A DNA stretch of 64,000 nt. Origin: Poseidonibacter ostreae (GTDB lineage: Bacteria; Campylobacterota; Campylobacteria; Campylobacterales; Arcobacteraceae). The notes beneath the pieces were generated by a model, which was not told the origin of the DNA, did no database searches, and was given only the letters and a program-made list of their open reading frames with translations. This document shows, piece by piece, positions 1 to 64,000 of this stretch. Location of the stretch: NCBI RefSeq assembly GCF_009208075.1, contig NZ_WFKJ01000004.1, positions 1-64,000 on the forward strand. The letters are read 5' to 3'. How positions within the stretch are numbered: position 1 is the stretch's first letter; each line of letters starts with the position of its first letter. A program made the position numbers and the translations under genes.

Positions 1-92
1 TAGATAATAAAGCATATTTAAATGCTGCAAATGCATATTCAGATATGTTAAATGCATGTTCTAAGTGTCATGCGATTGTAAGAAAGTGGTAA
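1..92 (+). CDS. C-terminal end of a c-type cytochrome (partial)
   Basis: An open frame enters from the left edge and stops at TAA 90-92, giving 29 visible residues. Near its end is a CSKCH haem c attachment motif (codons 57-71) followed by only six residues. A CxxCH that close to the C-terminus is typical of cytochrome c'-like proteins, where haem sits on the last helix, so a periplasmic haem protein is likely. The start, signal peptide and most of the protein lie outside the window, so the subfamily is inference. A hairpin follows directly. Confidence 0.7.
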   Translation, partial: DNKAYLNAANAYSDMLNACSKCHAIVRKW

Positions 93-96
93 AATA

Positions 97-120
97 AAGA
101 AGAACTCTAAAGTTCTTCTT
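97..120. terminator. Convergent terminator hairpin
   Basis: A 10-bp perfect stem (97-106 with 111-120) with a CTAA loop is followed by T-rich sequence. It lies between the cytochrome gene on the plus strand and rsmE on the minus strand and abuts the rsmE stop, so it can serve both converging genes. Confidence 0.75.
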
Positions 121-792
121 TTATATTAAAATTTTTGAACTAGCACCTATAACTGCTGTTTCACTTCGTAAGATTAAAGAAGAGTCAAATCCTACAATAT
201 TATCTTTATTAAAAGTAAATCTCTCATCACTTGAAAAACCACCCTCACAGCCAATAACTAAAGTTTTAATATCATCTTTTTTTTCATCTACAAAAGTTTT
301 AGAAAAATCTAAAAAATATGTATCTTCATTCTCTTTTACAAACTGTTCTAAACTATCGCAAGTTTCAAGTTTTATAATACTTGATCTTCCACACTGAGAG
401 GAAGAGTTTATAAGTATCTTTTCTAGTTTTTCAATATTAAGTTTAAAATTCTTTTGCGAATATTCACAAAAAATAAATGTAATTTTACTAACACCTAATT
501 CATTTAATGAAGCTAAATATTTCTCAACTGTTTTTGGATCAACTAAACACCAACCTAGGTGTAAATCCTTTTTATTTTCAACTTCTTTTTCTTCACTAGA
601 AATTAATGAAAATATTGCAGATCTTCTAGAAATTGATATTAGTTTATAAAGATAAATTAAATTATCATTTAGGTTTCTAAAATAAATCTCATCATTTATC
701 TTATGGCGTCTAGCTTTTATCAAATATTTATATGTATCTTCACTTATTTCTAAGTTTGAAGCTCCACAATTAATATCATAAGTAAATTGCAT
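121..792 (-). CDS. rsmE: 16S rRNA (uracil-1498-N3)-methyltransferase RsmE
   Basis: This cytoplasmic SPOUT-class methyltransferase modifies U1498 of 16S rRNA with S-adenosylmethionine. The 223-residue protein is close to the family length. The C-terminal knot carries the diagnostic IGCEGGFSSDE (family IGPEGGFS) and LRSETAVIGA (family LRxETA) motifs; the N-terminus matches the PUA-like region in having the RRHKINDEI segment. The ATG overlaps the stop codon of the upstream membrane protein gene by one base (TAATG), so the two are probably translationally coupled. Confidence 0.9.
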   Translation of the reverse strand: MQFTYDINCGASNLEISEDTYKYLIKARRHKINDEIYFRNLNDNLIYLYKLISISRRSAIFSLISSEEKEVENKKDLHLGWCLVDPKTVEKYLASLNELGVSKITFIFCEYSQKNFKLNIEKLEKILINSSSQCGRSSIIKLETCDSLEQFVKENEDTYFLDFSKTFVDEKKDDIKTLVIGCEGGFSSDERFTFNKDNIVGFDSSLILRSETAVIGASSKILI

Positions 793-1196
793 TAAAATAC
801 TTTACTTATAATGTAAATAGATACAATAACTGAAATTTCAATTATATAAATCTTTTTAGCATAAGCATAAAACTCTTTTTGAAGTTCAACTTGCTCAAAC
901 TTAATTACTCTCATTTTTTTATATCTTTTTATTTCAATTACTAATAAAAATATAGAAGCAGGTATCATTAAAAAGATTGTTACACTCATAACATGTGCAT
1001 AAAAAGCAACTATTGCTCCTGTATAAATAACTATTGCGTTTGTTACATGGTATAAAGGTGTCATAGCTCTTAGTCTTTTAGCTAATCTTATGAACTCTTT
1101 TTGTGTTAGTACTGAATATAAATTAAATAACATAATTGCTAGAAAAAAATATATTACATAGACGTGTGTATCGATTGCACTTTGCATTAATTCCAT
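792..1196 (-). CDS. Conserved small integral membrane protein, function unknown
   Basis: A 134-residue protein with four hydrophobic segments (about 12-30, 50-68, 70-88 and 112-132), separated by basic loops rich in Lys and Arg. I recognise no catalytic motif. The segment IYTGAIVAFYAHVMS could place a histidine in the membrane, but that is not enough to call haem binding. It sits directly upstream of rsmE in a two-gene unit and diverges from moeA. Inner-membrane location is inferred from hydropathy; function is unknown. Confidence 0.75.
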   Translation of the reverse strand: MELMQSAIDTHVYVIYFFLAIMLFNLYSVLTQKEFIRLAKRLRAMTPLYHVTNAIVIYTGAIVAFYAHVMSVTIFLMIPASIFLLVIEIKRYKKMRVIKFEQVELQKEFYAYAKKIYIIEISVIVSIYIISKVF

Positions 1197-1227
1197 TATT
1201 GTTTATCTCACTTTTAAAAATTTTCGC

Positions 1228-1233
1228 TATTAT
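1228..1233 (+). promoter_or_regulatory. Candidate -10 element for the moeA-queCDE unit
   Basis: TATTAT preceded by a T-rich stretch lies 48 bp before the moeA ATG, within the 84-bp gap to the divergent gene. Campylobacterota sigma-70 promoters usually show a good -10 and little -35, which fits. No transcript evidence is available. Confidence 0.45.
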
Positions 1234-1280
1234 AGCTAACTTGTCATAAGTTTTTATCTTAAATAAATTAAAGGAATAAA

Positions 1281-2504
1281 ATGGCTATTAGTGTAGATGC
1301 TGCTATAGATATTATTTCAAATATCAAATTAAAATTAAAATTCGAAATTATCGCTATTGAAGAAGCTCAAAATAGAATTTGTGCCCAAGAAGTAATAGCA
1401 ACAAGTTCATTACCAAAATTTGACAATTCTGCAATGGATGGTTATGCAATTATTTATTCTGACAAGAATAATGAGTTAGAAGTAATTGATACAATTTTTG
1501 CAGGTGATGATAATCATACAATTTTAAAAGAAAACACTTGTATTAAAATAATGACAGGTGCTAGAGTTCCCAAAAACACAACAGCAATTATTCCAAAAGA
1601 AGATATACAAACAATTAGTGATAAAAAAATAAAAATATTAGAAAATGTAAAAGAGTTTCAACATATAAGATTTATTGGTGAAGATATAAGATCTGGAGAA
1701 AAATTAATTGATATTGGAGATGAATTAAATTTTGCAAAAATTACACTTCTTGCAAGTCAAGGAATTTCACATATAAAAGTTTATAAAAAACCTAAAATAG
1801 TTGTATTTTCAAGTGGTGAAGAGTTAAAACTTCATTATGAAAAAATTCAAGACCATCAAATATATAATTCAAATACTCCAACTTTATTTGCACGTGTAAA
1901 AGAATTAGGTTGTGATGTAACATTTATTGGACAAGCAAAAGATACAATTGAAGATATAAAAAGATTAGTTCTAAATTCACTTGATGCTGATTTAATTGTT
2001 ACATCAGGAGGTGTTTCTGTTGGAGATGCTGATTTTACAAGAGATGCTTTTAATGAATTAGATTTTGAAACTTTAATTGATGGAATTATGATTAAACCTG
2101 GAAAACCTACAATTTTTGGGAAAATTGATAATACATTTATATTAAATCTTCCAGGAAATCCTTTGGCATCTGCATTAATTTTTGAGCTATTTGGAAAAAT
2201 ATTAATTCAAAAACTATTAGGTTCAAATGAAGTACATCCAGCTTATATAGAAACAAAAATTTCTGAAGATTTTAAAACAAGAAAAGGAAGAATCACAATA
2301 ATCCCAGGAACATTCAATGGAGTATCTTTTTACGTATCCAAAAAAAGGTCGCCTGGAATGGTTTCAATTCTAGCAGATTGTAATAGTTTAATAATATTAG
2401 ATGAAAGTGTAGAATATTTAAAAAAAGATTCAAAAGTAAAAATATTACCAATAAATTGGAAATTCTTTAGTAAAGAAAAAAAGGACTTTTTAAGTAATGA
2501 GTAA
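1281..2504 (+). CDS. moeA: Molybdopterin molybdenumtransferase MoeA
   Basis: MoeA inserts molybdenum (or tungsten) into adenylylated molybdopterin, the last common step of molybdenum cofactor synthesis. The 407 residues match the family length. Visible motifs are NSAMDGYA (about residue 50), the SGGVSVGDADFTRDA region (about 242-256), PGKPTIFGKI (about 273) and LPGNPLASAL (about 290), followed by the C-terminal beta-barrel domain. An AAGGAATAAA ribosome site precedes the ATG. Its end overlaps queC by 8 nt, so the cofactor gene heads an operon with the queuosine-precursor genes. Confidence 0.95.
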   Translation: MAISVDAAIDIISNIKLKLKFEIIAIEEAQNRICAQEVIATSSLPKFDNSAMDGYAIIYSDKNNELEVIDTIFAGDDNHTILKENTCIKIMTGARVPKNTTAIIPKEDIQTISDKKIKILENVKEFQHIRFIGEDIRSGEKLIDIGDELNFAKITLLASQGISHIKVYKKPKIVVFSSGEELKLHYEKIQDHQIYNSNTPTLFARVKELGCDVTFIGQAKDTIEDIKRLVLNSLDADLIVTSGGVSVGDADFTRDAFNELDFETLIDGIMIKPGKPTIFGKIDNTFILNLPGNPLASALIFELFGKILIQKLLGSNEVHPAYIETKISEDFKTRKGRITIIPGTFNGVSFYVSKKRSPGMVSILADCNSLIILDESVEYLKKDSKVKILPINWKFFSKEKKDFLSNE

Positions 2505-3177
2505 CAAAGCAACCAAAAAAGCAATATGTATTTTAAGTGGAGGTATGGATTCAACTTTATCTTCTTATATTGCAAAAAAAGATGGTTATGAAATAATAGC
2601 TGTTCATTTTAATTATGGACAAAGAACAGAACAAAGAGAATTAAAGGCATTTAGAGATATTTGTAGTGACTTAGATATTGTAAATAAATATGAAATTGAT
2701 ATTCCATTTTTTACACAAATTGGAGCATCAGCATTAACAGATGAATCAATTGATGTTCCTGTAGATGGAGTAGAAAGTGGAGTACCAATTACTTATGTAC
2801 CATTTAGAAATGGTATTTTTCTTTCAATAACAGCTGCAATTGCTGAAAAAGAAGAAGCACAAGCTATGTATATTGGTGTTGTTCAAGAAGATAGTTCAGG
2901 ATATCCTGATTGTACAGATGAGTTTATAAGTGATATTACAAAAGCAATCAATCAAGGAACAAAAGAGACTACAAATATTGAGATTATTACTCCTTTAGTG
3001 CATTTAAGTAAACAACAAATTGTTCAATATGCAAAAGAGTTAAATGTGCCTTTGGAGCATACTTGGTCATGTTATAAAGAGAGTGATGAAGCTTGTGGTG
3101 TTTGTGATTCATGTAGACTTAGATTAAATGGATTTAAACTTGCAAATATTAAAGATCCAATTCCATATAAAGTATAA
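2497..3177 (+). CDS. queC: 7-cyano-7-deazaguanine (preQ0) synthase QueC
   Basis: QueC converts 7-carboxy-7-deazaguanine to preQ0 using ATP and ammonia, in the queuosine tRNA pathway. The PP-loop SGGMDST is at residues 14-20. A zinc-binding cluster is seen as C192, C200, C203 and C206 near the C-terminus. Length (226) is normal. It overlaps moeA by 8 nt and is followed 2 nt later by queD and then queE, giving the three preQ0 enzymes in reverse pathway order. Confidence 0.96.
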   Translation: MSNKATKKAICILSGGMDSTLSSYIAKKDGYEIIAVHFNYGQRTEQRELKAFRDICSDLDIVNKYEIDIPFFTQIGASALTDESIDVPVDGVESGVPITYVPFRNGIFLSITAAIAEKEEAQAMYIGVVQEDSSGYPDCTDEFISDITKAINQGTKETTNIEIITPLVHLSKQQIVQYAKELNVPLEHTWSCYKESDEACGVCDSCRLRLNGFKLANIKDPIPYKV

Positions 3178-3179
3178 AA

Positions 3180-3713
3180 ATGCATTGGAAAATATCAAAA
3201 GAATTCGATTTTTGTTATGGACATAGAGTTTGGTCTCAGACTTTAAATCCTGAGTTTTCACTAGATTCTTGTTTAAAGTGTAGACATTTACATGGACATC
3301 AAGGAAAAATATTAGTTTATTTAGAAGCTGATGAATTAAAAGATGGAATGGTTACAGATTTTAAACACCTAAATTGGTTTAAAGCTTTTATAGATGATGT
3401 TCTAGATCACAAATTTATTTTAGATATAAATGACCCTTTATTTCAAACTCTAATTCCAAATGTGCAAAAAGATGAGTTAATTCCTTTTGAAGAAGGTTAC
3501 TCAATTATTAACTTAACTAAGTTTTCAAATGAAGCTATACATTTAAAAGAACTTTATGAGGGATATATAATTGTTGATTTTATTCCAACAAGTGAAAACT
3601 TATCTGCATGGTTTTTAAAAATTGTTCAAAAAAAGATGAATAAATTAAATGTAAAAGTTTCTCATATAGAGTTTTTAGAAACACCAAAGAGTAAAAGTAC
3701 TTTTTATGCTTGA
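3180..3713 (+). CDS. queD: 6-carboxy-5,6,7,8-tetrahydropterin synthase QueD
   Basis: QueD makes 6-carboxytetrahydropterin from dihydroneopterin triphosphate, feeding QueE. Zinc ligands are visible as H15 (FCYGHR) and H38 and H40 of the CRHLHGH motif; C34 of CxxxHGH is the catalytic cysteine that separates QueD from mammalian-type PTPS. At 177 residues it is longer than E. coli QueD (about 120), with extra sequence in the middle (about 95-125), as in other Campylobacterota by recollection. It overlaps queE by 8 nt. Confidence 0.93.
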   Translation: MHWKISKEFDFCYGHRVWSQTLNPEFSLDSCLKCRHLHGHQGKILVYLEADELKDGMVTDFKHLNWFKAFIDDVLDHKFILDINDPLFQTLIPNVQKDELIPFEEGYSIINLTKFSNEAIHLKELYEGYIIVDFIPTSENLSAWFLKIVQKKMNKLNVKVSHIEFLETPKSKSTFYA

Positions 3714-4470
3714 GATAAATGAGATATTTGGACCAACTATTCAAGGTGAGGGAAAACTTGTAGGTACTCCATCTGTTTTTATTCGTTTTGGAAAATGCAA
3801 TTTTAACTGTGTTGGTTTTAATGTTGAATATGAAACTCCAAGTGGAGTTAAAAAATGTGGATGCGATTCATTTTATGCAGTTGATAAAGAGTTTAAAAAT
3901 TCATGGACAAACTACAAATCTTATGAAGAGATAGTAAAAGAAGTTGATGATTTAACAAAACAATCTTCAAGTGTTTATAAAATGGATATTGTAATAACTG
4001 GCGGTGAACCACTATTATATTGGAATAAAGAAGAGTTTCAAAAACTATTAAAACACTATATAAAAGCTGGACATCAAGTAACTATTGAAACAAATGCATC
4101 TTTAAATCTCAATTTTGAAGAAGAGTATCAAAAAGAAATTATCTTTTCAATGAGTGTGAAACTTAGTAATTCACTAGAATCATTGAAAAAAAGAGTGAAT
4201 TATGAAACTCTAAATAAAATTTTAACAAACACTTCAAACTCATATTTAAAATTCGTAATAAATAAAGATTTATTACATGAAGTAAAAAAAGAGATAGAAG
4301 AAATTCTATCAAATATCCCAAAAGTTGAAGTATATTTAATGCCTTTAGGTGACACAGCACAAAGTATAAATGAAAATTGCGAAGACGTGATTCAAATGGC
4401 AATTGATTATGGATATAAATATTGTGATAGATTACATATACGAGTTTGGGATAATAAAAGGGGCGTATAG
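3706..4470 (+). CDS. queE: 7-carboxy-7-deazaguanine synthase QueE (atypical cysteine motif)
   Basis: This radical SAM enzyme contracts 6-carboxytetrahydropterin to 7-carboxy-7-deazaguanine. The N-terminus EIFGPTIQGEGKLVGTPSVF is classic QueE, and VITGGEPLL is the SAM-binding GGE motif. The iron-sulphur motif is not the usual CxxxCxxC: the cysteines are C31, C35, C51 and C53, with 15 residues between the second and third. Elongated cluster motifs are known in some QueE proteins (Burkholderia multivorans CX14CX2C), so it is probably active. It ends the moeA-queCDE unit. Confidence 0.92.
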   Translation: MLEINEIFGPTIQGEGKLVGTPSVFIRFGKCNFNCVGFNVEYETPSGVKKCGCDSFYAVDKEFKNSWTNYKSYEEIVKEVDDLTKQSSSVYKMDIVITGGEPLLYWNKEEFQKLLKHYIKAGHQVTIETNASLNLNFEEEYQKEIIFSMSVKLSNSLESLKKRVNYETLNKILTNTSNSYLKFVINKDLLHEVKKEIEEILSNIPKVEVYLMPLGDTAQSINENCEDVIQMAIDYGYKYCDRLHIRVWDNKRGV

Positions 4471-4471
4471 A

Positions 4472-4477
4472 TATAAT
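4472..4477 (+). promoter_or_regulatory. Candidate -10 element before fabG
   Basis: TATAAT directly follows the queE stop, 54 bp upstream of the fabG ATG. It would allow fabG to be transcribed separately from the queE unit. No clear -35 is visible. Confidence 0.45.
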
Positions 4478-4531
4478 ATGCAATTATTTAAGAATAATCT
4501 TACAACAATCAAATTTTAATAAAGGATAAAA

Positions 4532-5275
4532 ATGAATTTTACAGGTTCAAACGTATTAGTAACTGGTGCAAGTAGAGGAATTGGTGCACAAATTGCTAAA
4601 ACATTAGCATCATACGGATTAAAAGTATGGATAAATTATAGAAGTGGAGCACAAGCTGCTGAAGAAATTCAAAAAGAGATTGAAGCCTCTGGTGGAAAAG
4701 CTGCAATAATTAAAGCTGATGTTACAAGTGAAGAAGAGTTTGTAGCCGCAATTAAAACTATTGTTGATGCAGATGGAGAATTATCTTATTTAGTTAATAA
4801 TGCAGGAATTACAAAAGACAAATTAGCATTAAGAATGTCTGTTGATGATTTTAATGATGTAATATCTGCAAACTTAACATCTACATTTATTGGATGTAAA
4901 GCTTCTTTAAAATTTATGGGTAAGAAAAAATTTGGTTCTATTGTAAATATTTCTTCAATAGTTGGAGAAATGGGAAATCCTGGTCAAACAAATTATGCTG
5001 CATCTAAAGGTGGAGTTAATGCTATGACTAAGGCGTTTGCAAAAGAAGCAGCAGCAAGAGGTATTAGATATAACGCTGTAACACCTGGTTTTATTCAAAC
5101 TGATATGACACATGAATTAAAAGATGAAGTTAAAGCTGAATATGAAAAGAATATTCCTTTATCAAGATTTGGTCAAGCGAGTGAAATTGCTGATGCGGTA
5201 GCTTTCCTTTTAAGTGATCATTCATCTTATATTACAGGTGAAATTTTAAAAGTTAATGGTGGATTATACGTATAA
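4532..5275 (+). CDS. fabG: 3-oxoacyl-[acyl-carrier-protein] reductase FabG
   Basis: FabG reduces beta-ketoacyl-ACP with NADPH in type II fatty acid synthesis. This short-chain dehydrogenase has the TGASRGIG cofactor loop at residues 11-18, the NNAG motif, an upstream serine (NISSIVG) and the YAASK catalytic Tyr/Lys pair. The C-terminus (SSYITGEILKVNGGLYV) is the standard FabG ending. At 247 residues it is full length. It is followed by acpP, fabF and accA, supporting the fatty acid role over a generic SDR. Confidence 0.95.
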   Translation: MNFTGSNVLVTGASRGIGAQIAKTLASYGLKVWINYRSGAQAAEEIQKEIEASGGKAAIIKADVTSEEEFVAAIKTIVDADGELSYLVNNAGITKDKLALRMSVDDFNDVISANLTSTFIGCKASLKFMGKKKFGSIVNISSIVGEMGNPGQTNYAASKGGVNAMTKAFAKEAAARGIRYNAVTPGFIQTDMTHELKDEVKAEYEKNIPLSRFGQASEIADAVAFLLSDHSSYITGEILKVNGGLYV

Positions 5276-5333
5276 TCAAAATCACGTTTTAAAAAAAATT
5301 ATAATTTAAAAGACTTTTTAAAATCTTTTTTGT

Positions 5334-5339
5334 TATAAT
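5334..5339 (+). promoter_or_regulatory. Extended -10 promoter of acpP
   Basis: TGTTATAAT is a perfect extended -10 (TGnTATAAT), 31 bp before the acpP ATG and about where a promoter for this usually very highly expressed gene should be. Confidence 0.6.
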
Positions 5340-5369
5340 ACTAAGACAATTTTATAAAAGGATTTAAAT

Positions 5370-5600
5370 ATGGCATTATTAGAAGATGTAATAGAAGTTG
5401 TAGTTGAGCAATTAGATTGTGATGCGGCAGAAGTAAAAGAAGATTCAAAGTTCATTGAAGACTTAGGTGCAGATTCACTTGACGTAGTTGAGTTAGTTAT
5501 GGCTTTAGAAGAAAAATTTGATATCGAAATTCCTGATGAAGATGCAGAAGGTATTTTAACAGTATCAGATGCTTTAAAATACATCGAAAATAACGCGTAA
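5370..5600 (+). CDS. acpP: Acyl carrier protein AcpP
   Basis: The 76-residue acidic protein carries growing acyl chains on a phosphopantetheine attached to S36 of the GADSLD motif. Length and helix pattern match E. coli AcpP. It has its own strong extended -10 promoter and its own hairpin terminator, as expected for one of the most abundant cell proteins, and lies between fabG and fabF. Confidence 0.98.
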
Positions 5601-5613
5601 TTTTAACGCTAAT

Positions 5614-5645
5614 AAATAGAAAGCTAGTTTACTAGTTTTCTATTT
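5614..5645 (+). terminator. Terminator after acpP
   Basis: Stem 5614-5622 with 5637-5645, continued through G-T and four further pairs to a TTTA loop, followed by a short T run. It lies 14 nt after the acpP stop and would make acpP largely monocistronic. Confidence 0.7.
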
Positions 5646-5722
5646 TTAATTTTAATTATTGAATTTTTTAATATAAGAATTGAATAATTTGAATAAATAA
5701 ATAATTAGACGGAGTATATTTC

Positions 5723-6979
5723 ATGAAAAGAGTAGTAATAACAGGATTAGGGACTATTAACTCAATAGGACATAATGTTGAAGATTCATTTAAAGCTGTA
5801 GTTGACGGTGTTTGTGGAATTGATACTATCACACTATTTGACATTAGTGAATTTCCTGTAAAAATTGCAGGAGAAGTAAAAGATTTCGATCCAGCAACAG
5901 TAATGGACAAAAAAGAAGTTAAAAAAGCTGATAGATTTATTCAATTAGGTATAAAAGCAGCACATGAAGCAATGCATGATTGTGGATTAGCAGGTGAAGA
6001 TGGAAAAGTTGATACAAGTATTGGTGATAGATTTGGAATTATTTCTGCATCTGGAATTGGTGGATTATCAACAATTGAAAAAAACTCTGTTGTATGTGCA
6101 AATAGAGGTCCAAAAAGAATATCTCCATTCTTTATACCTTCATCTTTAGTAAACATGTTAAGTGGTTTTATATCAATTGCTCATGGTTTAAAAGGTCCTT
6201 CTTTATCTCATGTAACAGCTTGTGCAGCTTCAACTCATGCATTAAATGATGCAGTTAAAACGATTGCAACAAATGGTGCTGATAAAATTTTAGTTGTAGG
6301 TGCTGAAAGTGCTATATGTGGTGCTGGGATGGGTGGTTTTGCTGCTATGAAAGCATTATCAACAAGAAACGATGACCCAAAAACTGCTTCAAGACCATTT
6401 GATACTAATAGAGATGGCTTTGTAATGGGTGAAGGTGCTGGAGCATTAGTTGTTGAAACTTTAGATTCTGCACTTGAAAGAGGAGCTAAAATCTATTGTG
6501 AAATTATTGGATTTGGTGAATCTGGTGATGCAAACCATATTACTGCACCTGTTATGGATGGTCCACTAAGATCTATGAAAGCAGCACTTGCAATGGCAAC
6601 AGCTCACTTAGGTGAAGATGTTAAAATTGATTATATTAATTCTCATGGAACATCAACACCAGTTGGAGATGTAAATGAATCTAAAGCTATTGCTGAATTA
6701 TTTGATGGTGCACAAAATTGTCCACCAGTAACTTCAACAAAAGGTCAAATTGGACATTGTTTAGGCGCTGCTGGTGCTATTGAAGCAATTTTTGCTATTA
6801 AAGCCTTAAATGAAGGAATTATTCCTCCAACAATTAATATTGAAAATCAAGATCCAGAATGTCCATTAGACTATGTTCCAAATAATGCAAGAAAAGTAGA
6901 TTTAACTACAGTTATGAGTAATAACTTTGGATTTGGTGGAACTAATGGTTCTGTAATTTTCAAAAAATTTGAAGCATAA
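5723..6979 (+). CDS. fabF: 3-oxoacyl-[acyl-carrier-protein] synthase II FabF
   Basis: FabF condenses malonyl-ACP with acyl-ACP in chain elongation. The 418-residue thiolase-fold enzyme shows the active-site cysteine in VTACAASTHAL (about residue 170) and both catalytic histidines, in NSHGTSTPVGD and GHCLGAAGA, with the glycine-rich NNFGFGGTNGS near the end. The ribosome site CGGAG lies 9 nt before the ATG. It sits between acpP and accA. Confidence 0.96.
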   Translation: MKRVVITGLGTINSIGHNVEDSFKAVVDGVCGIDTITLFDISEFPVKIAGEVKDFDPATVMDKKEVKKADRFIQLGIKAAHEAMHDCGLAGEDGKVDTSIGDRFGIISASGIGGLSTIEKNSVVCANRGPKRISPFFIPSSLVNMLSGFISIAHGLKGPSLSHVTACAASTHALNDAVKTIATNGADKILVVGAESAICGAGMGGFAAMKALSTRNDDPKTASRPFDTNRDGFVMGEGAGALVVETLDSALERGAKIYCEIIGFGESGDANHITAPVMDGPLRSMKAALAMATAHLGEDVKIDYINSHGTSTPVGDVNESKAIAELFDGAQNCPPVTSTKGQIGHCLGAAGAIEAIFAIKALNEGIIPPTINIENQDPECPLDYVPNNARKVDLTTVMSNNFGFGGTNGSVIFKKFEA

Positions 6980-7000
6980 AAATAAAATATAATTGAATTT

Positions 7001-7034
7001 AAAAAGAGTTAGTTAATACTAGCTCTTTTTTTTT
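7001..7034 (+). terminator. Rho-independent terminator after fabF
   Basis: A 13-bp stem (7001-7013 with 7018-7030) with a TAAT loop runs into a T tract to 7034. It ends the fabF transcript shortly before accA, whose start is only 18 nt further on, so some read-through or a promoter within the hairpin region must supply accA. Confidence 0.8.
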
Positions 7035-7051
7035 AATATAAAGGGGAAAAC

Positions 7052-7993
7052 TTGGCAACTTACTTAGAATTTGAAGATAAAATTAAAAAGATAGAAGAAG
7101 ATATCATAGTTGCAAGAACTAAAGCAGACGAACATGCTGTAGAAATCTTAGAAAAAAAACTTGAAAAAGAAGTTGAAAAAACTTTTAAAAATTTAAGTGA
7201 TTATCAAAAACTTCAATTAGCAAGACATCCAGATCGTCCTTATGCTATGGATTATATTTCTGGCTTATTAACTGACGCTTACGAAATTCATGGAGATAGA
7301 CACTATGTAGATGATAAAGCTATTGTTTGTTTTCTTGGATATATAGGTGAACAAAAAGTTATGGTTATTGGTGAACAAAAAGGAAGAGGAACTAAAGATA
7401 AGTTATATAGAAACTTTGGTATGCCACAACCTGAGGGTTATAGAAAAGCTTTAAGAGCTGCTAGAATGGCAGAAAAGTTCCAAATTCCTATTCTTATGTT
7501 AGTTGACACTCCAGGTGCATACCCAGGATTAGGAGCTGAAGAGCGAAATCAATCTGAAGCAATTGCTAAAAACTTATATGAGTTTGCAGATTTAACAACA
7601 CCTACAGTATCAATTGTAATTGGTGAAGGTGGTTCAGGTGGAGCACTAGCAATTTCAGTTGCAGATAAATTAGCAATGATGAGATATTCAGTTTATGCAG
7701 TAATTTCACCTGAGGGTTGTTCTGCTATTTTATGGAATGATCCTACAAAAGTTGAAACAGCAGCAAATGCATTAAGAATCACTTCTGATAATTTAAAAGA
7801 ATTAAACTTAGTTGATGATGTTATTAATGAACCTTTAATTGGTGCACATAGACAAAAAGATGAAGCTATTAGAGCTTTAGGTGAATATTTTATTACTTCA
7901 GTTAATGAATTAAAACAATTAACACCAGCACAAAGATACCAAAAGAAATATGAAAAAATTATGGCTTTAGGATCTTTTCAAGAAGGAAAATAA
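7052..7993 (+). CDS. accA: Acetyl-CoA carboxylase carboxyltransferase subunit alpha AccA
   Basis: AccA with AccD transfers the carboxyl group from carboxybiotin to acetyl-CoA, making malonyl-CoA. The start is TTG at 7052, chosen because AGGGG lies 8 nt upstream and the N-terminus ([17 protein letters not shown]) aligns with family starts. The core has [33 protein letters not shown] and [11 protein letters not shown], all typical of AccA. At 313 residues it is full length. accD is not in the window. Confidence 0.96.
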
Positions 7994-8006
7994 ATCCTTA
8001 TAACTT

Positions 8007-8033
8007 AAACTTGTAGTATAAAACTACAAGTTT
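8007..8033. terminator. Convergent terminator between accA and hinT
   Basis: An 11-bp perfect stem (8007-8017 with 8023-8033) with an ATAAA loop lies in the 55-bp gap between the converging genes. T-rich flanks are short on the plus strand. Confidence 0.65.
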
Positions 8034-8048
8034 ATTAGTAGATTTTTA

Positions 8049-8378
8049 CTATCTAACTAATCGCCCTACTGGCTCTCCACCTAATAAATGAAAATGTAAA
8101 TGATGAACCTCTTGTCCTCCATCATCTCCAATATTTGTAATTAATCTATAACCACTTTTTCTAATCTCTAATTTTGAAGCAACTTTATGAATAAAACTAG
8201 TCATATTTGCCATTATTTTTGGAGGAATTACATCAAATGAATCATAATGTTCTTTTGGAATAATTAAAACATGGATTTTTCTAGAAGGATTTATATCATT
8301 GAATGCTAAGAAGTCTTCATCTTCTAATATAGTTTGATTTGGTATTTCACCTTTTACAATTTTACAAAATATACACAT
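8049..8378 (-). CDS. Histidine triad (HIT) nucleotide-binding protein, HinT-like
   Basis: A 109-residue cytoplasmic HIT protein. The triad is HHLHFHLLGG near the C-terminus, and the N-terminus CIFCKIVKGEIP carries the Cys pair seen in many HinT proteins. Members hydrolyse purine nucleoside phosphoramidates and aminoacyl-AMP. It is a single gene, convergent with accA and divergent from pheS. The biological substrate is not evident. Confidence 0.92.
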   Translation of the reverse strand: MCIFCKIVKGEIPNQTILEDEDFLAFNDINPSRKIHVLIIPKEHYDSFDVIPPKIMANMTSFIHKVASKLEIRKSGYRLITNIGDDGGQEVHHLHFHLLGGEPVGRLVR

Positions 8379-8510
8379 TGTTTTTCCTTGAATTTGAATA
8401 GTAAATAATTATAACCAAACTCTAATAAATCTTTAAGTATAATCGCAAGAATATAGAAATAGAACAATTCAAATAATTATATATTGTTCTTAAAAAAATA
8501 GGAGATGTAA

Positions 8511-9503
8511 GTGACAGAGTTGATTGAAAACATAAACAATGCAGCCTCTCTAGAAGAGTTAGAAAACCTTAGAATTGATACATTAGGTAAAAAAGGTATT
8601 TTAACTTTAGAGTTTGCAAAAATGAAAACTATTCCAAATGAAGAGAAAAAAGCATTTGCACAAAATTTAAATGAACAAAAAGTAAAAGTAACAGATGCAA
8701 TTGAGACAAGAAAAGTTATTTTAGAAAAAATTGCATTAGATAAAAAACTAGAAAATGAAAAAATTGATGTTACAAGATTTAATAATACTTTATCTTGTGG
8801 AGCTACACATCCAGTTGTTGAAACAATGGACAGAATTGTAACTTATTTTCAGAATTTAAATTTTGCTGTTGAAGAAGGACCTTTAGTTGAAGATGATTTT
8901 CATAACTTTGAAGCATTAAACTTACCAAAATATCACCCAGCAAGAGATATGCAAGATACTTTTTACAATAAAGACTACACACTTTTAAGAACACATACAT
9001 CTCCTGTTCAAATTAGAACAATGCTAAAACAAGATACTCCTATTAGAATGATAGCACCAGGAACTGTATTTAGACGTGATTTTGATATTACACATACTCC
9101 AATGTTTCACCAAATTGAAGCACTAGTAGTTGATGAGGCAGATAAAATTTCATTTGCAAATTTAAAACATGTATTAGTTGAGTTTTTACATCATATGTTT
9201 GGGGATGTTGATGTTAGATTTAGACCATCATTCTTCCCATTTACAGAGCCTTCTGCTGAAGTAGATATTTCATGTGTATTCTGTAAAGGTGATGGATGTA
9301 GAGTTTGTTCGCATACAGGATGGCTTGAAGTATTAGGTTGTGGTGTAGTTGATCAAAATGTATTTAAAGCAGTTGGATATGAAAATAAATCTGGATATGC
9401 ATTTGGATTAGGTGTTGAAAGGTTTGCAATGCTTATTCATAATATTGGAGATTTAAGATCACTATTTGAAAGTGATACAAGACTATTAGGACAATTTAAA
9501 TGA
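8511..9503 (+). CDS. pheS: Phenylalanine--tRNA ligase alpha subunit PheS
   Basis: The catalytic subunit of the alpha2-beta2 phenylalanyl-tRNA synthetase. It starts with GTG at 8511 after AGGAG. An N-terminal coiled coil (about 1-85) binds tRNA; class II motif 2 is [17 protein letters not shown] and motif 3 is GLGVERFAM. The [12 protein letters not shown] cysteine cluster before motif 3 is common in bacterial PheS. The 330 residues are normal. It overlaps pheT by 4 nt (ATGA). Confidence 0.97.
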
Positions 9504-11818
9504 TTATAACAAGAACTTGGATAGAAGAATTTATTGATATCAGTGAGATATCAACTGATGATATTTGCAAAACATTAAACTCTATTGGTTTAGAAGTAGA
9601 TAGTTTAGAACAAGTTTCAATTGCACCTAAAGTTGTAGTAGGAAAAGTTTTAGAAAAAGTTAAACATCCAGATGCTGATAAATTAAATATTTGTCAAGTT
9701 GATATAGGAGTTGAAACTGTACAAATTGTTTGTGGAGCAAAAAATGTTGATGCAGGACAATTCGTACCAGTTGCAGTTGTAGGATGTAAATTATCACCTG
9801 ATTTTAAAATTAAAAAAGCAAAACTTAGAGGTGTTGAGTCAAATGGAATGATTTGTTCATCAACTGAGTTAGGACTTGCAAAACTTAATGATGGAATTTT
9901 AGAACTTGATGATTCAATTGGTGAATTAATTCTTGGACGTGAGTTAAGTGAGTATAAACTTTTAAATGATGATATTATTGAAATTGAACTAACTGCTAAT
10001 AGAGGTGACTGTTTAAGTATAAATGGAGTTGCTAGAGAACTTAGTGCTTTTTATAACATTCCTTTAAATACATTTGAAAAAAATGTTACTCATAATGATT
10101 TAGGAATTGGTCAAATTCTTGATATTCAAGCAAGTGATATTGATGCATCTTTAATTTTTAAAGCTGTAGATTTAAAAGATTTTAAATTAGATATTATGAC
10201 AAAATTAAGAACTGCAATTATTGGTAAACATGAAGAAGATAATGACGTTAAAAATGCACTAACTTATGCAACACATTGCACTGGTGTGATTTTAAATGCT
10301 TATGAAAAAAACAAATCAAAAACTGAAGATAACCTAAGCTTATTAGAAATCAGAAAAGATGAAAATAATTTTGATACTGTTTATGGGAAAGAAGAGCTAA
10401 GTACTATTTGTATTGACCATAAAAAAATAGATAATAGTGATACAGATTTTATTATTGAAGCATCTTATTTAAATCCAGAAAAACTTTCTATGCAAGTATT
10501 TGAAACAAAGATTACTACAGGAGAAATTTATTACAGAACTTCAAGAGGTTCTGAACCTGATATCTCTTATGGAATTGATTATTTAACAACTTTCCTTTCA
10601 TCACTAGGAGCAAAAATCTATAAAGGTAGAAAATCTTTTATAGAAGATAGCCAAAAAGCAACTCTTGATGTAGCAATAGCAAAAGTTAATGCAATTATAG
10701 GTCAAGATATTCCTGAGTTAGAAGTTGAAAGAATTTTAAGTTCATTAGGATTTGAAGTTAAGGATACACTAAATCACATTTTAAATGTAAAAATTCCATT
10801 CTTTAGACATGATATTAAAAATATTGCTGATGTAACTGAAGAGATTGTAAGAATAATTGGTATTGATAATATTCAAGCAAAACCTATGGCAATCGATGAA
10901 GTAAATAGAATAAACCATACAACAAATGATTTAATCAAAAAGAATAAGTTAAGAGCAAAAGCTTGCGAAAATGGTTTTGATGAAACATTAACTTATGTTT
11001 TTGCTTCAAGAGAAAGTTTAAAGAAATACTCTTTCCCTGTAGTAAAAGAAGAGTTAGAATTATTAAATCCAATTGTAAAAGAGTTAAATACTTTTAGAAC
11101 AACTATAGTTTTAAATTTAATTGAAGCATGTGCAAGTAACTATAAAATTGGTGCAAAAGCAACATCATTTTTTGAAATTGGAACAATTTTTGATGAAAAT
11201 AGAAATGAATCAAAAAAGATATCATTTATTCAAACAGGTGCAAACGAACTTGAAGATGTATCAAACTCTGGAAAACCAGGAAATGTAGATTTATTTAAAT
11301 TTGCAAAAAAGATTTTAAATACTATAGGTAAATTTGATTTAGAACCAATGGAAAAGATTACTAATGATTTTATACATCCATATCAAAATGCAAATGTAAT
11401 TGTTGATGGTGAAATTATAGGTTTTATTTCAAAAGTGCATCCAAGTGTATGTGAAGATTACGATTTATCAGATACATTTATTGCTGAAATTGATTTTGAT
11501 TCAATTAAAAATGAATTAGTTAAAACAAAATCTTATTCAAAATTCCAAGCATCTAAAAAAGATTTAAGTATTATTACACCAAAAACTTTAGCATATAAAG
11601 AGATAAAAAACGTAATCAATTCTTTAGATGATGTCAACATTAAACAATATAATCTAATTGATGTTTATACTGATGAAAACTTAGGTGAAAATGAAAGTCT
11701 TACAATTAGATTTGTTTTACAAAATGATGAGAAGACAATGGAAGAAGAAGATATTACAGCTTCTATGAATAATATATTAGAAGCTTTAGAAGCAAAATTA
11801 TCTATTGGATTAAGATAA
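9500..11818 (+). CDS. pheT: Phenylalanine--tRNA ligase beta subunit PheT
   Basis: A 772-residue partner of PheS. Domains in order: N-terminal region, EMAP-type tRNA-binding fold (about 40-150, with [16 protein letters not shown] and [14 protein letters not shown]), B3/B4 region (about 200-390), B5 (about 395-465), a catalytic-like core (about 480-670) and a C-terminal ferredoxin-fold anticodon-binding domain (about 680-772). The B3/B4 stretch looks divergent and lacks an obvious standard editing signature; this is an impression, not an alignment. Translationally coupled to pheS. Confidence 0.96.
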
Positions 11819-11860
11819 AACAATTAAAAAGTAATTAATAAATATTAAAAGGTTAAAAAA

Positions 11861-13141
11861 GTGGAAAAATTTAGTATAAAGAAATTAGACAAAGCATTTA
11901 ATATTGAAATAGATTCAATAGCAAGTGATAAATCAATATCTCATAGATGTGCAATGTTTTCACTTTTTTCTGATAAAACATCTTATATCAAAAACTATTT
12001 AACAGCAGAAGATACACTAAATACTCTAAGTATTGTAGAGCAGTTAGGTGCAACAATAAAAAGAGATGGGGGAACTGTTGAAATTACTCCAACATCAAAG
12101 TTAAGTGAACCAAAAGATATCTTAGATTGTGGAAACTCTGGAACTGCAATGAGACTGTTTTGTGGTCTATTAGCTTCAGTTGATGGTGCATTTACACTTG
12201 TTGGTGATAAATACTTAATGAATAGACCAATGAACAGAGTTGCAAAACCACTAAGAAGTATAGGTGCTTCTATTGATGGAAGAGAGCATGGAAATAAAGC
12301 TCCTTTATTTATACGAGGAGTAAAAGAATTAAAACCTTTTACTTATCATTCACCAGTAGATTCAGCACAAGTAAAATCTGCAATGATTTTAGCAGCTTTA
12401 AGAGCAACTGGTATCTCAAAGTATAAAGAGAATGAACTAACACGTGACCATACAGAAAGAATGCTAAAAGGTATGGGTGCAAATCTTTCAACAGATAGTG
12501 AAGGTTTTATAAATATTCATCCTTTAGAAGGAATGTTAAAGCCTTTAAATATCACAGTTCCTACAGATCCATCATCAGCTTTCTTTTTTGCACTTGCAGC
12601 TGCTATTACAAAAGATGCAAGAGTATTAATAAAAAATGTTACATTAAACCCAACTAGAATTGGTGCATATCATGTATTAAAGAAAATGGGTGTAACAGTT
12701 AATTTTATTGAAAAAGAGAATATTTATGAACCAATAGGAGATATTGAAGTAATTAATAATGAATTAAATGCTGTAAATGTAGATGAAAATATCTCATGGC
12801 TAATTGATGAACTTCCAGCTTTATCAATTGCAATGTCTTTAGCAAAAGGAACTTCAAAAGTATCAAATGCGCAAGAATTAAGAGTTAAAGAATCAGATAG
12901 AATTACTGCTGTAATTGATAACTTAAAACTTTGTGGTGTTGATTATAAAGAGTTTGAAGATGGTTATGAAATAACAGGTGGAAATATTAATAAAGCAATA
13001 ATTAATTCTTGTGGAGATCACAGAATTGCAATGAGTTTTGCAGTTGCAGGATTAAATTGTGATATGGAAATAGAAGATACGCAATGTATTGATACTTCTT
13101 TTCCTAATTTTAAAGAAATTTTAGATTCATTAAGGACTTAG
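11861..13141 (+). CDS. aroA: 3-phosphoshikimate 1-carboxyvinyltransferase (EPSP synthase) AroA
   Basis: AroA joins shikimate-3-phosphate and phosphoenolpyruvate in the chorismate pathway. It starts at GTG 11861. Diagnostic motifs are SDKSISHR near the N-terminus, [12 protein letters not shown] (about residue 88), [20 protein letters not shown], and [10 protein letters not shown] and [11 protein letters not shown] near the end. The 426 residues are typical. The ispH ATG follows 3 nt after its stop, so pheST-aroA-ispH read as a unit. Confidence 0.96.
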
Positions 13142-13144
13142 AAA

Positions 13145-13981
13145 ATGAAAGTTAAATTAGCTTCAAATTATGGATTTTGTTTTGGTGTAAAAAGAGCTAT
13201 TAAAATAGCAGAATCTTATGAAAATGCATCAACAATGGGACCTTTAATTCATAATCAAGATGAAATAAATAGATTAAAAAATGATTATAATGTTGGTCTT
13301 TATAAAGAATTAAAAGATGTAAAAGATAATGATACAATCATTATTAGAACTCATGGTATTCCAAAAGATGATTTAAAAAACTTAAAAGCACAAAATGCAA
13401 AAGTTATAAATGCAACTTGTCCTTTTGTTACAACTCCTCAGCAAATAGTTAAAAAAATGTCAAAAGAAGATTATTCTATTTTAATCTTTGGGGATGCAGA
13501 TCATCCAGAAGTTAAAGGTGTTCAATCTTATGGACAAGATCAAGAAGATGTTCATATTGTCTTAGAACCATCAGATTTAGAAGCACTAAACTTTAAGCAT
13601 AATAAGATAGCAACAATTGCACAAACAACTAAAAAGAAAGAAAAATATCTTGAAATTGTAAATTCATTAATTCTAAAAAATAAAGAAGTTAGAGTCTTTA
13701 ATACAATTTGTGATGCAACATTTGAGAACCAAGATGCAGCTAGAGAACTTTCAAGTGAAGTAGATGTTATGGTTGTAATTGGAGGAAAAAATTCTTCAAA
13801 TACAAAACAACTTCACTCTATTTGTAAAGAAAATTGTATAGATTCTTATCTCATAGAAAACGAATCAGAACTAGATAGTAAATGGTTTGAAAATAAAACA
13901 TTATGCGGTATAACGGCGGGTGCAAGTACACCTGATTGGATAATTCAGCAAGTAGTAAACTCAGTAGAAAGTTACAATTAA
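13145..13981 (+). CDS. ispH: 4-hydroxy-3-methylbut-2-enyl diphosphate reductase IspH
   Basis: The last enzyme of the MEP isoprenoid pathway, making IPP and DMAPP. The three cluster-binding cysteines are visible at C12 (YGFCFGVKRA), C92 (NATCPF) and C189 (NTICDAT). The 278-residue length is the short, single-domain form. It is probably co-transcribed with aroA (3-nt gap). In many bacteria ispH is linked to the S1 gene, as it is here with rpsA next. Confidence 0.96.
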   Translation: MKVKLASNYGFCFGVKRAIKIAESYENASTMGPLIHNQDEINRLKNDYNVGLYKELKDVKDNDTIIIRTHGIPKDDLKNLKAQNAKVINATCPFVTTPQQIVKKMSKEDYSILIFGDADHPEVKGVQSYGQDQEDVHIVLEPSDLEALNFKHNKIATIAQTTKKKEKYLEIVNSLILKNKEVRVFNTICDATFENQDAARELSSEVDVMVVIGGKNSSNTKQLHSICKENCIDSYLIENESELDSKWFENKTLCGITAGASTPDWIIQQVVNSVESYN

Positions 13982-14002
13982 GTAAATTAAGTATTCTTTT
14001 TG

Positions 14003-14008
14003 TATAAT
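14003..14008 (+). promoter_or_regulatory. Candidate -10 element of rpsA
   Basis: TATAAT preceded by TTTTTG lies 39 bp before the rpsA ATG. It gives the abundant ribosomal protein its own start after ispH. Confidence 0.5.
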
Positions 14009-14046
14009 CGTGCATTAAATAAAAACGGTTAATATGAAGGAATAAA

Positions 14047-15702
14047 ATGGGTATCGATGATATTGATTTAGGCGAAGATTTTGATTTTGAGCAAATGCTT
14101 AACGAGTCTTTCGAGAATGCTGAGAATAACTCTGTAGTTGATGGTGTAATTGTTGAAATCTCTGGTGATAGAGTTTTAGTTGATGTTGGTCAAAAAGTTG
14201 AAGGTCAGATTTACTTATCTGAAATTACAATTAATGGTGAAGTTGCATTTAAAGAGGGTGATACAATCCCTGTTATGTTAATGGGAAATAGAGGTGAAAG
14301 ACCTAATATTTCACATAAGAAAGTTCTTCAAAAATTAAAATTTGACGAATTTGTTAAAAAACATGGTGAAGATGTTGAAAATGTAACGATTGAAGGTAAA
14401 ATCATTTCTGTTAAGCAAAGAGGTGGATTTATTATTGAAGACGAAGAAGGTTGTGAATACTTCATGCCTATGGCTCAGTCTTACTTAAAAGCAATTGGTG
14501 CTGTTGGTAAAAAAGTTAAAGCGAAAGTTTTAAAAGTAAACGAAGCACAAAATTCAATTATTGTTTCTAGAAAGAAATTAATTGAAGAAGGTAAAGCAAT
14601 TAAAGATTCTAGAGTTGCTGATATCTTAGAAAAAGCAGAACCAGTTAATGGTATTATTAAAAAAATCACTTCTTATGGAATGTTTGTAGATTTAGATGGA
14701 ATTGACGGTTTAGTTAATTACAATGAAATCTCTTACAAAGGTCCTGTAAATCCTGCAAATTACTACAATGAAGGTGACGAAGTTACTGTAGTTGTATTAT
14801 CTTATGATAAAGCAAAACAACACTTATCATTATCAATTAAAGCTGCACTTTCTAACCCTTGGGAAGAAATTAAAGATGAATTAGAAGTAGGTGATACTAT
14901 TACTGTTACTATTTCTAACTTCGAATCTTATGGTGCATTTGTTGATTTAGGAAATGATATTGAAGGTTTATTACATATTTCTGAAATTTCATGGAATAAA
15001 AACGTTAAAAACCCAAAAGAGTTATTAACTTTAGGTGAAGAAGTTAACGTTGAAGTTATTGAACTTAATGTTGATGCTAAAAGATTAAGAGTATCTCTTA
15101 AAAACTTACAAGAAAAACCTTTTGCTAAATTCACTAAAGAACATAAAGTTGGTGATGTAATTAATGGTAAAATCGCAACTTTAACTGATTTTGGTGCATT
15201 CGTTACTATTGGTGATGTTGATGGTTTATTACATAATGAAGAATCTTCTTGGGAAACTAATGCTAAATGTAAAGCCTTATTCAAAAAAGGTGATGAAGTA
15301 GAAGTTAAAATTATCAAAATTGATAGAGAAAAAGAAAATATTTCATTATCTGTTAAAGAAATTGCTGATTCTCCTGCAAAAAGATTCCAAGATACTCACA
15401 AAATTGGTGATATCGTTAAAGGAACTGTTAAAGATGCAAAAGATTTCGGTGTATTCATTAAATTAGAAGATAACCTTGATGGTTTAATTAGAAATGAAGA
15501 TGTAGAGCCATTAGTAATTGAAGAAATTAAAAGTGGTGATGAAATCGAAGCTGTTGTAGTTAACATTGATACTAAAAGAAATAGAGTTAGATTATCTGTT
15601 AAAAGATTAGAGCAACAACAAGAAAGAGAAGTTCTTAAATCAGTAAATGATACTTCATCTATGACTTTAGGTGATTTATTAAAAGACCAAATTAAAAACT
15701 AG
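14047..15702 (+). CDS. rpsA: 30S ribosomal protein S1
   Basis: S1 unfolds mRNA and helps initiation at weak ribosome sites. After an acidic N-terminal segment, six S1/OB repeats begin near residues 30, 111, 197, 282, 368 and 454; the later ones show the standard G-x-V/F-V-D/x-L-G pattern ending in GL(L/V)H-type turns. The 551 residues match six-repeat S1 proteins. It is followed 12 nt later by serA, an arrangement I also remember from other Campylobacterota. Confidence 0.96.
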   Translation: MGIDDIDLGEDFDFEQMLNESFENAENNSVVDGVIVEISGDRVLVDVGQKVEGQIYLSEITINGEVAFKEGDTIPVMLMGNRGERPNISHKKVLQKLKFDEFVKKHGEDVENVTIEGKIISVKQRGGFIIEDEEGCEYFMPMAQSYLKAIGAVGKKVKAKVLKVNEAQNSIIVSRKKLIEEGKAIKDSRVADILEKAEPVNGIIKKITSYGMFVDLDGIDGLVNYNEISYKGPVNPANYYNEGDEVTVVVLSYDKAKQHLSLSIKAALSNPWEEIKDELEVGDTITVTISNFESYGAFVDLGNDIEGLLHISEISWNKNVKNPKELLTLGEEVNVEVIELNVDAKRLRVSLKNLQEKPFAKFTKEHKVGDVINGKIATLTDFGAFVTIGDVDGLLHNEESSWETNAKCKALFKKGDEVEVKIIKIDREKENISLSVKEIADSPAKRFQDTHKIGDIVKGTVKDAKDFGVFIKLEDNLDGLIRNEDVEPLVIEEIKSGDEIEAVVVNIDTKRNRVRLSVKRLEQQQEREVLKSVNDTSSMTLGDLLKDQIKN

Positions 15703-15714
15703 GACTTAATAAAA

Positions 15715-17301
15715 ATGAGTAAACACACAATCGTAGTTTGTGACCATATACATGAAGATGGATTAAATATTCTTCAAAATACTGAAGATGTAAACTATGT
15801 ATATGCAGCAGATATTGATAAAACTGAACTTTTAAATGTAATTAAAGATGCAGATGTAGCAATTACTAGATCCTCAACAGATGTTGATGAGAAGTTTTTA
15901 AATGCAGCTGTAAATCTTAAAGCTATTATTAGAGCTGGTGTTGGTTATGATAATGTAGATATGGAAGGTTGTAGCAAAAGAGGAATCATTGCTATGAACG
16001 TTCCTACTGCAAACACGATAGCAGCTGTTGAATTAACAATGACACATATGTTATCTTGTATGAGAAAATTCCCATATGCTCATAACCAATTAAAACAAGA
16101 TCGAATCTGGAAAAGAGAAGACTGGTATGGAAATGAACTTTATGGTAAAAAATTAGGTGTTATTGGTTTTGGTAACATTGGACATAGAGTTGCATTAAGA
16201 GCTAAATCATTTGAAATGGACGTAGTAACATACGACCCATATATTCCTTCAACAAAAGCAACTGATTTAGGTATTAAATATACTAATAATTTTCAAGATA
16301 TTTTAGATTGTGACCTTATCACTATTCACACTCCTAAAAATCAAGAAACTCTTGATATGATTGGTGAAGAAGAAATTGCAAAAATGAAAGATGGTGTAGT
16401 TTTAATTAACTGTGCTAGAGGTGGATTATATAATGAAGATGCATTATTTAACAACCTTAAATCTGGAAAAATTGCAATGGCAGGAATTGATGTTTTTATT
16501 AAAGAACCTGCAATTGATCACCCATTATTAGATTTACCAAATATCACTGTAACTGCACACTTAGGTGCAAATACTAAAGAATCACAAAAGCAAATTGCAA
16601 TTCAAGCTGCTGAAAATGCAATTGAATCTGCACGTGGGATTGCTTACCCTAATGCTTTAAATTTACCAATTGATGAAAGTAAAATTCCAGCATTTGTAAA
16701 ACCATATATTGAATTAACTCAAAAGATGGCTTTCCTTTCTGCACAAATTGATAAATCTGCAATCAGATCTATTTCAGTATGTGCACAAGGTGAGATTTCT
16801 GAGTATTTAGATTCATTAAACACTTTTGCAACTGTAGGAGCACTTACAGTTTCTTCTGGAGATGAAGTTAATTATGTTAACTCTAAATTCTGGGCAGAAG
16901 AAAAAGGTATAACTATTGATTCTTGTGAAGTAACACATAATACAAGTGGTTATAGCAATAAAGTTACAGTTAAAATTACAACTGAAAAAGGTGTAAATAC
17001 AATTTCTGGAACTGTTTTTGATGAAAATGTTCAAAGAATAGTAGAAATCAATAACTTTGTATTTGATATTGAGCCAAAAGGTAAAATGATTATTATGAGA
17101 AACAATGACATTCCTGGTGTTATTGGAGAAGTTGGAAAACTTTTAGGTGATGATAATATTAATATTGCTGACTTTAGATTATCTAGAGGGAAAGATGGTG
17201 CTTTAGCTGTTATTCTTGTTGATGAAAAAATCTGTAGTAATACAGTAAAAAGATTAGAAAACTTAGAAGCAGCAATATCTGTTGCTTATGCAGAAATTTA
17301 A
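15715..17301 (+). CDS. serA: D-3-phosphoglycerate dehydrogenase SerA
   Basis: SerA catalyses the first step of serine synthesis. The 528-residue long form has the NAD-binding GFGNIGHR motif (about residue 147), the catalytic arginine in INCARGGL (about 239) and the catalytic histidine in TAHLGANT (about 283). An intervening allosteric-substrate-binding domain follows, then a C-terminal ACT domain (about 455-528, starting GKMIIMRNNDIPGVIG), which suggests feedback by serine. Probably co-transcribed with rpsA. Confidence 0.95.
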   Translation: MSKHTIVVCDHIHEDGLNILQNTEDVNYVYAADIDKTELLNVIKDADVAITRSSTDVDEKFLNAAVNLKAIIRAGVGYDNVDMEGCSKRGIIAMNVPTANTIAAVELTMTHMLSCMRKFPYAHNQLKQDRIWKREDWYGNELYGKKLGVIGFGNIGHRVALRAKSFEMDVVTYDPYIPSTKATDLGIKYTNNFQDILDCDLITIHTPKNQETLDMIGEEEIAKMKDGVVLINCARGGLYNEDALFNNLKSGKIAMAGIDVFIKEPAIDHPLLDLPNITVTAHLGANTKESQKQIAIQAAENAIESARGIAYPNALNLPIDESKIPAFVKPYIELTQKMAFLSAQIDKSAIRSISVCAQGEISEYLDSLNTFATVGALTVSSGDEVNYVNSKFWAEEKGITIDSCEVTHNTSGYSNKVTVKITTEKGVNTISGTVFDENVQRIVEINNFVFDIEPKGKMIIMRNNDIPGVIGEVGKLLGDDNINIADFRLSRGKDGALAVILVDEKICSNTVKRLENLEAAISVAYAEI

Positions 17302-17316
17302 GGCAAAGATCGTATA

Positions 17317-17342
17317 AAAGAAGTGAACTGCTTCACTTCTTT
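17317..17342 (+). terminator. Hairpin terminator after serA
   Basis: An 11-bp perfect stem (17317-17327 with 17332-17342) with a CTGC loop lies between serA and efp. The T tract is only within the stem, so termination strength is uncertain. Confidence 0.55.
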
Positions 17343-17396
17343 AGATTTGGAACCGTAAATTACATATGAAGAATGAATATAATTGGAGGAAGAAAT

Positions 17397-17957
17397 ATGG
17401 CTTTAGGAATGAGTGATTTAAAAAAAGGTATGAAGATTGAAGTGGATGGTATTCCATATAGAATCACAGATTACGCACATGTTAAACCTGGAAAAGGTGC
17501 AGCATTTGTAAGATGTAAAATCAAAAACTTTTTAAACGCAAAAACTATTGAAAAAACATTTCACGCAGGTGATAAATTTAGTATTCCAGATTTAGAACAA
17601 AAAGTTATGCAATTTTTATATGACGATGGTGAGATGTTACAATTTATGGATAGTAAAACATACGATCAAATAGGTTTAACTTATGAACAAGTAGGTGATG
17701 CTGAAAAGTGGATTATTGACGGGATGAATGTTGATATGATGTTTTTTAAAGGTGAAGCAATTACTGTTGAACCACCAGCTACTGTTGAAATGAAAATTGT
17801 TGAAACACCACCTAACTTTAAAGGTGATTCACAAGGTGGAAGAAAACCAGCAACTCTAGAATGTGGTGCTGTTGTTCAAATTCCATTTCACTTAATCGAA
17901 GGTGACATTATTAAATGTGATACTAAGACTGGTGAATACGTTGAGAAAGTTAAGTAA
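17397..17957 (+). CDS. efp: Elongation factor P
   Basis: EF-P relieves ribosome stalling at polyproline stretches. The frame is open from ATG 17373, but I start at 17397 because the strong ribosome site GGAGGAAG (17385-17392) lies inside that upstream extension and the family begins with [11 protein letters not shown]-type sequence. This gives 186 residues, the usual length. The tip lysine that is modified in other bacteria is K33 in [10 protein letters not shown]. Three OB-like domains are present; the end is SGDxxK-like ([10 protein letters not shown]). Confidence 0.95.
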
Positions 17958-17972
17958 TTAACTTCTTTTCAT

Positions 17973-18006
17973 AAAAAAACCTATATCAAACGATATAGGT
18001 TTTTTT
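17973..18006. terminator. Strong terminator after efp, shared with ribD
   Basis: A 15-bp perfect stem (17973-17987 with 17992-18006) and AAAC loop, A-rich on the left and T-rich on the right, so it works in both directions for the converging efp and ribD. Confidence 0.85.
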
Positions 18007-18010
18007 TTGC

Positions 18011-19021
18011 CTAATTTTTTCTTTTTAAAAAAACTATCTTCTCATTACCTATATAATTCTCGTGTATTATTTCAAAATCCATATCAATTTCATTTAAAGC
18101 ATTTAAACCTTTTTTTATTTTTGGATTTATTAGCAATATTATAAAATCAAGTTTTTCTCTTAAAATATCAAGTAGATTATAAGTACCTTCAACCATAATA
18201 AGTTTATAATCAAGTAGTTTGAATAAATCATCACTTATAATTACATCTCTATTGGGTACATGAAAAAGTGGTATTTTATTATCAAAGATTTTATTCTTTG
18301 AATAAATCATTACATTTGGTGCACGACCGGCTATGTATCTTGCATCTAAAGTTGGTCTATCTGTTCTTACTGTATTTCCACCAATAAGCATTAAATCACT
18401 TTTATCTCTTAATGCATGAACATAAGCTTTTGCTCTATTTTCAGATATTTGTCCTTCAATCGAACCATTTAATGTTTGAGCCATTTTATAAAAGATGAAA
18501 CTTCCACTATTCCATTTTATAAAAGGATATAAAAGGTTATAGGCATCTTTTTTCATACATCCTAAGCCAACATCAATATTAGCATCCTTTAATGTATTAA
18601 TGCCCCCTATTGCCTCTTTATTGATATCTTCATGTGCTATTATTACTTTCTTGGGTTTTATTACTTTTAATAGATTTGCACAAGCTGGTGTTTTTCCAAT
18701 ATGATTACAAGGTTCAAGTGTTACATAAACTTTACAGTCATTAAAAAAATCCTTATGGTTAGAGATTAAATATTCATGTATCTCATTTGAAGTCTTTTTT
18801 GTTTTTAATAAATCATTTGGATGGTATTTTAAAAAAGCTGCTTTAAGTGCATTAACTTCTGCGTGTGGCATTCCAGCTTCTTTATGTGCTTCAATAGCTA
18901 ATATTTCACTTTCACCTTTTACAACTACACAGCCAACAGCAGGATTAGGATAAGTTAAAAACTGATATTTCCAAGCTTCATCAAGGGCAAGTTTCATAAA
19001 AAATTCGTCATTTATTTTCAT
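18011..19021 (-). CDS. ribD: Bifunctional riboflavin biosynthesis deaminase/reductase RibD
   Basis: RibD deaminates and then reduces the pyrimidine intermediate of riboflavin synthesis. The N-terminal cytidine-deaminase-like domain holds the zinc site MPHAEVNAL and PCNHIGKTPAC; the C-terminal reductase domain begins near residue 175 and has LMLIGGNTVRTDRPTLDAR. At 336 residues it is slightly shorter than E. coli RibD (367), mostly at the C-terminus. It is a single minus-strand gene downstream of rimP. Confidence 0.92.
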   Translation of the reverse strand: MKINDEFFMKLALDEAWKYQFLTYPNPAVGCVVVKGESEILAIEAHKEAGMPHAEVNALKAAFLKYHPNDLLKTKKTSNEIHEYLISNHKDFFNDCKVYVTLEPCNHIGKTPACANLLKVIKPKKVIIAHEDINKEAIGGINTLKDANIDVGLGCMKKDAYNLLYPFIKWNSGSFIFYKMAQTLNGSIEGQISENRAKAYVHALRDKSDLMLIGGNTVRTDRPTLDARYIAGRAPNVMIYSKNKIFDNKIPLFHVPNRDVIISDDLFKLLDYKLIMVEGTYNLLDILREKLDFIILLINPKIKKGLNALNEIDMDFEIIHENYIGNEKIVFLKRKN

Positions 19022-19098
19022 TAGTTTAATTCTTTCGTAAATAGTATATAATTTTGAAAGTTAGTATATTTAAAGAGTAATTAATTAGGAGTTAAAGG

Positions 19099-19121
19099 AT
19101 AATAGAGCTTGGCTCTATTAT
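19099..19121 (-). terminator. Hairpin at the end of the infB-rbfA-rimP unit
   Basis: A 10-bp perfect stem (19099-19108 with 19112-19121) with a 3-nt loop touches the rimP stop codon. The minus strand downstream is T-rich but without a clean T tract. Confidence 0.55.
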
Positions 19122-19549
19122 TACCATTCAAAATAAGTTGAAGCAGATAAAATAGAACCGTATTCTATAGTTTCTTCTCCAAATTCAGTTTCAATTGTGA
19201 TTTTTTCTTTATCTGCACTTGTAAGTTTACCTTTGTAAACTTCAGTTGCAATATCTTTTACTTTTACATTTTCGCCAATTGAAGCAATAAAATGATTAGT
19301 TGATTTTAATTTTCTTTCAATTCCAGGAGAGCTAACTTCTAGTTTATAATTTCCACCAAGAGGTTCATCTAAATCTAATATTGGAGAAATCATTCTTGAA
19401 ACTTCAGCACATTTATCTAAGTTTACACCATCTTTTGATGTAATACTAACTCTGTAAATAGTATCACTGTGTTCTCTAGCAGTCGTAATATCGTATAATT
19501 CTACGCCTAAACTTTCAACCGTTAATTTAATTGATTCTTCTAAATTCAT
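19121..19549 (-). CDS. rimP: Ribosome maturation factor RimP
   Basis: RimP assists 30S assembly. The 142-residue protein has the N-terminal alpha-beta domain with the [10 protein letters not shown] motif (family VSSPGLDRPL) and a C-terminal SH3-like domain. Its ATG overlaps the rbfA stop by one base, so translation is coupled. The order infB-rbfA-rimP is the reverse of the enterobacterial rimP-nusA-infB-rbfA operon, and nusA is absent here. Confidence 0.93.
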
Positions 19550-19905
19550 TAATCTTCACTTTTATTTTTATTAATTTGAGCAAATAATGCTTCAATATTT
19601 CTTGATTTTTCTAATGAAGTATCATTAACAAATTTAAAATCAGGACATTTATACCAACCAGTACTTGCTAGAATATGTGACTTTAATCTTCCATTTGCTT
19701 TATTTAATAATGATACTATTTGATTTATCTCTTTTTTATCAAAATCAGAACCATCAAAATAAACTTGTGCATCATATTTACCATTTTTACAGTTAACACC
19801 TGTAATTGCTAAAGAGTTAATCCTAGCATCTGCCAAATCAGACAGTGCTTCAGGAATTAACTCCATTAATAAAGATTCAGTTCTTTGTAAATTAACACTT
19901 TTCAT
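19549..19905 (-). CDS. rbfA: Ribosome-binding factor A
   Basis: RbfA is a KH-fold 30S maturation factor. The 118 residues include the N-terminal [14 protein letters not shown] helix, the [17 protein letters not shown] strand pair and the helix with [12 protein letters not shown]. It starts 2 nt after the infB stop. Some core positions differ from the enterobacterial protein, but position between infB and rimP makes the call firm. Confidence 0.9.
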
Positions 19906-19907
19906 AA

Positions 19908-22628
19908 TTAGTCGTCAATCGAAACTTTTTCTTCAATTTGAATAAATGTTTCAATGAAATCTCCAACTTTAATATCATTGAATTTATCAAACATAATACC
20001 ACACTCATAACCGTTAGCAACTTCTTTAGCATCATCTTTAAATCTTTTTAATGATGAAATTTTACCTGTATAAGTAACAACTCCATCTCTAATGATTCTT
20101 GCATGACCACCTCTGATAACTTTACCATCAGTTACTAAACATCCTGCAACAGTTCCTACTTTAGGAACAACGAATGTATCTCTAACTTCTGCTTGACCTG
20201 TATTTTCTTCTCTAATAACAGCACTCATCATTCCAGATAATGCATCTTTAACATCATCAAGTAAATCATAGATAATAGTATAAGTATTAATTGTTACACC
20301 ATCAGCTTTTGCTTTAGATTTAACAGAACCTGTAGGTCTTACATTAAATCCTAAGATAATACAACCCTCAGATGCACCTGCAAGAACTAAATCTGATTCA
20401 GTAATACCACCAACAGCAGCATGAATAACTTTAACTTTTACTTCTTCATTAGCAATTTTTTCTAATGAACCTTTAATAGCTTCTAAAGAACCACCAACAT
20501 CAGCTTTAATAATTACTGGAAGTTGTTTGATTTTACCTTCTGCAATTAAACCACTCATCTCTTCTAAAGTAACTTTAGTAGATTTTGATAACTCTTTAGC
20601 ACGTGCGTGTTCAGCTCTAGTTGTTGCAATTTCTCTAGCTTCTTTTTCAGAATCTTGAGCAACCATAACAGCACCAGAAACAGGAACATCATTTAAACCT
20701 AAAACATTACCTGTTTCAGAAAGACCAAGTTCTTTTACTGGTTTACCTTGATCATTAGTAATTGCTTTTACTCTACCATAAGTAGTGTCACAAACAATAT
20801 TATCACCAACTTTTAATGTACCATTTTGAACAATAATAGTAGCAACTGGACCTCTACCTTTTTCAAGTAATGATTCAACAACTGCACCTTTTACTTTTGC
20901 AGTTGGATCTGCTTTAAGCTCTAACATCTCAGATTGAATTAAAATATTTTCTAATAAATCATCAATACCAGTACCATTTAAAGCTGATACTCCAATAAAT
21001 TCAACATCTCCACCCCAATCAACAGGAGTCATTTCTCTCTCTGCCATTTGAGCTTTAACCATATCCATATTTGCTGATTCTTTATCAATTTTATTAACTG
21101 CAACAATAATTGGACATCCAGATGCTTTTGCATGTGAAATCACTTCTTCTGTTTGAGGTTTAACACCATCATCAGCAGCAACAACAATTATAATAATATC
21201 AGTAACATCAGCACCTCTTGATCTCATAGCAGAGAAAGCGGCATGTCCTGGTGTATCTACGAATGTAATTTTTTGACCATTTTGATCAACTGTATATGCA
21301 GAAATATGTTGAGTAATTCCACCAGCTTCACCTGAAGCTACTTTTGCAGATCTAATTTTGTCTAATAATGAAGTTTTACCATGATCAACGTGTCCCATAA
21401 TTGTAACAACTGGAGGACGAGTTACATAATTAGTTTCATCAATATCTTCATCAGCATACTCTTCAACATAATTTACATCTTCTAAAGCATCTCTTACTGT
21501 AACTTCAATACCAAACTCTTCACCAAGAATTTCTAATTCGTCTTGTTTTAAGAAGTCATTTTTAGTAACAAGCATTCCTAAACCAAATAATACAGAAATT
21601 ACTTCAGATGCTGTTTTTCCACAAGCTTCTGCAAATTCATATACTCTACACTCTTCAGGAATTGTAACATCAGTGATTTCAACTTCTTCTTCTGCTCTTT
21701 TAAATCTTTTCTTTCTCTTACCTCTTTTTAAACCTTGTGGTCTATTTCCAAAAGCAGCTGGTCTAGAAGATCTAGATTGTTTGTTTTGGTTTTGAGGTTT
21801 TGGTTCTTCAAGTAATTTTGATTTATCTGCTAATCCTAAATCAAGTAAGAATACTTCTTCACCTAAAATTGAATCTGTACTATTAGAGAATTCATCAGGA
21901 GTTTTTCTATGAACATCAAGTCTTTTTCCATGATCTTGAGCTCTTACATTTGTTTTCTTTTTTTCTTTTTTAGGTTTAGATTTAACTTCTGCTAAATCTT
22001 TTTTCTCTTCATTATTGTTACCTAAAATTTCACTAAGTGATTTCATTTGTTTTTTAGGAGCGCCCGCTACTGGAGTATTGAATTCTACTTTTGGAGCTTC
22101 AACTTCTCTTGGCTTTTTCTTCTTAACAATTTTAAGACCTCTTCTTTTAGGAATAATCTTTTTAATTTTAGGAACTTCCAAATCAGCATCATCAACTTTT
22201 TTTGCAGATTCCGCTTCTTTTTCAACTTTTTCTTCAGGTGCTTTCTTTGCTTCTACTATGTCTTCTTTTGGAGATACTTCTGTTTCTACAGGTTTAGGTT
22301 TAGAGATACCAACTTTTTTAACAGTTGTTTTCTTTTCAACTTTTGTATCCACTACTTTTTCTTCTACTTTTGTTTCCGTAGCTTCAACTTTAGTCTCTTC
22401 TATTACTTTTTTTACTGCAGCTTTTTTTACTTTTACTGGTTCTTTCTTTTGTAACTTAGAACTTTTACCAGTCATTATATAATTTGCAATTTCTTCAGCA
22501 TCTTCATATGATACTGCGCTTTGAGCTGATTTAAGTTCTATATTTAAATCTTTTGCTTTTGCAATTACATCTGAGCTAGAAGCTCCTGCCTCTTCTGCAA
22601 TTTCATAAACTCTTACTTTATCTGACAT
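19908..22628 (-). CDS. infB: Translation initiation factor IF-2
   Basis: IF-2 is the GTPase that brings initiator tRNA to the 30S subunit. The 906 residues comprise an IF2_N helix domain (about 1-55), a long Lys/Glu/Val-rich linker (about 60-320), a second IF2_N-like segment (about 325-385), the G domain with GHVDHGKTS from residue 409, [15 protein letters not shown] and NKID, then beta-barrel and C-terminal domains. The low-complexity linker makes long false frames on the other strand. It overlaps the ylxR-like gene by 11 nt. Confidence 0.97.
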
Positions 22629-22893
22629 CTGTTAGCATCTCCTTAAGTTGTTCAACATACTTATCTTTATTTTTGCACTCTCTAAAAAGTGACTTTTCTA
22701 TTTTTCTATAGGCTTTTTGATTAATATCTGATTGTAATAAATTAATACAATCCCTACAGATATAAAAACTTCTACCATAATTGTTATAGGATACAAGTTT
22801 TTTATCTTCGCATTTTAATCTAAAAAGTTCTTTTTGTTCTGCTTTTTTTCTACAAACAATACATGTTCGAAGTGTTATTTTTAAATTAGCCAA
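22618..22893 (-). CDS. YlxR-like (DUF448) RNA-binding protein
   Basis: A 91-residue basic protein directly before infB, as YlxR proteins are in many bacteria. It has the family signatures RTCIVCRKK and NYGRSFYICRDC, the latter containing the conserved GR(S/G)xYxC core with Cys pairs. YlxR is reported to bind RNA or RNase P in other bacteria; the role here is unknown. The 11-nt overlap with infB suggests coupled translation. Confidence 0.85.
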   Translation of the reverse strand: MANLKITLRTCIVCRKKAEQKELFRLKCEDKKLVSYNNYGRSFYICRDCINLLQSDINQKAYRKIEKSLFRECKNKDKYVEQLKEMLTDVR

Positions 22894-22929
22894 CGATTAT
22901 ACCTAAAATATTCTTAATATCAAAAAAAC

Positions 22930-23811
22930 TTAAATTTCTACACGTACACCACTGTTATCAAAGTCACTTATAAATACTTTGAAATGTGGGAATTTACTCT
23001 TAAGTGCTTTTTCTATTTTTCTTGCATCTTCTGCAAAACAGATAGAAAATAGTGTAGAACCAGAACCTGAAAGTGTACTCATTAAAGAGCCTGATCTTAA
23101 TGAAGTTTTTTGTACATCAAATAACTCTGGCATTTGTTTCATTCTATATTTTTGATGAACTTTATCCAATGATGCAGATCTAAGCATTTTCCAATCTTCA
23201 CTCATAAAAGCAGCTGTTAATAGTGATGAATGTGAAATATTAAAAATTGTATCTTCTTTTGAATATTTATAAGGAAGTGCTTTTCTTGATAATTGAGTTG
23301 AAATTGGTCTATTAGGAACAACAACTACAGCTCTTAAAATATTTGGAATAGCTTTATTAATAAATCTTACTTCATTATCTTGTACAGTTGCCACATTAAA
23401 TCCACCCATAACAGCAGGTGTTATATTATCAGGATGATTTTCATAAGCAAGTGCTAAATTTAATAATTTATCTTTTTCTAGTTTTATTCCCTCAATTGCA
23501 TAAGCAGAGGCAATTGCAGATACAATTACAGCAGAAGAACTTCCTAATCCACGTGATAGTGGAATTTCATTATAAAATTCAAATCTATAATGTCTTTTTC
23601 TAACTGCTAAGTTATGATAAAAATCGTTAAAAATCGAAATAAACATATTGTTATCTTTAAGTACTGGGTTATTAGCGCCCTCACCTTTTAATGATACACT
23701 ATGAAATTTTGATGGCTTAATTATTACTTGGTTTTTCATGGCAATTGCTAAGCCTAATGAATCAAAACCTGGTCCCAAGTTTGCACTAGTTGCGGGAACA
23801 CTTACTTTCAT
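22930..23811 (-). CDS. thrB: Homoserine kinase ThrB
   Basis: ThrB phosphorylates homoserine on the way to threonine. A 293-residue GHMP kinase: N-terminal VPATSANLGPGFDSLGLAI, ATP loop PLSRGLGSSSAVIVSA, and C-terminal STLSGSGSTLFSI. Lengths and motifs fit ThrB rather than IspE, which is found separately at 42.9 kb. It lies 12 nt after the TsaB-like gene and 36 nt before ylxR, joining metabolic and translation genes in one run, an order I remember from Helicobacter. Confidence 0.95.
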   Translation of the reverse strand: MKVSVPATSANLGPGFDSLGLAIAMKNQVIIKPSKFHSVSLKGEGANNPVLKDNNMFISIFNDFYHNLAVRKRHYRFEFYNEIPLSRGLGSSSAVIVSAIASAYAIEGIKLEKDKLLNLALAYENHPDNITPAVMGGFNVATVQDNEVRFINKAIPNILRAVVVVPNRPISTQLSRKALPYKYSKEDTIFNISHSSLLTAAFMSEDWKMLRSASLDKVHQKYRMKQMPELFDVQKTSLRSGSLMSTLSGSGSTLFSICFAEDARKIEKALKSKFPHFKVFISDFDNSGVRVEI

Positions 23812-23823
23812 CTATTTCCTTAT

Positions 23824-24276
23824 TTAAACAGCTGGTAAATTATATATTGGCAGTGTTTGTTTATTAAAATTTATTTTATCTATACTATTAGGTAATTTAA
23901 AGTCGCGAATTATATCGTCTTTTTCTAAAAAATCAACTTTAATCCCATTTTCATCTTGAATAAAGTATTTTTTTCCTAATGCTTTTATTGGAGAGTTTTC
24001 ATTAAATTCAAAGCCATTACAAGCCATAAATTCAATACTTTTGGAAATACTAATAGTTTTTAGAAAGATATAAGCAACTTTTATTGCCATATAAGAGCCA
24101 GGAGAGTTCACATAATTTATTCTTTTTATATCAAACTCTTTTAAAATATTAGAAAATAAAGATGGTAATAAATCAGAAGTTTTACCTTCTAATTTATACT
24201 CTTTTATTAATATTTTGTTTTCATAAATACCAATTAATAATGGCTTTGAAATACTAATTACTAAAACTTCAATCAA
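23824..24276 (-). CDS. TsaB-like tRNA threonylcarbamoyladenosine biosynthesis protein (short form)
   Basis: A 150-residue protein resembling the N-terminal actin-like domain of TsaB, which acts with TsaD and TsaE in t6A37 tRNA modification. Support: a start with ISKPLLIGIYENKILI (beta strands of the ASKHA fold), YVNSPGSYMAIKVAY in place of the family GPGSFTGLRIG, and a LPIYNLPAV ending like the TsaB tail. It is much shorter than E. coli TsaB (231 residues), and the glycine motif is weakened. Position beside lpxC and thrB agrees with Campylobacterota. Function is inferred. Confidence 0.65.
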   Translation of the reverse strand: MIEVLVISISKPLLIGIYENKILIKEYKLEGKTSDLLPSLFSNILKEFDIKRINYVNSPGSYMAIKVAYIFLKTISISKSIEFMACNGFEFNENSPIKALGKKYFIQDENGIKVDFLEKDDIIRDFKLPNSIDKINFNKQTLPIYNLPAV

Positions 24277-24285
24277 TCAAGAACC

Positions 24286-25191
24286 TTATACTTCTACTTT
24301 TGAATATGCTAATTCAAATACTTCAGCTTCTTCACTAGCTTCTTCTAAGTCTATAACTTCATAGTTTGAAGCATCTTTATAAAGCTTTTTTGTTAATAAG
24401 TGATTTAAATGATGACTTCCTGCAACTGCATCATATTCACCAATCATTGTATAACCTAATAATGCCATATCACCAATTGCATCAAGTATTTTATGTCTTA
24501 CGAACTCATCATCAAATCTTAAACCCTCTGGATTTAAGACTTTTGATTGGTCAAGTACAATTGCATTTTCCATAGAACCACCTTGAGCTAATCCTATACT
24601 TCTTAAATATTGCACTTCATGTAAGAAACCAAAAGTTCGAGCTCTTGAAATATTTTCTTTATATTCACCAATAGAATAATCAAAATGAAAATTTTGTTTT
24701 CCAATTGATGGATGGTCAAAAGATATTTCAAAATCATAAATAATTCTATTTGAAGGTTTTAAGGTTACTCTTTTTCCATCTTCTGTAGTAACTTCAACTG
24801 CTTTTTTTACTTTAATAGCTTTTTTACTTTTATTAAGTTCTTTAATACCAGCTTCTTCAATAAGCATACAATATCCAGATGAACTACCATCTAAAACAGG
24901 AACTTCATCATTATCAATTACAACTCTTAAATTATCAATTCCATATGCATATAAGGCAGATAATAAATGCTCAATAGTAGAAATAACAACACCATCTTTT
25001 CCAATAACAGTAGCCATTTTAGTATCTACTACATTTTCAATTGCTAAAGGTATTGTAACTCCTGCATCAACTCTATAAAAAATTATACCTGCATCTGCTT
25101 CTAGGGGTTCTAGTTTCATCTTTACAGGAACACCCTTATGCAGACCTATTCCTACAATTTCAACTTCTTTTGCTAATGTTCTTTGTTTCAT
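24286..25191 (-). CDS. lpxC: UDP-3-O-acyl-N-acetylglucosamine deacetylase LpxC
   Basis: The committed enzyme of lipid A synthesis, a zinc amidase. The zinc and catalytic residues are visible in STIEHLLSALYAYGIDN (about residue 77) and HKILDAIGDMALLG (about 232-245), with GSHHLNHLL near the end. DNDEVPVLDGSS is also diagnostic. The 301 residues are standard. It shares a 4-nt overlap with the peptidase gene upstream, linking lipid A and cell-wall genes. Confidence 0.97.
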   Translation of the reverse strand: MKQRTLAKEVEIVGIGLHKGVPVKMKLEPLEADAGIIFYRVDAGVTIPLAIENVVDTKMATVIGKDGVVISTIEHLLSALYAYGIDNLRVVIDNDEVPVLDGSSSGYCMLIEEAGIKELNKSKKAIKVKKAVEVTTEDGKRVTLKPSNRIIYDFEISFDHPSIGKQNFHFDYSIGEYKENISRARTFGFLHEVQYLRSIGLAQGGSMENAIVLDQSKVLNPEGLRFDDEFVRHKILDAIGDMALLGYTMIGEYDAVAGSHHLNHLLTKKLYKDASNYEVIDLEEASEEAEVFELAYSKVEV

Positions 25192-26573
25192 TTGCTGTTA
25201 ATCACTTTCTTTGCATTGTCAATTGTTTTAGTAATATTTTCTCTTACCCAATATTTACTAAGCCATTCAGATGGATTAACTTCAATTCCTTGAATTAATA
25301 CTCCAAAGTGTAAATGGTCACCAAATACAGCACCTGATGAACCAGTATTTGCTATATATTGTCCTGCTTTTACTTCCTCATTTACTTCTACTACAGATCT
25401 ACTTGTGTGTGCATAAAGTGTTGCTAAACCAAATTTATGATCAATAATAATTGTTTCACCATAAATTCCTAAGTAGTCATTAAAGATAACTTTTCCAGGA
25501 TTTGTAGTAAAAATTTTTGCTTTTTTAACACTTGCCCAATCCATACCAAGATGCCAAGCTTCATGAATCTTTTTTCCATTGTATGTATAATGACGTCTTT
25601 CCCCATAACCTGCAAAAGTCATCGATGATGGTAATTGTTTAAACTCTTTTATATCAAATTTTGAAACTTTTTCTTTAAACATATTGTTTCTTGTTTCACT
25701 TTTAATAGTATCAATATTTCTTTTTCTTACATCTTTGTTTTGCTTAACAAAAATTTCTGCTTGACTAGTAGGAATATCATACCCACTTTTCATAAGTACA
25801 TTTTTACTTACTTTATTAATAAACTTATCTGATATTTTAATATTATCAGGTTTTGCTTTTAACTCTTTTATATATAAAGGTACTTTTGTAACTGTTTTAT
25901 TTCTTGCTTTATCAATGGCAACTAAATTAACTCTTTGAAACTCTTCTATTTCAATTGGCCATGCAATAATTGCTATATAAAAATTATCTTTATAAAATGG
26001 AAATAGTTCAAATCTCTCTTCATTATTAAAAGAGATATAGAAATCTTTTAAATTTTCGTCTTTTACTTCAACAACAACAGCAGCACTTCCACCTTGTTTT
26101 ATTAAATAAGAGTTTGATAATACATTAGCTATTGGGCTTTTTTTATCTACTTTTATTTTAATCTCTTTGCTAGCTTTATTTCCCATAAAGAAGTTCCATT
26201 TACTTGTATCTGAAACTTCGATTTTAAGCATTGCATTATTAGTTTTAGCATTTAAATCAATTTTAGGTGCAATAATATTTAAATCAATTGAACCTTTTGA
26301 TGAACTTAATGTTTTTGTATCTAATTTAATCTCATTATTATCATCAAAATATGTAATTACATAAGATGAAATTTCATTATCATCTGTAAAATTAACCTTT
26401 AAAGGTGATGTCAAATTCCAAAAAATTTCATTTTCTAATGAAATTTTAGGACTATTTTTCTCAAAAGTAGGAGATAAAAATACAAAAGCTCCAAGTCCTA
26501 TTATTATTGCAATAATTATATATATTAATACCATCTTTGCTTTGTTTTTATTTCTTCTATTTGTATAACTCAA
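25188..26573 (-). CDS. M23 family metallopeptidase (membrane-anchored)
   Basis: A 461-residue envelope protein. One membrane segment (about 14-36) leaves most of the chain in the periplasm. After a long beta-rich region (about 45-270) comes the LytM/M23 domain (about 320-440), with zinc ligands in HLGMDW and HLHFGV and a further His in TLYAHTS. M23 enzymes cut peptidoglycan cross-links or tails; Helicobacter and Campylobacter homologues help set cell shape. It overlaps the DHH gene upstream by 17 nt and lpxC by 4 nt. Confidence 0.9.
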   Translation of the reverse strand: MSYTNRRNKNKAKMVLIYIIIAIIIGLGAFVFLSPTFEKNSPKISLENEIFWNLTSPLKVNFTDDNEISSYVITYFDDNNEIKLDTKTLSSSKGSIDLNIIAPKIDLNAKTNNAMLKIEVSDTSKWNFFMGNKASKEIKIKVDKKSPIANVLSNSYLIKQGGSAAVVVEVKDENLKDFYISFNNEERFELFPFYKDNFYIAIIAWPIEIEEFQRVNLVAIDKARNKTVTKVPLYIKELKAKPDNIKISDKFINKVSKNVLMKSGYDIPTSQAEIFVKQNKDVRKRNIDTIKSETRNNMFKEKVSKFDIKEFKQLPSSMTFAGYGERRHYTYNGKKIHEAWHLGMDWASVKKAKIFTTNPGKVIFNDYLGIYGETIIIDHKFGLATLYAHTSRSVVEVNEEVKAGQYIANTGSSGAVFGDHLHFGVLIQGIEVNPSEWLSKYWVRENITKTIDNAKKVINSK

Positions 26574-27543
26574 AAATTTCCTTTAAAACTAATTCTTTTG
26601 CTTTTTCTATATCATCTGTATCTATTGAACATCCAGCAGCATTAAAATGGCCACCACCATTAAAATATCCTGCAATTTTTGATACATCTACACTACCTTT
26701 TGAACGTAATGATACTCTAACTCTATTTGAAACAATTCTTATAAAAAATGCAACTTTTACTATTGCCATACTCATAATCATATCTAAGGCATCTTCACAA
26801 TCTCTATTATGCGCTCCAGTTTCCTCAAACCACTCTTTTTTAGCATGTATTGTAGCAATTTCACCTTCTTTAAATAGCTCTAAACTATCTAAAACTTTAG
26901 GTATTATTCTATACTTTGCTAAAGAGTCTCTTCTTAAAAGTTTATTTGCAATACCTGAAGGACTTGCTCCACATTGAACTAAAAAGTTAACTTTATCAAA
27001 TGTCAATTCATCACAACGTGAAAGTGAAAAAGCTAAAGAATCATCATATATTCCTACATAAAGTGCTGTTGCTGAATCTTTTGTGATATATAAACCATTA
27101 TGCTTAAAAAAATCATAGATTATTTCAGCTGTTGAACTTTTCAGGGGATCTACTATATTTAAAGTACCAAAGTCATTATTTGATTTGTGATGATCAAAGT
27201 TAATTAGAGGAATATTTTCATCTAATTTAAACCCAAGTCTTGGATATGTTCCACAATCAACACTTATCGCTAAATCAAAAAACTTTGGTAATTGATCTGT
27301 AATCTTGTCAAATCTATTAAGAAAATCTAAATTTTGTGGTAAATCAGAACTTATATTAAAAACTTTATGTTTTATTTTATTTTCATAAAATAAATTTGAT
27401 AAAGCAAGTGCAGAAGAGATACTATCTGCATCTGGATTTACATGAGTAATAATCAATATATATCTACTTTTCTCAATTAACTCTAAAGCTTTAGTATATG
27501 CTGACATATCAATTTTATTACTTACTATGAAATCTTTTTTCAA
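26557..27543 (-). CDS. DHH family phosphoesterase (NrnA-like)
   Basis: A 328-residue protein with both DHH-family domains. Metal-binding motifs are HVNPDADSISS (about residue 35), VDCG (about 105), and FDHHKSN (about 130); the C-terminal DHHA1 domain has the substrate motif FNGGGHFNAAG. This matches NrnA-type enzymes that degrade nano-RNA and pAp, and cyclic-dinucleotide phosphodiesterases are close relatives, so the substrate is not certain. It heads the run through the M23 gene, lpxC, thrB and infB. Confidence 0.9.
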   Translation of the reverse strand: MKKDFIVSNKIDMSAYTKALELIEKSRYILIITHVNPDADSISSALALSNLFYENKIKHKVFNISSDLPQNLDFLNRFDKITDQLPKFFDLAISVDCGTYPRLGFKLDENIPLINFDHHKSNNDFGTLNIVDPLKSSTAEIIYDFFKHNGLYITKDSATALYVGIYDDSLAFSLSRCDELTFDKVNFLVQCGASPSGIANKLLRRDSLAKYRIIPKVLDSLELFKEGEIATIHAKKEWFEETGAHNRDCEDALDMIMSMAIVKVAFFIRIVSNRVRVSLRSKGSVDVSKIAGYFNGGGHFNAAGCSIDTDDIEKAKELVLKEIFELYK

Positions 27544-27605
27544 TACCTATCCTTATAATTTAAACTCTTAATCTTATATAATTAAAACTAACCAAAAGTT
27601 AATGA

Positions 27606-28427
27606 TTAGTCAAACTTCATTGAAAAGTCTAACCATGTCGCTTGGTGAATTATACTTCCACTACTAATTGCATCAACTCCTGATAGAGCATATGAACGAA
27701 TAGTGTCTAAATCAATATTTCCACTAGCTTCTAATAAAATATGAGGATAAGTTTCATCTCTATACTTTACAACTTCTTTGATTTGTTCAGGTGTCATATT
27801 ATCACACATAATAATATCAGCACCAGCGTCCATAGCTTCTTTTACTTGTTCAAAAGTTTCACACTCAATTTCAATTTTTGTAACCCATGAAATTCTTTTT
27901 CTAGCTTTTTTTACAAACTCTTTTAAATTATCAATAGTTCTTAAGTGAGTATCTTTTAGCATTAAACAATCATCAAGTCCAAGTCTATGATTTATTGCAC
28001 CACCAACTCTTGAAGCATATTTTTCAAAATCACGAAGCTGTGGTCTTGTTTTTCTAGTATCAAGTAAAACAACACCCGTTCCTTCCATTAGTTTTGCATA
28101 CTTATTTGCCATTGTTGCAATTCCAGATGCATGTTGAAGCATATTTAAAAAAGTTCTTTCACTTGATAAAAGAATTGATGCTTTTCCCTCAAGCTCAGCA
28201 ATAACTTCACCTGCTTTAATTTCATCACCATCTTTTTTCAAAAACTTACAATCAAATTTTTCAGTTCTTGCTAATACTTTTGCGTATTGAATTCCTGCAA
28301 TTATTCCATCAGATTTAGCAATAGCTCGAGCTGTAAATCTACCTTTTGGAGCAACATCAAAGAATAAATCTCCTCTTCCATTATCTTCTATAATTGCATT
28401 TTTTACAAACTTTTTAATATTAATCAT
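27606..28427 (-). CDS. nadC: Nicotinate-nucleotide diphosphorylase (carboxylating) NadC
   Basis: NadC converts quinolinate and PRPP to nicotinate mononucleotide. The 273 residues show LLSSERTFLNMLQHASGIAT, LLDTRKTRPQLRDFEKYA, GGAINHRLGLDDCLMLKDTH and IMCDNMTPEQI, all diagnostic. It overlaps nadA by 4 nt, so the two NAD genes are translationally coupled. nadB is not in the window. Confidence 0.97.
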   Translation of the reverse strand: MINIKKFVKNAIIEDNGRGDLFFDVAPKGRFTARAIAKSDGIIAGIQYAKVLARTEKFDCKFLKKDGDEIKAGEVIAELEGKASILLSSERTFLNMLQHASGIATMANKYAKLMEGTGVVLLDTRKTRPQLRDFEKYASRVGGAINHRLGLDDCLMLKDTHLRTIDNLKEFVKKARKRISWVTKIEIECETFEQVKEAMDAGADIIMCDNMTPEQIKEVVKYRDETYPHILLEASGNIDLDTIRSYALSGVDAISSGSIIHQATWLDFSMKFD

Positions 28428-29413
28428 ACTTCAAACATCCTTTCAAGAGCTAGTCTTGCATATTTAATATTCTCTTCTGAGACAACAATCTCTGTTTCTT
28501 TTATAATATTATCATCTTTGATTGATTTCAAAGTATTATAAACATCTTGTAAAGTAGTCTCATTCATTGTTGGACATTCAGGTTTCGTTGAAGATAAAAT
28601 ATAAGTATTTTTTGTTCTTAATCTATTTACCATATTAAATTCAGTTCCAACTGCAACTTTTTGATCTTCAGGCAACTCTTTAATATATGTAATTAATTGA
28701 GAAGTTGAACCTACAAAATCTGAAGCATCACAAACTTTTGGATCACATTCAGGATGAACAGCTATTAAAATATCTGGATATTTTTCTCTATAAAACTCTA
28801 TATCTTCAACAGTAAATTGTTGATGAACTGAACAAAAACCGTTATAACAAATAATATCAGCTTCTTTTAAATCACTTCCATCACCTACTATTGCAGATTT
28901 TAGATTTAAAGATTTTGCAAAGTTTTGACCTAGACATCTATCTGGTACAAAAAATATTTTCTTTCCAGATTTAAGACCTTTTTCAATAATTTTATATGCA
29001 TTTGATGAAGTACAAACCATTCCACCCATTTTTCCAACTCTAGCTTTTACTGCTGCACTTGAGTTGATATAAGTAATTGGTAAAATATCATCATTTGAGA
29101 TTCCAGCTTCATTGATTTTTACAAGGTTTTCTTCATAATAACCCTCATCAATCATTCTTGCCATCGCACAACATGCAATTTTTGGCATTAATACAGTTTT
29201 TTCTGGACTCATTACTTTTACACTTTCACCCATAAAACCAACACCACAAAATACAATAAACTTTGAATCAGTAGCTTTTGCTCTTTTTGCTAATTCTAAA
29301 GAATCACCTGTAATATCAGCTAACTCAAAAACTTCATCTCTTTGATAGAAGTGAGCTACTAATGTTACATCTAGTTCTTCTTTTAGCTTTATAATTTCTT
29401 CTTTTAAATTCAA
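28424..29413 (-). CDS. nadA: Quinolinate synthase NadA
   Basis: NadA condenses iminoaspartate with dihydroxyacetone phosphate using a 4Fe-4S cluster. The 329-residue protein has three pseudo-repeats; motifs include VAHFYQRDEVFELAD, ADITGDSLELA, FCGVGFMGESVKVM, and PDRCLGQNFA with a conserved-type cysteine, then VHPECDPKVCD and GTEFNMVNRL. It begins the nadA-nadC unit and is divergent from plsY across a 112-bp promoter region. Confidence 0.96.
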   Translation of the reverse strand: MNLKEEIIKLKEELDVTLVAHFYQRDEVFELADITGDSLELAKRAKATDSKFIVFCGVGFMGESVKVMSPEKTVLMPKIACCAMARMIDEGYYEENLVKINEAGISNDDILPITYINSSAAVKARVGKMGGMVCTSSNAYKIIEKGLKSGKKIFFVPDRCLGQNFAKSLNLKSAIVGDGSDLKEADIICYNGFCSVHQQFTVEDIEFYREKYPDILIAVHPECDPKVCDASDFVGSTSQLITYIKELPEDQKVAVGTEFNMVNRLRTKNTYILSSTKPECPTMNETTLQDVYNTLKSIKDDNIIKETEIVVSEENIKYARLALERMFEV

Positions 29414-29466
29414 AACAAACCTTCAATTAAATGTTTTTATAAATGATAATATAACAAAATGTTTGT

Positions 29467-29472
29467 TATAAT
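29467..29472 (+). promoter_or_regulatory. Extended -10 promoter of plsY
   Basis: TGTTATAAT is a perfect extended -10, 53 bp before the plsY ATG in the region divergent from nadA. Confidence 0.55.
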
Positions 29473-29525
29473 CCATTTAATTAAAACAAATAATAAAAAC
29501 TAAACATTAATATAAAAGGTAATAA

Positions 29526-30149
29526 ATGGATTTTTTCACTAACTCAAATATTTTATTTTACATAAGCGCTTACTTAATAGGATCTATTCCTTTTGGACTA
29601 CTACTTGCAAAGTTTTTTGCAGGAGTTGATGTAAAAAGTGCGGGAAGTGGTTCAATTGGAGCTACGAATGTATTAAGAGTAGTAAAAGAAACAAATCCTG
29701 CACTAGCTAAAAAGCTTGGAGCTGCAACTGTTATACTTGATGCACTTAAAGGAACACTTGTTTTACTTGTTGCTATGAGTATGGGAGCTAGTGACTCTAC
29801 ACTTTGGGGAATTGCTGTTTTATCTGTACTTGGTCACTGTTATTCAATATACTTAGGACTTGAAGGTGGAAAAGGAGTGGCAACAGGACTTGGTGTATTT
29901 ATAGCACTTATTCCAATTCCTACTTTAATAGGTGCGAGCGTTTGGATTATTTGTGCAAAGTTACTTAAAATTTCTTCATTATCTTCACTTCTTGGACTTA
30001 CAGCTGTAATTGTAGTTGCAAGTTTTTTAAATGATGGATTAAATATAGGTTCAAATATTCCTATGTATATTATTGCATTCATTATATACTACAAACATAT
30101 TCCAAATATCATTAGAGTAATCAAGGGGGAGGAGAAAAGAGTTGTATGA
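29526..30149 (+). CDS. plsY: Glycerol-3-phosphate acyltransferase PlsY
   Basis: PlsY is an inner-membrane enzyme that transfers acyl from acyl-phosphate to glycerol-3-phosphate. The 207 residues have five to six hydrophobic segments and the three PlsY motifs: GSIPFGLLLAKFFAGVD with SAGSGSIGATNVLR, GHCYSIYLGLEGGKGVATGLG, and YYKHIPNIIRVIKGEE at the end. Its stop overlaps the folB-like ATG by 4 nt. Confidence 0.96.
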   Translation: MDFFTNSNILFYISAYLIGSIPFGLLLAKFFAGVDVKSAGSGSIGATNVLRVVKETNPALAKKLGAATVILDALKGTLVLLVAMSMGASDSTLWGIAVLSVLGHCYSIYLGLEGGKGVATGLGVFIALIPIPTLIGASVWIICAKLLKISSLSSLLGLTAVIVVASFLNDGLNIGSNIPMYIIAFIIYYKHIPNIIRVIKGEEKRVV

Positions 30150-30460
30150 TGAAAGTTGAGATAAAAGACTTAAGCTTTAAATGTATTATAGGAATTCTAG
30201 ATTTCGAGCGAATAAAAAAACAAAAAGTAGTAATAAATATATCTTTTGAATATACATTTAAAAAAGATGAATTTATTGACTATAGTAAAGTATCAGCATT
30301 TATACAAACACAAATGAAAAAGAAAAAGTTTTTACTTATAGAAGATGCGATACTTTACTTTGAAAAAAAACTATATAAAAACTATAAAATAAAAAACCTA
30401 TATATAATGATATCAAAACCAGATATTTTAAAAAACTGTATTGTTTCAGTATCAAACTGA
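30146..30460 (+). CDS. Dihydroneopterin aldolase-like protein (FolB family)
   Basis: A 104-residue protein with the FolB start pattern KVEIKDLSFKCIIGILDFERIKKQKVVINI; the IGI-x-x-x-E-R segment is the family's pterin-binding glutamate region. The C-terminal half (about 70-104, with LYIMISKPDIL) matches the second half of the fold. It is shorter and more diverged than E. coli FolB (122). In Campylobacterota, plsY and a folB-like gene are commonly adjacent. Two adjacent ATGs (30146 and 30149) are possible starts; coupling to plsY favours the first. Confidence 0.8.
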   Translation: MMKVEIKDLSFKCIIGILDFERIKKQKVVINISFEYTFKKDEFIDYSKVSAFIQTQMKKKKFLLIEDAILYFEKKLYKNYKIKNLYIMISKPDILKNCIVSVSN

Positions 30461-30611
30461 AAATAAACTATTCAAACTATACAGACTGTATAAAGCAAAT
30501 AATCAATAATTAAAATATCTAAGTTAAATACTTTAAAAAATTTATAATTTTTCTATTAAAATTAAATAATCCTAAAATCCCAATGTATAAGTATTAACGG
30601 CTTTCTATCTA

Positions 30612-30641
30612 AAATTAACCTTAAATTAACAGTTAAATAAC
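30612..30641 (+). repeat. Three direct repeats at 11-bp spacing upstream of the porin
   Basis: AAATTAAC occurs at 30612-30619 and 30623-30630, and AAATAAC at 30635-30641. The spacing is one helical turn (11-12 bp), so all copies face the same side of DNA. OmpR-family regulators bind such tandem direct repeats upstream of porin promoters. Which regulator acts here is not shown. Confidence 0.5.
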
Positions 30642-30703
30642 AGATAAAACTCTTATTTTAAGAAAACTTTAAAATTTAGTGGTGTAGAATAGCCGTAACG
30701 GGA

Positions 30704-30755
30704 TGTCGGAAAAGGTTCAAATAAATCATTTTGAATGAGTTCGCGCGCTCCGACA
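30704..30755 (+). ncRNA. Structured 5' leader of the porin mRNA (candidate)
   Basis: A closing 7-bp stem (TGTCGGA 30704-30710 with TCCGACA 30749-30755) encloses a second stem (TTCAAA 30716-30721 with TTTGAA 30730-30735) and a GCGCGC segment (30743-30748). This is conspicuously GC-rich for the genome and lies between the likely start site and the ribosome site. It could stabilise the mRNA, act as a small-RNA target or be released as an RNA; none of this is shown by sequence alone. Confidence 0.45.
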
Positions 30756-30792
30756 AACTGAAAAAAGATTTCGAAATTTAGGAGAACAAAAT

Positions 30793-31890
30793 ATGAGAAA
30801 ATTAGCAAAATTAAGTTTAGTAGCTGCAGTAGCAGTAGCAGGATTAACTAACGTAAACGCAGCATCTTTAGAAGAAGCAATCAAAGGTGTAGATGTATCT
30901 GGTCAATTTAGATTTAGAGCAAACGATAGATCTGATACAACTGGATTAACTCCAGCTGCAGGAAATAATGATACTGATGTTGAAATTGAAGTAGGTGTTA
31001 AAGTTCCAGTAACTGAAAATGTTAAAGCCGTATTCAAAATTGATACTACTAGAAATACTACTGATGCAGGAGCTACAAAAGTAACTGGTACTGATAACCA
31101 AGATTATTTAGATATTGAAGATTACTACTTCTCATACAACCAAGGTGCAATAACAGTTAATGCTGGTCAACAAAATATTCCAGGAAGAATTACTGATGGT
31201 GCTCAAGGTGACGGTGTTGTTGCTTTATATAACTTAGGAAACGTTACAGTAGGTGCAGCTGCATTTGCTAACAACTCTTTAAGTACTGAAGAAGATGTTT
31301 ATTCTGTTATTGCAATGGGTACTTTTGGACCTGTTTCTGTATTAGGACAATACGCAGATGTTGTAGATGCTGCAAAAACTTTTAACTTAAAAGCTGATGC
31401 TTCAGTTGCAATGATTAAGATAGGTGCTGAATATACTGAATCTGAAATTGATATGGGACACCCATCATATACTACAGCTGCATTAGCAGATGATAGAAGT
31501 ACAGCTAAAGCTTACGTTTCAGCAAAAGTTGGAATTGTTTCAGCTAAATTATCTTATGCAAAAACAGGAGATAATGGTTCTGGTTCTGTAGCTGAAGAGT
31601 TAGAAGCACCTGCTGAAGCATTATTATGGAATGTTGGTACTTCAGGAAGAGATGATTACTCTGCATTTACAATTGACGCATCTGTAGCAGTTACTCCAGC
31701 TATTTCTTTAAGAGCTGCATATTCTGCAGGTGAAGAAGGAAATAGAATAAATAATGACGTTACTGAAGCATTAGGTCAAATTACTTATAAAGTTGCTAAA
31801 AACTTAACAACTTATGTAAGATTTGCTGATGTTGAAGATAAAGGTTCTGATTATACTAGAGGTAGAGTTGAAGCTAGATACTCTTTCTAA
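30793..31890 (+). CDS. Major outer-membrane porin
   Basis: A 365-residue porin-like beta-barrel. A signal peptide (about 1-24, ending in NVNAA) is followed by SLEEAIKGVDVSGQFRFR, a typical first strand, alternating hydrophobic strands throughout, and a C-terminal ARYSF, with the terminal Phe recognised by the BAM complex. It resembles the Campylobacterota MOMP-type porins in its start, though shorter. Codons are strongly biased to a few AT-rich choices, suggesting high expression. AGGAG lies 8 nt before the ATG. It has its own leader and terminator. Confidence 0.88.
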   Translation: MRKLAKLSLVAAVAVAGLTNVNAASLEEAIKGVDVSGQFRFRANDRSDTTGLTPAAGNNDTDVEIEVGVKVPVTENVKAVFKIDTTRNTTDAGATKVTGTDNQDYLDIEDYYFSYNQGAITVNAGQQNIPGRITDGAQGDGVVALYNLGNVTVGAAAFANNSLSTEEDVYSVIAMGTFGPVSVLGQYADVVDAAKTFNLKADASVAMIKIGAEYTESEIDMGHPSYTTAALADDRSTAKAYVSAKVGIVSAKLSYAKTGDNGSGSVAEELEAPAEALLWNVGTSGRDDYSAFTIDASVAVTPAISLRAAYSAGEEGNRINNDVTEALGQITYKVAKNLTTYVRFADVEDKGSDYTRGRVEARYSF

Positions 31891-31919
31891 TTCTTAGATA
31901 GTATTTTACTAAACTTATT

Positions 31920-31954
31920 AAAGGCTAGAAGATTTATCTTCTAGCCTTTTTTTA
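31920..31954 (+). terminator. Strong terminator after the porin
   Basis: A 14-bp perfect stem (31920-31933 with 31936-31949) with a tight loop is followed by a T tract, 29 nt after the porin stop. Confidence 0.88.
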
Positions 31955-32008
31955 TGTCCTAAAATATAAGAATATTTATGCTAAACTGTTTCTTTTAAAA
32001 GGATTTAT

Positions 32009-32644
32009 ATGAAACTATTAGCACCACTTACAATTACACTTTTTGCAACTACTGCACTTTTTTCACAAACAACAATGTGTTTTAAAGAAAATCACAACTC
32101 AATGTCTACAATCGAAGCTACAAAACTTGATGGTGGAGAGTGTAAAAGTACATACACACTAAATGATATGAAAGCAAAAGGTTGGAGTGTTGATGATATA
32201 AAAATCACAACAAAAGACTCAAAATACAGCTTTATTTATATACTAAAAAAAGGTACTACAACTACTACTTTAGTAGCTGCAAATGCGAACTTAAATCAAA
32301 AAGACTTAGAAGATAAGATTTTAAAAAGACTTGAAGATAAAAAAGTTCAAGAAGAAAAAGAGTTAAAAATAGAAAAAATACTTAAAAGTAAAATTGAAGG
32401 TAAAGAAATCTATATAAACAAATGTCAATCATGTCATGGAGATAAAGGTGAAATATCAGCTTATAATGTAGCAAAACCTTTAAAAGATCTTTCACTTGAT
32501 GATATGGAACATGCTATTGGTCAATACACAAATAGAAGTGATTATGGATATGATTATAATATGGTTATGAAACCAATTGCTGCAAATACAACTAAAGCAC
32601 AATTAGCAAAAATAAAAGATTATTTAGACTCAGTAAACAAATAA
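32009..32644 (+). CDS. Periplasmic monohaem cytochrome c domain protein
   Basis: A 211-residue protein with a signal peptide (about 1-19), an N-terminal domain of unknown type (about 20-90, with two cysteines, at TMCFKE and GGECKS, that could form a disulphide), a charged helical linker (about 95-128) and a class I cytochrome c domain with CQSCH at residues 139-143. A methionine in the segment NMVMKPIA could be the distal ligand. It probably carries electrons in the periplasm. It stands alone between the porin and prfB. Confidence 0.8.
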   Translation: MKLLAPLTITLFATTALFSQTTMCFKENHNSMSTIEATKLDGGECKSTYTLNDMKAKGWSVDDIKITTKDSKYSFIYILKKGTTTTTLVAANANLNQKDLEDKILKRLEDKKVQEEKELKIEKILKSKIEGKEIYINKCQSCHGDKGEISAYNVAKPLKDLSLDDMEHAIGQYTNRSDYGYDYNMVMKPIAANTTKAQLAKIKDYLDSVNK

Positions 32645-32683
32645 ACATATAAAATGAAAAATAAACACTAGGACTATATATAA

Positions 32684-33778
32684 GTGGACGCATACGAATA
32701 TTCGCAAATTTTAAAACTATTAAATACTAAATTAGAAAATATTGAAAGTATTTTAAAACCTGATTTATTAAGAATCAGATTAGATGAAATCATAAATCTA
32801 GAAGCAGACCAAAACTTTTGGAATGATGTAGCAAATGCTACAAAAATTGGTATTGAAAAAAATAGAATATTATCAAAACTTTCTAAGTTTAATAAAGCAA
32901 ATGAAGCTCTAAGTGGAACAAATGAACTTTATGAATTAGCAACTAGTGAAAAAGATGAAGAAACATTTGAACTTCTTTTTGAAGAAGCCCAAGATTTAGA
33001 AGAGCTTATTAAATCTACAGAAATACAAGTAATGCTTTCAAATCCTGATGATGCTTCAAATGCAATCGTTACTATTCATCCAGGAGCTGGAGGAACAGAA
33101 TCACAAGATTGGGCTGCAATGCTTTATAGAATGTATTTAAGATGGGCAGAGAGACAAAACTTTAAGATTGAACCTCTTGATTACCAACCAGGAGAGGAAG
33201 CTGGTATCAAAGATGTGTCATTTATTATAAAAGGTGAAAATGCCTATGGATATTTAAAAACAGAAAATGGTATTCATAGACTTGTTCGTATCTCACCTTT
33301 TGATTCAAACTCAAAAAGACATACTTCTTTTGCTTCAGTTCTTGTAAGTCCAGAAGTTGATGATAATATTGATATTGAAATAGAAGATAAAGATATTAGA
33401 ATTGATACATATAGAGCAAGTGGAGCTGGTGGTCAACATGTTAATAAAACAGAAAGTGCTATTAGAATCACACATATAGAAACAAATATAGTAGTTCAAT
33501 GTCAAAATGACAGATCTCAACACAAAAATAAAGCAAGTGCCTTAAAGATGTTAAAATCACGTCTTTATGAGTTTGAATTAGAAAAACAGCAAGCAGCAAA
33601 AGATGGTGTTGAAAAGTCAGAAATTGGTTGGGGACATCAAATCAGATCTTATGTAATGCAACCATATCAACAAGTAAAAGATACAAGAAGCAATATTGGA
33701 TACTCAAATGTAGATGCAATACTTGATGGAGATATTACAAAAATAATAGAGGACGTTTTAATTTCTAATTTAAAGTAG
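32684..33778 (+). CDS. prfB: Peptide chain release factor 2
   Basis: RF2 terminates translation at UGA and UAA. It starts at GTG 32684. The stop-recognition motif is SPF (in [14 protein letters not shown]) and the catalytic GGQ is at residues 249-251 ([16 protein letters not shown]). The gene is a single open frame of 364 residues, so it lacks the internal UGA frameshift site of many bacterial prfB genes. Its last 12 codons are duplicated as a relic 1,021 nt downstream, past the rhuM-fic gene. Confidence 0.96.
33740..33778 (+). repeat. Left copy of a prfB 3'-end duplication
   Basis: The last 12 codons and stop of the functional prfB ([12 protein letters not shown]-stop). The same stretch recurs at 34761-34799. 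Over the 25 nt ending just after the stop (33755-33779 against 34776-34800), 22 positions agree. Confidence 0.7.
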
Positions 33779-33793
33779 TAAGAATGGTTCAAA

Positions 33794-34768
33794 ATGGAAA
33801 ATAAAATAGAAATATATCAAGCAGCAAATGGTCAAATAGAGTTTAAAAGTGATAGTGAACATGAAACTATTTGGGCAAACCAAAAACAAATTGCAGAGTT
33901 ATTTGGTACAAAAATTCCTGCTATTAATAAACATATTAAAAATATAATTGATGATCAAGAACTTGACTATTCAACTATTTCCAAAATGGAAATAGTTCAA
34001 AAAGAAGGGAAAAGGGAAGTTTCAAGAAAAGTTGACTTTTATAATTTAGATATGATTATAGCCATTGGATATAGAGTCAATTCAAAATTAGCAACAAACT
34101 TTAGAAAATGGGCAACTTCTATTTTAAAAAGTTATCTACTAGATGGATATGCAATAAATGAAAATAAAATAAAGCAAACAAAAACTATTTTAAATAATTT
34201 AAAACAAACTATAGAATTTTTAGCTACAAAAGAAATTGGAGAAGAAAAAGAAATTTTATCACTTCTTCAAAACTACACAAAAACACTAAGTCTTCTTGAA
34301 AACTATGACAAATCAACTATAGAAGATTTTGATGGAAAAACTTCAAGATATGAATTAAGTTATGAAGAGACTAAAAAAGTTATCTCAACATTAAAATCAA
34401 ACCTTATGGCAAAAAAAGAAGCAAGTGAACTTTTTGGAAATGAAAAAGATAATCATCTTAAAGGTATTATTGGAAATCTTTACCAAACCTTTGGAGGAGT
34501 TGAGCTTTATCCAAGTATTGAAGATAAAGCTTCGAATTTAATATATTTTATAATTAAAGATCATCCCTTTAATGATGGAAACAAAAGAACAGCATCTTTT
34601 TTATTTGTTTATTTCTTAGATAAATGTAATTATCTATACAAAGAAAATGGAGAAAAAAAGATAAATGAAAATGCTCTAACAGCACTTACTTTACTAATAG
34701 CATCAAGTAATCCAAAAGAGAAAAATATTTTAATAAAGCTTATAAAGCATCTTATCTTTGAAAATTAA
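33794..34768 (+). CDS. RhuM/Fic-Doc fusion protein
   Basis: A 324-residue two-domain protein. The N-terminal half (about 1-115) matches RhuM-type proteins: a start with IEIYQAANGQIEF, then TIWANQKQIAELFG and a KVDFYNLDMIIAIGYRVNS segment. The C-terminal half is Fic/Doc, with HPFNDGNKR at residues 257-265. That is the Doc form (HxFx(D/N)xNKR) rather than the AMP-transferring HxFxxGNxRxxR; the last Arg is a Ser. Doc phosphorylates EF-Tu, but the target here is unknown. No phd-like antitoxin gene adjoins it. It begins 15 nt after prfB and ends inside a relic of prfB, indicating acquisition. Confidence 0.85.
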   Translation: MENKIEIYQAANGQIEFKSDSEHETIWANQKQIAELFGTKIPAINKHIKNIIDDQELDYSTISKMEIVQKEGKREVSRKVDFYNLDMIIAIGYRVNSKLATNFRKWATSILKSYLLDGYAINENKIKQTKTILNNLKQTIEFLATKEIGEEKEILSLLQNYTKTLSLLENYDKSTIEDFDGKTSRYELSYEETKKVISTLKSNLMAKKEASELFGNEKDNHLKGIIGNLYQTFGGVELYPSIEDKASNLIYFIIKDHPFNDGNKRTASFLFVYFLDKCNYLYKENGEKKINENALTALTLLIASSNPKEKNILIKLIKHLIFEN

Positions 34769-34799
34769 AGAATATGTTTTAATCTCAAATTTAAAATAG
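34761..34799 (+). repeat. Right copy: relic of the prfB 3' end
   Basis: Read in the prfB frame this encodes KIKEYVLISNLK-stop, with 10 of 12 residues identical to the end of RF2. Within the last seven codons the three nucleotide differences are all synonymous (ATT/ATC, TCT/TCA, AAG/AAA). The rhuM-fic stop (34766-34768) lies inside it, so the junction is near 34760. It has no start and is not a gene. Confidence 0.7.
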
Positions 34800-34812
34800 T
34801 TATTGTTTAAGT

Positions 34813-37173
34813 TTACCTATTGCATATCGTTGAATATGGACAATAGGTACAAACTACTTTTTCTTCACACTTTTGGAAACTTATCTCTTTTTTTGATAAC
34901 TCTTTAATCTCTGAGAATTTTTGAGTTAATAATTCTAACTTTTTATCTAGTGCTATTTCTTCTTCTAGTTTTGTATTATTTAAATCATAATAAAAAGCAT
35001 TAACTTTATCTGTTTTATATATTTCACTCATAGCCAAATAATAAAATTCTAATTGGAAATCTTTTGATTTTTCATAATTTTTTAGAGAATCAATTTTCAA
35101 AGAACTTGATGTTTTATAATCAATTACCTCATAAGTATCTTCAAAAATATCAACTCTATCAATAACACCTTTTATTTTAATATCATCAAAAATAATATTA
35201 AAATTCTTTTCAAGTGCTATAATTTTTCTATTTTCTAGTCTTTGTTTATCATAAAGATAAAAATCATAAAGTTTCTTTTTCCAAATCTCTAAATCAAGTG
35301 CTAAAAAAGGATTTGAAGTTCTATATTCATAAAATAAATCTTCAATAATTTTATATGATAAATCATTTGACTGATTGATATAATATTTTTCTAAAATAGA
35401 GTGAACAATACTTCCTAATTCAAAACCTTTTGGTTTTAGTGAAATTGTATGCTCTTTTATTTTTAAAATATGTTGAAAATAAAACTTTCTTTTACACTCT
35501 AAAAAGTTTTTAAATGAAGTTGCTGACCATTCAAACTGTGTCAAGTCAATATTTTTTATAATATCACCTTCAAAATGAGTGATATTGTGATTATTGTATA
35601 GAATATGTTTATATAAATTATCACTTCGATTTGTATCAATTTTATTTGGAAATAACTCATTTGCAAATCTTGAAATTTGATTTGTGTCTGAGTTCACATA
35701 ACAAATATAAAGATTACGTGAAGAATCTATCAATCTTTTATAGTAATATTTTTGTAAAGATTCTCTATCTTGTGAAGTAGGAAGATTTGCAATACTTTTT
35801 ATTTTTGTTGATAAAAACTTATCTTTTATAGATCGCTTAGGAATAAAGTTTTCATTAAAATCACAAATAATCACAGTATCAAAACTAACAGCTCTAGTCT
35901 CTAATAATCCTAAAACAGTAACTTTTCCTGAGTTTACATCATCAAGAGTTATTTTAGATATTTTTTGTAAAAATATTTTATATAAATCTTTTACTAAAAT
36001 ACTGTTTTCATTTGAAAAAAGAAGGAAATTTAACTTATAAATTACTTCATCATACTTTTCAATAATCTCAATATTTTCTTCATTTGATTTTATATATGCA
36101 CAAATAAAATCAAAATTTTCTTTTGTACAGATTTTATTCCATATAGTTTTTATCTCTTTATCTATAAAAGTTTTTTCAATTTTTAAATACTCTAAATTAG
36201 AAAGATTTTTTACTTCATCTTCATTTAGATATGAGTTTATAGCATAAGCTACTTGATATAACTTATAATTTTTAATATTTCTTCCCATAGCATAGTTAAA
36301 ATACTGTTCATTATCAAATAACTGAAGCCAAGAGGCAAAACTCTCATCTGGTAATACCAAAGCTATATTAGATGGATTAACTCCATTTGATACAGCTTTT
36401 GTGATACTTGATTTTATATATGCGATTTGATTTATTCTTGAATTGAAACCTTTTATATCAAGAGATATCAGATTATTTTCTATTTCATCTTTGTTGATTA
36501 AAGATTTATTAGAAAGTGAGATTTCATATTTTTTATTTAGCTCAATTTTCTCTTCTAAAAAATCAAATTTTTCTAAAGATTTTTGATTATATTCATTTGA
36601 ATAAAAACTTATATTTAAATCTACAATTGAAGCAATATCTTTGATAATATCAAACTCAACATTTGTAAAATATCCTTCAAATATAAAATCAATACAATCA
36701 AATCTTTTTAAAAAATTTTTATTTATTTTATAGTGCATTGACATATTAACTCTATCAACACAAGAATTCTCATCTAAGATATTAATATAATTTTTTCTGA
36801 TTTGTTCTAAGATTGATAAGTGTTCGTTAAAATATTCGTATGTATCAGCATCTCTAATTTTACTTATTTCAACTTTCTCACTTGATAATTCAAGAAAAAA
36901 ACGATAAATATAATCATTTTGTTTTAAAAATTTTGTAAAGTTGTCTGAGATTCCGAGTTTTTTTATATCAGTATTTTTGATAGATTCTTTTAAGTACAAA
37001 AATCTTTGTTCTTCATCAATATATTTTTTATTATCAAAAGATATTGATTTTTTTAAAAACTCATCAATTGTAAGTATTGATGGTAACAAAGTATTTTTGT
37101 CTTTTTGTAAGGATATAAAAGATCTTACAGCTCTTGATGTTGGAAAAACTAAAAGTTTTTGTTTAGTTTGCAT
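34813..37173 (-). CDS. addB: AddB-like helicase-nuclease subunit (PD-(D/E)XK, Fe-S)
   Basis: A 786-residue protein of the AddB type, part of the AddAB complex that resects double-strand breaks for RecA. The C-terminal nuclease has VIDYKTSSSLKI (about 678-690), and the chain ends in CxxCxxxxxC (CTYCPYSTIC), the cysteines that with an upstream Cys hold an iron-sulphur cluster. The N-terminal region has a degenerate helicase fold with little conserved ATP motif. It overlaps the FixH-like gene by 11 nt. addA is not adjacent; the prfB/rhuM-fic side follows instead. Confidence 0.82.
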   Translation of the reverse strand: MQTKQKLLVFPTSRAVRSFISLQKDKNTLLPSILTIDEFLKKSISFDNKKYIDEEQRFLYLKESIKNTDIKKLGISDNFTKFLKQNDYIYRFFLELSSEKVEISKIRDADTYEYFNEHLSILEQIRKNYINILDENSCVDRVNMSMHYKINKNFLKRFDCIDFIFEGYFTNVEFDIIKDIASIVDLNISFYSNEYNQKSLEKFDFLEEKIELNKKYEISLSNKSLINKDEIENNLISLDIKGFNSRINQIAYIKSSITKAVSNGVNPSNIALVLPDESFASWLQLFDNEQYFNYAMGRNIKNYKLYQVAYAINSYLNEDEVKNLSNLEYLKIEKTFIDKEIKTIWNKICTKENFDFICAYIKSNEENIEIIEKYDEVIYKLNFLLFSNENSILVKDLYKIFLQKISKITLDDVNSGKVTVLGLLETRAVSFDTVIICDFNENFIPKRSIKDKFLSTKIKSIANLPTSQDRESLQKYYYKRLIDSSRNLYICYVNSDTNQISRFANELFPNKIDTNRSDNLYKHILYNNHNITHFEGDIIKNIDLTQFEWSATSFKNFLECKRKFYFQHILKIKEHTISLKPKGFELGSIVHSILEKYYINQSNDLSYKIIEDLFYEYRTSNPFLALDLEIWKKKLYDFYLYDKQRLENRKIIALEKNFNIIFDDIKIKGVIDRVDIFEDTYEVIDYKTSSSLKIDSLKNYEKSKDFQLEFYYLAMSEIYKTDKVNAFYYDLNNTKLEEEIALDKKLELLTQKFSEIKELSKKEISFQKCEEKVVCTYCPYSTICNR

Positions 37174-37720
37174 TTGTCTTTATATAAATTGATCCTGTTG
37201 TACCATCAACTCTAAAGCTACCTGTAATATTCCAATTGTTTTTATCAGTAATTTCAAATGATGTTGTATATTCATTTTCATTATTCTTAAAGTTATCATT
37301 TTTAAGAAGTATATCAAACTTATTTGAAATACTTTTTGTAACTTTTAATAAAACATCAACACTCTTTTTTTCTTTTGTAACTTTATCACGAACAACTAAT
37401 ATTAAATCATTCTTTCCATATTTTAATAAATTTTTATGTAAAGATTTTTTTTCTAAAACTCTTTGAGAGTATTTAATATCATCTGTTGTTAAATCAAAAT
37501 CTTTACCATTTATATTAAGATTAAAATCATACTTTTTTAAGAAAATTTGATTTGAAATCATAATAGTATTATAGTTAGCATCTACATCTTGGTAGCTTCT
37601 TAAAAAACTTTCATCTTCATTTACAGGAAGTTTAATTGCACTCATAACAGTCCAAATAATCATTCCTAATGTAAAAGTAAATATACTAATAAATAGTAAT
37701 GGCCAATAGTTTCTTTTCAT
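37163..37720 (-). CDS. FixH/CcoH-like cbb3 oxidase assembly protein
   Basis: A 185-residue protein with an N-terminal membrane segment (about 5-27, MKRNYWPLLFISIFTFTLG) and a periplasmic beta-rich domain. The start with a Trp-Pro, the PVNEDESFLRSYQDVDANYN motif and FRVDGTTGS near the end fit FixH/CcoH proteins, which help assemble cbb3 oxidase. It is the last cco-linked gene before addB and overlaps it by 11 nt; it begins right at the stop of the gene upstream. Confidence 0.75.
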   Translation of the reverse strand: MKRNYWPLLFISIFTFTLGMIIWTVMSAIKLPVNEDESFLRSYQDVDANYNTIMISNQIFLKKYDFNLNINGKDFDLTTDDIKYSQRVLEKKSLHKNLLKYGKNDLILVVRDKVTKEKKSVDVLLKVTKSISNKFDILLKNDNFKNNENEYTTSFEITDKNNWNITGSFRVDGTTGSIYIKTNAN

Positions 37721-38356
37721 CTATTTTCTTCTCTTTTCTCTTAAAACAACAAATGTATAAACCAATAGCCCAATAACAACTAGAGTATACATCATTACTC
37801 TCCATATTGTACTTGCTATTTTACCTTGACTTCCTATACTTGTTTCTAATTTTATATTTTTATCTTCAGCTATAATATCTGCCATAGCAGCATAACCATT
37901 TAATGTTGCTGCACTTACTTTTGCAAATAATGTATTTTTATCTTTTGAAGCTAGTAGTGGTACTACATATCCATCTAAAATATCATTTTTATCTATAATT
38001 TTTTCTAAACTTTTACTTACTAGTAAATTAACATGTTGTTCTTCAATTGACATAGTCATTAAAGCATATGGTTCTTTTAATACTTTTAATACTTGTGCTT
38101 CATGATTTTTTAGATAGATAATCTTATCTTCACCTTTAATCTTTTGACCTAAACCATAAGTAGATTTTACATAAAGGTAAATATTTACACCTAATTTTTC
38201 TTTAGATTCTAAACCCATTTGAGTGATTTTTTCTTTTGCTCTTGGATCAATTAATCCATCGTCACTTAAGATAAACTCATTTGCTGATATATTTTGTGAT
38301 AAAAAAAATAGGAGTGAAAAAATCACTCCTATTCTTAAACTTTTAATAGTCTTCAT
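37721..38356 (-). CDS. Uncharacterised cbb3-linked membrane protein (TPM-like)
   Basis: A 211-residue protein with a signal peptide (about 1-25, ending NISANE), a periplasmic domain (about 26-175) and a C-terminal membrane segment (about 186-205) followed by basic residues. The start ILSDDGLIDPRAKEKITQMG and the strand NIYLYVKSTYGLG resemble TPM-type domains, whose role is unsettled. Position in the cco cluster suggests a part in oxidase assembly or repair, which is inference. Confidence 0.7.
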   Translation of the reverse strand: MKTIKSLRIGVIFSLLFFLSQNISANEFILSDDGLIDPRAKEKITQMGLESKEKLGVNIYLYVKSTYGLGQKIKGEDKIIYLKNHEAQVLKVLKEPYALMTMSIEEQHVNLLVSKSLEKIIDKNDILDGYVVPLLASKDKNTLFAKVSAATLNGYAAMADIIAEDKNIKLETSIGSQGKIASTIWRVMMYTLVVIGLLVYTFVVLREKRRK

Positions 38357-38357
38357 A

Positions 38358-38450
38358 TTAACCTATAAATATTTTTGCGTCGTTAAAAAAGCTAAAATAT
38401 AAAGTCATAACCGCAGATACTACTAGTAATAATCCTATAATTTTGTCCAT
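38358..38450 (-). CDS. 30-residue membrane microprotein in the cco cluster
   Basis: Between the DUF4006 gene and the TPM-like gene lies ATG 38450 to TAA 38358-38360, preceded by AAGGAG at 38455-38460. It encodes one hydrophobic helix (DKIIGLLLVVSAVMTLYF at residues 2-19) and a short polar tail. The 11-nt gap upstream, 1-nt gap downstream and good ribosome site are what a real gene shows. It may be a small cbb3 subunit or assembly helper such as a CcoS/CcoQ analogue, but I recognise no family. Confidence 0.65.
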   Translation of the reverse strand: MDKIIGLLLVVSAVMTLYFSFFNDAKIFIG

Positions 38451-38461
38451 CTTAGCTCCTT

Positions 38462-38725
38462 TTATTTAGCAAGAATATAATTTTTATTTTGCTCTTCAGG
38501 AGTTTTTTGTTTTCTATCAGAGAAAACACTTCCAGAAGTTAAACCATTAATATCTTGGTTTATTTTATAAAAATTAGTTGATTGATCTTGTTGTACTTTA
38601 ATACCACTAATAGTTAATACTACAAGTATTGTTAATAACAATACTGTAGCAATTAACATACCAGTAATACCACTTAACTTAAAGATTCCTCTTTCGTTCT
38701 CGTTCATTTGTGTATTTCCAGCCAT
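38462..38725 (-). CDS. DUF4006 family protein of the cbb3 cluster
   Basis: An 87-residue protein with one membrane helix (about 16-40) after a short polar N-terminus (NENERGIFKLSGITGML) and a C-terminal soluble tail. I recognise it as the small DUF4006 protein that follows ccoP in Campylobacterota. It starts 1 nt after the ccoP stop. Its role is unknown; oxidase assembly or regulation is an inference from position. Confidence 0.75.
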   Translation of the reverse strand: MAGNTQMNENERGIFKLSGITGMLIATVLLLTILVVLTISGIKVQQDQSTNFYKINQDINGLTSGSVFSDRKQKTPEEQNKNYILAK

Positions 38726-38726
38726 C

Positions 38727-39614
38727 TTACTCTCCTAAACTTCTTAAGTATGCAGCAAGAGCTTTTTGTTGTGTTTCATTTAATCTTCCATCAAAACTTG
38801 GCATGATACCGATATTTGATTTTTTACCATCTTTTAACACAGCACTTACAAGTGCATCATCATATTCTCTAATATTTGGAGCAACGTAAGGCATACCTTT
38901 TCCATCTGCACCATGACATCCTGCACAAGTAGCATAAGCAGCAGGTTGTTCACCTTTAAATCCACCAGCAACATACTCAGCAATAATCTCAACATCTGGT
39001 CCAAACGCCATACCAGCTGGCATTCCACCAGGATATGCAGTTTTTAAACTATTAGAACCGTTGTTAATAACATGAACAACTTGATCTTTTGCAATTCTTT
39101 TAGTTAAATCTTGCGCTTTACCTTCAATACCTTCAGCATCAACACCGTGACAAGGTGAACACTGAACTAAGAAAGTAGATTGACCCATAGCTTCTAAAGT
39201 TTCTTTAGAAGGGTTTTCCCATTTCTTTTCAAATTTTGCATTATAGTCTAATGTTTCTTCATTCCATTGACCAATTTGAGAGAAACTATTAATTGGATAA
39301 CCAATAGTAAAGTACCAGAACATCCAAAGAATTGTTCCAATAAATGCTAATGCCCAACCTGTAGGAACTTTATTTTGGTATTCACCAATTCCGTCCCAAC
39401 TCTCTTCAGCTAATTCACCACTAGCTGTATCATTTTTCATTTGATTAACATATTTAAGTGAAACGAATACTGTAATTACAATAATCGCAATTGCACCTAA
39501 CATTGTTAAACTATTAATATAATCGTCACCGATAAAAGCATCACCTGCCGCAAAGTAAGTTCCTGCTATTAATGCGATGACAAGAATAATTCCACCTATA
39601 ACCATAGATTTCAT
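38727..39614 (-). CDS. ccoP: cbb3-type cytochrome c oxidase subunit III CcoP
   Basis: The dihaem subunit that passes electrons to CcoO and CcoN. The 295 residues contain two N-terminal membrane helices (about 5-25 and 33-52), a third near 90-112, and two CxxCH haem motifs at residues 152-156 (CSPCH) and 230-234 (CAGCH). Methionines in GMPAGMAFG and IMPSFDGRL are likely distal ligands. It starts 1 nt after ccoQ and sits in the order ccoN-O-Q-P. Confidence 0.96.
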   Translation of the reverse strand: MKSMVIGGIILVIALIAGTYFAAGDAFIGDDYINSLTMLGAIAIIVITVFVSLKYVNQMKNDTASGELAEESWDGIGEYQNKVPTGWALAFIGTILWMFWYFTIGYPINSFSQIGQWNEETLDYNAKFEKKWENPSKETLEAMGQSTFLVQCSPCHGVDAEGIEGKAQDLTKRIAKDQVVHVINNGSNSLKTAYPGGMPAGMAFGPDVEIIAEYVAGGFKGEQPAAYATCAGCHGADGKGMPYVAPNIREYDDALVSAVLKDGKKSNIGIMPSFDGRLNETQQKALAAYLRSLGE

Positions 39615-39615
39615 A

Positions 39616-39834
39616 CTATTTCTCCTTGTTATCTATATTATTTTCTCTTTCTTCAAGAGGAGAAGAGGATGATGCATCATCATGAACTAAGTTTGAATAC
39701 TTTTCAAAATCTGTTTCACCAGTTTTGTCTCTTTTATATATAGAATAAGCATAAGAGTAAAATACAACAAATACAAATAAAATTAAAAAGAACTTCGTAT
39801 AACCTTGAATAGTCAATAATGTTTCATAATCCAT
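39616..39834 (-). CDS. ccoQ: cbb3 oxidase subunit CcoQ
   Basis: A 72-residue single-helix protein (membrane segment about 12-32) with a charged tail (YKRDKTGETDFEKY then acidic residues). Size and place between ccoO and ccoP identify it as CcoQ, which stabilises the oxidase. Sequence alone would not be decisive. Confidence 0.88.
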   Translation of the reverse strand: MDYETLLTIQGYTKFFLILFVFVVFYSYAYSIYKRDKTGETDFEKYSNLVHDDASSSSPLEERENNIDNKEK

Positions 39835-39844
39835 TTTTAACCTC

Positions 39845-40528
39845 TTATTTTAAAGAATTTAAATATGCAATTAATGCAACTATTTCAGGAATCTGACCGT
39901 TTGCAACAGCATCTTTTACAGCTTTGTTTTTCATATCAGCTGCAATAAGTTGTGCATCTGCTTTAGCTTTTGCTATAGCAGTCGCGTGATCACCTAACTC
40001 AACGTCAACTTTACCGTCACCATCTAAATCTTGATCATATGGAGTAGCGAAAACAGTTTTAACTGTATAAGCTTCAGCATATGCTGTATCTAAATCAGTA
40101 ATATTCTCAAAGTGATGAGGATATGCTGGCATAACAGTTCCAGGTACAACAGAAGCTGGATCCATCATGTGATTTTCATGCCAGTCAGTAGTTCTATAAT
40201 TACCAACTCTCATTAAATCTGGACCAGTTCTTTTTGATCCCCATAAGAATGGTCTATCATAAGCATACTCACCAGATAATGAATACATACCATATCTATC
40301 AGTTTCTGATTTAAATGGTCTAATTAGTTGTGAATGACACGCATTACAACTATCTTTAATATAAACTTGTCTACCAGCTAATTCTAAAACTGAATAAGGT
40401 TTAGTACCAACAGTAGGTCTACTTTGTTTTGCAAAATCTGGAATAATTTCAATAATACCTGCAAATGCAACAAACACGAATACTAGAACCGCAAAGAAAA
40501 ACGGTCTTTGTTCAAACCAATGAAACAT
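39845..40528 (-). CDS. ccoO: cbb3-type cytochrome c oxidase subunit II CcoO
   Basis: The monohaem subunit of cbb3 oxidase. One N-terminal membrane helix (about 9-27) precedes a periplasmic cytochrome domain with CNACH at residues 61-65, then SQLIRPFKSETDRYG and MPAYPHHFE, with a Met as probable distal ligand. The 227 residues are typical. It begins 14 nt after ccoN. Confidence 0.97.
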   Translation of the reverse strand: MFHWFEQRPFFFAVLVFVFVAFAGIIEIIPDFAKQSRPTVGTKPYSVLELAGRQVYIKDSCNACHSQLIRPFKSETDRYGMYSLSGEYAYDRPFLWGSKRTGPDLMRVGNYRTTDWHENHMMDPASVVPGTVMPAYPHHFENITDLDTAYAEAYTVKTVFATPYDQDLDGDGKVDVELGDHATAIAKAKADAQLIAADMKNKAVKDAVANGQIPEIVALIAYLNSLK

Positions 40529-40542
40529 ATTTTCTCCTTTTC

Positions 40543-42012
40543 TTACGCAGCTACAGGTGTAGTGTTTGTAGGTTCTTTATCTAATACTCTTCCACATTTA
40601 ATAGTTTTATAAATATTAAACGCGAACATAAAGAATCCAATAAGGTACAATAACCCACCAACTGCTCTAATTGTGTAATATGGTTGTAATACAGTTACTG
40701 TATCAATGAATGAATAAACTAAAGAACCATATTCATCATATGCTCTCCACATCATACCTTGAGTAATACCTGCAATCCACATAGAAGTAAAGTATAAAAC
40801 GATACCTGTAGTTTGTAACCAGAATTGTGTATCCATTAATGATTTAGAGTAAAGTTCTCTTTTATACATTCTTGGAACCATATGGAATAATGCTGCCATT
40901 ACCATAAATACAACCCATCCTAAAACACCATCATGAACGTGACCTGGAATCCAATCTGTAAAGTGCGCAATTGCATTTACTGATTTGATCGCTTGAATAG
41001 GACCTTCAATAGTTGATAACATATAGAATGTTGATGCTAATACCATAAACTTAATTAGTGTATTAGTTTGTAACTGTTGCCACTCACCTTTCATAGTTAA
41101 AAGCATATTAATAGCAGATCCCCATGATGGTAAAATTAATACAACTGACATTACAGAACCCATTGTTTGCATCCAGTCAGGAACAGTTGAATAAATAAGG
41201 TGATGACCACCAGCCCATAAGTAAACGAACATTAATCCCCAGAAAGCTAAAATCGAAAGTTTATATGAATAAACATTTTGACCTGATTCTTTTGGAAGGA
41301 AATAATAAATCATTGCAATAATTGGAGTTGTGAAAACGAATGCAACAGCATTGTGTCCATACCACCATTGTACTAATGCATCATTCGTACCTGCATACAT
41401 AGAAACTGAATGTATCCATGAACCATATCCTGATACTAATGCAGTTGGAACTTCCATGTTATTGAATAAATATAACATTGCAATTGCAATAAAAGTAGCA
41501 ATAAAGTACCATAAAGAAATATAAAGAGTTCTTTCTCTTCTAATTCCTACTAGTCCAAAGATTGATACTCCCCATAAAACCCAGAATACAACAACTAAAA
41601 TATCTAATGGCCATTCTAATTCAGCATACTCTTTTGAAGTTGTAATACCCATGAATAGAGTAACTACAGCTAAAAGAATAGTGATAAAATAAATTGCAAA
41701 ATGTAATTTTGCTACGCCCATTAAAAATGGAGATTCTTTTAAAGAAACTTTTAATACTCTTTGCCCAATGTAATACCACGAAGCAAAAACACCACTTAAA
41801 GTAAAACCAAAAGCAACACCATTTGTGTGTAAAGGTCTTAATCTACTAAACGTACCATACTCCCCAGCTAAGTTATTTAACTCAGGAAACGCCAATTGAA
41901 ACGCAAGTACAACACCAATTGTCATACCTATGATACCAAACAAAATTGTTGCAAATGTAAAGGCTTTTGCAACTGAGTAATCGTACTCAATTTGTGCACC
42001 GTTTTGCATCAA
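40543..42012 (-). CDS. ccoN: cbb3-type cytochrome c oxidase subunit I CcoN
   Basis: The catalytic, proton-pumping subunit with haem b and the haem b3-CuB centre. The 489 residues contain about 12 membrane helices. Metal ligands are in LHTNGVAFGF (haem b), WWYGHNAVAFVFTTP (CuB His), GGHHLIYSTVP (CuB His pair) and HFTDWIPGHVHDGVLGWVVF (haem ligands). A strong AGGAGGAGATTG ribosome site precedes the ATG. It heads the microaerobic respiration operon through addB. Confidence 0.97.
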   Translation of the reverse strand: MMQNGAQIEYDYSVAKAFTFATILFGIIGMTIGVVLAFQLAFPELNNLAGEYGTFSRLRPLHTNGVAFGFTLSGVFASWYYIGQRVLKVSLKESPFLMGVAKLHFAIYFITILLAVVTLFMGITTSKEYAELEWPLDILVVVFWVLWGVSIFGLVGIRRERTLYISLWYFIATFIAIAMLYLFNNMEVPTALVSGYGSWIHSVSMYAGTNDALVQWWYGHNAVAFVFTTPIIAMIYYFLPKESGQNVYSYKLSILAFWGLMFVYLWAGGHHLIYSTVPDWMQTMGSVMSVVLILPSWGSAINMLLTMKGEWQQLQTNTLIKFMVLASTFYMLSTIEGPIQAIKSVNAIAHFTDWIPGHVHDGVLGWVVFMVMAALFHMVPRMYKRELYSKSLMDTQFWLQTTGIVLYFTSMWIAGITQGMMWRAYDEYGSLVYSFIDTVTVLQPYYTIRAVGGLLYLIGFFMFAFNIYKTIKCGRVLDKEPTNTTPVAA

Positions 42013-42474
42013 TCTCCTCCTACTAATTTTATATACAAGTCACAATACGTCACTTATGAAAATATCTTAACTAAAATGCTCTAAATATTTACTTAATTTT
42101 AGTACAATTTAAGAATAATATTTAATAAAAAATAATATTAAGCGATAAATCTAAACTTATGGGAATTATAAAGTTTGAGATAAAGAGTGTATTTCTTAAT
42201 ATTTGAAGAATTATAAGTTTAAGTTATAGTTATTTAAATATTGATATTTGTCTAAAAGAGATATAATTTGTCCTGTTTCGCTATATTTAGGCTATACATA
42301 TAATCATAACAATTATCAAAACCATAATAGAAAAAAGAAAAATCTAAATTTTATTTTATCTAAGCTAGTAAATTAATTTTAATCATAATTTCATTTGTGA
42401 AGTTTTTACAAGTAAAAAAATAATTATTTTTTGTCATTTTCATGCTACTTTGATGAAGCAATTAATTACTATAA
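42013..42474. promoter_or_regulatory. 462-bp upstream region of the cco operon
   Basis: No gene is visible. The minus strand here is the leader and promoter zone of ccoN: next to the start is the ribosome site, then at 42039-42043 and 42049-42053 two copies of GTGAC (minus strand) spaced 10 bp. A TTGATA to TATAAT pair (about 42240-42269, plus strand) could be a promoter pointing away from ccoN, but the spacer is only 15 nt. No clear terminator for smpB was found. The rest is plain AT-rich sequence. Confidence 0.4.
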
Positions 42475-42951
42475 TTACTTCCAGTTTTTGATAGCTATTT
42501 GAGTCTCTCTTTGCATAGTTTTTTTCTTTAAATCTTCTCTTTTATCATGAAGTTTTTTACCTTGTGCAGTAGCAATTTGAACTTTTACTTTATTTTTTGC
42601 ATTGAAATACATCTTTAAAGGAACAATAGAGATTCCATCTTTAGTAACTTTTTCAAAAAGTTTTGCAATTTGTTTATTATGTAAAAGAAGTTTTCTTTCT
42701 CTTCGTTCATCTGGTCTATATGTTACATGAGCTGTATTTAAATGAGAAATATGCATATTAAATAAAAACACTTCCCCTTTAATAATACGAACAAATGAGT
42801 CTTTTAAATTTGCACGTCCTTCACGCATAGCTTTTACTTCACTACCCTCTAATACAATTCCAGCTTCCATTGATTCCATGATTGTAAAATCATGAAAAGC
42901 TTTTTTATTTTTGAAAACTAAATTCTTTTTTTCTTCTTTTTTCTTAGCCAT
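42475..42951 (-). CDS. smpB: SsrA-binding protein SmpB
   Basis: SmpB binds tmRNA and guides it to stalled ribosomes. The 158 residues show the beta-barrel core with [28 protein letters not shown] and FNMHISH, then [17 protein letters not shown] near the C-terminal tail, all classic. It overlaps ispE by 8 nt at the end of the helicase-truB-ispE-smpB unit. The tmRNA gene (ssrA) itself was not seen in this window. Confidence 0.96.
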
Positions 42952-43708
42952 TGTTTACCTTAAAAAATGAACTTCCACTACCACTAAAATACCAGTTTTT
43001 CTTTGCATACTCTTTTAATTCTGGTTTTGTAGTAATAGCAGGTTCATATAAATCATTTGCTTCATATATATTGAACTCTTTTAAAATATCTAAAGAATTC
43101 ATTGATAATAAGCGTTTAGCATCTTCTTTTGAAATTTGTTTATAAAACTTTTCTCTAAAAACTTTAAATATTTCACCTGTATTACACTCAATTTTTGGTG
43201 TAATAGTTTCAATATCTAAAACTTCTTCATCAAACTTTTCTACAATTTCTCCAATACCTCTTACATTTGCACTATCATATTCATAAACAAAAAAAGGAAC
43301 ATCAGCACCTATTTTCATTGCAATTTTACAAAGTTCATCTTTTGATAGATTTAATTCACAATATTTATTTACCATAATAAGAAATGTAGCAGCATTTGAA
43401 CTGCCACCACCAAGTCCAGCAAACTCAGGGATATTTTTATCTATTTTTACACTATAAGTATTAAAAAATTCTTCAACACCTTTGTATTTTTTTAGTAAAA
43501 TGTATGCTTTATATACAGTATTGGATTCTAATTTACATCCAAAATCTCCTATAATATCCATAGCCTTCTTATTAGTTTTAACAAATGACATATTATCGTA
43601 CAAATTATGAACTCGTACAAATCTGGATACGAGTTCATGATAAGTATCTCTCTTATTGGCAATTTTCAAAAATATATTAACTTTTGCATATGACTTATAG
43701 TTTGTCAT
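42944..43708 (-). CDS. ispE: 4-diphosphocytidyl-2-C-methyl-D-erythritol kinase IspE
   Basis: A GHMP kinase of the MEP pathway. The 254 residues contain [12 protein letters not shown] at the start, the ATP loop [17 protein letters not shown] and the C-terminal SGSGSSFF motif. ispH of the same pathway is at 13.1 kb. It overlaps truB by 4 nt and smpB by 8 nt. Confidence 0.94.
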
Positions 43709-44553
43709 CTTGTTACCTTATTCAATAAGTAAGTTACATCTTTTTCTATAATTTCAACAATACTAAAAAAATCATCAAAAACAATTAAATATTTTCCATT
43801 TTCTTTTGTTTCTAAATAATCAATAGAGATTTTTTTACCATCAAATAACCACTGTTTTGTACCTAAGTAATTATTTACAGGAATATCTAAATAATCTAAA
43901 GGATTTAAATCTTTTTCATTTTCATAAAAAAATTTTCCCTCGTTAATTCTTTCTAAATAAGATAAAGTTCCTTTTGCATTTAATCTTTCACACAATATTT
44001 GTGCTAATGATCTTATATATGAACCCTCGCTAACACTAGCTTCAAAAGTTATAAAAGGATGATTATAGTTTATAAACTTTGTATCTAAAATATTCATTAT
44101 AGATTTTTTCATTTCAAACTCAATTCCATCACGTGCTAAATCATAAGCTCGTTTTCCATCAATTTTCTTTGCTGAAAATTTTGGAGGAGTGTATTCTATT
44201 TCACCTTTTAGTTTTTCAATCTCTTTTATTATATTTTGCTTATCTAAAGTTTTTGACTCATTTATACTTGTTACATTTTCTATATCAAAAGAATCTGATT
44301 GAACTCCTAACCAAATAACTGCTTTATATGTTTTTGGAGTTTTTGAAAGATATTTAAATAGTTTTGAATATTGTCCAAAAGCTACAATTAAACATCCACA
44401 AGCAAAAGGATCAAGAGTTCCAGAGAATCCTGCTTTTTTATTTTTGTATTTTCTTTTTATTCTATTTAAATATGAATTAGAAGATGTAAAAATTGGTTTT
44501 TTAACAACTACTAACTTATTTAAGGGTTCTTTATTATAAAGTCTTTTTTGCAT
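43705..44553 (-). CDS. truB: tRNA pseudouridine(55) synthase TruB
   Basis: TruB makes pseudouridine 55 in the tRNA T loop. The 282-residue protein has the catalytic Asp in FSGTLDPFACGCLIVAFGQ, the YKAVIWLGVQSDSFD motif and the YTPPKFSAKKIDGKRAYDLAR segment. It overlaps ispE by 4 nt and follows the helicase gene by 17 nt. Confidence 0.95.
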   Translation of the reverse strand: MQKRLYNKEPLNKLVVVKKPIFTSSNSYLNRIKRKYKNKKAGFSGTLDPFACGCLIVAFGQYSKLFKYLSKTPKTYKAVIWLGVQSDSFDIENVTSINESKTLDKQNIIKEIEKLKGEIEYTPPKFSAKKIDGKRAYDLARDGIEFEMKKSIMNILDTKFINYNHPFITFEASVSEGSYIRSLAQILCERLNAKGTLSYLERINEGKFFYENEKDLNPLDYLDIPVNNYLGTKQWLFDGKKISIDYLETKENGKYLIVFDDFFSIVEIIEKDVTYLLNKVTR

Positions 44554-44570
44554 GATGCTTTTGTCTTATT

Positions 44571-46625
44571 CTATATTTTTTCAACAAATGATGATAAAAT
44601 ATCTCTTGATGTACCACCAAAATTGATTGTAAGCTTATAATCTTTTCCAGCTTTATTTGCTTTTTGAACTCTTCCCATACCAAAAATTTTGTGCTGTACT
44701 AAGTCACCTTTTCTATAAGCTGAGTGTTTTTCAATTGTTAAAGAACCTTTAATAAGTCCAGATTCACTTAAAAATCTACTTTTTTGTAAAATTGCTCTTT
44801 TCCCTTTATAAAATCTTGAATGCACAAAAGATAGAGTTAAGTTATCCATAGCTCTTGTAACTGCAACATAACCAAGTCTTCTTTCTTCTTCAATATCAGA
44901 ACCATCTCCTGTTAGCGGGAAGAATCCTTCTTCAAGTCCAATTATAATCAAGTTTCTAAATTCTAAACCTTTTGAAGCATGAATACTCATCATAGAAATA
45001 GCTTCATTATTATATTCACCATTTTCACTCTCTAAAGCAATTTCATTTAAAAAGTCTTTTAACTCTAAGTGAGGATTTTGAATAAAATAGTCTCTAATAT
45101 ATCCATAGAACTCATCAACATTTCCTTGTCTCTCAAAACCATCTGGAACATTATCATATGAAGCTCTGTAATCAAATGTATCTTCAAATGCATCTAAAAA
45201 CTTCATCTTTGATTCTTCTAAAACATCTTTTAAATCCATTATTGAAGCTTCAAAAACTTTTAATGTTCTTGAATTTTTCTTACCAACAATTCCTGCTAAT
45301 TCATCAGCATTTAACTCTTGAATAAGTTGAAAAATTGGTTTTTTTGTTTCTATTGATTTTGCTTCAAGTTTATCAATTGTTGTTTTACCAATACCACGTT
45401 TTGGTTTATTCACAATTCTTTTTAAAGAGAAGTTATCATTTGCATTTGTTAAAATTCTAAAAAATGCTATTAAATCTTTAATCTCAGCTCTTTCATAGAA
45501 CTTCATACCACCTACTAATTTGTAGTTTAATCCAGCTTTATTAAAGCCTTCTTCAAGCGACCTTGAAAGTGCATTAACTCTAAATAATATTGCTATATCT
45601 TTTGCATTAGTTCCACTATCTAATAATGATTTAATATCATCAATTATTTTTCTAGTTTCCTCATTTTCATCATGTGATTCATAAACTTTTATTGAATCAC
45701 CTTTTTTCCTAGTTCCTTCTAATTTTTTACCTAATCTATCACGATTGTGTTCAATTAATTGATTTGCATGATTTAAAATAGTATCTGTAGATCTATAGTT
45801 TTTTTCTAATTTCACTACTTTTGTATCTTCAAAATCTTTCGAAAAATTTAGAATATTTTTTATAGTTGCACCTCTCCAACCATAAATACTTTGATCATCA
45901 TCCCCAACTACACAAAGGTTATTGTGAGTTGAACATAAAAGTCTTAATAATCTATATTGAAGTTCATTAGTATCTTGGTACTCATCAACCATAATATATT
46001 GATATCTTTGGCTTGTTTGCTCTGCTAATTTTTGATTCTTTTTTAATATTTCATAAGGCAATAATAACAAATCATCAAAATCTACTAGATTGTTTTTTAA
46101 AAGATATTCCTGATATTTTTGATATACAAGTGCAATTTGCTGATATAGCTTTAATTGAGCAGCTGCAATTGCTTCTGTTGGTGATATTAATGTATTTTTA
46201 TATTTAGATATTTCAGATACTAAAAGTGATGTTGTAATCTCTTTATCAATAGATTTTATAATTCTTTTTTTATCATCTGTATCGATTATAATAAAGTTGT
46301 TTTTTCTTCCTAGTTCACTCATATGAAACTTTAGAAATAATAATCCAAATTTATGAAATGTACATAATAAAGGTGGAGTATTTAAAAATGCTTGATTAAT
46401 TAAGCTGTGTGCTCTTTCTCTCATTTCAGAAGCCGCTTTATTTGTAAAAGTTAAGGTTAATATTGAACTTGGATCTATTCCTATAGAAATTAGATAAGCT
46501 AATCTTGTCGTAATTGTTTTTGTTTTCCCCGAACCTGCACCTGCAAGAATTAGTAGTGAACCATCAATGTGTTCAGCTGCACTTTTTTGCGAATCATTTA
46601 ATAATGATAATAAATTTTCTGACAT
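44571..46625 (-). CDS. UvrD/PcrA-type ATP-dependent DNA helicase
   Basis: A superfamily 1A 3'-5' helicase for repair and replication-restart. Motifs in order: LLILAGAGSGKTKT (I), VDEYQDTN (II), VGDDDQSIYGWRGA (III), LEKNYRS (IV), SIHASKGLEF (V) and YVAVTRAMDNL (VI). The frame is open from 46637, but I start at ATG 46625: GGGAGAAG lies before it, and a TATAAT at 46646-46651 would start the mRNA near 46639, leaving the upstream ATG without a leader. That gives 684 residues. Confidence 0.93.
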   Translation of the reverse strand: MSENLLSLLNDSQKSAAEHIDGSLLILAGAGSGKTKTITTRLAYLISIGIDPSSILTLTFTNKAASEMRERAHSLINQAFLNTPPLLCTFHKFGLLFLKFHMSELGRKNNFIIIDTDDKKRIIKSIDKEITTSLLVSEISKYKNTLISPTEAIAAAQLKLYQQIALVYQKYQEYLLKNNLVDFDDLLLLPYEILKKNQKLAEQTSQRYQYIMVDEYQDTNELQYRLLRLLCSTHNNLCVVGDDDQSIYGWRGATIKNILNFSKDFEDTKVVKLEKNYRSTDTILNHANQLIEHNRDRLGKKLEGTRKKGDSIKVYESHDENEETRKIIDDIKSLLDSGTNAKDIAILFRVNALSRSLEEGFNKAGLNYKLVGGMKFYERAEIKDLIAFFRILTNANDNFSLKRIVNKPKRGIGKTTIDKLEAKSIETKKPIFQLIQELNADELAGIVGKKNSRTLKVFEASIMDLKDVLEESKMKFLDAFEDTFDYRASYDNVPDGFERQGNVDEFYGYIRDYFIQNPHLELKDFLNEIALESENGEYNNEAISMMSIHASKGLEFRNLIIIGLEEGFFPLTGDGSDIEEERRLGYVAVTRAMDNLTLSFVHSRFYKGKRAILQKSRFLSESGLIKGSLTIEKHSAYRKGDLVQHKIFGMGRVQKANKAGKDYKLTINFGGTSRDILSSFVEKI

Positions 46626-46645
46626 TTCTTCTCCCATAATATATA

Positions 46646-46651
46646 ATTATA
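46646..46651 (-). promoter_or_regulatory. Candidate -10 of the helicase gene
   Basis: TATAAT on the minus strand, predicting transcription from about 46639. This supports the internal start at 46625. Confidence 0.5.
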
Positions 46652-46691
46652 GCATATATTAAATAAATTCATTATTCTTAATTATTCTATA

Positions 46692-46718
46692 TATAAATAA
46701 ATGTTATGATAATCATAA
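46692..46718 (+). promoter_or_regulatory. lysR promoter with overlapping operator palindrome
   Basis: A -10-like TATAAA (46692-46697) predicts a start near 46705, which falls inside a perfect 7-1-7 inverted repeat, TTATGAT-A-ATCATAA (46704-46718). The motif resembles both a Fur box core (TGATAATCATTA) and a LysR T-N11-A site. Covering the start site, it would suit repression or autoregulation. Confidence 0.5.
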
Positions 46719-46738
46719 ATTATTTCACGGAGGATATA

Positions 46739-47635
46739 ATGCTAACAGATTTTGCTAAATTGCAGACTTTTTTAACTGTTGTTAGAGAAAAGTCTTTTTC
46801 AAAAGCTTCAGCAAAACTTGGTATTTCACAACCTGCGGTTACACAACAAATGAGATTTATTGAAGATTATTTAGATATTCAAGTAGTTGATAGAAAAAAG
46901 AATGGTATTAGACTTACAAAAGAGGGTCAAATGCTTTACTCTATTGCTTTAAAAATAGAAAAATGTGTTTCTAATGGAGAAAAAGAATTACTAAAGATTA
47001 TGAATAAAGATGTAACTTTTGTATTTGGTGCATCATTTATTATTGGGAATTACATATTACCAAGATTTTTAAACAATCTAAAAGAGAATATTAATAATGA
47101 AGTTTCAATAAATGTTTCAGTTTCACATGAAGCTATTGAGGATTTATTAGATAAAAAAATTGATATTGCATTAGTTGAAAACTATGTAGCTAATGATGAT
47201 ATTATTTATAGAGAATGGATGGAAGATGAAATAGTAATATTTTCCAATCAAAAATTACCAGCAAAAGCAAAAGCTGAAGATTTATTATCATATAAATGGG
47301 TTTGTAGAAATCCTGAATCAAATACAAGAGCTATTTTTAAAGAAAACCTTGATAAAGCTGATTTTCCTGATTGTGATACTTTTGATGTTACAAGTGAAGT
47401 TACAAGTGCAACAACTATTGTACAGACTGTTTTACATTCAGACAAAACTATGACACCAACTGTTTCTATTGTTTCAAGAAATGCAATTGAATCATTACTT
47501 AAATCAGGTGCATTATTTGAATCAAGAATAAATAATCAAAAAATGGTAAGAAAACTATATATTGCATATAGAAAAGATAGAAAACATGATGCCTTTATTG
47601 ACAATGTTGTTGACTATCTACTTAAAATCAAATAA
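46739..47635 (+). CDS. LysR family transcriptional regulator
   Basis: A 298-residue LysR regulator. The N-terminal winged helix-turn-helix is clear (LQTFLTVVREKSFSKASAKL and GISQPAVTQQMRFIEDYL), followed by a periplasmic-binding-like effector domain (about 90-298). The frame is open from 46706, but GGAGG (46729-46733) marks ATG 46739 as the start. It diverges from the helicase gene and precedes the GNAT-nitrilase gene, a possible target. The effector is unknown. Confidence 0.92.
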   Translation: MLTDFAKLQTFLTVVREKSFSKASAKLGISQPAVTQQMRFIEDYLDIQVVDRKKNGIRLTKEGQMLYSIALKIEKCVSNGEKELLKIMNKDVTFVFGASFIIGNYILPRFLNNLKENINNEVSINVSVSHEAIEDLLDKKIDIALVENYVANDDIIYREWMEDEIVIFSNQKLPAKAKAEDLLSYKWVCRNPESNTRAIFKENLDKADFPDCDTFDVTSEVTSATTIVQTVLHSDKTMTPTVSIVSRNAIESLLKSGALFESRINNQKMVRKLYIAYRKDRKHDAFIDNVVDYLLKIK

Positions 47636-47662
47636 TTATTAGGATTAATTCCTAATAATTAT
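47632..47662 (+). terminator. Hairpin at the end of lysR
   Basis: A 13-bp stem (47632-47644 with 47650-47662) and TTAAT loop overlaps the lysR stop. There is no T tract after it, so it may be a weak terminator. Confidence 0.5.
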
Positions 47663-47664
47663 CT

Positions 47665-47670
47665 TATAAT
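47665..47670 (+). promoter_or_regulatory. Candidate -10 of the GNAT-nitrilase gene
   Basis: TATAAT 52 bp before the ATG, immediately after the lysR hairpin, giving the gene an independent promoter. Confidence 0.5.
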
Positions 47671-47721
47671 ACACATCCTTATATAACTACTTATATATGT
47701 ACTTAAAATTAAAGGCATAAA

Positions 47722-49245
47722 ATGGATGCAATTGATAAAATAGAACTTACATATCTTACAATTGAAGATCATAAAAAAATAGTATTTCTTATGAATGATG
47801 AATATCGACATTTAGATGATTCATCTTGGACTTTAGAAGAGTTTACAATTCTTCTAAAAAAATTTCCAAAAGGACAAGTTGGAATAAAAGTTGATGGAGA
47901 ACTTGCTGCATTTGCACTTAGCATTGTTGTAGATTATAACAAGTTTGATGATTCACATACATATAAAGAAATTACTGGAAATTATTCATTTAACACTCAT
48001 GATGATAATGGAGATACACTTTATGGTGTAGATGTTTTTGTTAGCAAAAAATATAGAGGGTTAAGACTTGGACGAAGATTATACGAATTTAGACAAGAGC
48101 TTTGTGAAGAACTAAATCTAAGAGGTATTATATTTGGAGGTAGGCTTCCAAATTATAAAAAGTATTCTAAGGAATTAACACCAAAAGAGTATATTTCAAA
48201 AGTTCGAGAAAGAGAGATTTATGACCCTGTATTAAATTTTCAACTATCAAATGATTTTTATGTAAAAAGAGTTTTAAAAAACTATCTAGAAGGGGATATT
48301 GAAAGTTGTGAATATGCCTCATTATTAGCATGGGATAATATCTATTATTCAAAACCTTCAAAGGCTCCAATGCAACAAAAAACTGTAATAAGATTAGGAC
48401 TTATACAGTGGCAAGTAAGACCTTATAAAAATATTGAAGAAGTTCTAGAACAAGCTGAATATTTTGTTGATGCAGTATCAAATTACCGAAGTGATTTTGC
48501 CCTATTCCCTGAGTTTTTTAATGCTCCTTTAATGGCTGCATTTAATCATTTAGGAGAAGCTGAGGCTATTAGAGAATTAGCTAAATTTACACCTAAATTT
48601 AAAGAAGAGTTTTCAAGATTAGCAATTGCATATAATATAAATATTATTACAGGAAGTATGCCTGAACTAGTTGATGGCGATTTATATAATGTTGGTTTCT
48701 TATGTAGACGTGATGGTTCAGTTGAAAAATATGCAAAAATGCATGTAACTCCTGATGAAAAGAAAGTTTGGGGATTAAAAGGTGCAAATGAAGTAAAAAC
48801 ATTCAATACTGATTGTGGAAAAATTGGTGTTCTTATTTGTTATGATAGTGAATTCCCAGAATTAGGAAGAATGCTTGCAAATGAAGGAATGGATATATTA
48901 TTTGTTCCATTTTTAACTGATACTCAAAATGGTTACTCAAGAGTAAGATTTTGTTCACAAGCAAGAGCAATTGAAAATGAGTGTTATGTAGCAATAGCTG
49001 GTTGTGTTGGTAACCTTCCAAAAGTTAGTAATATGGATATTCAATATGCTCAATCTGCTGTATTTACACCATGTGATTTTGCATTTCCTGCAAATGGAAT
49101 AAAAGCTGAATCTACTCCAAATACAGAGATGATTTTAATTGCTGATGTTGATTTAGAATTGCTAAAAGAGTTACATAGTTTAGGAAGTGTTACAAATTTA
49201 AAAGACAGAAGAACTGATATATATGAGATTGAATTAAAAAAATAA
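47722..49245 (+). CDS. GNAT acetyltransferase / carbon-nitrogen hydrolase fusion
   Basis: A 507-residue two-enzyme protein. The N-terminal GNAT domain (about 1-200) has the acetyl-CoA loop KKYRGLRLGRRLYEFR. The C-terminal nitrilase-superfamily domain (about 222-507) has the full triad: E264 (FPEFF), K339 (AKMHVTPDE) and C373 (LICYDSEFPE). The same two-domain order is known in Bacillus YhcX-type proteins. It might acetylate an amine and then hydrolyse an amide or nitrile, but no substrate is known. An upstream LysR gene may control it. Confidence 0.9.
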   Translation: MDAIDKIELTYLTIEDHKKIVFLMNDEYRHLDDSSWTLEEFTILLKKFPKGQVGIKVDGELAAFALSIVVDYNKFDDSHTYKEITGNYSFNTHDDNGDTLYGVDVFVSKKYRGLRLGRRLYEFRQELCEELNLRGIIFGGRLPNYKKYSKELTPKEYISKVREREIYDPVLNFQLSNDFYVKRVLKNYLEGDIESCEYASLLAWDNIYYSKPSKAPMQQKTVIRLGLIQWQVRPYKNIEEVLEQAEYFVDAVSNYRSDFALFPEFFNAPLMAAFNHLGEAEAIRELAKFTPKFKEEFSRLAIAYNINIITGSMPELVDGDLYNVGFLCRRDGSVEKYAKMHVTPDEKKVWGLKGANEVKTFNTDCGKIGVLICYDSEFPELGRMLANEGMDILFVPFLTDTQNGYSRVRFCSQARAIENECYVAIAGCVGNLPKVSNMDIQYAQSAVFTPCDFAFPANGIKAESTPNTEMILIADVDLELLKELHSLGSVTNLKDRRTDIYEIELKK

Positions 49246-49247
49246 AA

Positions 49248-49269
49248 CCTTAGAGTATATACTCTAAGG
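49248..49269. terminator. Palindromic hairpin between converging genes
   Basis: A perfect 22-nt palindrome (CCTTAGAGTA and its complement) lies 3 nt after the GNAT-nitrilase stop and before the end of the radical SAM gene. T-rich flanks are short, so it is a probable but not certain terminator. Confidence 0.55.
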
Positions 49270-49292
49270 GTTCAATTTCTAATTAAAATTAA

Positions 49293-50255
49293 TTAATAAT
49301 TAAAACCAACTTCTTCTAAAGCTGTTCTAATTTTTTTCATTTGTGAGTGTTTATTTCTACACCAATCAGGTGATAATAAACTATCATCATCAATTCCAGC
49401 TGTTATTCTTTGAACTGAAATATTTGAAGGTAAATCAACAATTGATTTTACAACTGTATCAATATATAACTCTTCACTAATTGGAGTAAATCTTCCTTTT
49501 CTAAACTCATTTGTAAGTAATGTATTTTTAACTACATACAAAGGATGAAACTTAACAGAATCTACATTTAATTCAACTGTTTGCTTAAAACTCTCTAGCA
49601 TCATCTCTTGAGTTTCATTAGGAAGTCCATATATTAAATGTCCACAAACATTTAAACCTTTTTCTTTACTTCTAGTAATCCAATATTTCATGTTTTCTAC
49701 ACTATCACCACGATTAATAGTCTCAAGTGTATCGTCATAAAAAGATTGTATTCCATACTCAATCCATATCTCTTTATCTTTTGATAAATCTTTTAAATAA
49801 TCTAAAATTTCATCAGTAACACAGTCTGTTCTTGTACCAATACTAAGTCCAATTACATTATCAAAACTTAGAGCTTTTTCATATAAAGCTTTTAGTGTTG
49901 AAAAAGGCGCATAAGTATTTGTAAAAGATTGAAAATAAACAATATATTTTTTAGTTCCAAACTTGTTTTCTAATCTTTGTCTTGTTGCATTAAATTGCAT
50001 TTCAAGCTGTTTTAGTTGATTATCTAAATACGGATTTTCTTCTATTCTTGGGTTTAGTTTAAACTTTGTTTTCTTTTCTTGTAAATTAGGAGAAAAGGAA
50101 TCATTCTCACAAAAAGAACAACCACCTTTTGCCACTGTTCCATCAATATTTGGGCATGTAAACCCAGATATTGAGATAGGAACTTTATATATTTTTTCAC
50201 CAAATTTACTTTTGAAATATCTTCCAATAGTTAAAACATTTTTTAATTCATTCAT
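49293..50255 (-). CDS. TIGR01212-type radical SAM protein (YhcC-like)
   Basis: A 320-residue Elp3-like radical SAM enzyme. The cluster motif is the long CPNIDGTVAKGGCSFC form of this family; other conserved segments are YFQSFTNTYAPFSTLKALYE, IGLSIGTRTDCV, and GHLIYGLPNET. No reaction has been assigned to this family that I recall. It begins 1 nt after the purF stop, so it is probably co-transcribed with purF. Confidence 0.88.
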   Translation of the reverse strand: MNELKNVLTIGRYFKSKFGEKIYKVPISISGFTCPNIDGTVAKGGCSFCENDSFSPNLQEKKTKFKLNPRIEENPYLDNQLKQLEMQFNATRQRLENKFGTKKYIVYFQSFTNTYAPFSTLKALYEKALSFDNVIGLSIGTRTDCVTDEILDYLKDLSKDKEIWIEYGIQSFYDDTLETINRGDSVENMKYWITRSKEKGLNVCGHLIYGLPNETQEMMLESFKQTVELNVDSVKFHPLYVVKNTLLTNEFRKGRFTPISEELYIDTVVKSIVDLPSNISVQRITAGIDDDSLLSPDWCRNKHSQMKKIRTALEEVGFNY

Positions 50256-50256
50256 T

Positions 50257-51606
50257 TTACTCTTTTACGAAATAATCCCCGTCAAAGCTTTCTAATGCAT
50301 AGTTTCTATCAGATCCAATAGCTGTTACTAAATCATCTACAGATAAATACTCTAAAGAATCTGCTTCAATATACTTGCATACTTCATCTTTATTCATATT
50401 ATTAGAAATTAACTCTTCTTTATTAGGTGTATCAATACCATAATAACAAGGGAATTTTATTTCAGGAGAAGCAACTCTAAAGTGAACCTCTTTTGCACCA
50501 GCATCTTTAAGCATTTTTACAATTCTTTTTGATGTAGTACCTCGAACAATTGAGTCATCAATTACAAGCAATGTTTTACCTGCAATTAAAGATTTCATAG
50601 GTGAAAGCTTCATTCGTACTTTCAAGTTTCTCATCTCTTGTGTTGGCTCAATAAATGTTCTTCCAACATAGTGATTTCTTATTATTCCATACTCAAAAGG
50701 AACTCCACTCTCAGCAGCATAACCAAGTGCAGCTGGAACACCTGAATCTGGAACAGGAACAACCATATCATACTTAATAGTTGAACTAGCATCATTTTTA
50801 GCTAAGGCCTTACCCATTTGTTCTCTTGTTCTATATACATTTTTTCCATCAATTACAGAGTCTGGTCTTGCAAAATATACATATTCAAAAGCACATGGTC
50901 TAAATTCTGGTTCAAAAAGTTGAATTGATTCTGGTTCTTCAAAATCTTCACTAAAGATTAACATCTCTCCTGGATTAACATCTCTTATAAATGTAGCATC
51001 GACTAAATCAAATGCACAAGTTTCAGATGCAACAATATAACCACCTGATTTTAATTTTCCTAAAGATAAAGGTCTAATACCATATTTATCTCTAATTACA
51101 AACTGTTTTGATCTTGATTGAACAATAAAACAGTATGCTCCAACAGTTCGCTCTAAAGCTTCTTTAATTCTATCTCTTAATCTATCTTTTGTATTTTTAG
51201 CAATTAGATGAATTAAATTCTCAGTGTCCATTCCTGTTTGATAAATGGCACCTTTATCAATTAAGTCATTTCTCACTTCTTCTTTATTGATTAAATTTCC
51301 ATTGTGAACAATAGATATTTCACCAAGTTTATACTTAGCAAATACAGGCTGAGCATCTAAAATAGAATCTCCACCTGCAGTTGAGTATCTATTATGACCA
51401 ATAGCCATATTACCTTTTAGTACTTTTAATGCAGACTCTTTAAAAACATCTGAAACTAAACCTCTATTTTTTATCGTGTGAATTTTTCCATCACATGATG
51501 AAGAAATACCAGTTGCTTCTTGACCTCTATGTTGCATTGCAAACAGAGCTAAAGATGCTAATCTAGCAGCATTATCATTACCATAAATTCCAACTATTGC
51601 GCACAT
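50257..51606 (-). CDS. purF: Amidophosphoribosyltransferase PurF
   Basis: The first enzyme of purine synthesis. The catalytic N-terminal Cys is C2 (MCAIVGIYG) after Met removal; the glutaminase domain includes AMQHRGQEATGISS and GHNRYSTAG. The PRPP-binding loop is LLVIDDSIVRGTTSKRIV (about residue 345). The 449 residues match the short, Campylobacterota-type form. It is followed by the radical SAM gene. Confidence 0.96.
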   Translation of the reverse strand: MCAIVGIYGNDNAARLASLALFAMQHRGQEATGISSSCDGKIHTIKNRGLVSDVFKESALKVLKGNMAIGHNRYSTAGGDSILDAQPVFAKYKLGEISIVHNGNLINKEEVRNDLIDKGAIYQTGMDTENLIHLIAKNTKDRLRDRIKEALERTVGAYCFIVQSRSKQFVIRDKYGIRPLSLGKLKSGGYIVASETCAFDLVDATFIRDVNPGEMLIFSEDFEEPESIQLFEPEFRPCAFEYVYFARPDSVIDGKNVYRTREQMGKALAKNDASSTIKYDMVVPVPDSGVPAALGYAAESGVPFEYGIIRNHYVGRTFIEPTQEMRNLKVRMKLSPMKSLIAGKTLLVIDDSIVRGTTSKRIVKMLKDAGAKEVHFRVASPEIKFPCYYGIDTPNKEELISNNMNKDEVCKYIEADSLEYLSVDDLVTAIGSDRNYALESFDGDYFVKE

Positions 51607-51649
51607 TTATTTAACCTTATAAAAAAAGAAAAAAGTGAAAGTGATGCAC

Positions 51650-51679
51650 GACTGCAAGAAGCAAATACTGCTTGCAGTC
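51650..51679. other. GC-rich hairpin between dapB and purF
   Basis: A perfect 9-bp stem (GACTGCAAG 51650-51658 with CTTGCAGTC 51671-51679) with a 12-nt loop, unusually GC-rich for this genome. It lies in the 120-bp gap between dapB and purF (both minus). No T tract follows at once; T-rich sequence begins about 20 nt on. It could be a dapB terminator or a regulatory leader of purF. Confidence 0.45.
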
Positions 51680-51726
51680 AAAATGTCTTTTTTCTCTTAG
51701 TTTTATTTTATTTTATTATTTACTTT

Positions 51727-52500
51727 TTATAGACCTAAAGCGTCATTGATTGAGTATAATTTTGGTTCTTTTGCAATTATCCATTTAGCAACTTTTATAG
51801 CACCTTTTGAAAAAGTGTTTCTAGCAGTTGCAGTATGATTTAATTCTAAAAATTCACCATCATTATATAAACCAACAGTATGACGACCTACGATGTCTCC
51901 ACCTCTTAATGCCATAACTGCAATTTCATCTTTAGTTCTTGCACCAATTTGTCCATCACGTCCAGAAACTCTAACTTCATCAAGAACTAAACCTCTAGCA
52001 TCAGCTGCATGTTCAGCAAGTGTTAGAGCTGTTCCTGAAGGTGAATCAACTTTATGTTTATGATGTTGTTCTACAATTTCAATATCAAAATCTGCTAGTG
52101 TTTTAGAAGCAAGAGCTACAAGTTTATTTAAAACAGCAACTCCTAAACTCATATTAGTAGCATATAAAATAGGTACTAATTTACTAGCTTCAATTAATAA
52201 GTTTTGTTGATGCTTTGTAAATCCAGTAGTAGCAATTACTAAAGGTTTTCTTGCACCATTTTCTACAACTTCTGTTAATAAAGCTTCAGTAGCACCTGGT
52301 GCACTAAAATCAATAATTACATCTGAAGAATCAAATAATACTTTCATATCATTTGTAACAACTGTATCTTCAGGTAATTGTTTTGTTAATTTATCAAAAA
52401 CATGAACAGCACCTACTCTTGCTTGCTCATCATGCTCTAAATCATCAATTAATAATGAACCAACTCTTCCTGTACTACCTAGAATTCCTACTTTAATCAT
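51727..52500 (-). CDS. dapB: 4-hydroxy-tetrahydrodipicolinate reductase DapB
   Basis: DapB makes tetrahydrodipicolinate for lysine and diaminopimelate. The NAD(P)-binding [10 protein letters not shown] is at residues 9-18 and the active-site [16 protein letters not shown] is near residue 147. The 257 residues are standard. It lies 17 nt downstream of trxB. Confidence 0.96.
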
Positions 52501-52517
52501 ATTTTATAATTTCCCTT

Positions 52518-53447
52518 TTATCCAATATATTCAATAATATTAACAGCTGCAGTTGCACCATCGCCTGCTGCACAAACTACTTGTTTAGAAGCTTCAATTC
52601 TAACATCACCAGCTGCATATAATCCTGCTACATTTGTTCTCATTCTTAAATCAACAACAATTTCACCAGCTTTATTAGTTTCACATAAAAATGATCCATC
52701 TTCTTGTTTTAATGAGTCATTTAATACATCACGACCTACAAAAACAAATACACCTGGAACTGGAATATCTCTGATATCTCCAGAGATTTTAGATTTAACT
52801 TTTAAACCTGTAACTCCCATATTATCACCATAAACTTCTTCAATATCACAGTTTGTAACTTCTTCAATATTATCTGCATTTTTCATATGCTCAATAGTTG
52901 AAGGTGCTGCTCTATATGTATCCCGTCTATGAACTAAATATACTTTTGAACACATTTTTGATAAGTAAACAGCTTCTTCTAAAGCAGTGTCTCCACCACC
53001 AATTACTGCAACTTCTTTTCCTTTATAGAAAAAACCATCACAAGTCGCACAAGTTGAAACACCTCGTCCAAATAATTTATCTTCACCTTTAAATCCTGCA
53101 CGTCTAGGAACTGAACCAGTTGCTAATAATACTGTTTTAGCTTCTTGAGTTTTTCCATCTGCAGTTGTAAGTGTAAAAACTTCATCTTTTTTTGTAACAG
53201 ACATAACTTGGTTCATTTCATGTTTTAAACCAAATCTTTTACATTGTTCTGGCCAATCTTCCATTAAAGCCATTCCCGTTACAACTTCTTTTTGCCCTGG
53301 GTAATTTTCAATCTCTGATGAAGTTGTTATTTGTCCACCAGGCATTCCCATTTCGAACATTGTAACATTATTTAAACCACCTCTTGTTGCATAAAGACCA
53401 GCTGTTAATCCTGCAGGTCCTCCTCCAATAATTGCTAAATCTAACAT
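52518..53447 (-). CDS. trxB: Thioredoxin reductase TrxB
   Basis: The flavoprotein that reduces thioredoxin with NADPH. It has the FAD-binding [17 protein letters not shown] near the N-terminus, the redox-active C133-A-T-C136 followed by DGFFYKG, the NADPH-binding [12 protein letters not shown] and GLYAAGDVR near the end. The 309 residues are typical. The matching trxA is at 58 kb. Confidence 0.95.
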
Positions 53448-53566
53448 ATCAAATTCCTTATATTTTAGTGTTTATAATTTATAGTATTTATTAAAAAGCT
53501 AATAATACTAAAATCTTTGTAAGTTATAGTTTAATTAAAACCATTTTAACTTTTGTATAAATTTTA

Positions 53567-54223
53567 TTATATTAGTTTTACATTCTTATTTAAAGAATAC
53601 CCCATTCCTTTTGTTATTACTATTGAATCATTTGGTATTTTTTTTCTTAGCCTTTTTATCATTGCTCTAATATTTGTAAGATTAGTGTCATCACCTTCCC
53701 ACACATACTCTGAGATCTCTTCATAACTTGCTACATGATGCAGGTTTTTTGAAAAAAGTTCTAAAAAAAGTATCTCTTTTTTTGTTAATTCTATCTCTTC
53801 TTTATCTTTATACAAAATATGATTTATAAAATCAAATTCATAAACCTCATCAAATTTTAGAAATCTTCTTTGTATTACACATAATTTTTTTACTTTTTGA
53901 ACTAATTCTAAGATATAAAAAGGCTTTTTTATATAATCATCACAACCCAATTCATAGGATTTTTGAACTTTTTCCAAGTCATGATTTGAACTAATTATAA
54001 TCACAGGTGTATCTTTATGATTAATTCTTAATAATTCAAGAAGTGAAATACCATCAATATTAGGAACATTAATATCTAAAATAAAACAATTATATCCATT
54101 ATCAAGAACAGCTAAAGCCTCATCTCCATCTATAAAAGTATCAACTTTATAACTCTCTTTTTCTAAAGCCATTTTCATAACATTTATTAGTCTTTCATTA
54201 TCTTCAAGAATTAATATTTTCAC
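53567..54223 (-). CDS. OmpR-family response regulator
   Basis: A 218-residue regulator: receiver domain (about 1-115) with phosphoacceptor D50 (FILDINVPNIDGISL), K101 region (YIKKPF) and acidic pair E7-D8, then a winged-helix DNA-binding domain (about 130-215, ELTKKEILFLELF and IRAMIKRLRKKI). It overlaps the kinase gene by 4 nt. The downstream DASS transporter gene is divided from it by the kinase, and 11-bp direct repeats before that transporter are a likely target. Confidence 0.93.
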   Translation of the reverse strand: MKILILEDNERLINVMKMALEKESYKVDTFIDGDEALAVLDNGYNCFILDINVPNIDGISLLELLRINHKDTPVIIISSNHDLEKVQKSYELGCDDYIKKPFYILELVQKVKKLCVIQRRFLKFDEVYEFDFINHILYKDKEEIELTKKEILFLELFSKNLHHVASYEEISEYVWEGDDTNLTNIRAMIKRLRKKIPNDSIVITKGMGYSLNKNVKLI

Positions 54224-55569
54224 TCTACATTCCCTAAAATCATTTTAAAACAAGCTCCATTATTAATATTTTCAACTTCGATTTTACCATCCATTTTATC
54301 TTCTATAATCATTTTTGCCATATACAGACCAATTCCATGTCCATCTTTTTTAGTAGAATAATAAGGTTTGAAAATCTTTTTTATTTTAGCTTTTTCAATT
54401 CCACCTGCATTATCTTGTATTTTTATAATTAATTTATCATCTTCATTATAAAACTCTATATCTATTTTCCTATTTTTCAAATCATTTTTTAGAAGTTCAT
54501 CTTTAGCATTATTTATAATATTTAAAGTAGATTGCATAAACTCATTTCTATATCCATATATATTCGTATTTGTATTTTCAAAAACTTTTATATCTACATC
54601 TATATAGTTATATTTGATATTATGACTTACAATCTGTAAAATTGAATCAATAGACTCTTTTGCATCAAAGACCTTCTTTTCATTTGAGGGAACAATAAAG
54701 TTTTGAAAATCATTAATTGTTTTATTCATATAATCAACTTGTGTCATTATATCTTTTACATAAGATTCATCTTCATTAGTATTAGAGTTTGAACTATAAA
54801 AACTCTCTTGTGCTATTGTTGTAATTTCAACTAAAGGCGATTTCCATTGATGTGCAATTGAGGAAAATATTTCTCCAATTTCTGCAAGTTTTGATTGCTG
54901 TATTACAAACTCTTGATTCTTTTCACGCTCTAACTCAAACTCTTTTTCTTTTGTAATATCAGTAAAAATAGTAACCGTTCCTGTCTCTTTTGTTTTACTA
55001 TCACAATACGAAGCTTGTTTTATAAAATAAATTTTCTTTTCATTCTTTGATGTTTTAAATTTAAAAAGAGTATTTAGCTTCTTATTCTCTTTATATTTAT
55101 CAAATATTGATAAAAGTTTTAAGGCATTTTCATTATCTTTAAAATCTTTTAATTTCTTACCATAAATATCTTCACTTTGTAAACTAAGGAAATTACAAAA
55201 CTTTTTATTTGAATCAATAATTTTTCCATCTTTATTTTGCCAAAATATTGGACTTTCAATAGCATTTAATAATACTAAATCAAACTCTATTCTTTGAATT
55301 AACATCTTCTCTGTTTTTTTACGTAAATATATATTATGAAATAAACCAATTATTAGAAGAACTAAAATAGGAGATATTGTAAAAACGAAATCTATTAAAC
55401 CTCTATTTTTATCATAAAAAGTCAATCTTCTATTTACAATTTCATACTCATAAGGTACTTGATTTACTGCAAGTATAAATTGATCTAATTTTTTAGCATC
55501 AAATACATAATCAAAATCATTAAAGTTTTTAATCTCGTAGTTTTTATTTTTTATAATATCCAAAGCCAT
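54220..55569 (-). CDS. Histidine kinase, C-terminal part of a frameshifted gene
   Basis: The frame holds a membrane helix (about 60-81), a PAS domain (about 90-205, with IFWQNKDGKIIDSNKKF), the HisKA H-box with H240 (SSIAHQWKSPLVE), an N-box (NIINNAKDELL) and a GHGIGLYMAK ATP lid. The first ATG, 55569, has no ribosome site and cuts into the sensor: in this frame upstream codons (IKKGSVGGKIVDLEKFG) complete the periplasmic domain of the next gene. It should be read as one gene with 55596-56402, joined at 55626-55632, about 725 residues in all. Confidence 0.85.
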   Translation of the reverse strand: MALDIIKNKNYEIKNFNDFDYVFDAKKLDQFILAVNQVPYEYEIVNRRLTFYDKNRGLIDFVFTISPILVLLIIGLFHNIYLRKKTEKMLIQRIEFDLVLLNAIESPIFWQNKDGKIIDSNKKFCNFLSLQSEDIYGKKLKDFKDNENALKLLSIFDKYKENKKLNTLFKFKTSKNEKKIYFIKQASYCDSKTKETGTVTIFTDITKEKEFELEREKNQEFVIQQSKLAEIGEIFSSIAHQWKSPLVEITTIAQESFYSSNSNTNEDESYVKDIMTQVDYMNKTINDFQNFIVPSNEKKVFDAKESIDSILQIVSHNIKYNYIDVDIKVFENTNTNIYGYRNEFMQSTLNIINNAKDELLKNDLKNRKIDIEFYNEDDKLIIKIQDNAGGIEKAKIKKIFKPYYSTKKDGHGIGLYMAKMIIEDKMDGKIEVENINNGACFKMILGNVE

Positions 55570-55595
55570 TAAAACAGAACTATTTCCAAACTTTT

Positions 55596-56402
55596 CTAAA
55601 TCAACAATTTTCCCACCAACAGAGCCTTTTTTATTAAAATTGAGTCTGTAATAAATACTGGAACCTTAGAGTTTTTTATAAACTTAGCAATTGCTTGGTT
55701 TTTATTTAGTTTTCCATCACTATTTTTATAAAAACGAATAAATAAAATTGCACTATTCTCTTCATATTTTGAAAATCTTTTCTCTAAATTTTTTAGATTA
55801 TCTTCTCTTAAATAAATTAATTCGTATTTATTATGAAAATTATCAAATAACTCTTTTATCAATGGTTCTGTATGTTTTGCATTTATGCTTTTATCATTTA
55901 TTACATATAGTTTTTTAATTGTTGGAATTATTGTCTCTATTAGTTTGACATTTGAATCTAAGTCTCTTTTTTCAAGTAAAGCTGAAACTTTATTTTCAAC
56001 ATTATATTTTTTTGCTTTTTCTTGAGAAAAGTTTTCAATTCCCACAGCTAAAATAGATTCTTTAGAAAAAAACTCATTGTAGTTTTCTAAAACAAAATCA
56101 TAAGCAAATCTATCAACAGCTATTACTAAATCATAATTACGATTTTGAAGTTGCACTTTATAAAGATTTTTTAAATTTTTATAATACTCTTTTGATGTAA
56201 TTCTTTTTGAATCCATATATAAAATATTAAAATCTATATCTTGATGTTTATATAATACTTTTTCTAATCCATAAACTATCTTATCACTAAACTCATAACC
56301 TTTGTGATAAGAGTTAATAATCAAAACAGAAGAATTTGCAAAAAGTAAAGATGAGAAAAAAAATGTTGATAAAAGGATGTTAAAAATTAATAGTTTTTTC
56401 AT
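55596..56402 (-). CDS. Periplasmic sensor part of the frameshifted histidine kinase
   Basis: A 268-residue frame with a signal peptide (about 1-22) and an ABC-substrate-binding-type domain (VLIINSYHKGYEFSDKIVYG, then VIAVDRFAYDFVL, LYVINDKSI, VPVFITDSI). It runs out in an unrelated tail, ALLVGKLLI-stop, after KK. A -1 shift there continues GSVGGKIVDLEKFG, the expected end of this domain, into the kinase. Standing alone it would be a truncated, secreted binding protein. Either the gene is broken or it is read by slippage. Confidence 0.85.
   Translation of the reverse strand: MKKLLIFNILLSTFFFSSLLFANSSVLIINSYHKGYEFSDKIVYGLEKVLYKHQDIDFNILYMDSKRITSKEYYKNLKNLYKVQLQNRNYDLVIAVDRFAYDFVLENYNEFFSKESILAVGIENFSQEKAKKYNVENKVSALLEKRDLDSNVKLIETIIPTIKKLYVINDKSINAKHTEPLIKELFDNFHNKYELIYLREDNLKNLEKRFSKYEENSAILFIRFYKNSDGKLNKNQAIAKFIKNSKVPVFITDSILIKKALLVGKLLI
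55626..55632 (-). other. In-frame A AAA AAG slippery heptamer at the kinase frameshift
   Basis: On the minus strand the six As and the following G are read in the zero frame as xxA AAA AAG, then GCT. A -1 slip gives AAA AAA GGC and restores the sensor-kinase frame exactly. This is the same heptamer as the E. coli dnaX frameshift site. No upstream ribosome-like site or strong downstream stem was seen, so a one-base A deletion (A7 to A6) or phase variation is equally possible. Confidence 0.7.
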
Positions 56403-56440
56403 AAAGCAATTATAGTAGATTATTGCTAACTATTAGATAT

Positions 56441-56477
56441 AAAAAAGGTAACAAAATAGACTTGTTACCTTTTTTTA
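56441..56477. terminator. Bidirectional terminator after the DASS transporter gene
   Basis: A 14-bp stem (56441-56454 with 56462-56475) and 7-nt loop, A-rich on one side and T-rich on the other. It lies between the transporter stop and the sensor-kinase start, so it separates the transporter transcript from the two-component genes. Confidence 0.82.
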
Positions 56478-56489
56478 AATATAGAGAGT

Positions 56490-57902
56490 TTAAAGAATTG
56501 AATATCCTAAAAGAACTAGTGCACTTAAATATATAACTCCAAATACTGCTCCTAATTTCCACCATGTTGCTTGTGAAATATATCCAGCTCCATACCAAAT
56601 AGGTGATGGTCCAGTTGCATAAGGTGTTAAAATCCCCATAAGTCCTAAAGAACCTACTAATAGTAATGCTAAAGGTTGAATCATCTCTGCAGGTAATAAA
56701 TTTGCTGCAACTCCTAAAAATAGTGGTAGTAGTGCAACTGTATGTGCAGTAACACTTGCAAAGAAATAGTGAAATACAAAGAATAACACAACTAAAAGTA
56801 TTACTATTGAAACTGGATCCATGCCAACTAAACCACCTGAAATTAAACCTGCTGCCCATTTTAAGAATCCAACTTGTTTTAAGCCAGACGCCATTGCAAC
56901 TAAAGTAGCAAACCAAATAAATACATTTATTGCAGCTTTATTAGTAATAACATCTTCCCATGTAATAACATCTGTTAAAACAAGTAAACATAATACTGCT
57001 AAGGCTGCTGTTGTGCCATTTACTCCAATTTGTTTACCAAATATCCACATAACAAGAGCAAGTATTCCAAGACCTAACATAATAAGCTCTTTTTTACTAA
57101 TAGGACCCATTGAAACTAACTCTTTAGCAGCCCAAGCAGGTGCTTCTGGAGATTTTTTTTGTTCAGGTGGGTAAACAATATATGTTAAATATGGAACTAG
57201 TAAAAATAAAGGAATCATTATAATTGCTAATGTACTAAACCATTCACCCCATGCAATTGTAATACCTGTACTTTTTTCTACTAAAGATACTGCTAATAAA
57301 TTTGGTGCAAGTGCTGTTAAAAACATAGAACTAGTTACACAAGTTGCGGCAATTGCTACCCAAGAAATATATGAACCAATTTTTCGAGGCTCATTATCTG
57401 GAGTTGAATTAAACATTTGTGGAATATTAATAGCTATTGGGAAAATAGTTCCCGCACTTCTTGCTGTATTTGATGGCATAAACGGTGCTAAGATTCCATC
57501 AGCAAAAGCAACTGCATATCCAAGACCTAGAGTCGTTTTCCCAAGAAGTTTTACTAATAATAAAGCTATTCTTTTACCTAAGCCAGATTTTCTATAACCA
57601 AGAGCGAACATAAATGCTGCAAAGATTAACCATATTACTCCATTTGAAAAACCACTTAAAGCCCAAGTTCTACTAGCTTTTGCAGTTTCACCTACAAGAC
57701 CAAAAACAGCTGCAAAAGAAACCCCTGTTAAACCAATTAATGCTGCAGGAATTGGTTCTAAAATCAATCCTACGATTACTCCTAAAAATACTGCGAAGAA
57801 ATAGTGTGCATTTACACTTAAGCCCTCAGGCGTTGGTAAAACAGCAACTACAATAGCTATTATAATTGGTAGTGCCATTTTCATATTGTTACTTAGTGTC
57901 AT
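56490..57902 (-). CDS. DASS family anion transporter (di/tricarboxylate type)
   Basis: A 470-residue inner-membrane protein with about 12 to 14 hydrophobic segments. It resembles the DASS/SLC13 group (SodiT1, CitT, TtdT): SNTARSAGTIFPI and MFLTALAPN in the first half and YATGPSPIWYGAGYI in the second. These carry sodium- or antiport-coupled dicarboxylates such as malate, succinate or oxoglutarate. Next to a two-component system, it is probably induced by its own substrate. The exact substrate cannot be told from sequence. Confidence 0.9.
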   Translation of the reverse strand: MTLSNNMKMALPIIIAIVVAVLPTPEGLSVNAHYFFAVFLGVIVGLILEPIPAALIGLTGVSFAAVFGLVGETAKASRTWALSGFSNGVIWLIFAAFMFALGYRKSGLGKRIALLLVKLLGKTTLGLGYAVAFADGILAPFMPSNTARSAGTIFPIAINIPQMFNSTPDNEPRKIGSYISWVAIAATCVTSSMFLTALAPNLLAVSLVEKSTGITIAWGEWFSTLAIIMIPLFLLVPYLTYIVYPPEQKKSPEAPAWAAKELVSMGPISKKELIMLGLGILALVMWIFGKQIGVNGTTAALAVLCLLVLTDVITWEDVITNKAAINVFIWFATLVAMASGLKQVGFLKWAAGLISGGLVGMDPVSIVILLVVLFFVFHYFFASVTAHTVALLPLFLGVAANLLPAEMIQPLALLLVGSLGLMGILTPYATGPSPIWYGAGYISQATWWKLGAVFGVIYLSALVLLGYSIL

Positions 57903-57932
57903 GATAAACTCCTTATCTTTTTATTCAATTTA

Positions 57933-57938
57933 TTTATA
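57933..57938 (-). promoter_or_regulatory. Candidate -10 of the DASS transporter gene
   Basis: TATAAA on the minus strand, 31 nt upstream of the ATG. The direct repeats at 57960-57978 would then overlap or lie just upstream of the -35 position. Confidence 0.45.
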
Positions 57939-57959
57939 TTGAAATGATAAAGAAGAAAG

Positions 57960-57978
57960 ATGACTTTAATATGACTTT
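57960..57978 (-). repeat. Two AAAGTCAT direct repeats at 11-bp spacing
   Basis: AAAGTCAT (minus strand) occurs at 57971-57978 and 57960-57967, separated by ATT. One helical turn apart and just upstream of the transporter promoter, this is the arrangement that OmpR/PhoB-family regulators bind when they activate. The OmpR-type regulator at 53.6 kb is the obvious candidate; binding is inferred. Confidence 0.55.
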
Positions 57979-58006
57979 AGAGCTAAGATTAAAGATTTTT
58001 GGCATA

Positions 58007-58041
58007 AAAAAAGGTAAGACTATAAAAGTCTTACCTTTTTT
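58007..58041. terminator. Terminator after trxA
   Basis: A 15-bp perfect stem (58007-58021 with 58027-58041) with an ATAAA loop, A-rich and T-rich at the two ends, 19 nt beyond the trxA stop. Confidence 0.85.
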
Positions 58042-58060
58042 AAATAATTGATAGTATTTA

Positions 58061-58378
58061 TTACATTAATGAGTTAATTTTGTCAGTAAATGCTTGTTTT
58101 GAAGAAGCACCAACCATTTGATCAACAACTTCACCATCTTTCATGAAAATGATAGTTGGAATAGATCTGATTCCATATTTTACTGCTAAGTCTTGTTCTT
58201 CATCTGTATTTACTTTACAAATGTTTGCTTTTCCTTCAAACTCTTCTGCTAATTCTTCAATTACAGGAGCTATCATTCTACAAGGTCCACACCATGGAGC
58301 CCAAAAGTCAACCATAGATACACCACTGTTAGTGATTTCTTCAAAGTTTGCTGGAGTTAGTTCTGTATATTTACTCAT
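58061..58378 (-). CDS. trxA: Thioredoxin TrxA
   Basis: The 105-residue cytoplasmic disulphide reductase. The active site W29-C30-G31-P32-C33 lies in DFWAPWCGPCRM and the cis-proline is in YGIRSIPTIIFM. Length and motifs are those of E. coli TrxA. The ribosome site AAGGAAAT precedes the ATG. It is a single-gene unit with its own terminator and is divergent from alaS. Confidence 0.96.
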   Translation of the reverse strand: MSKYTELTPANFEEITNSGVSMVDFWAPWCGPCRMIAPVIEELAEEFEGKANICKVNTDEEQDLAVKYGIRSIPTIIFMKDGEVVDQMVGASSKQAFTDKINSLM

Positions 58379-58521
58379 TTTATTTCCTTTTGTTATTAAA
58401 TTTTATTTCCGTTTATTTAAAAAAAATATAAATTAAACTCACTTATTATAACTCCACATAACTTAAAATAAGTTTTATTTATTATTCTTAAGTTTACTAA
58501 TCTTTTATAAATCAATTTTTT

Positions 58522-58527
58522 GATAAT
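58522..58527 (+). promoter_or_regulatory. Candidate -10 before alaS
   Basis: GATAAT in TTTTTTGATAATAT, 31 bp before the alaS ATG. The region divergent from trxA (179 bp) is otherwise AT-rich and shows no other clear motif. The ribosome site CACGGA is weak. Confidence 0.4.
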
Positions 58528-58557
58528 ATATTTTAAAATTTAACACGGATAATTCAC

Positions 58558-61113
58558 ATGGATATTAGAAAAGAGTACTTAGAGTTTTTTAAAAACAAAG
58601 GACATGACATTGTTTCATCAATGCCATTAGTTCCTGATGACCCAACACTTATGTTTACAAACGCTGGTATGGTTCAATTTAAAGATATATTTACAGGAGC
58701 AATTCCAAAACCTGAAAATCCAAAAGCAACTTCTTGTCAATTATGTATAAGAGCTGGTGGAAAACATAATGATTTAGAAAATGTTGGATATACAGCACGT
58801 CATCATACACTATTTGAAATGCTAGGAAACTTCTCTTTTGGTGATTACTTTAAAAAAGATGCAATTGCTTATGCTTGGGAATTTATAACTGTTAACCTTG
58901 AACTTCCTATTGATAAATTATGGGTAACAATTCATGAAAGTGATGATGAAGCTTATGAACTATGGCAAGAGCACATTGATGCTTCAAGAATCAAAAGATT
59001 TGGAGATAAAGACAATTTCTGGTCTATGGGAGATACAGGAGCTTGTGGTCCTTGTAGTGAAATATTCTATGACCAAGGTGAAGAGGACTTTAATTCAGAA
59101 GAAGATTGTTTAGGTGGAGAGGGTGATAGATTCCTAGAAATCTGGAACTTAGTATTTATGCAATATGATAGACAAAAAGATGGAACACTAGTTCCACTTC
59201 CTAAACCATCAATTGATACAGGAATGGGTTTAGAGAGAGTTATTGCTATTAAAGAAGGTGTTTTAAATAATTTTGATTCATCAAACTTCCAACCAATTAT
59301 CAAAAAAATTGAAGAGTTAGCTGGAAAAACTGCAAATAAGGAAACAATTGGTTCATACAGAGTAATTGCAGATCACTTAAGAGCAACATCATTTATGTTA
59401 TCTCAAGGAATTTTATTTGGAAATGAAGGAAGACCTTACGTTTCTAGAAGAATTTTAAGACGTGCAGTACGACATGGATACTTATTAGGGTTTAGAAAAC
59501 CATTTTTAGCAAAAGTATATGATACTTTAGTAGAAATTTTAGGTTCACATTATACTGATTTAAAAAGCCAAGCTGACTATATTAAAGAGCAATTAACACT
59601 TGAAGAAGAAAGATTCTTTAAGACTATTGACTTAGGTATGAGTATTTTTAATGAAGAGTTAGCAAAAACAACTGATGTATTTAGTGGTGCTATTGCTTTT
59701 AAACTTTATGATACTTATGGATTTCCTTTAGACTTAACAGAAGATATGTTAAGAGATAAAAATCTAAAAGTTGATAATGCTAAATTTGATGAGTTAATGT
59801 TAGAGCAAAAAACAAAAGCAAAAGCTGCTTGGAAAGGTAGTGGAGATGCTGCTACTGAGGGTGATTTTAAAACACTTTTAGAAAAGTATGGTAAAAATAC
59901 TTTTGTTGGATATGAAAAAACATTTGAAAACTCTGTAATTGTAGCTTTATTAGATGAAAAATTCCAAGAAGTTGAAGTTTTAAATGCTGGACAAATTGGA
60001 TGGGTTATGTTAGATAAAACTCCATTTTATGCAACATCTGGTGGACAAAGTGGAGATACGGGAGCTTTAGAAGATGAAGAGCATATTGCAATTGTTGAAG
60101 AGACTTCAAAATTCTATGATATAAACCTTTCAAAAGTAAAAATAGAAAATTCAACTCTTAAAAAAGGTGAAAAAGTTCAAGCTCTTGTAGTAAACAGAAA
60201 AGAAATAGAGAAACATCATAGTGCAACTCACCTTTTACAAAGTGCGCTTAAAATGGTTTTAGGTGATACTGTAGCACAAGCTGGTTCTTTAAATGACACT
60301 TCAAAATTAAGATTTGACTTTACATATCCAAAAGCTATGACAGAAGCACAAATCAAAGAAGTAGAAGATTTAGTTAACTCAATGATTGCAAGAGGAATCT
60401 CTGGAGATGTTGAAGAGCTACCTATTAAAGAAGCTAAAAACAAAGGCGCAATTGCTATGTTTGGCGAAAAATATGGTTCTAGTGTTAGAGTTGTAAGCTT
60501 TGGAGATGTTTCTGTAGAATTTTGTGGAGGAACACACGTAAAAAATACTCATGATATTGGTTCAATTTATATAACAAAAGAATCAGGAGTAAGTGCTGGT
60601 GTTCGTAGAATTGAAGCAGTTTGTGGATTAGCTGCTATTGAATACACAAACTCTATTATTAAAAAATATCAAGAAGTACAAGCTGAGATTAAAAACAAAG
60701 ATGCAATTGCTGGAATTAAGAAATTAAAAGAGCAAGTAAAAGAGCTTAAAAAAGAAGTTGAAGTTGCACAAAGTCAAACAGCAGCTCCTGTATATGAAGA
60801 AATGATTGATGATGTTAAAGTTGTTGTTGATATTGTTGAAAATGGTGATATTAAAAAAATCGTTGATGATTTAAAAAATGCAAATGATAAACTTGCAGTA
60901 CTATTACTTCAAGCAAAAGGTGACAAAGTTATGCTTGTGGCTGGTAGTAAAAATACAAATATCAAAGCTGGTGATTGGATAAAAACTATTGCACCAATTG
61001 TTGGTGGTGGTGGCGGTGGACGTCCTGACTTTGCACAAGCTGGTGGAAAAGACGTAAGTAAAATAAAAGAAGCAAAAACAGAAGCTTTAACATATGCTAA
61101 AGCGAATATCTAA
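58558..61113 (+). CDS. alaS: Alanine--tRNA ligase AlaS
   Basis: A class II synthetase with editing. Order: catalytic core (about 1-250, with [13 protein letters not shown] and [10 protein letters not shown]), tRNA-recognition region, zinc editing domain with H554-SAT-H558 and the CGGTH motif, a coiled coil (about 700-745) and a C-Ala domain ending in [15 protein letters not shown]. The 851 residues are usual for the phylum. It is followed 2 nt later by a membrane protein gene. Confidence 0.97.
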
Positions 61114-61115
61114 TA

Positions 61116-61595
61116 ATGACTGAATTATTTAACAATTTTTCATCGCTAATAGTTTTTTTACACGTAATCTCAGCTGTATTATGGGTTGGAGGAATGATTG
61201 CAATTAGATTTGCAGTTCATTACTCAATTCAAAATATTGCAGAACCAAAAATAAAAATTGAGCGAACATTAGAAAACTTAAAAAGATTTTTTAATATGGT
61301 AATTCCAGCAATTTTAATCTTACTTATAACAGCTGTTATCATGATAATAGCTTTAGGATTTAAAGGAACACCTTTATATAGTTTTGTAATAGCTAAAGAA
61401 GCTATATGGACTGTTATGACTGTAGTTTTTATAATTATCTATATTAAAAGAAACAAAGCAGAAAAAGCATTTATAGAAGGTGATTTTTTAGCTGCTAAAA
61501 ATAATTTAGCCCCAATTGCTAAATATTACATTCCATTAAATATTATCTTAGGAATTATAGCTATTTACTTAGGTATAACATTAAGAGGATTTTAA
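61116..61595 (+). CDS. CopD-like small membrane protein
   Basis: A 159-residue protein with four membrane segments (about 10-28, 58-78, 87-108 and 138-156). The start HVISAVLWVGGMI with a His and the overall four-helix layout resemble the CopD/DUF2269 type of membrane proteins, sometimes linked with haem or copper. It starts 2 nt after alaS and probably rides on its transcript. A precise function cannot be given. Confidence 0.7.
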   Translation: MTELFNNFSSLIVFLHVISAVLWVGGMIAIRFAVHYSIQNIAEPKIKIERTLENLKRFFNMVIPAILILLITAVIMIIALGFKGTPLYSFVIAKEAIWTVMTVVFIIIYIKRNKAEKAFIEGDFLAAKNNLAPIAKYYIPLNIILGIIAIYLGITLRGF

Positions 61596-61627
61596 AAAAG
61601 AGGTCTAATTTAAACTAGACCTCTTTT
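61596..61627. terminator. Convergent terminator shared with the MFS gene
   Basis: A 12-bp perfect stem (61596-61607 with 61616-61627) with an 8-nt loop spans the MFS stop codon at 61615-61617. It ends both the alaS unit and the MFS gene. Confidence 0.78.
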
Positions 61628-62763
61628 AAAAATAGACTTTTTGATTTAAATACTACAAATACCATTAGAGTTAAGACAAATATAAAACTATAAATCATCA
61701 CATCCCAACCATATTTTTCATATATAATTGAGGGTATAAAAGAACCCGTTGCTCCTCCAAAATAATAAAAACTAAGATACATTCCTGAAGTCAATGCTTT
61801 TTGTGAAGCTTTCATTGAGTTAGCTAAGCCAGTACTTACTGTATGAATTGTAAACATTCCAATACAAAATAAAAAAAGCATAATAAATAAAAATATAAGA
61901 TTTGTTGTTAAAAGAAAGAAACTAACAAAAGTAAAGAGAAGTAAGGCATAAACAATAGTATTATGTTCACTTTTAAAAAAGTTTATTATTCTTTTTGAAG
62001 ATAAAGAGACAAGTATTCCCATTCCATATCCTAAATATAATAAGCTTATTTGAAACTCTGTAACATCTAAAGAGATATCTTTTACTCTAAAAGGTAAGAC
62101 ATTTAAAACACCTGCAAAAACATAAAACATACAAAACATTAAAAAATAAACTAATGCAAAACGCTTATCTTTTAAAATATTACTTATATCTTTTAGCTTT
62201 GGTTTTACAATATTTGCTTCACCTTCATATGATAACTTTTGAATTAAAAATAGTGAGATAAATAGTGCAAAACTTAAAGAATAAAAAACATATTCATAAG
62301 AAAAGTTTGTAGCAATGAAACCGGAGAAAAGTCTTCCTAAAAGACCTCCAAAAACTGTAGAAGCCACATATATTGACATATTAAATTTGATATTTTCTTT
62401 ATCAATATTTGCTAAGATTGACATAAGTGCTGTTAAAATTGCAGGGGTTACAATGGCTTCACAAACTCTAAAAAAAAGAAAACTTTCATATGTTGTTGAA
62501 AACCCTAGAAATATATTTGTTATAAGTAAAGTAAATGTTGCAAGCAAAAGCATTTTTTTAGCACATACTTTTTCTAGAATATATCCATAAATAATAGGTG
62601 ATATTGCTAAAAAAAGCATAATTATTGCTGTAAATTGCGAGGCTTTAATAATTGAAATATTAAATTTTTCTGCAAGTAAAGGTTGTAAAGGTTGTGTTGC
62701 ATACATAACCGATAAAATGATAATAATAGAATATATAACTATAAATAAATTAATCTTTTTCAT
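61615..62763 (-). CDS. MFS transporter (YnfM-like)
   Basis: A 382-residue major facilitator protein with 12 likely membrane helices. Conserved features: IYGYILEKVCAKKMLL (loop 2-3 type), FRVCEAIVTPAILTALMSIL in helix 4 to 5 and GGLLGRLFSGFIATNFSYEY. It resembles the YnfM/arabinose-efflux subgroup. The likely role is drug or metabolite efflux; the substrate is unknown. Confidence 0.85.
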   Translation of the reverse strand: MKKINLFIVIYSIIIILSVMYATQPLQPLLAEKFNISIIKASQFTAIIMLFLAISPIIYGYILEKVCAKKMLLLATFTLLITNIFLGFSTTYESFLFFRVCEAIVTPAILTALMSILANIDKENIKFNMSIYVASTVFGGLLGRLFSGFIATNFSYEYVFYSLSFALFISLFLIQKLSYEGEANIVKPKLKDISNILKDKRFALVYFLMFCMFYVFAGVLNVLPFRVKDISLDVTEFQISLLYLGYGMGILVSLSSKRIINFFKSEHNTIVYALLLFTFVSFFLLTTNLIFLFIMLFLFCIGMFTIHTVSTGLANSMKASQKALTSGMYLSFYYFGGATGSFIPSIIYEKYGWDVMIYSFIFVLTLMVFVVFKSKSLFLKEV

Positions 62764-62791
62764 TGAAAGATTATATCTAAATATCTAAACC

Positions 62792-62980
62792 TTAGTGACC
62801 TCTGTGTCTATTTGAATAACTTTTATAATTTCCTCTATAATCATGATGGTATCTACTTTTAAAGTGAAATGGTTTGAAAATTATTGCAGGACTTATTACT
62901 GTTCTTACATTATGATGATATCTATGGCATCCTGAAAAAAGTATTATGCATATAAACAATAAAAATATACTTTTTAGCAT
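62792..62980 (-). CDS. Small histidine-rich lipoprotein
   Basis: A 62-residue protein with a lipoprotein signal (LFICIILFSGC, lipobox cysteine at residue 18) and a short mature part of about 45 residues, rich in His, Arg and Tyr (clusters RYHHN, SRYHHDYRG and NRHRGH). AAGGAG before the ATG supports it as a real gene. The histidines could bind a metal; that is inference. No family is recognised. Confidence 0.7.
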   Translation of the reverse strand: MLKSIFLLFICIILFSGCHRYHHNVRTVISPAIIFKPFHFKSRYHHDYRGNYKSYSNRHRGH

Positions 62981-63065
62981 CTTGGCTCCTTTTTAAATTA
63001 ACTACTGTAGATATTATTAGCAAAGATTGTGCATAAATTGTATATTTAAATAATCTATTTATTTT

Positions 63066-63629
63066 CTAATCTAAAGGTTCTATCTCTTCATTAAAATAGT
63101 TTTTAATTATATTTTGATTTACTAAACTACTATTATATCTTGATGAAAATCTTTGATATTCTAAATATTTATTTTTATAGTTTTTATCAAACTTTTTAAT
63201 CATTTCACTAAAAAGTTCTCCTTTATAATCAAGTATAAAAGTGTTTTTATTAGCTGCATATTCATATATTAAATTTAGTATATATTTATCATTTATTAAA
63301 TAAGTAGAAAACTCATATGATGGGAAATCTATTCTTTCTAGTGCTACCATTGTTTTTATTGCAGTTTTTTCTTTAAATAAGTTATCAAAATATGATCTTT
63401 GAAAACCATTCCATTCACAATTTGAATTTAAAGAAAAATGTTCTATAAAAATATCTCCATATTCACTATTTGCTCTACTTATTATATAAGAATCAAAAGC
63501 ACAACTATCACTTGTATACTGCTTATTTTGCTTTGATATATCAAGATAATTATTTATACTAGTAAGTTTTGAAGAACTACATGAAGTAAAAAACAAAACA
63601 ATAAAAACTAAATAAATAGATTTAAGCAT
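63066..63629 (-). CDS. Putative lipoprotein, function unknown
   Basis: A 187-residue protein with a lipoprotein signal (LKSIYLVFIVLFFTSC, lipobox cysteine at residue 17, followed by SSSKLTS). The mature part is soluble, with a Cys pair (SDSCAFDS and NSNCEWNG) that may form a disulphide. I recognise no domain. AAGGAT precedes the ATG. It is divergent from the NlpC/P60 lipoprotein gene across 88 bp. Confidence 0.7.
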   Translation of the reverse strand: MLKSIYLVFIVLFFTSCSSSKLTSINNYLDISKQNKQYTSDSCAFDSYIISRANSEYGDIFIEHFSLNSNCEWNGFQRSYFDNLFKEKTAIKTMVALERIDFPSYEFSTYLINDKYILNLIYEYAANKNTFILDYKGELFSEMIKKFDKNYKNKYLEYQRFSSRYNSSLVNQNIIKNYFNEEIEPLD

Positions 63630-63682
63630 TTCATATCCTTAATAAAAATCTTTTTCTTATTATATCATCATAAAAATAGAAC

Positions 63683-63711
63683 TTGACATAAAATTATTTT
63701 TTAATTATCAT
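63683..63711 (+). promoter_or_regulatory. Consensus-like promoter directly before the NlpC gene
   Basis: TTGACA (63683-63688), a 17-nt spacer and TATCAT (63706-63711). It predicts transcription from about 63718, exactly the gene's ATG, so the mRNA may be leaderless. Confidence 0.5.
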
Positions 63712-63717
63712 ATCTAG

Positions 63718-64000
63718 ATGATTAAAAATATACTATTACTTATAATATCAGCCTTTTTTTTTATAGCTTGTTCGTCGAAGAATAACATAGCAAATAATAC
63801 TGACTTAAACTATCCTAGTGCTTCCTTACAAAATACAATTTTAAAAAATCAAAAAGAAGAAAATAGTATTAATAAAAACTTTGCTAAGTTCTATAAAGAA
63901 TGGAGAGGAGTAAAATACAAGTTTGGAGGAAACTCTAAAAGAGGTATTGACTGCTCAGCTTTTATTCAAAAAGCATATAAGCAAACACTTAATATTAATA
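63718..64000 (+). CDS. NlpC/P60 family lipoprotein (partial)
   Basis: The frame runs off the right edge after 94 residues. A lipoprotein signal with FFFIAC (Cys at residue 18) precedes a polar linker and the start of an NlpC/P60 domain, WRGVKYKFGGNSKRGIDCSAF, whose Cys is the catalytic residue. These enzymes cut peptidoglycan stem peptides. The distal His residues are outside the window. No ribosome site is seen before the ATG. The 63,630-63,717 gap holds its promoter. Confidence 0.85.
   Translation, partial: MIKNILLLIISAFFFIACSSKNNIANNTDLNYPSASLQNTILKNQKEENSINKNFAKFYKEWRGVKYKFGGNSKRGIDCSAFIQKAYKQTLNIN

Follow-up and report, generated by a model that had tools for sequence, protein, structure and literature searches.

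A histidine kinase gene of the marine bacterium Poseidonibacter ostreae is divided between two reading frames beside an A AAA AAG heptamer, which raises the question whether the break is a recoding signal in use or a lesion that happens to lie next to such a motif. The gene lies in the window, i.e. the whole stretch of DNA analysed here, which comprises the first 64,000 nucleotides of contig NZ_WFKJ01000004.1 (assembly GCF_009208075.1). A sequence-only reading of this DNA had left four options: a programmed -1 frameshift, a phase-variable A run, a real mutation and an assembly error. The features of the locus are collected in Table 1.

Table 1. Features at the interrupted kinase locus, in window positions
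Feature	Position	Strand	Description
OmpR/PhoB-type response regulator	53567..54223	minus	Partner of the kinase; intact; overlaps the end of the kinase gene
3′ part of the kinase gene	54220..55625	minus	-1 frame: end of the sensor domain, transmembrane helix, PAS, HisKA, HATPase_c
5′ part of the histidine kinase gene	55596..56402	minus	Open reading frame of 268 aa: signal peptide and most of the periplasmic PF04392-like (ABC_sub_bind) sensor domain
A AAA AAG heptamer	55626..55632	minus	In -1 slip phase; read ATA AAA AAG in the sensor frame
T run, place of the one-base difference	55636..55639	minus	T4 here, T5 in close relatives; from junction alignments and pattern searches
DASS-family sodium-coupled anion symporter	56490..57902	minus	TIGR00785; directly upstream of the kinase gene

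The two open reading frames jointly match a single intact kinase of ~727 aa in the relatives, in agreement with the earlier view that the sensor and kinase halves are one gene split by a single base. The 5′ frame is homologous to residues 1-267 of the intact 727-aa kinase of a sister species and ends at a TAG codon (55598-55596) after 13 shifted codons. The 3′ open reading frame (55569-54220, 449 aa) lies on the minus strand in a frame other than that of 56402-55596. Its ATG at 55569 was considered as a designed re-initiation start but finds no support, as it encodes an internal Met that is replaced by Ile in congener G001. By its domain order, the gene belongs to the histidine kinases with a PF04392 (ABC_sub_bind) sensor followed by a transmembrane segment, HisKA and HATPase. 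In profile matches, the HATPase domain of the window kinase scores above the cut-off and HisKA is weak, below its cut-off; the PF04392 domain falls just under the curated cut-off in the intact orthologue and above it in relatives. The AlphaFold model of the intact orthologue (mean pLDDT 88) has a type I-like periplasmic binding protein fold, and the predicted sensor fold has its best match in PDB 3lft and is also close to 3lkv and 6hni. Read without a shift, the gene would add 13 out-of-frame codons and stop, yielding a truncated, unanchored periplasmic fragment in which the last part of the sensor domain and all of the kinase would be missing. Such a product should be non-functional, because the binding domain would be cut off ahead of its final strands and helix and the membrane anchor would not be reached. 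A pattern search of the assembly found no second intact copy of the kinase.

The position of the lesion was determined by codon-level comparison of ~55 homologous loci, together with DNA alignment against the three nearest species. The alignment gap falls in the T run at 55639-55636, three bases upstream of the start of the heptamer, and not precisely at the heptamer as the sequence-only reading had placed it. Relatives read GAT TCA ATT TTT AAT AAA AAA GGT, compared to GAC TCA ATT TTA ATA AAA AAG GCT in the window; correspondingly, the junction DNA is ATTTTTAATAAAAAAGG in six congeners and ATTTTAATAAAAAAGG in the window. The three nearest species agree letter for letter over the stretch AATAAAAAAGG, the T gap excepted. 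Since the A run comprises six As in the window and in the relatives alike, the lost base must lie in the T run upstream of the heptamer, and a gap in the A run was rejected as the cause of the break. It had been supposed that a seventh A would bring the frame back and that counting the As in sister strains would reveal this; the supposition is not borne out, since all close relatives have six rather than seven, and the difference in length sits in the upstream T run. A search of all ten genomes of the genus found the five-T form in six and the four-T form in the window genome only. Congener G003 has an intact frame with a silent ATC at the junction, and the other two genomes, which are less complete, contain only distant paralogues. 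The frame runs uninterrupted across the junction in every homologue that was examined there, those of all congeners with an orthologue included.

The heptamer (55632-55626) fits the slippery pattern X XXY YYZ and lies in phase ahead of the stop; the earlier statement that its phase is correct and that the stop follows ten codons on is thus accurate. A -1 slip at this site would indeed restore the expected domain end, as had been claimed, giving KKGSVGGKIVDLEKFG where the relatives have KKGAVGGKIVDLEKFG, with two residues around the junction differing from the family (LI for FN). In the relatives, however, the same letters make up conserved Asn-Lys-Lys-Gly codons in another phase. The motif stands in slip phase here through the loss of the base just upstream and through that deletion alone, and any upstream one-base loss would put the Lys-Lys-Gly codons of the family into this phase. 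The sequence-only reading had named an intact frame and a missing heptamer in all relatives as evidence against its proposal; the intact frame was found, whereas the letters of the heptamer are present, though in the other phase. We therefore read the heptamer as ordinary coding sequence that was not selected as a recoding site.

The frequency of such motifs was estimated from the same AT-rich contig. Of random one-base deletions in its genes, 2.3% lead into an A_AAA_AAG in slip phase ahead of the next stop; for deletions within homopolymers of at least five bases the figure is 4.9%. Its 97 kb of intact coding sequence hold 23 slip-phase A_AAA_AAG sites, and at 89 further places AAAAAAG stands in the AAA AAA G phase, such that one upstream deletion would create a slip site. 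The heptamer beside the break is a mild coincidence, of about 1 in 20 to 1 in 40, that was noticed post hoc.

The signals that commonly accompany recoding were also sought. As the sequence-only reading had remarked, neither a stimulatory stem nor a ribosome-like site is apparent: there is no Shine-Dalgarno-like motif in the stretch upstream of the heptamer, and folding of the 73 nt that start at the heptamer does not exceed that of shuffled sequences (z = +0.24). The frame transition is not conserved, all homologues being intact at the junction. The site shares with E. coli dnaX the identical heptamer in the identical phase, but lacks its upstream SD-like site, downstream stem-loop and conservation, and it owes its slip phase to the adjacent deletion, unlike dnaX. 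The dnaX gene of the P. ostreae genome itself is one uninterrupted frame of 670 aa. A programmed -1 ribosomal frameshift that makes two products, as in dnaX, has the identity and phase of the heptamer in its favour and nothing further; no relative shows the break or the slip phase, the stimulators are missing and the loss of one T fully accounts for the change of frame. We hold this reading to be very improbable. The number of tRNA-Lys genes affects slippage at AAG. An Rfam tRNA search of the whole assembly found 27 tRNA genes with no tRNA-Lys among them, which probably reflects a limit of the search or gaps in the assembly.

A phase-variable locus, switched through replication slippage in either the A or the T run, is scarcely more credible. 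The difference does sit in a homopolymer, but all close relatives share A6 in the A run, the T run spans no more than four to five bases, and the short form occurs in no other member of the genus. Contingency tracts are generally much longer than T4-T5. Likewise, with six As the locus falls short of the roughly nine consecutive As or Ts from which transcriptional slippage is usually evident (PMC1088944). The tssM1 gene of Citrobacter rodentium, which is rescued by transcriptional slippage, is also interrupted close to a run of As, but that run has 11 As compared to six in the window kinase (PMC4256274). Of the four options left by the sequence-only reading, mutation or error thus stands, whereas the programmed frameshift and the phase-variable A run fall, given an invariant A6, a short T4-T5 run, a break that is not conserved and the lack of stimulators.

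We propose with high confidence that an ordinary kinase gene, with a PF04392-like sensor, transmembrane helix, PAS, HisKA and HATPase, has dropped one of five consecutive Ts in the window genome only, and that this singleton loss broke the frame beside an incidental heptamer. One genome is broken and the homologues are intact, which the criteria of Antonov et al. class as a singleton frameshift, ascribed by default to mutation or sequencing error (PMC3711429). The case belongs with singleton frameshifts with intact homologues, which represent recent pseudogenes or errors. It resembles the GeneTack-class singletons and recent prokaryotic pseudogenes in being confined to one genome with an unconserved break; these have no recoding signal beyond a heptamer, as here, and there is no substantive difference (PMC3711429).

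The age of the break bears on its cause. Against the three nearest species, the 3′ half has a dN/dS of 0.07-0.09, compared to 0.09-0.10 among those intact sisters, and the 5′ half 0.13-0.16, compared to 0.07-0.14 among the same species. Purifying selection on the 3′ half has thus continued. No other lesions were seen in the kinase gene, and this, together with the low dN/dS, led us to reject a long-standing pseudogene. Because constraint on the 3′ half matches that in intact relatives, the break is either very recent or erroneous, unless the gene still functions. We hold a real, very recent mutation to be the cause with confidence a little better than even. A sequencing or assembly error, in which case the genome truly has the T-run length of its relatives and an intact kinase, is quite possible but less probable. 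It would explain a singleton homopolymer break in an otherwise perfectly constrained gene; the assembly is a draft of 156 contigs, and homology-validated singleton frameshifts are expected to be mostly sequencing errors (PMC3711429). However, in a comparison with sister-species DNA that covered this one contig of 104.7 kb, the kinase is the sole broken frame among ~95 comparable genes, despite ~1050 homopolymers of five or more in the genes of the contig, and homopolymer errors would be expected in longer runs than T4-T5. With a single broken frame on this contig, the assembly is evidently not riddled with homopolymer errors, and systematic errors of this type were rejected. At ~84264-84292 of the contig, where adjacent genes end, one in-frame stop differs from G001, which is a difference in gene boundary and involves no frame shift.

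Spontaneous -1 slippage at the heptamer might also offset a real deletion in part and leave a low level of full-length kinase, although we consider such ‘compensatory’ frameshifting unlikely. In its favour are the phase of the heptamer, the high rank of A_AAA_AAG among shift-prone heptamers in E. coli (PMC4066793, PMC5009743), a slip product that departs from the family only at the two junction residues, and the constraint seen in the 3′ half, which some full-length kinase would maintain. Against this, stimulators are lacking, the presence of the heptamer needs no selection, and recency explains the constraint equally well. By analogy, a low leak-through of full-length kinase is plausible. A further suggestion, that reduced kinase function was kept after a fresh break with the Lys-Lys-Gly codons serving as a built-in A_AAA_AAG ‘safety net’, seems to us very doubtful.

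The surroundings of the gene point to its likely role. The region 53567-57902, with DASS symporter, PF04392-sensor kinase and OmpR/PhoB-type regulator, forms a conserved neighbourhood in Arcobacteraceae. The response regulator adjoins the kinase in nearly all loci fetched, and since both the symporter and the regulator are kept in related loci, it is reasonable to regard the symporter as a likely regulatory target of the kinase. Compared to the PF04392 sensor kinases of Arcobacteraceae and Sulfurospirillum, the window locus has the same domain order, adjacent regulator and DASS symporter, but only the window copy is broken. Some distant paralogous kinase-regulator pairs likewise lie near a DASS gene, which suggests that carrier-controlling two-component systems may form a family.

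With the singleton loss of one T as the preferred explanation, we infer that the kinase is functionally lost in this genome, apart from possible leak-through via spontaneous -1 slippage. More generally, finding a slippery heptamer next to a broken frame is no evidence of recoding in AT-rich, lysine-rich genomes, and it is base-by-base comparison with relatives that locates the true lesion.
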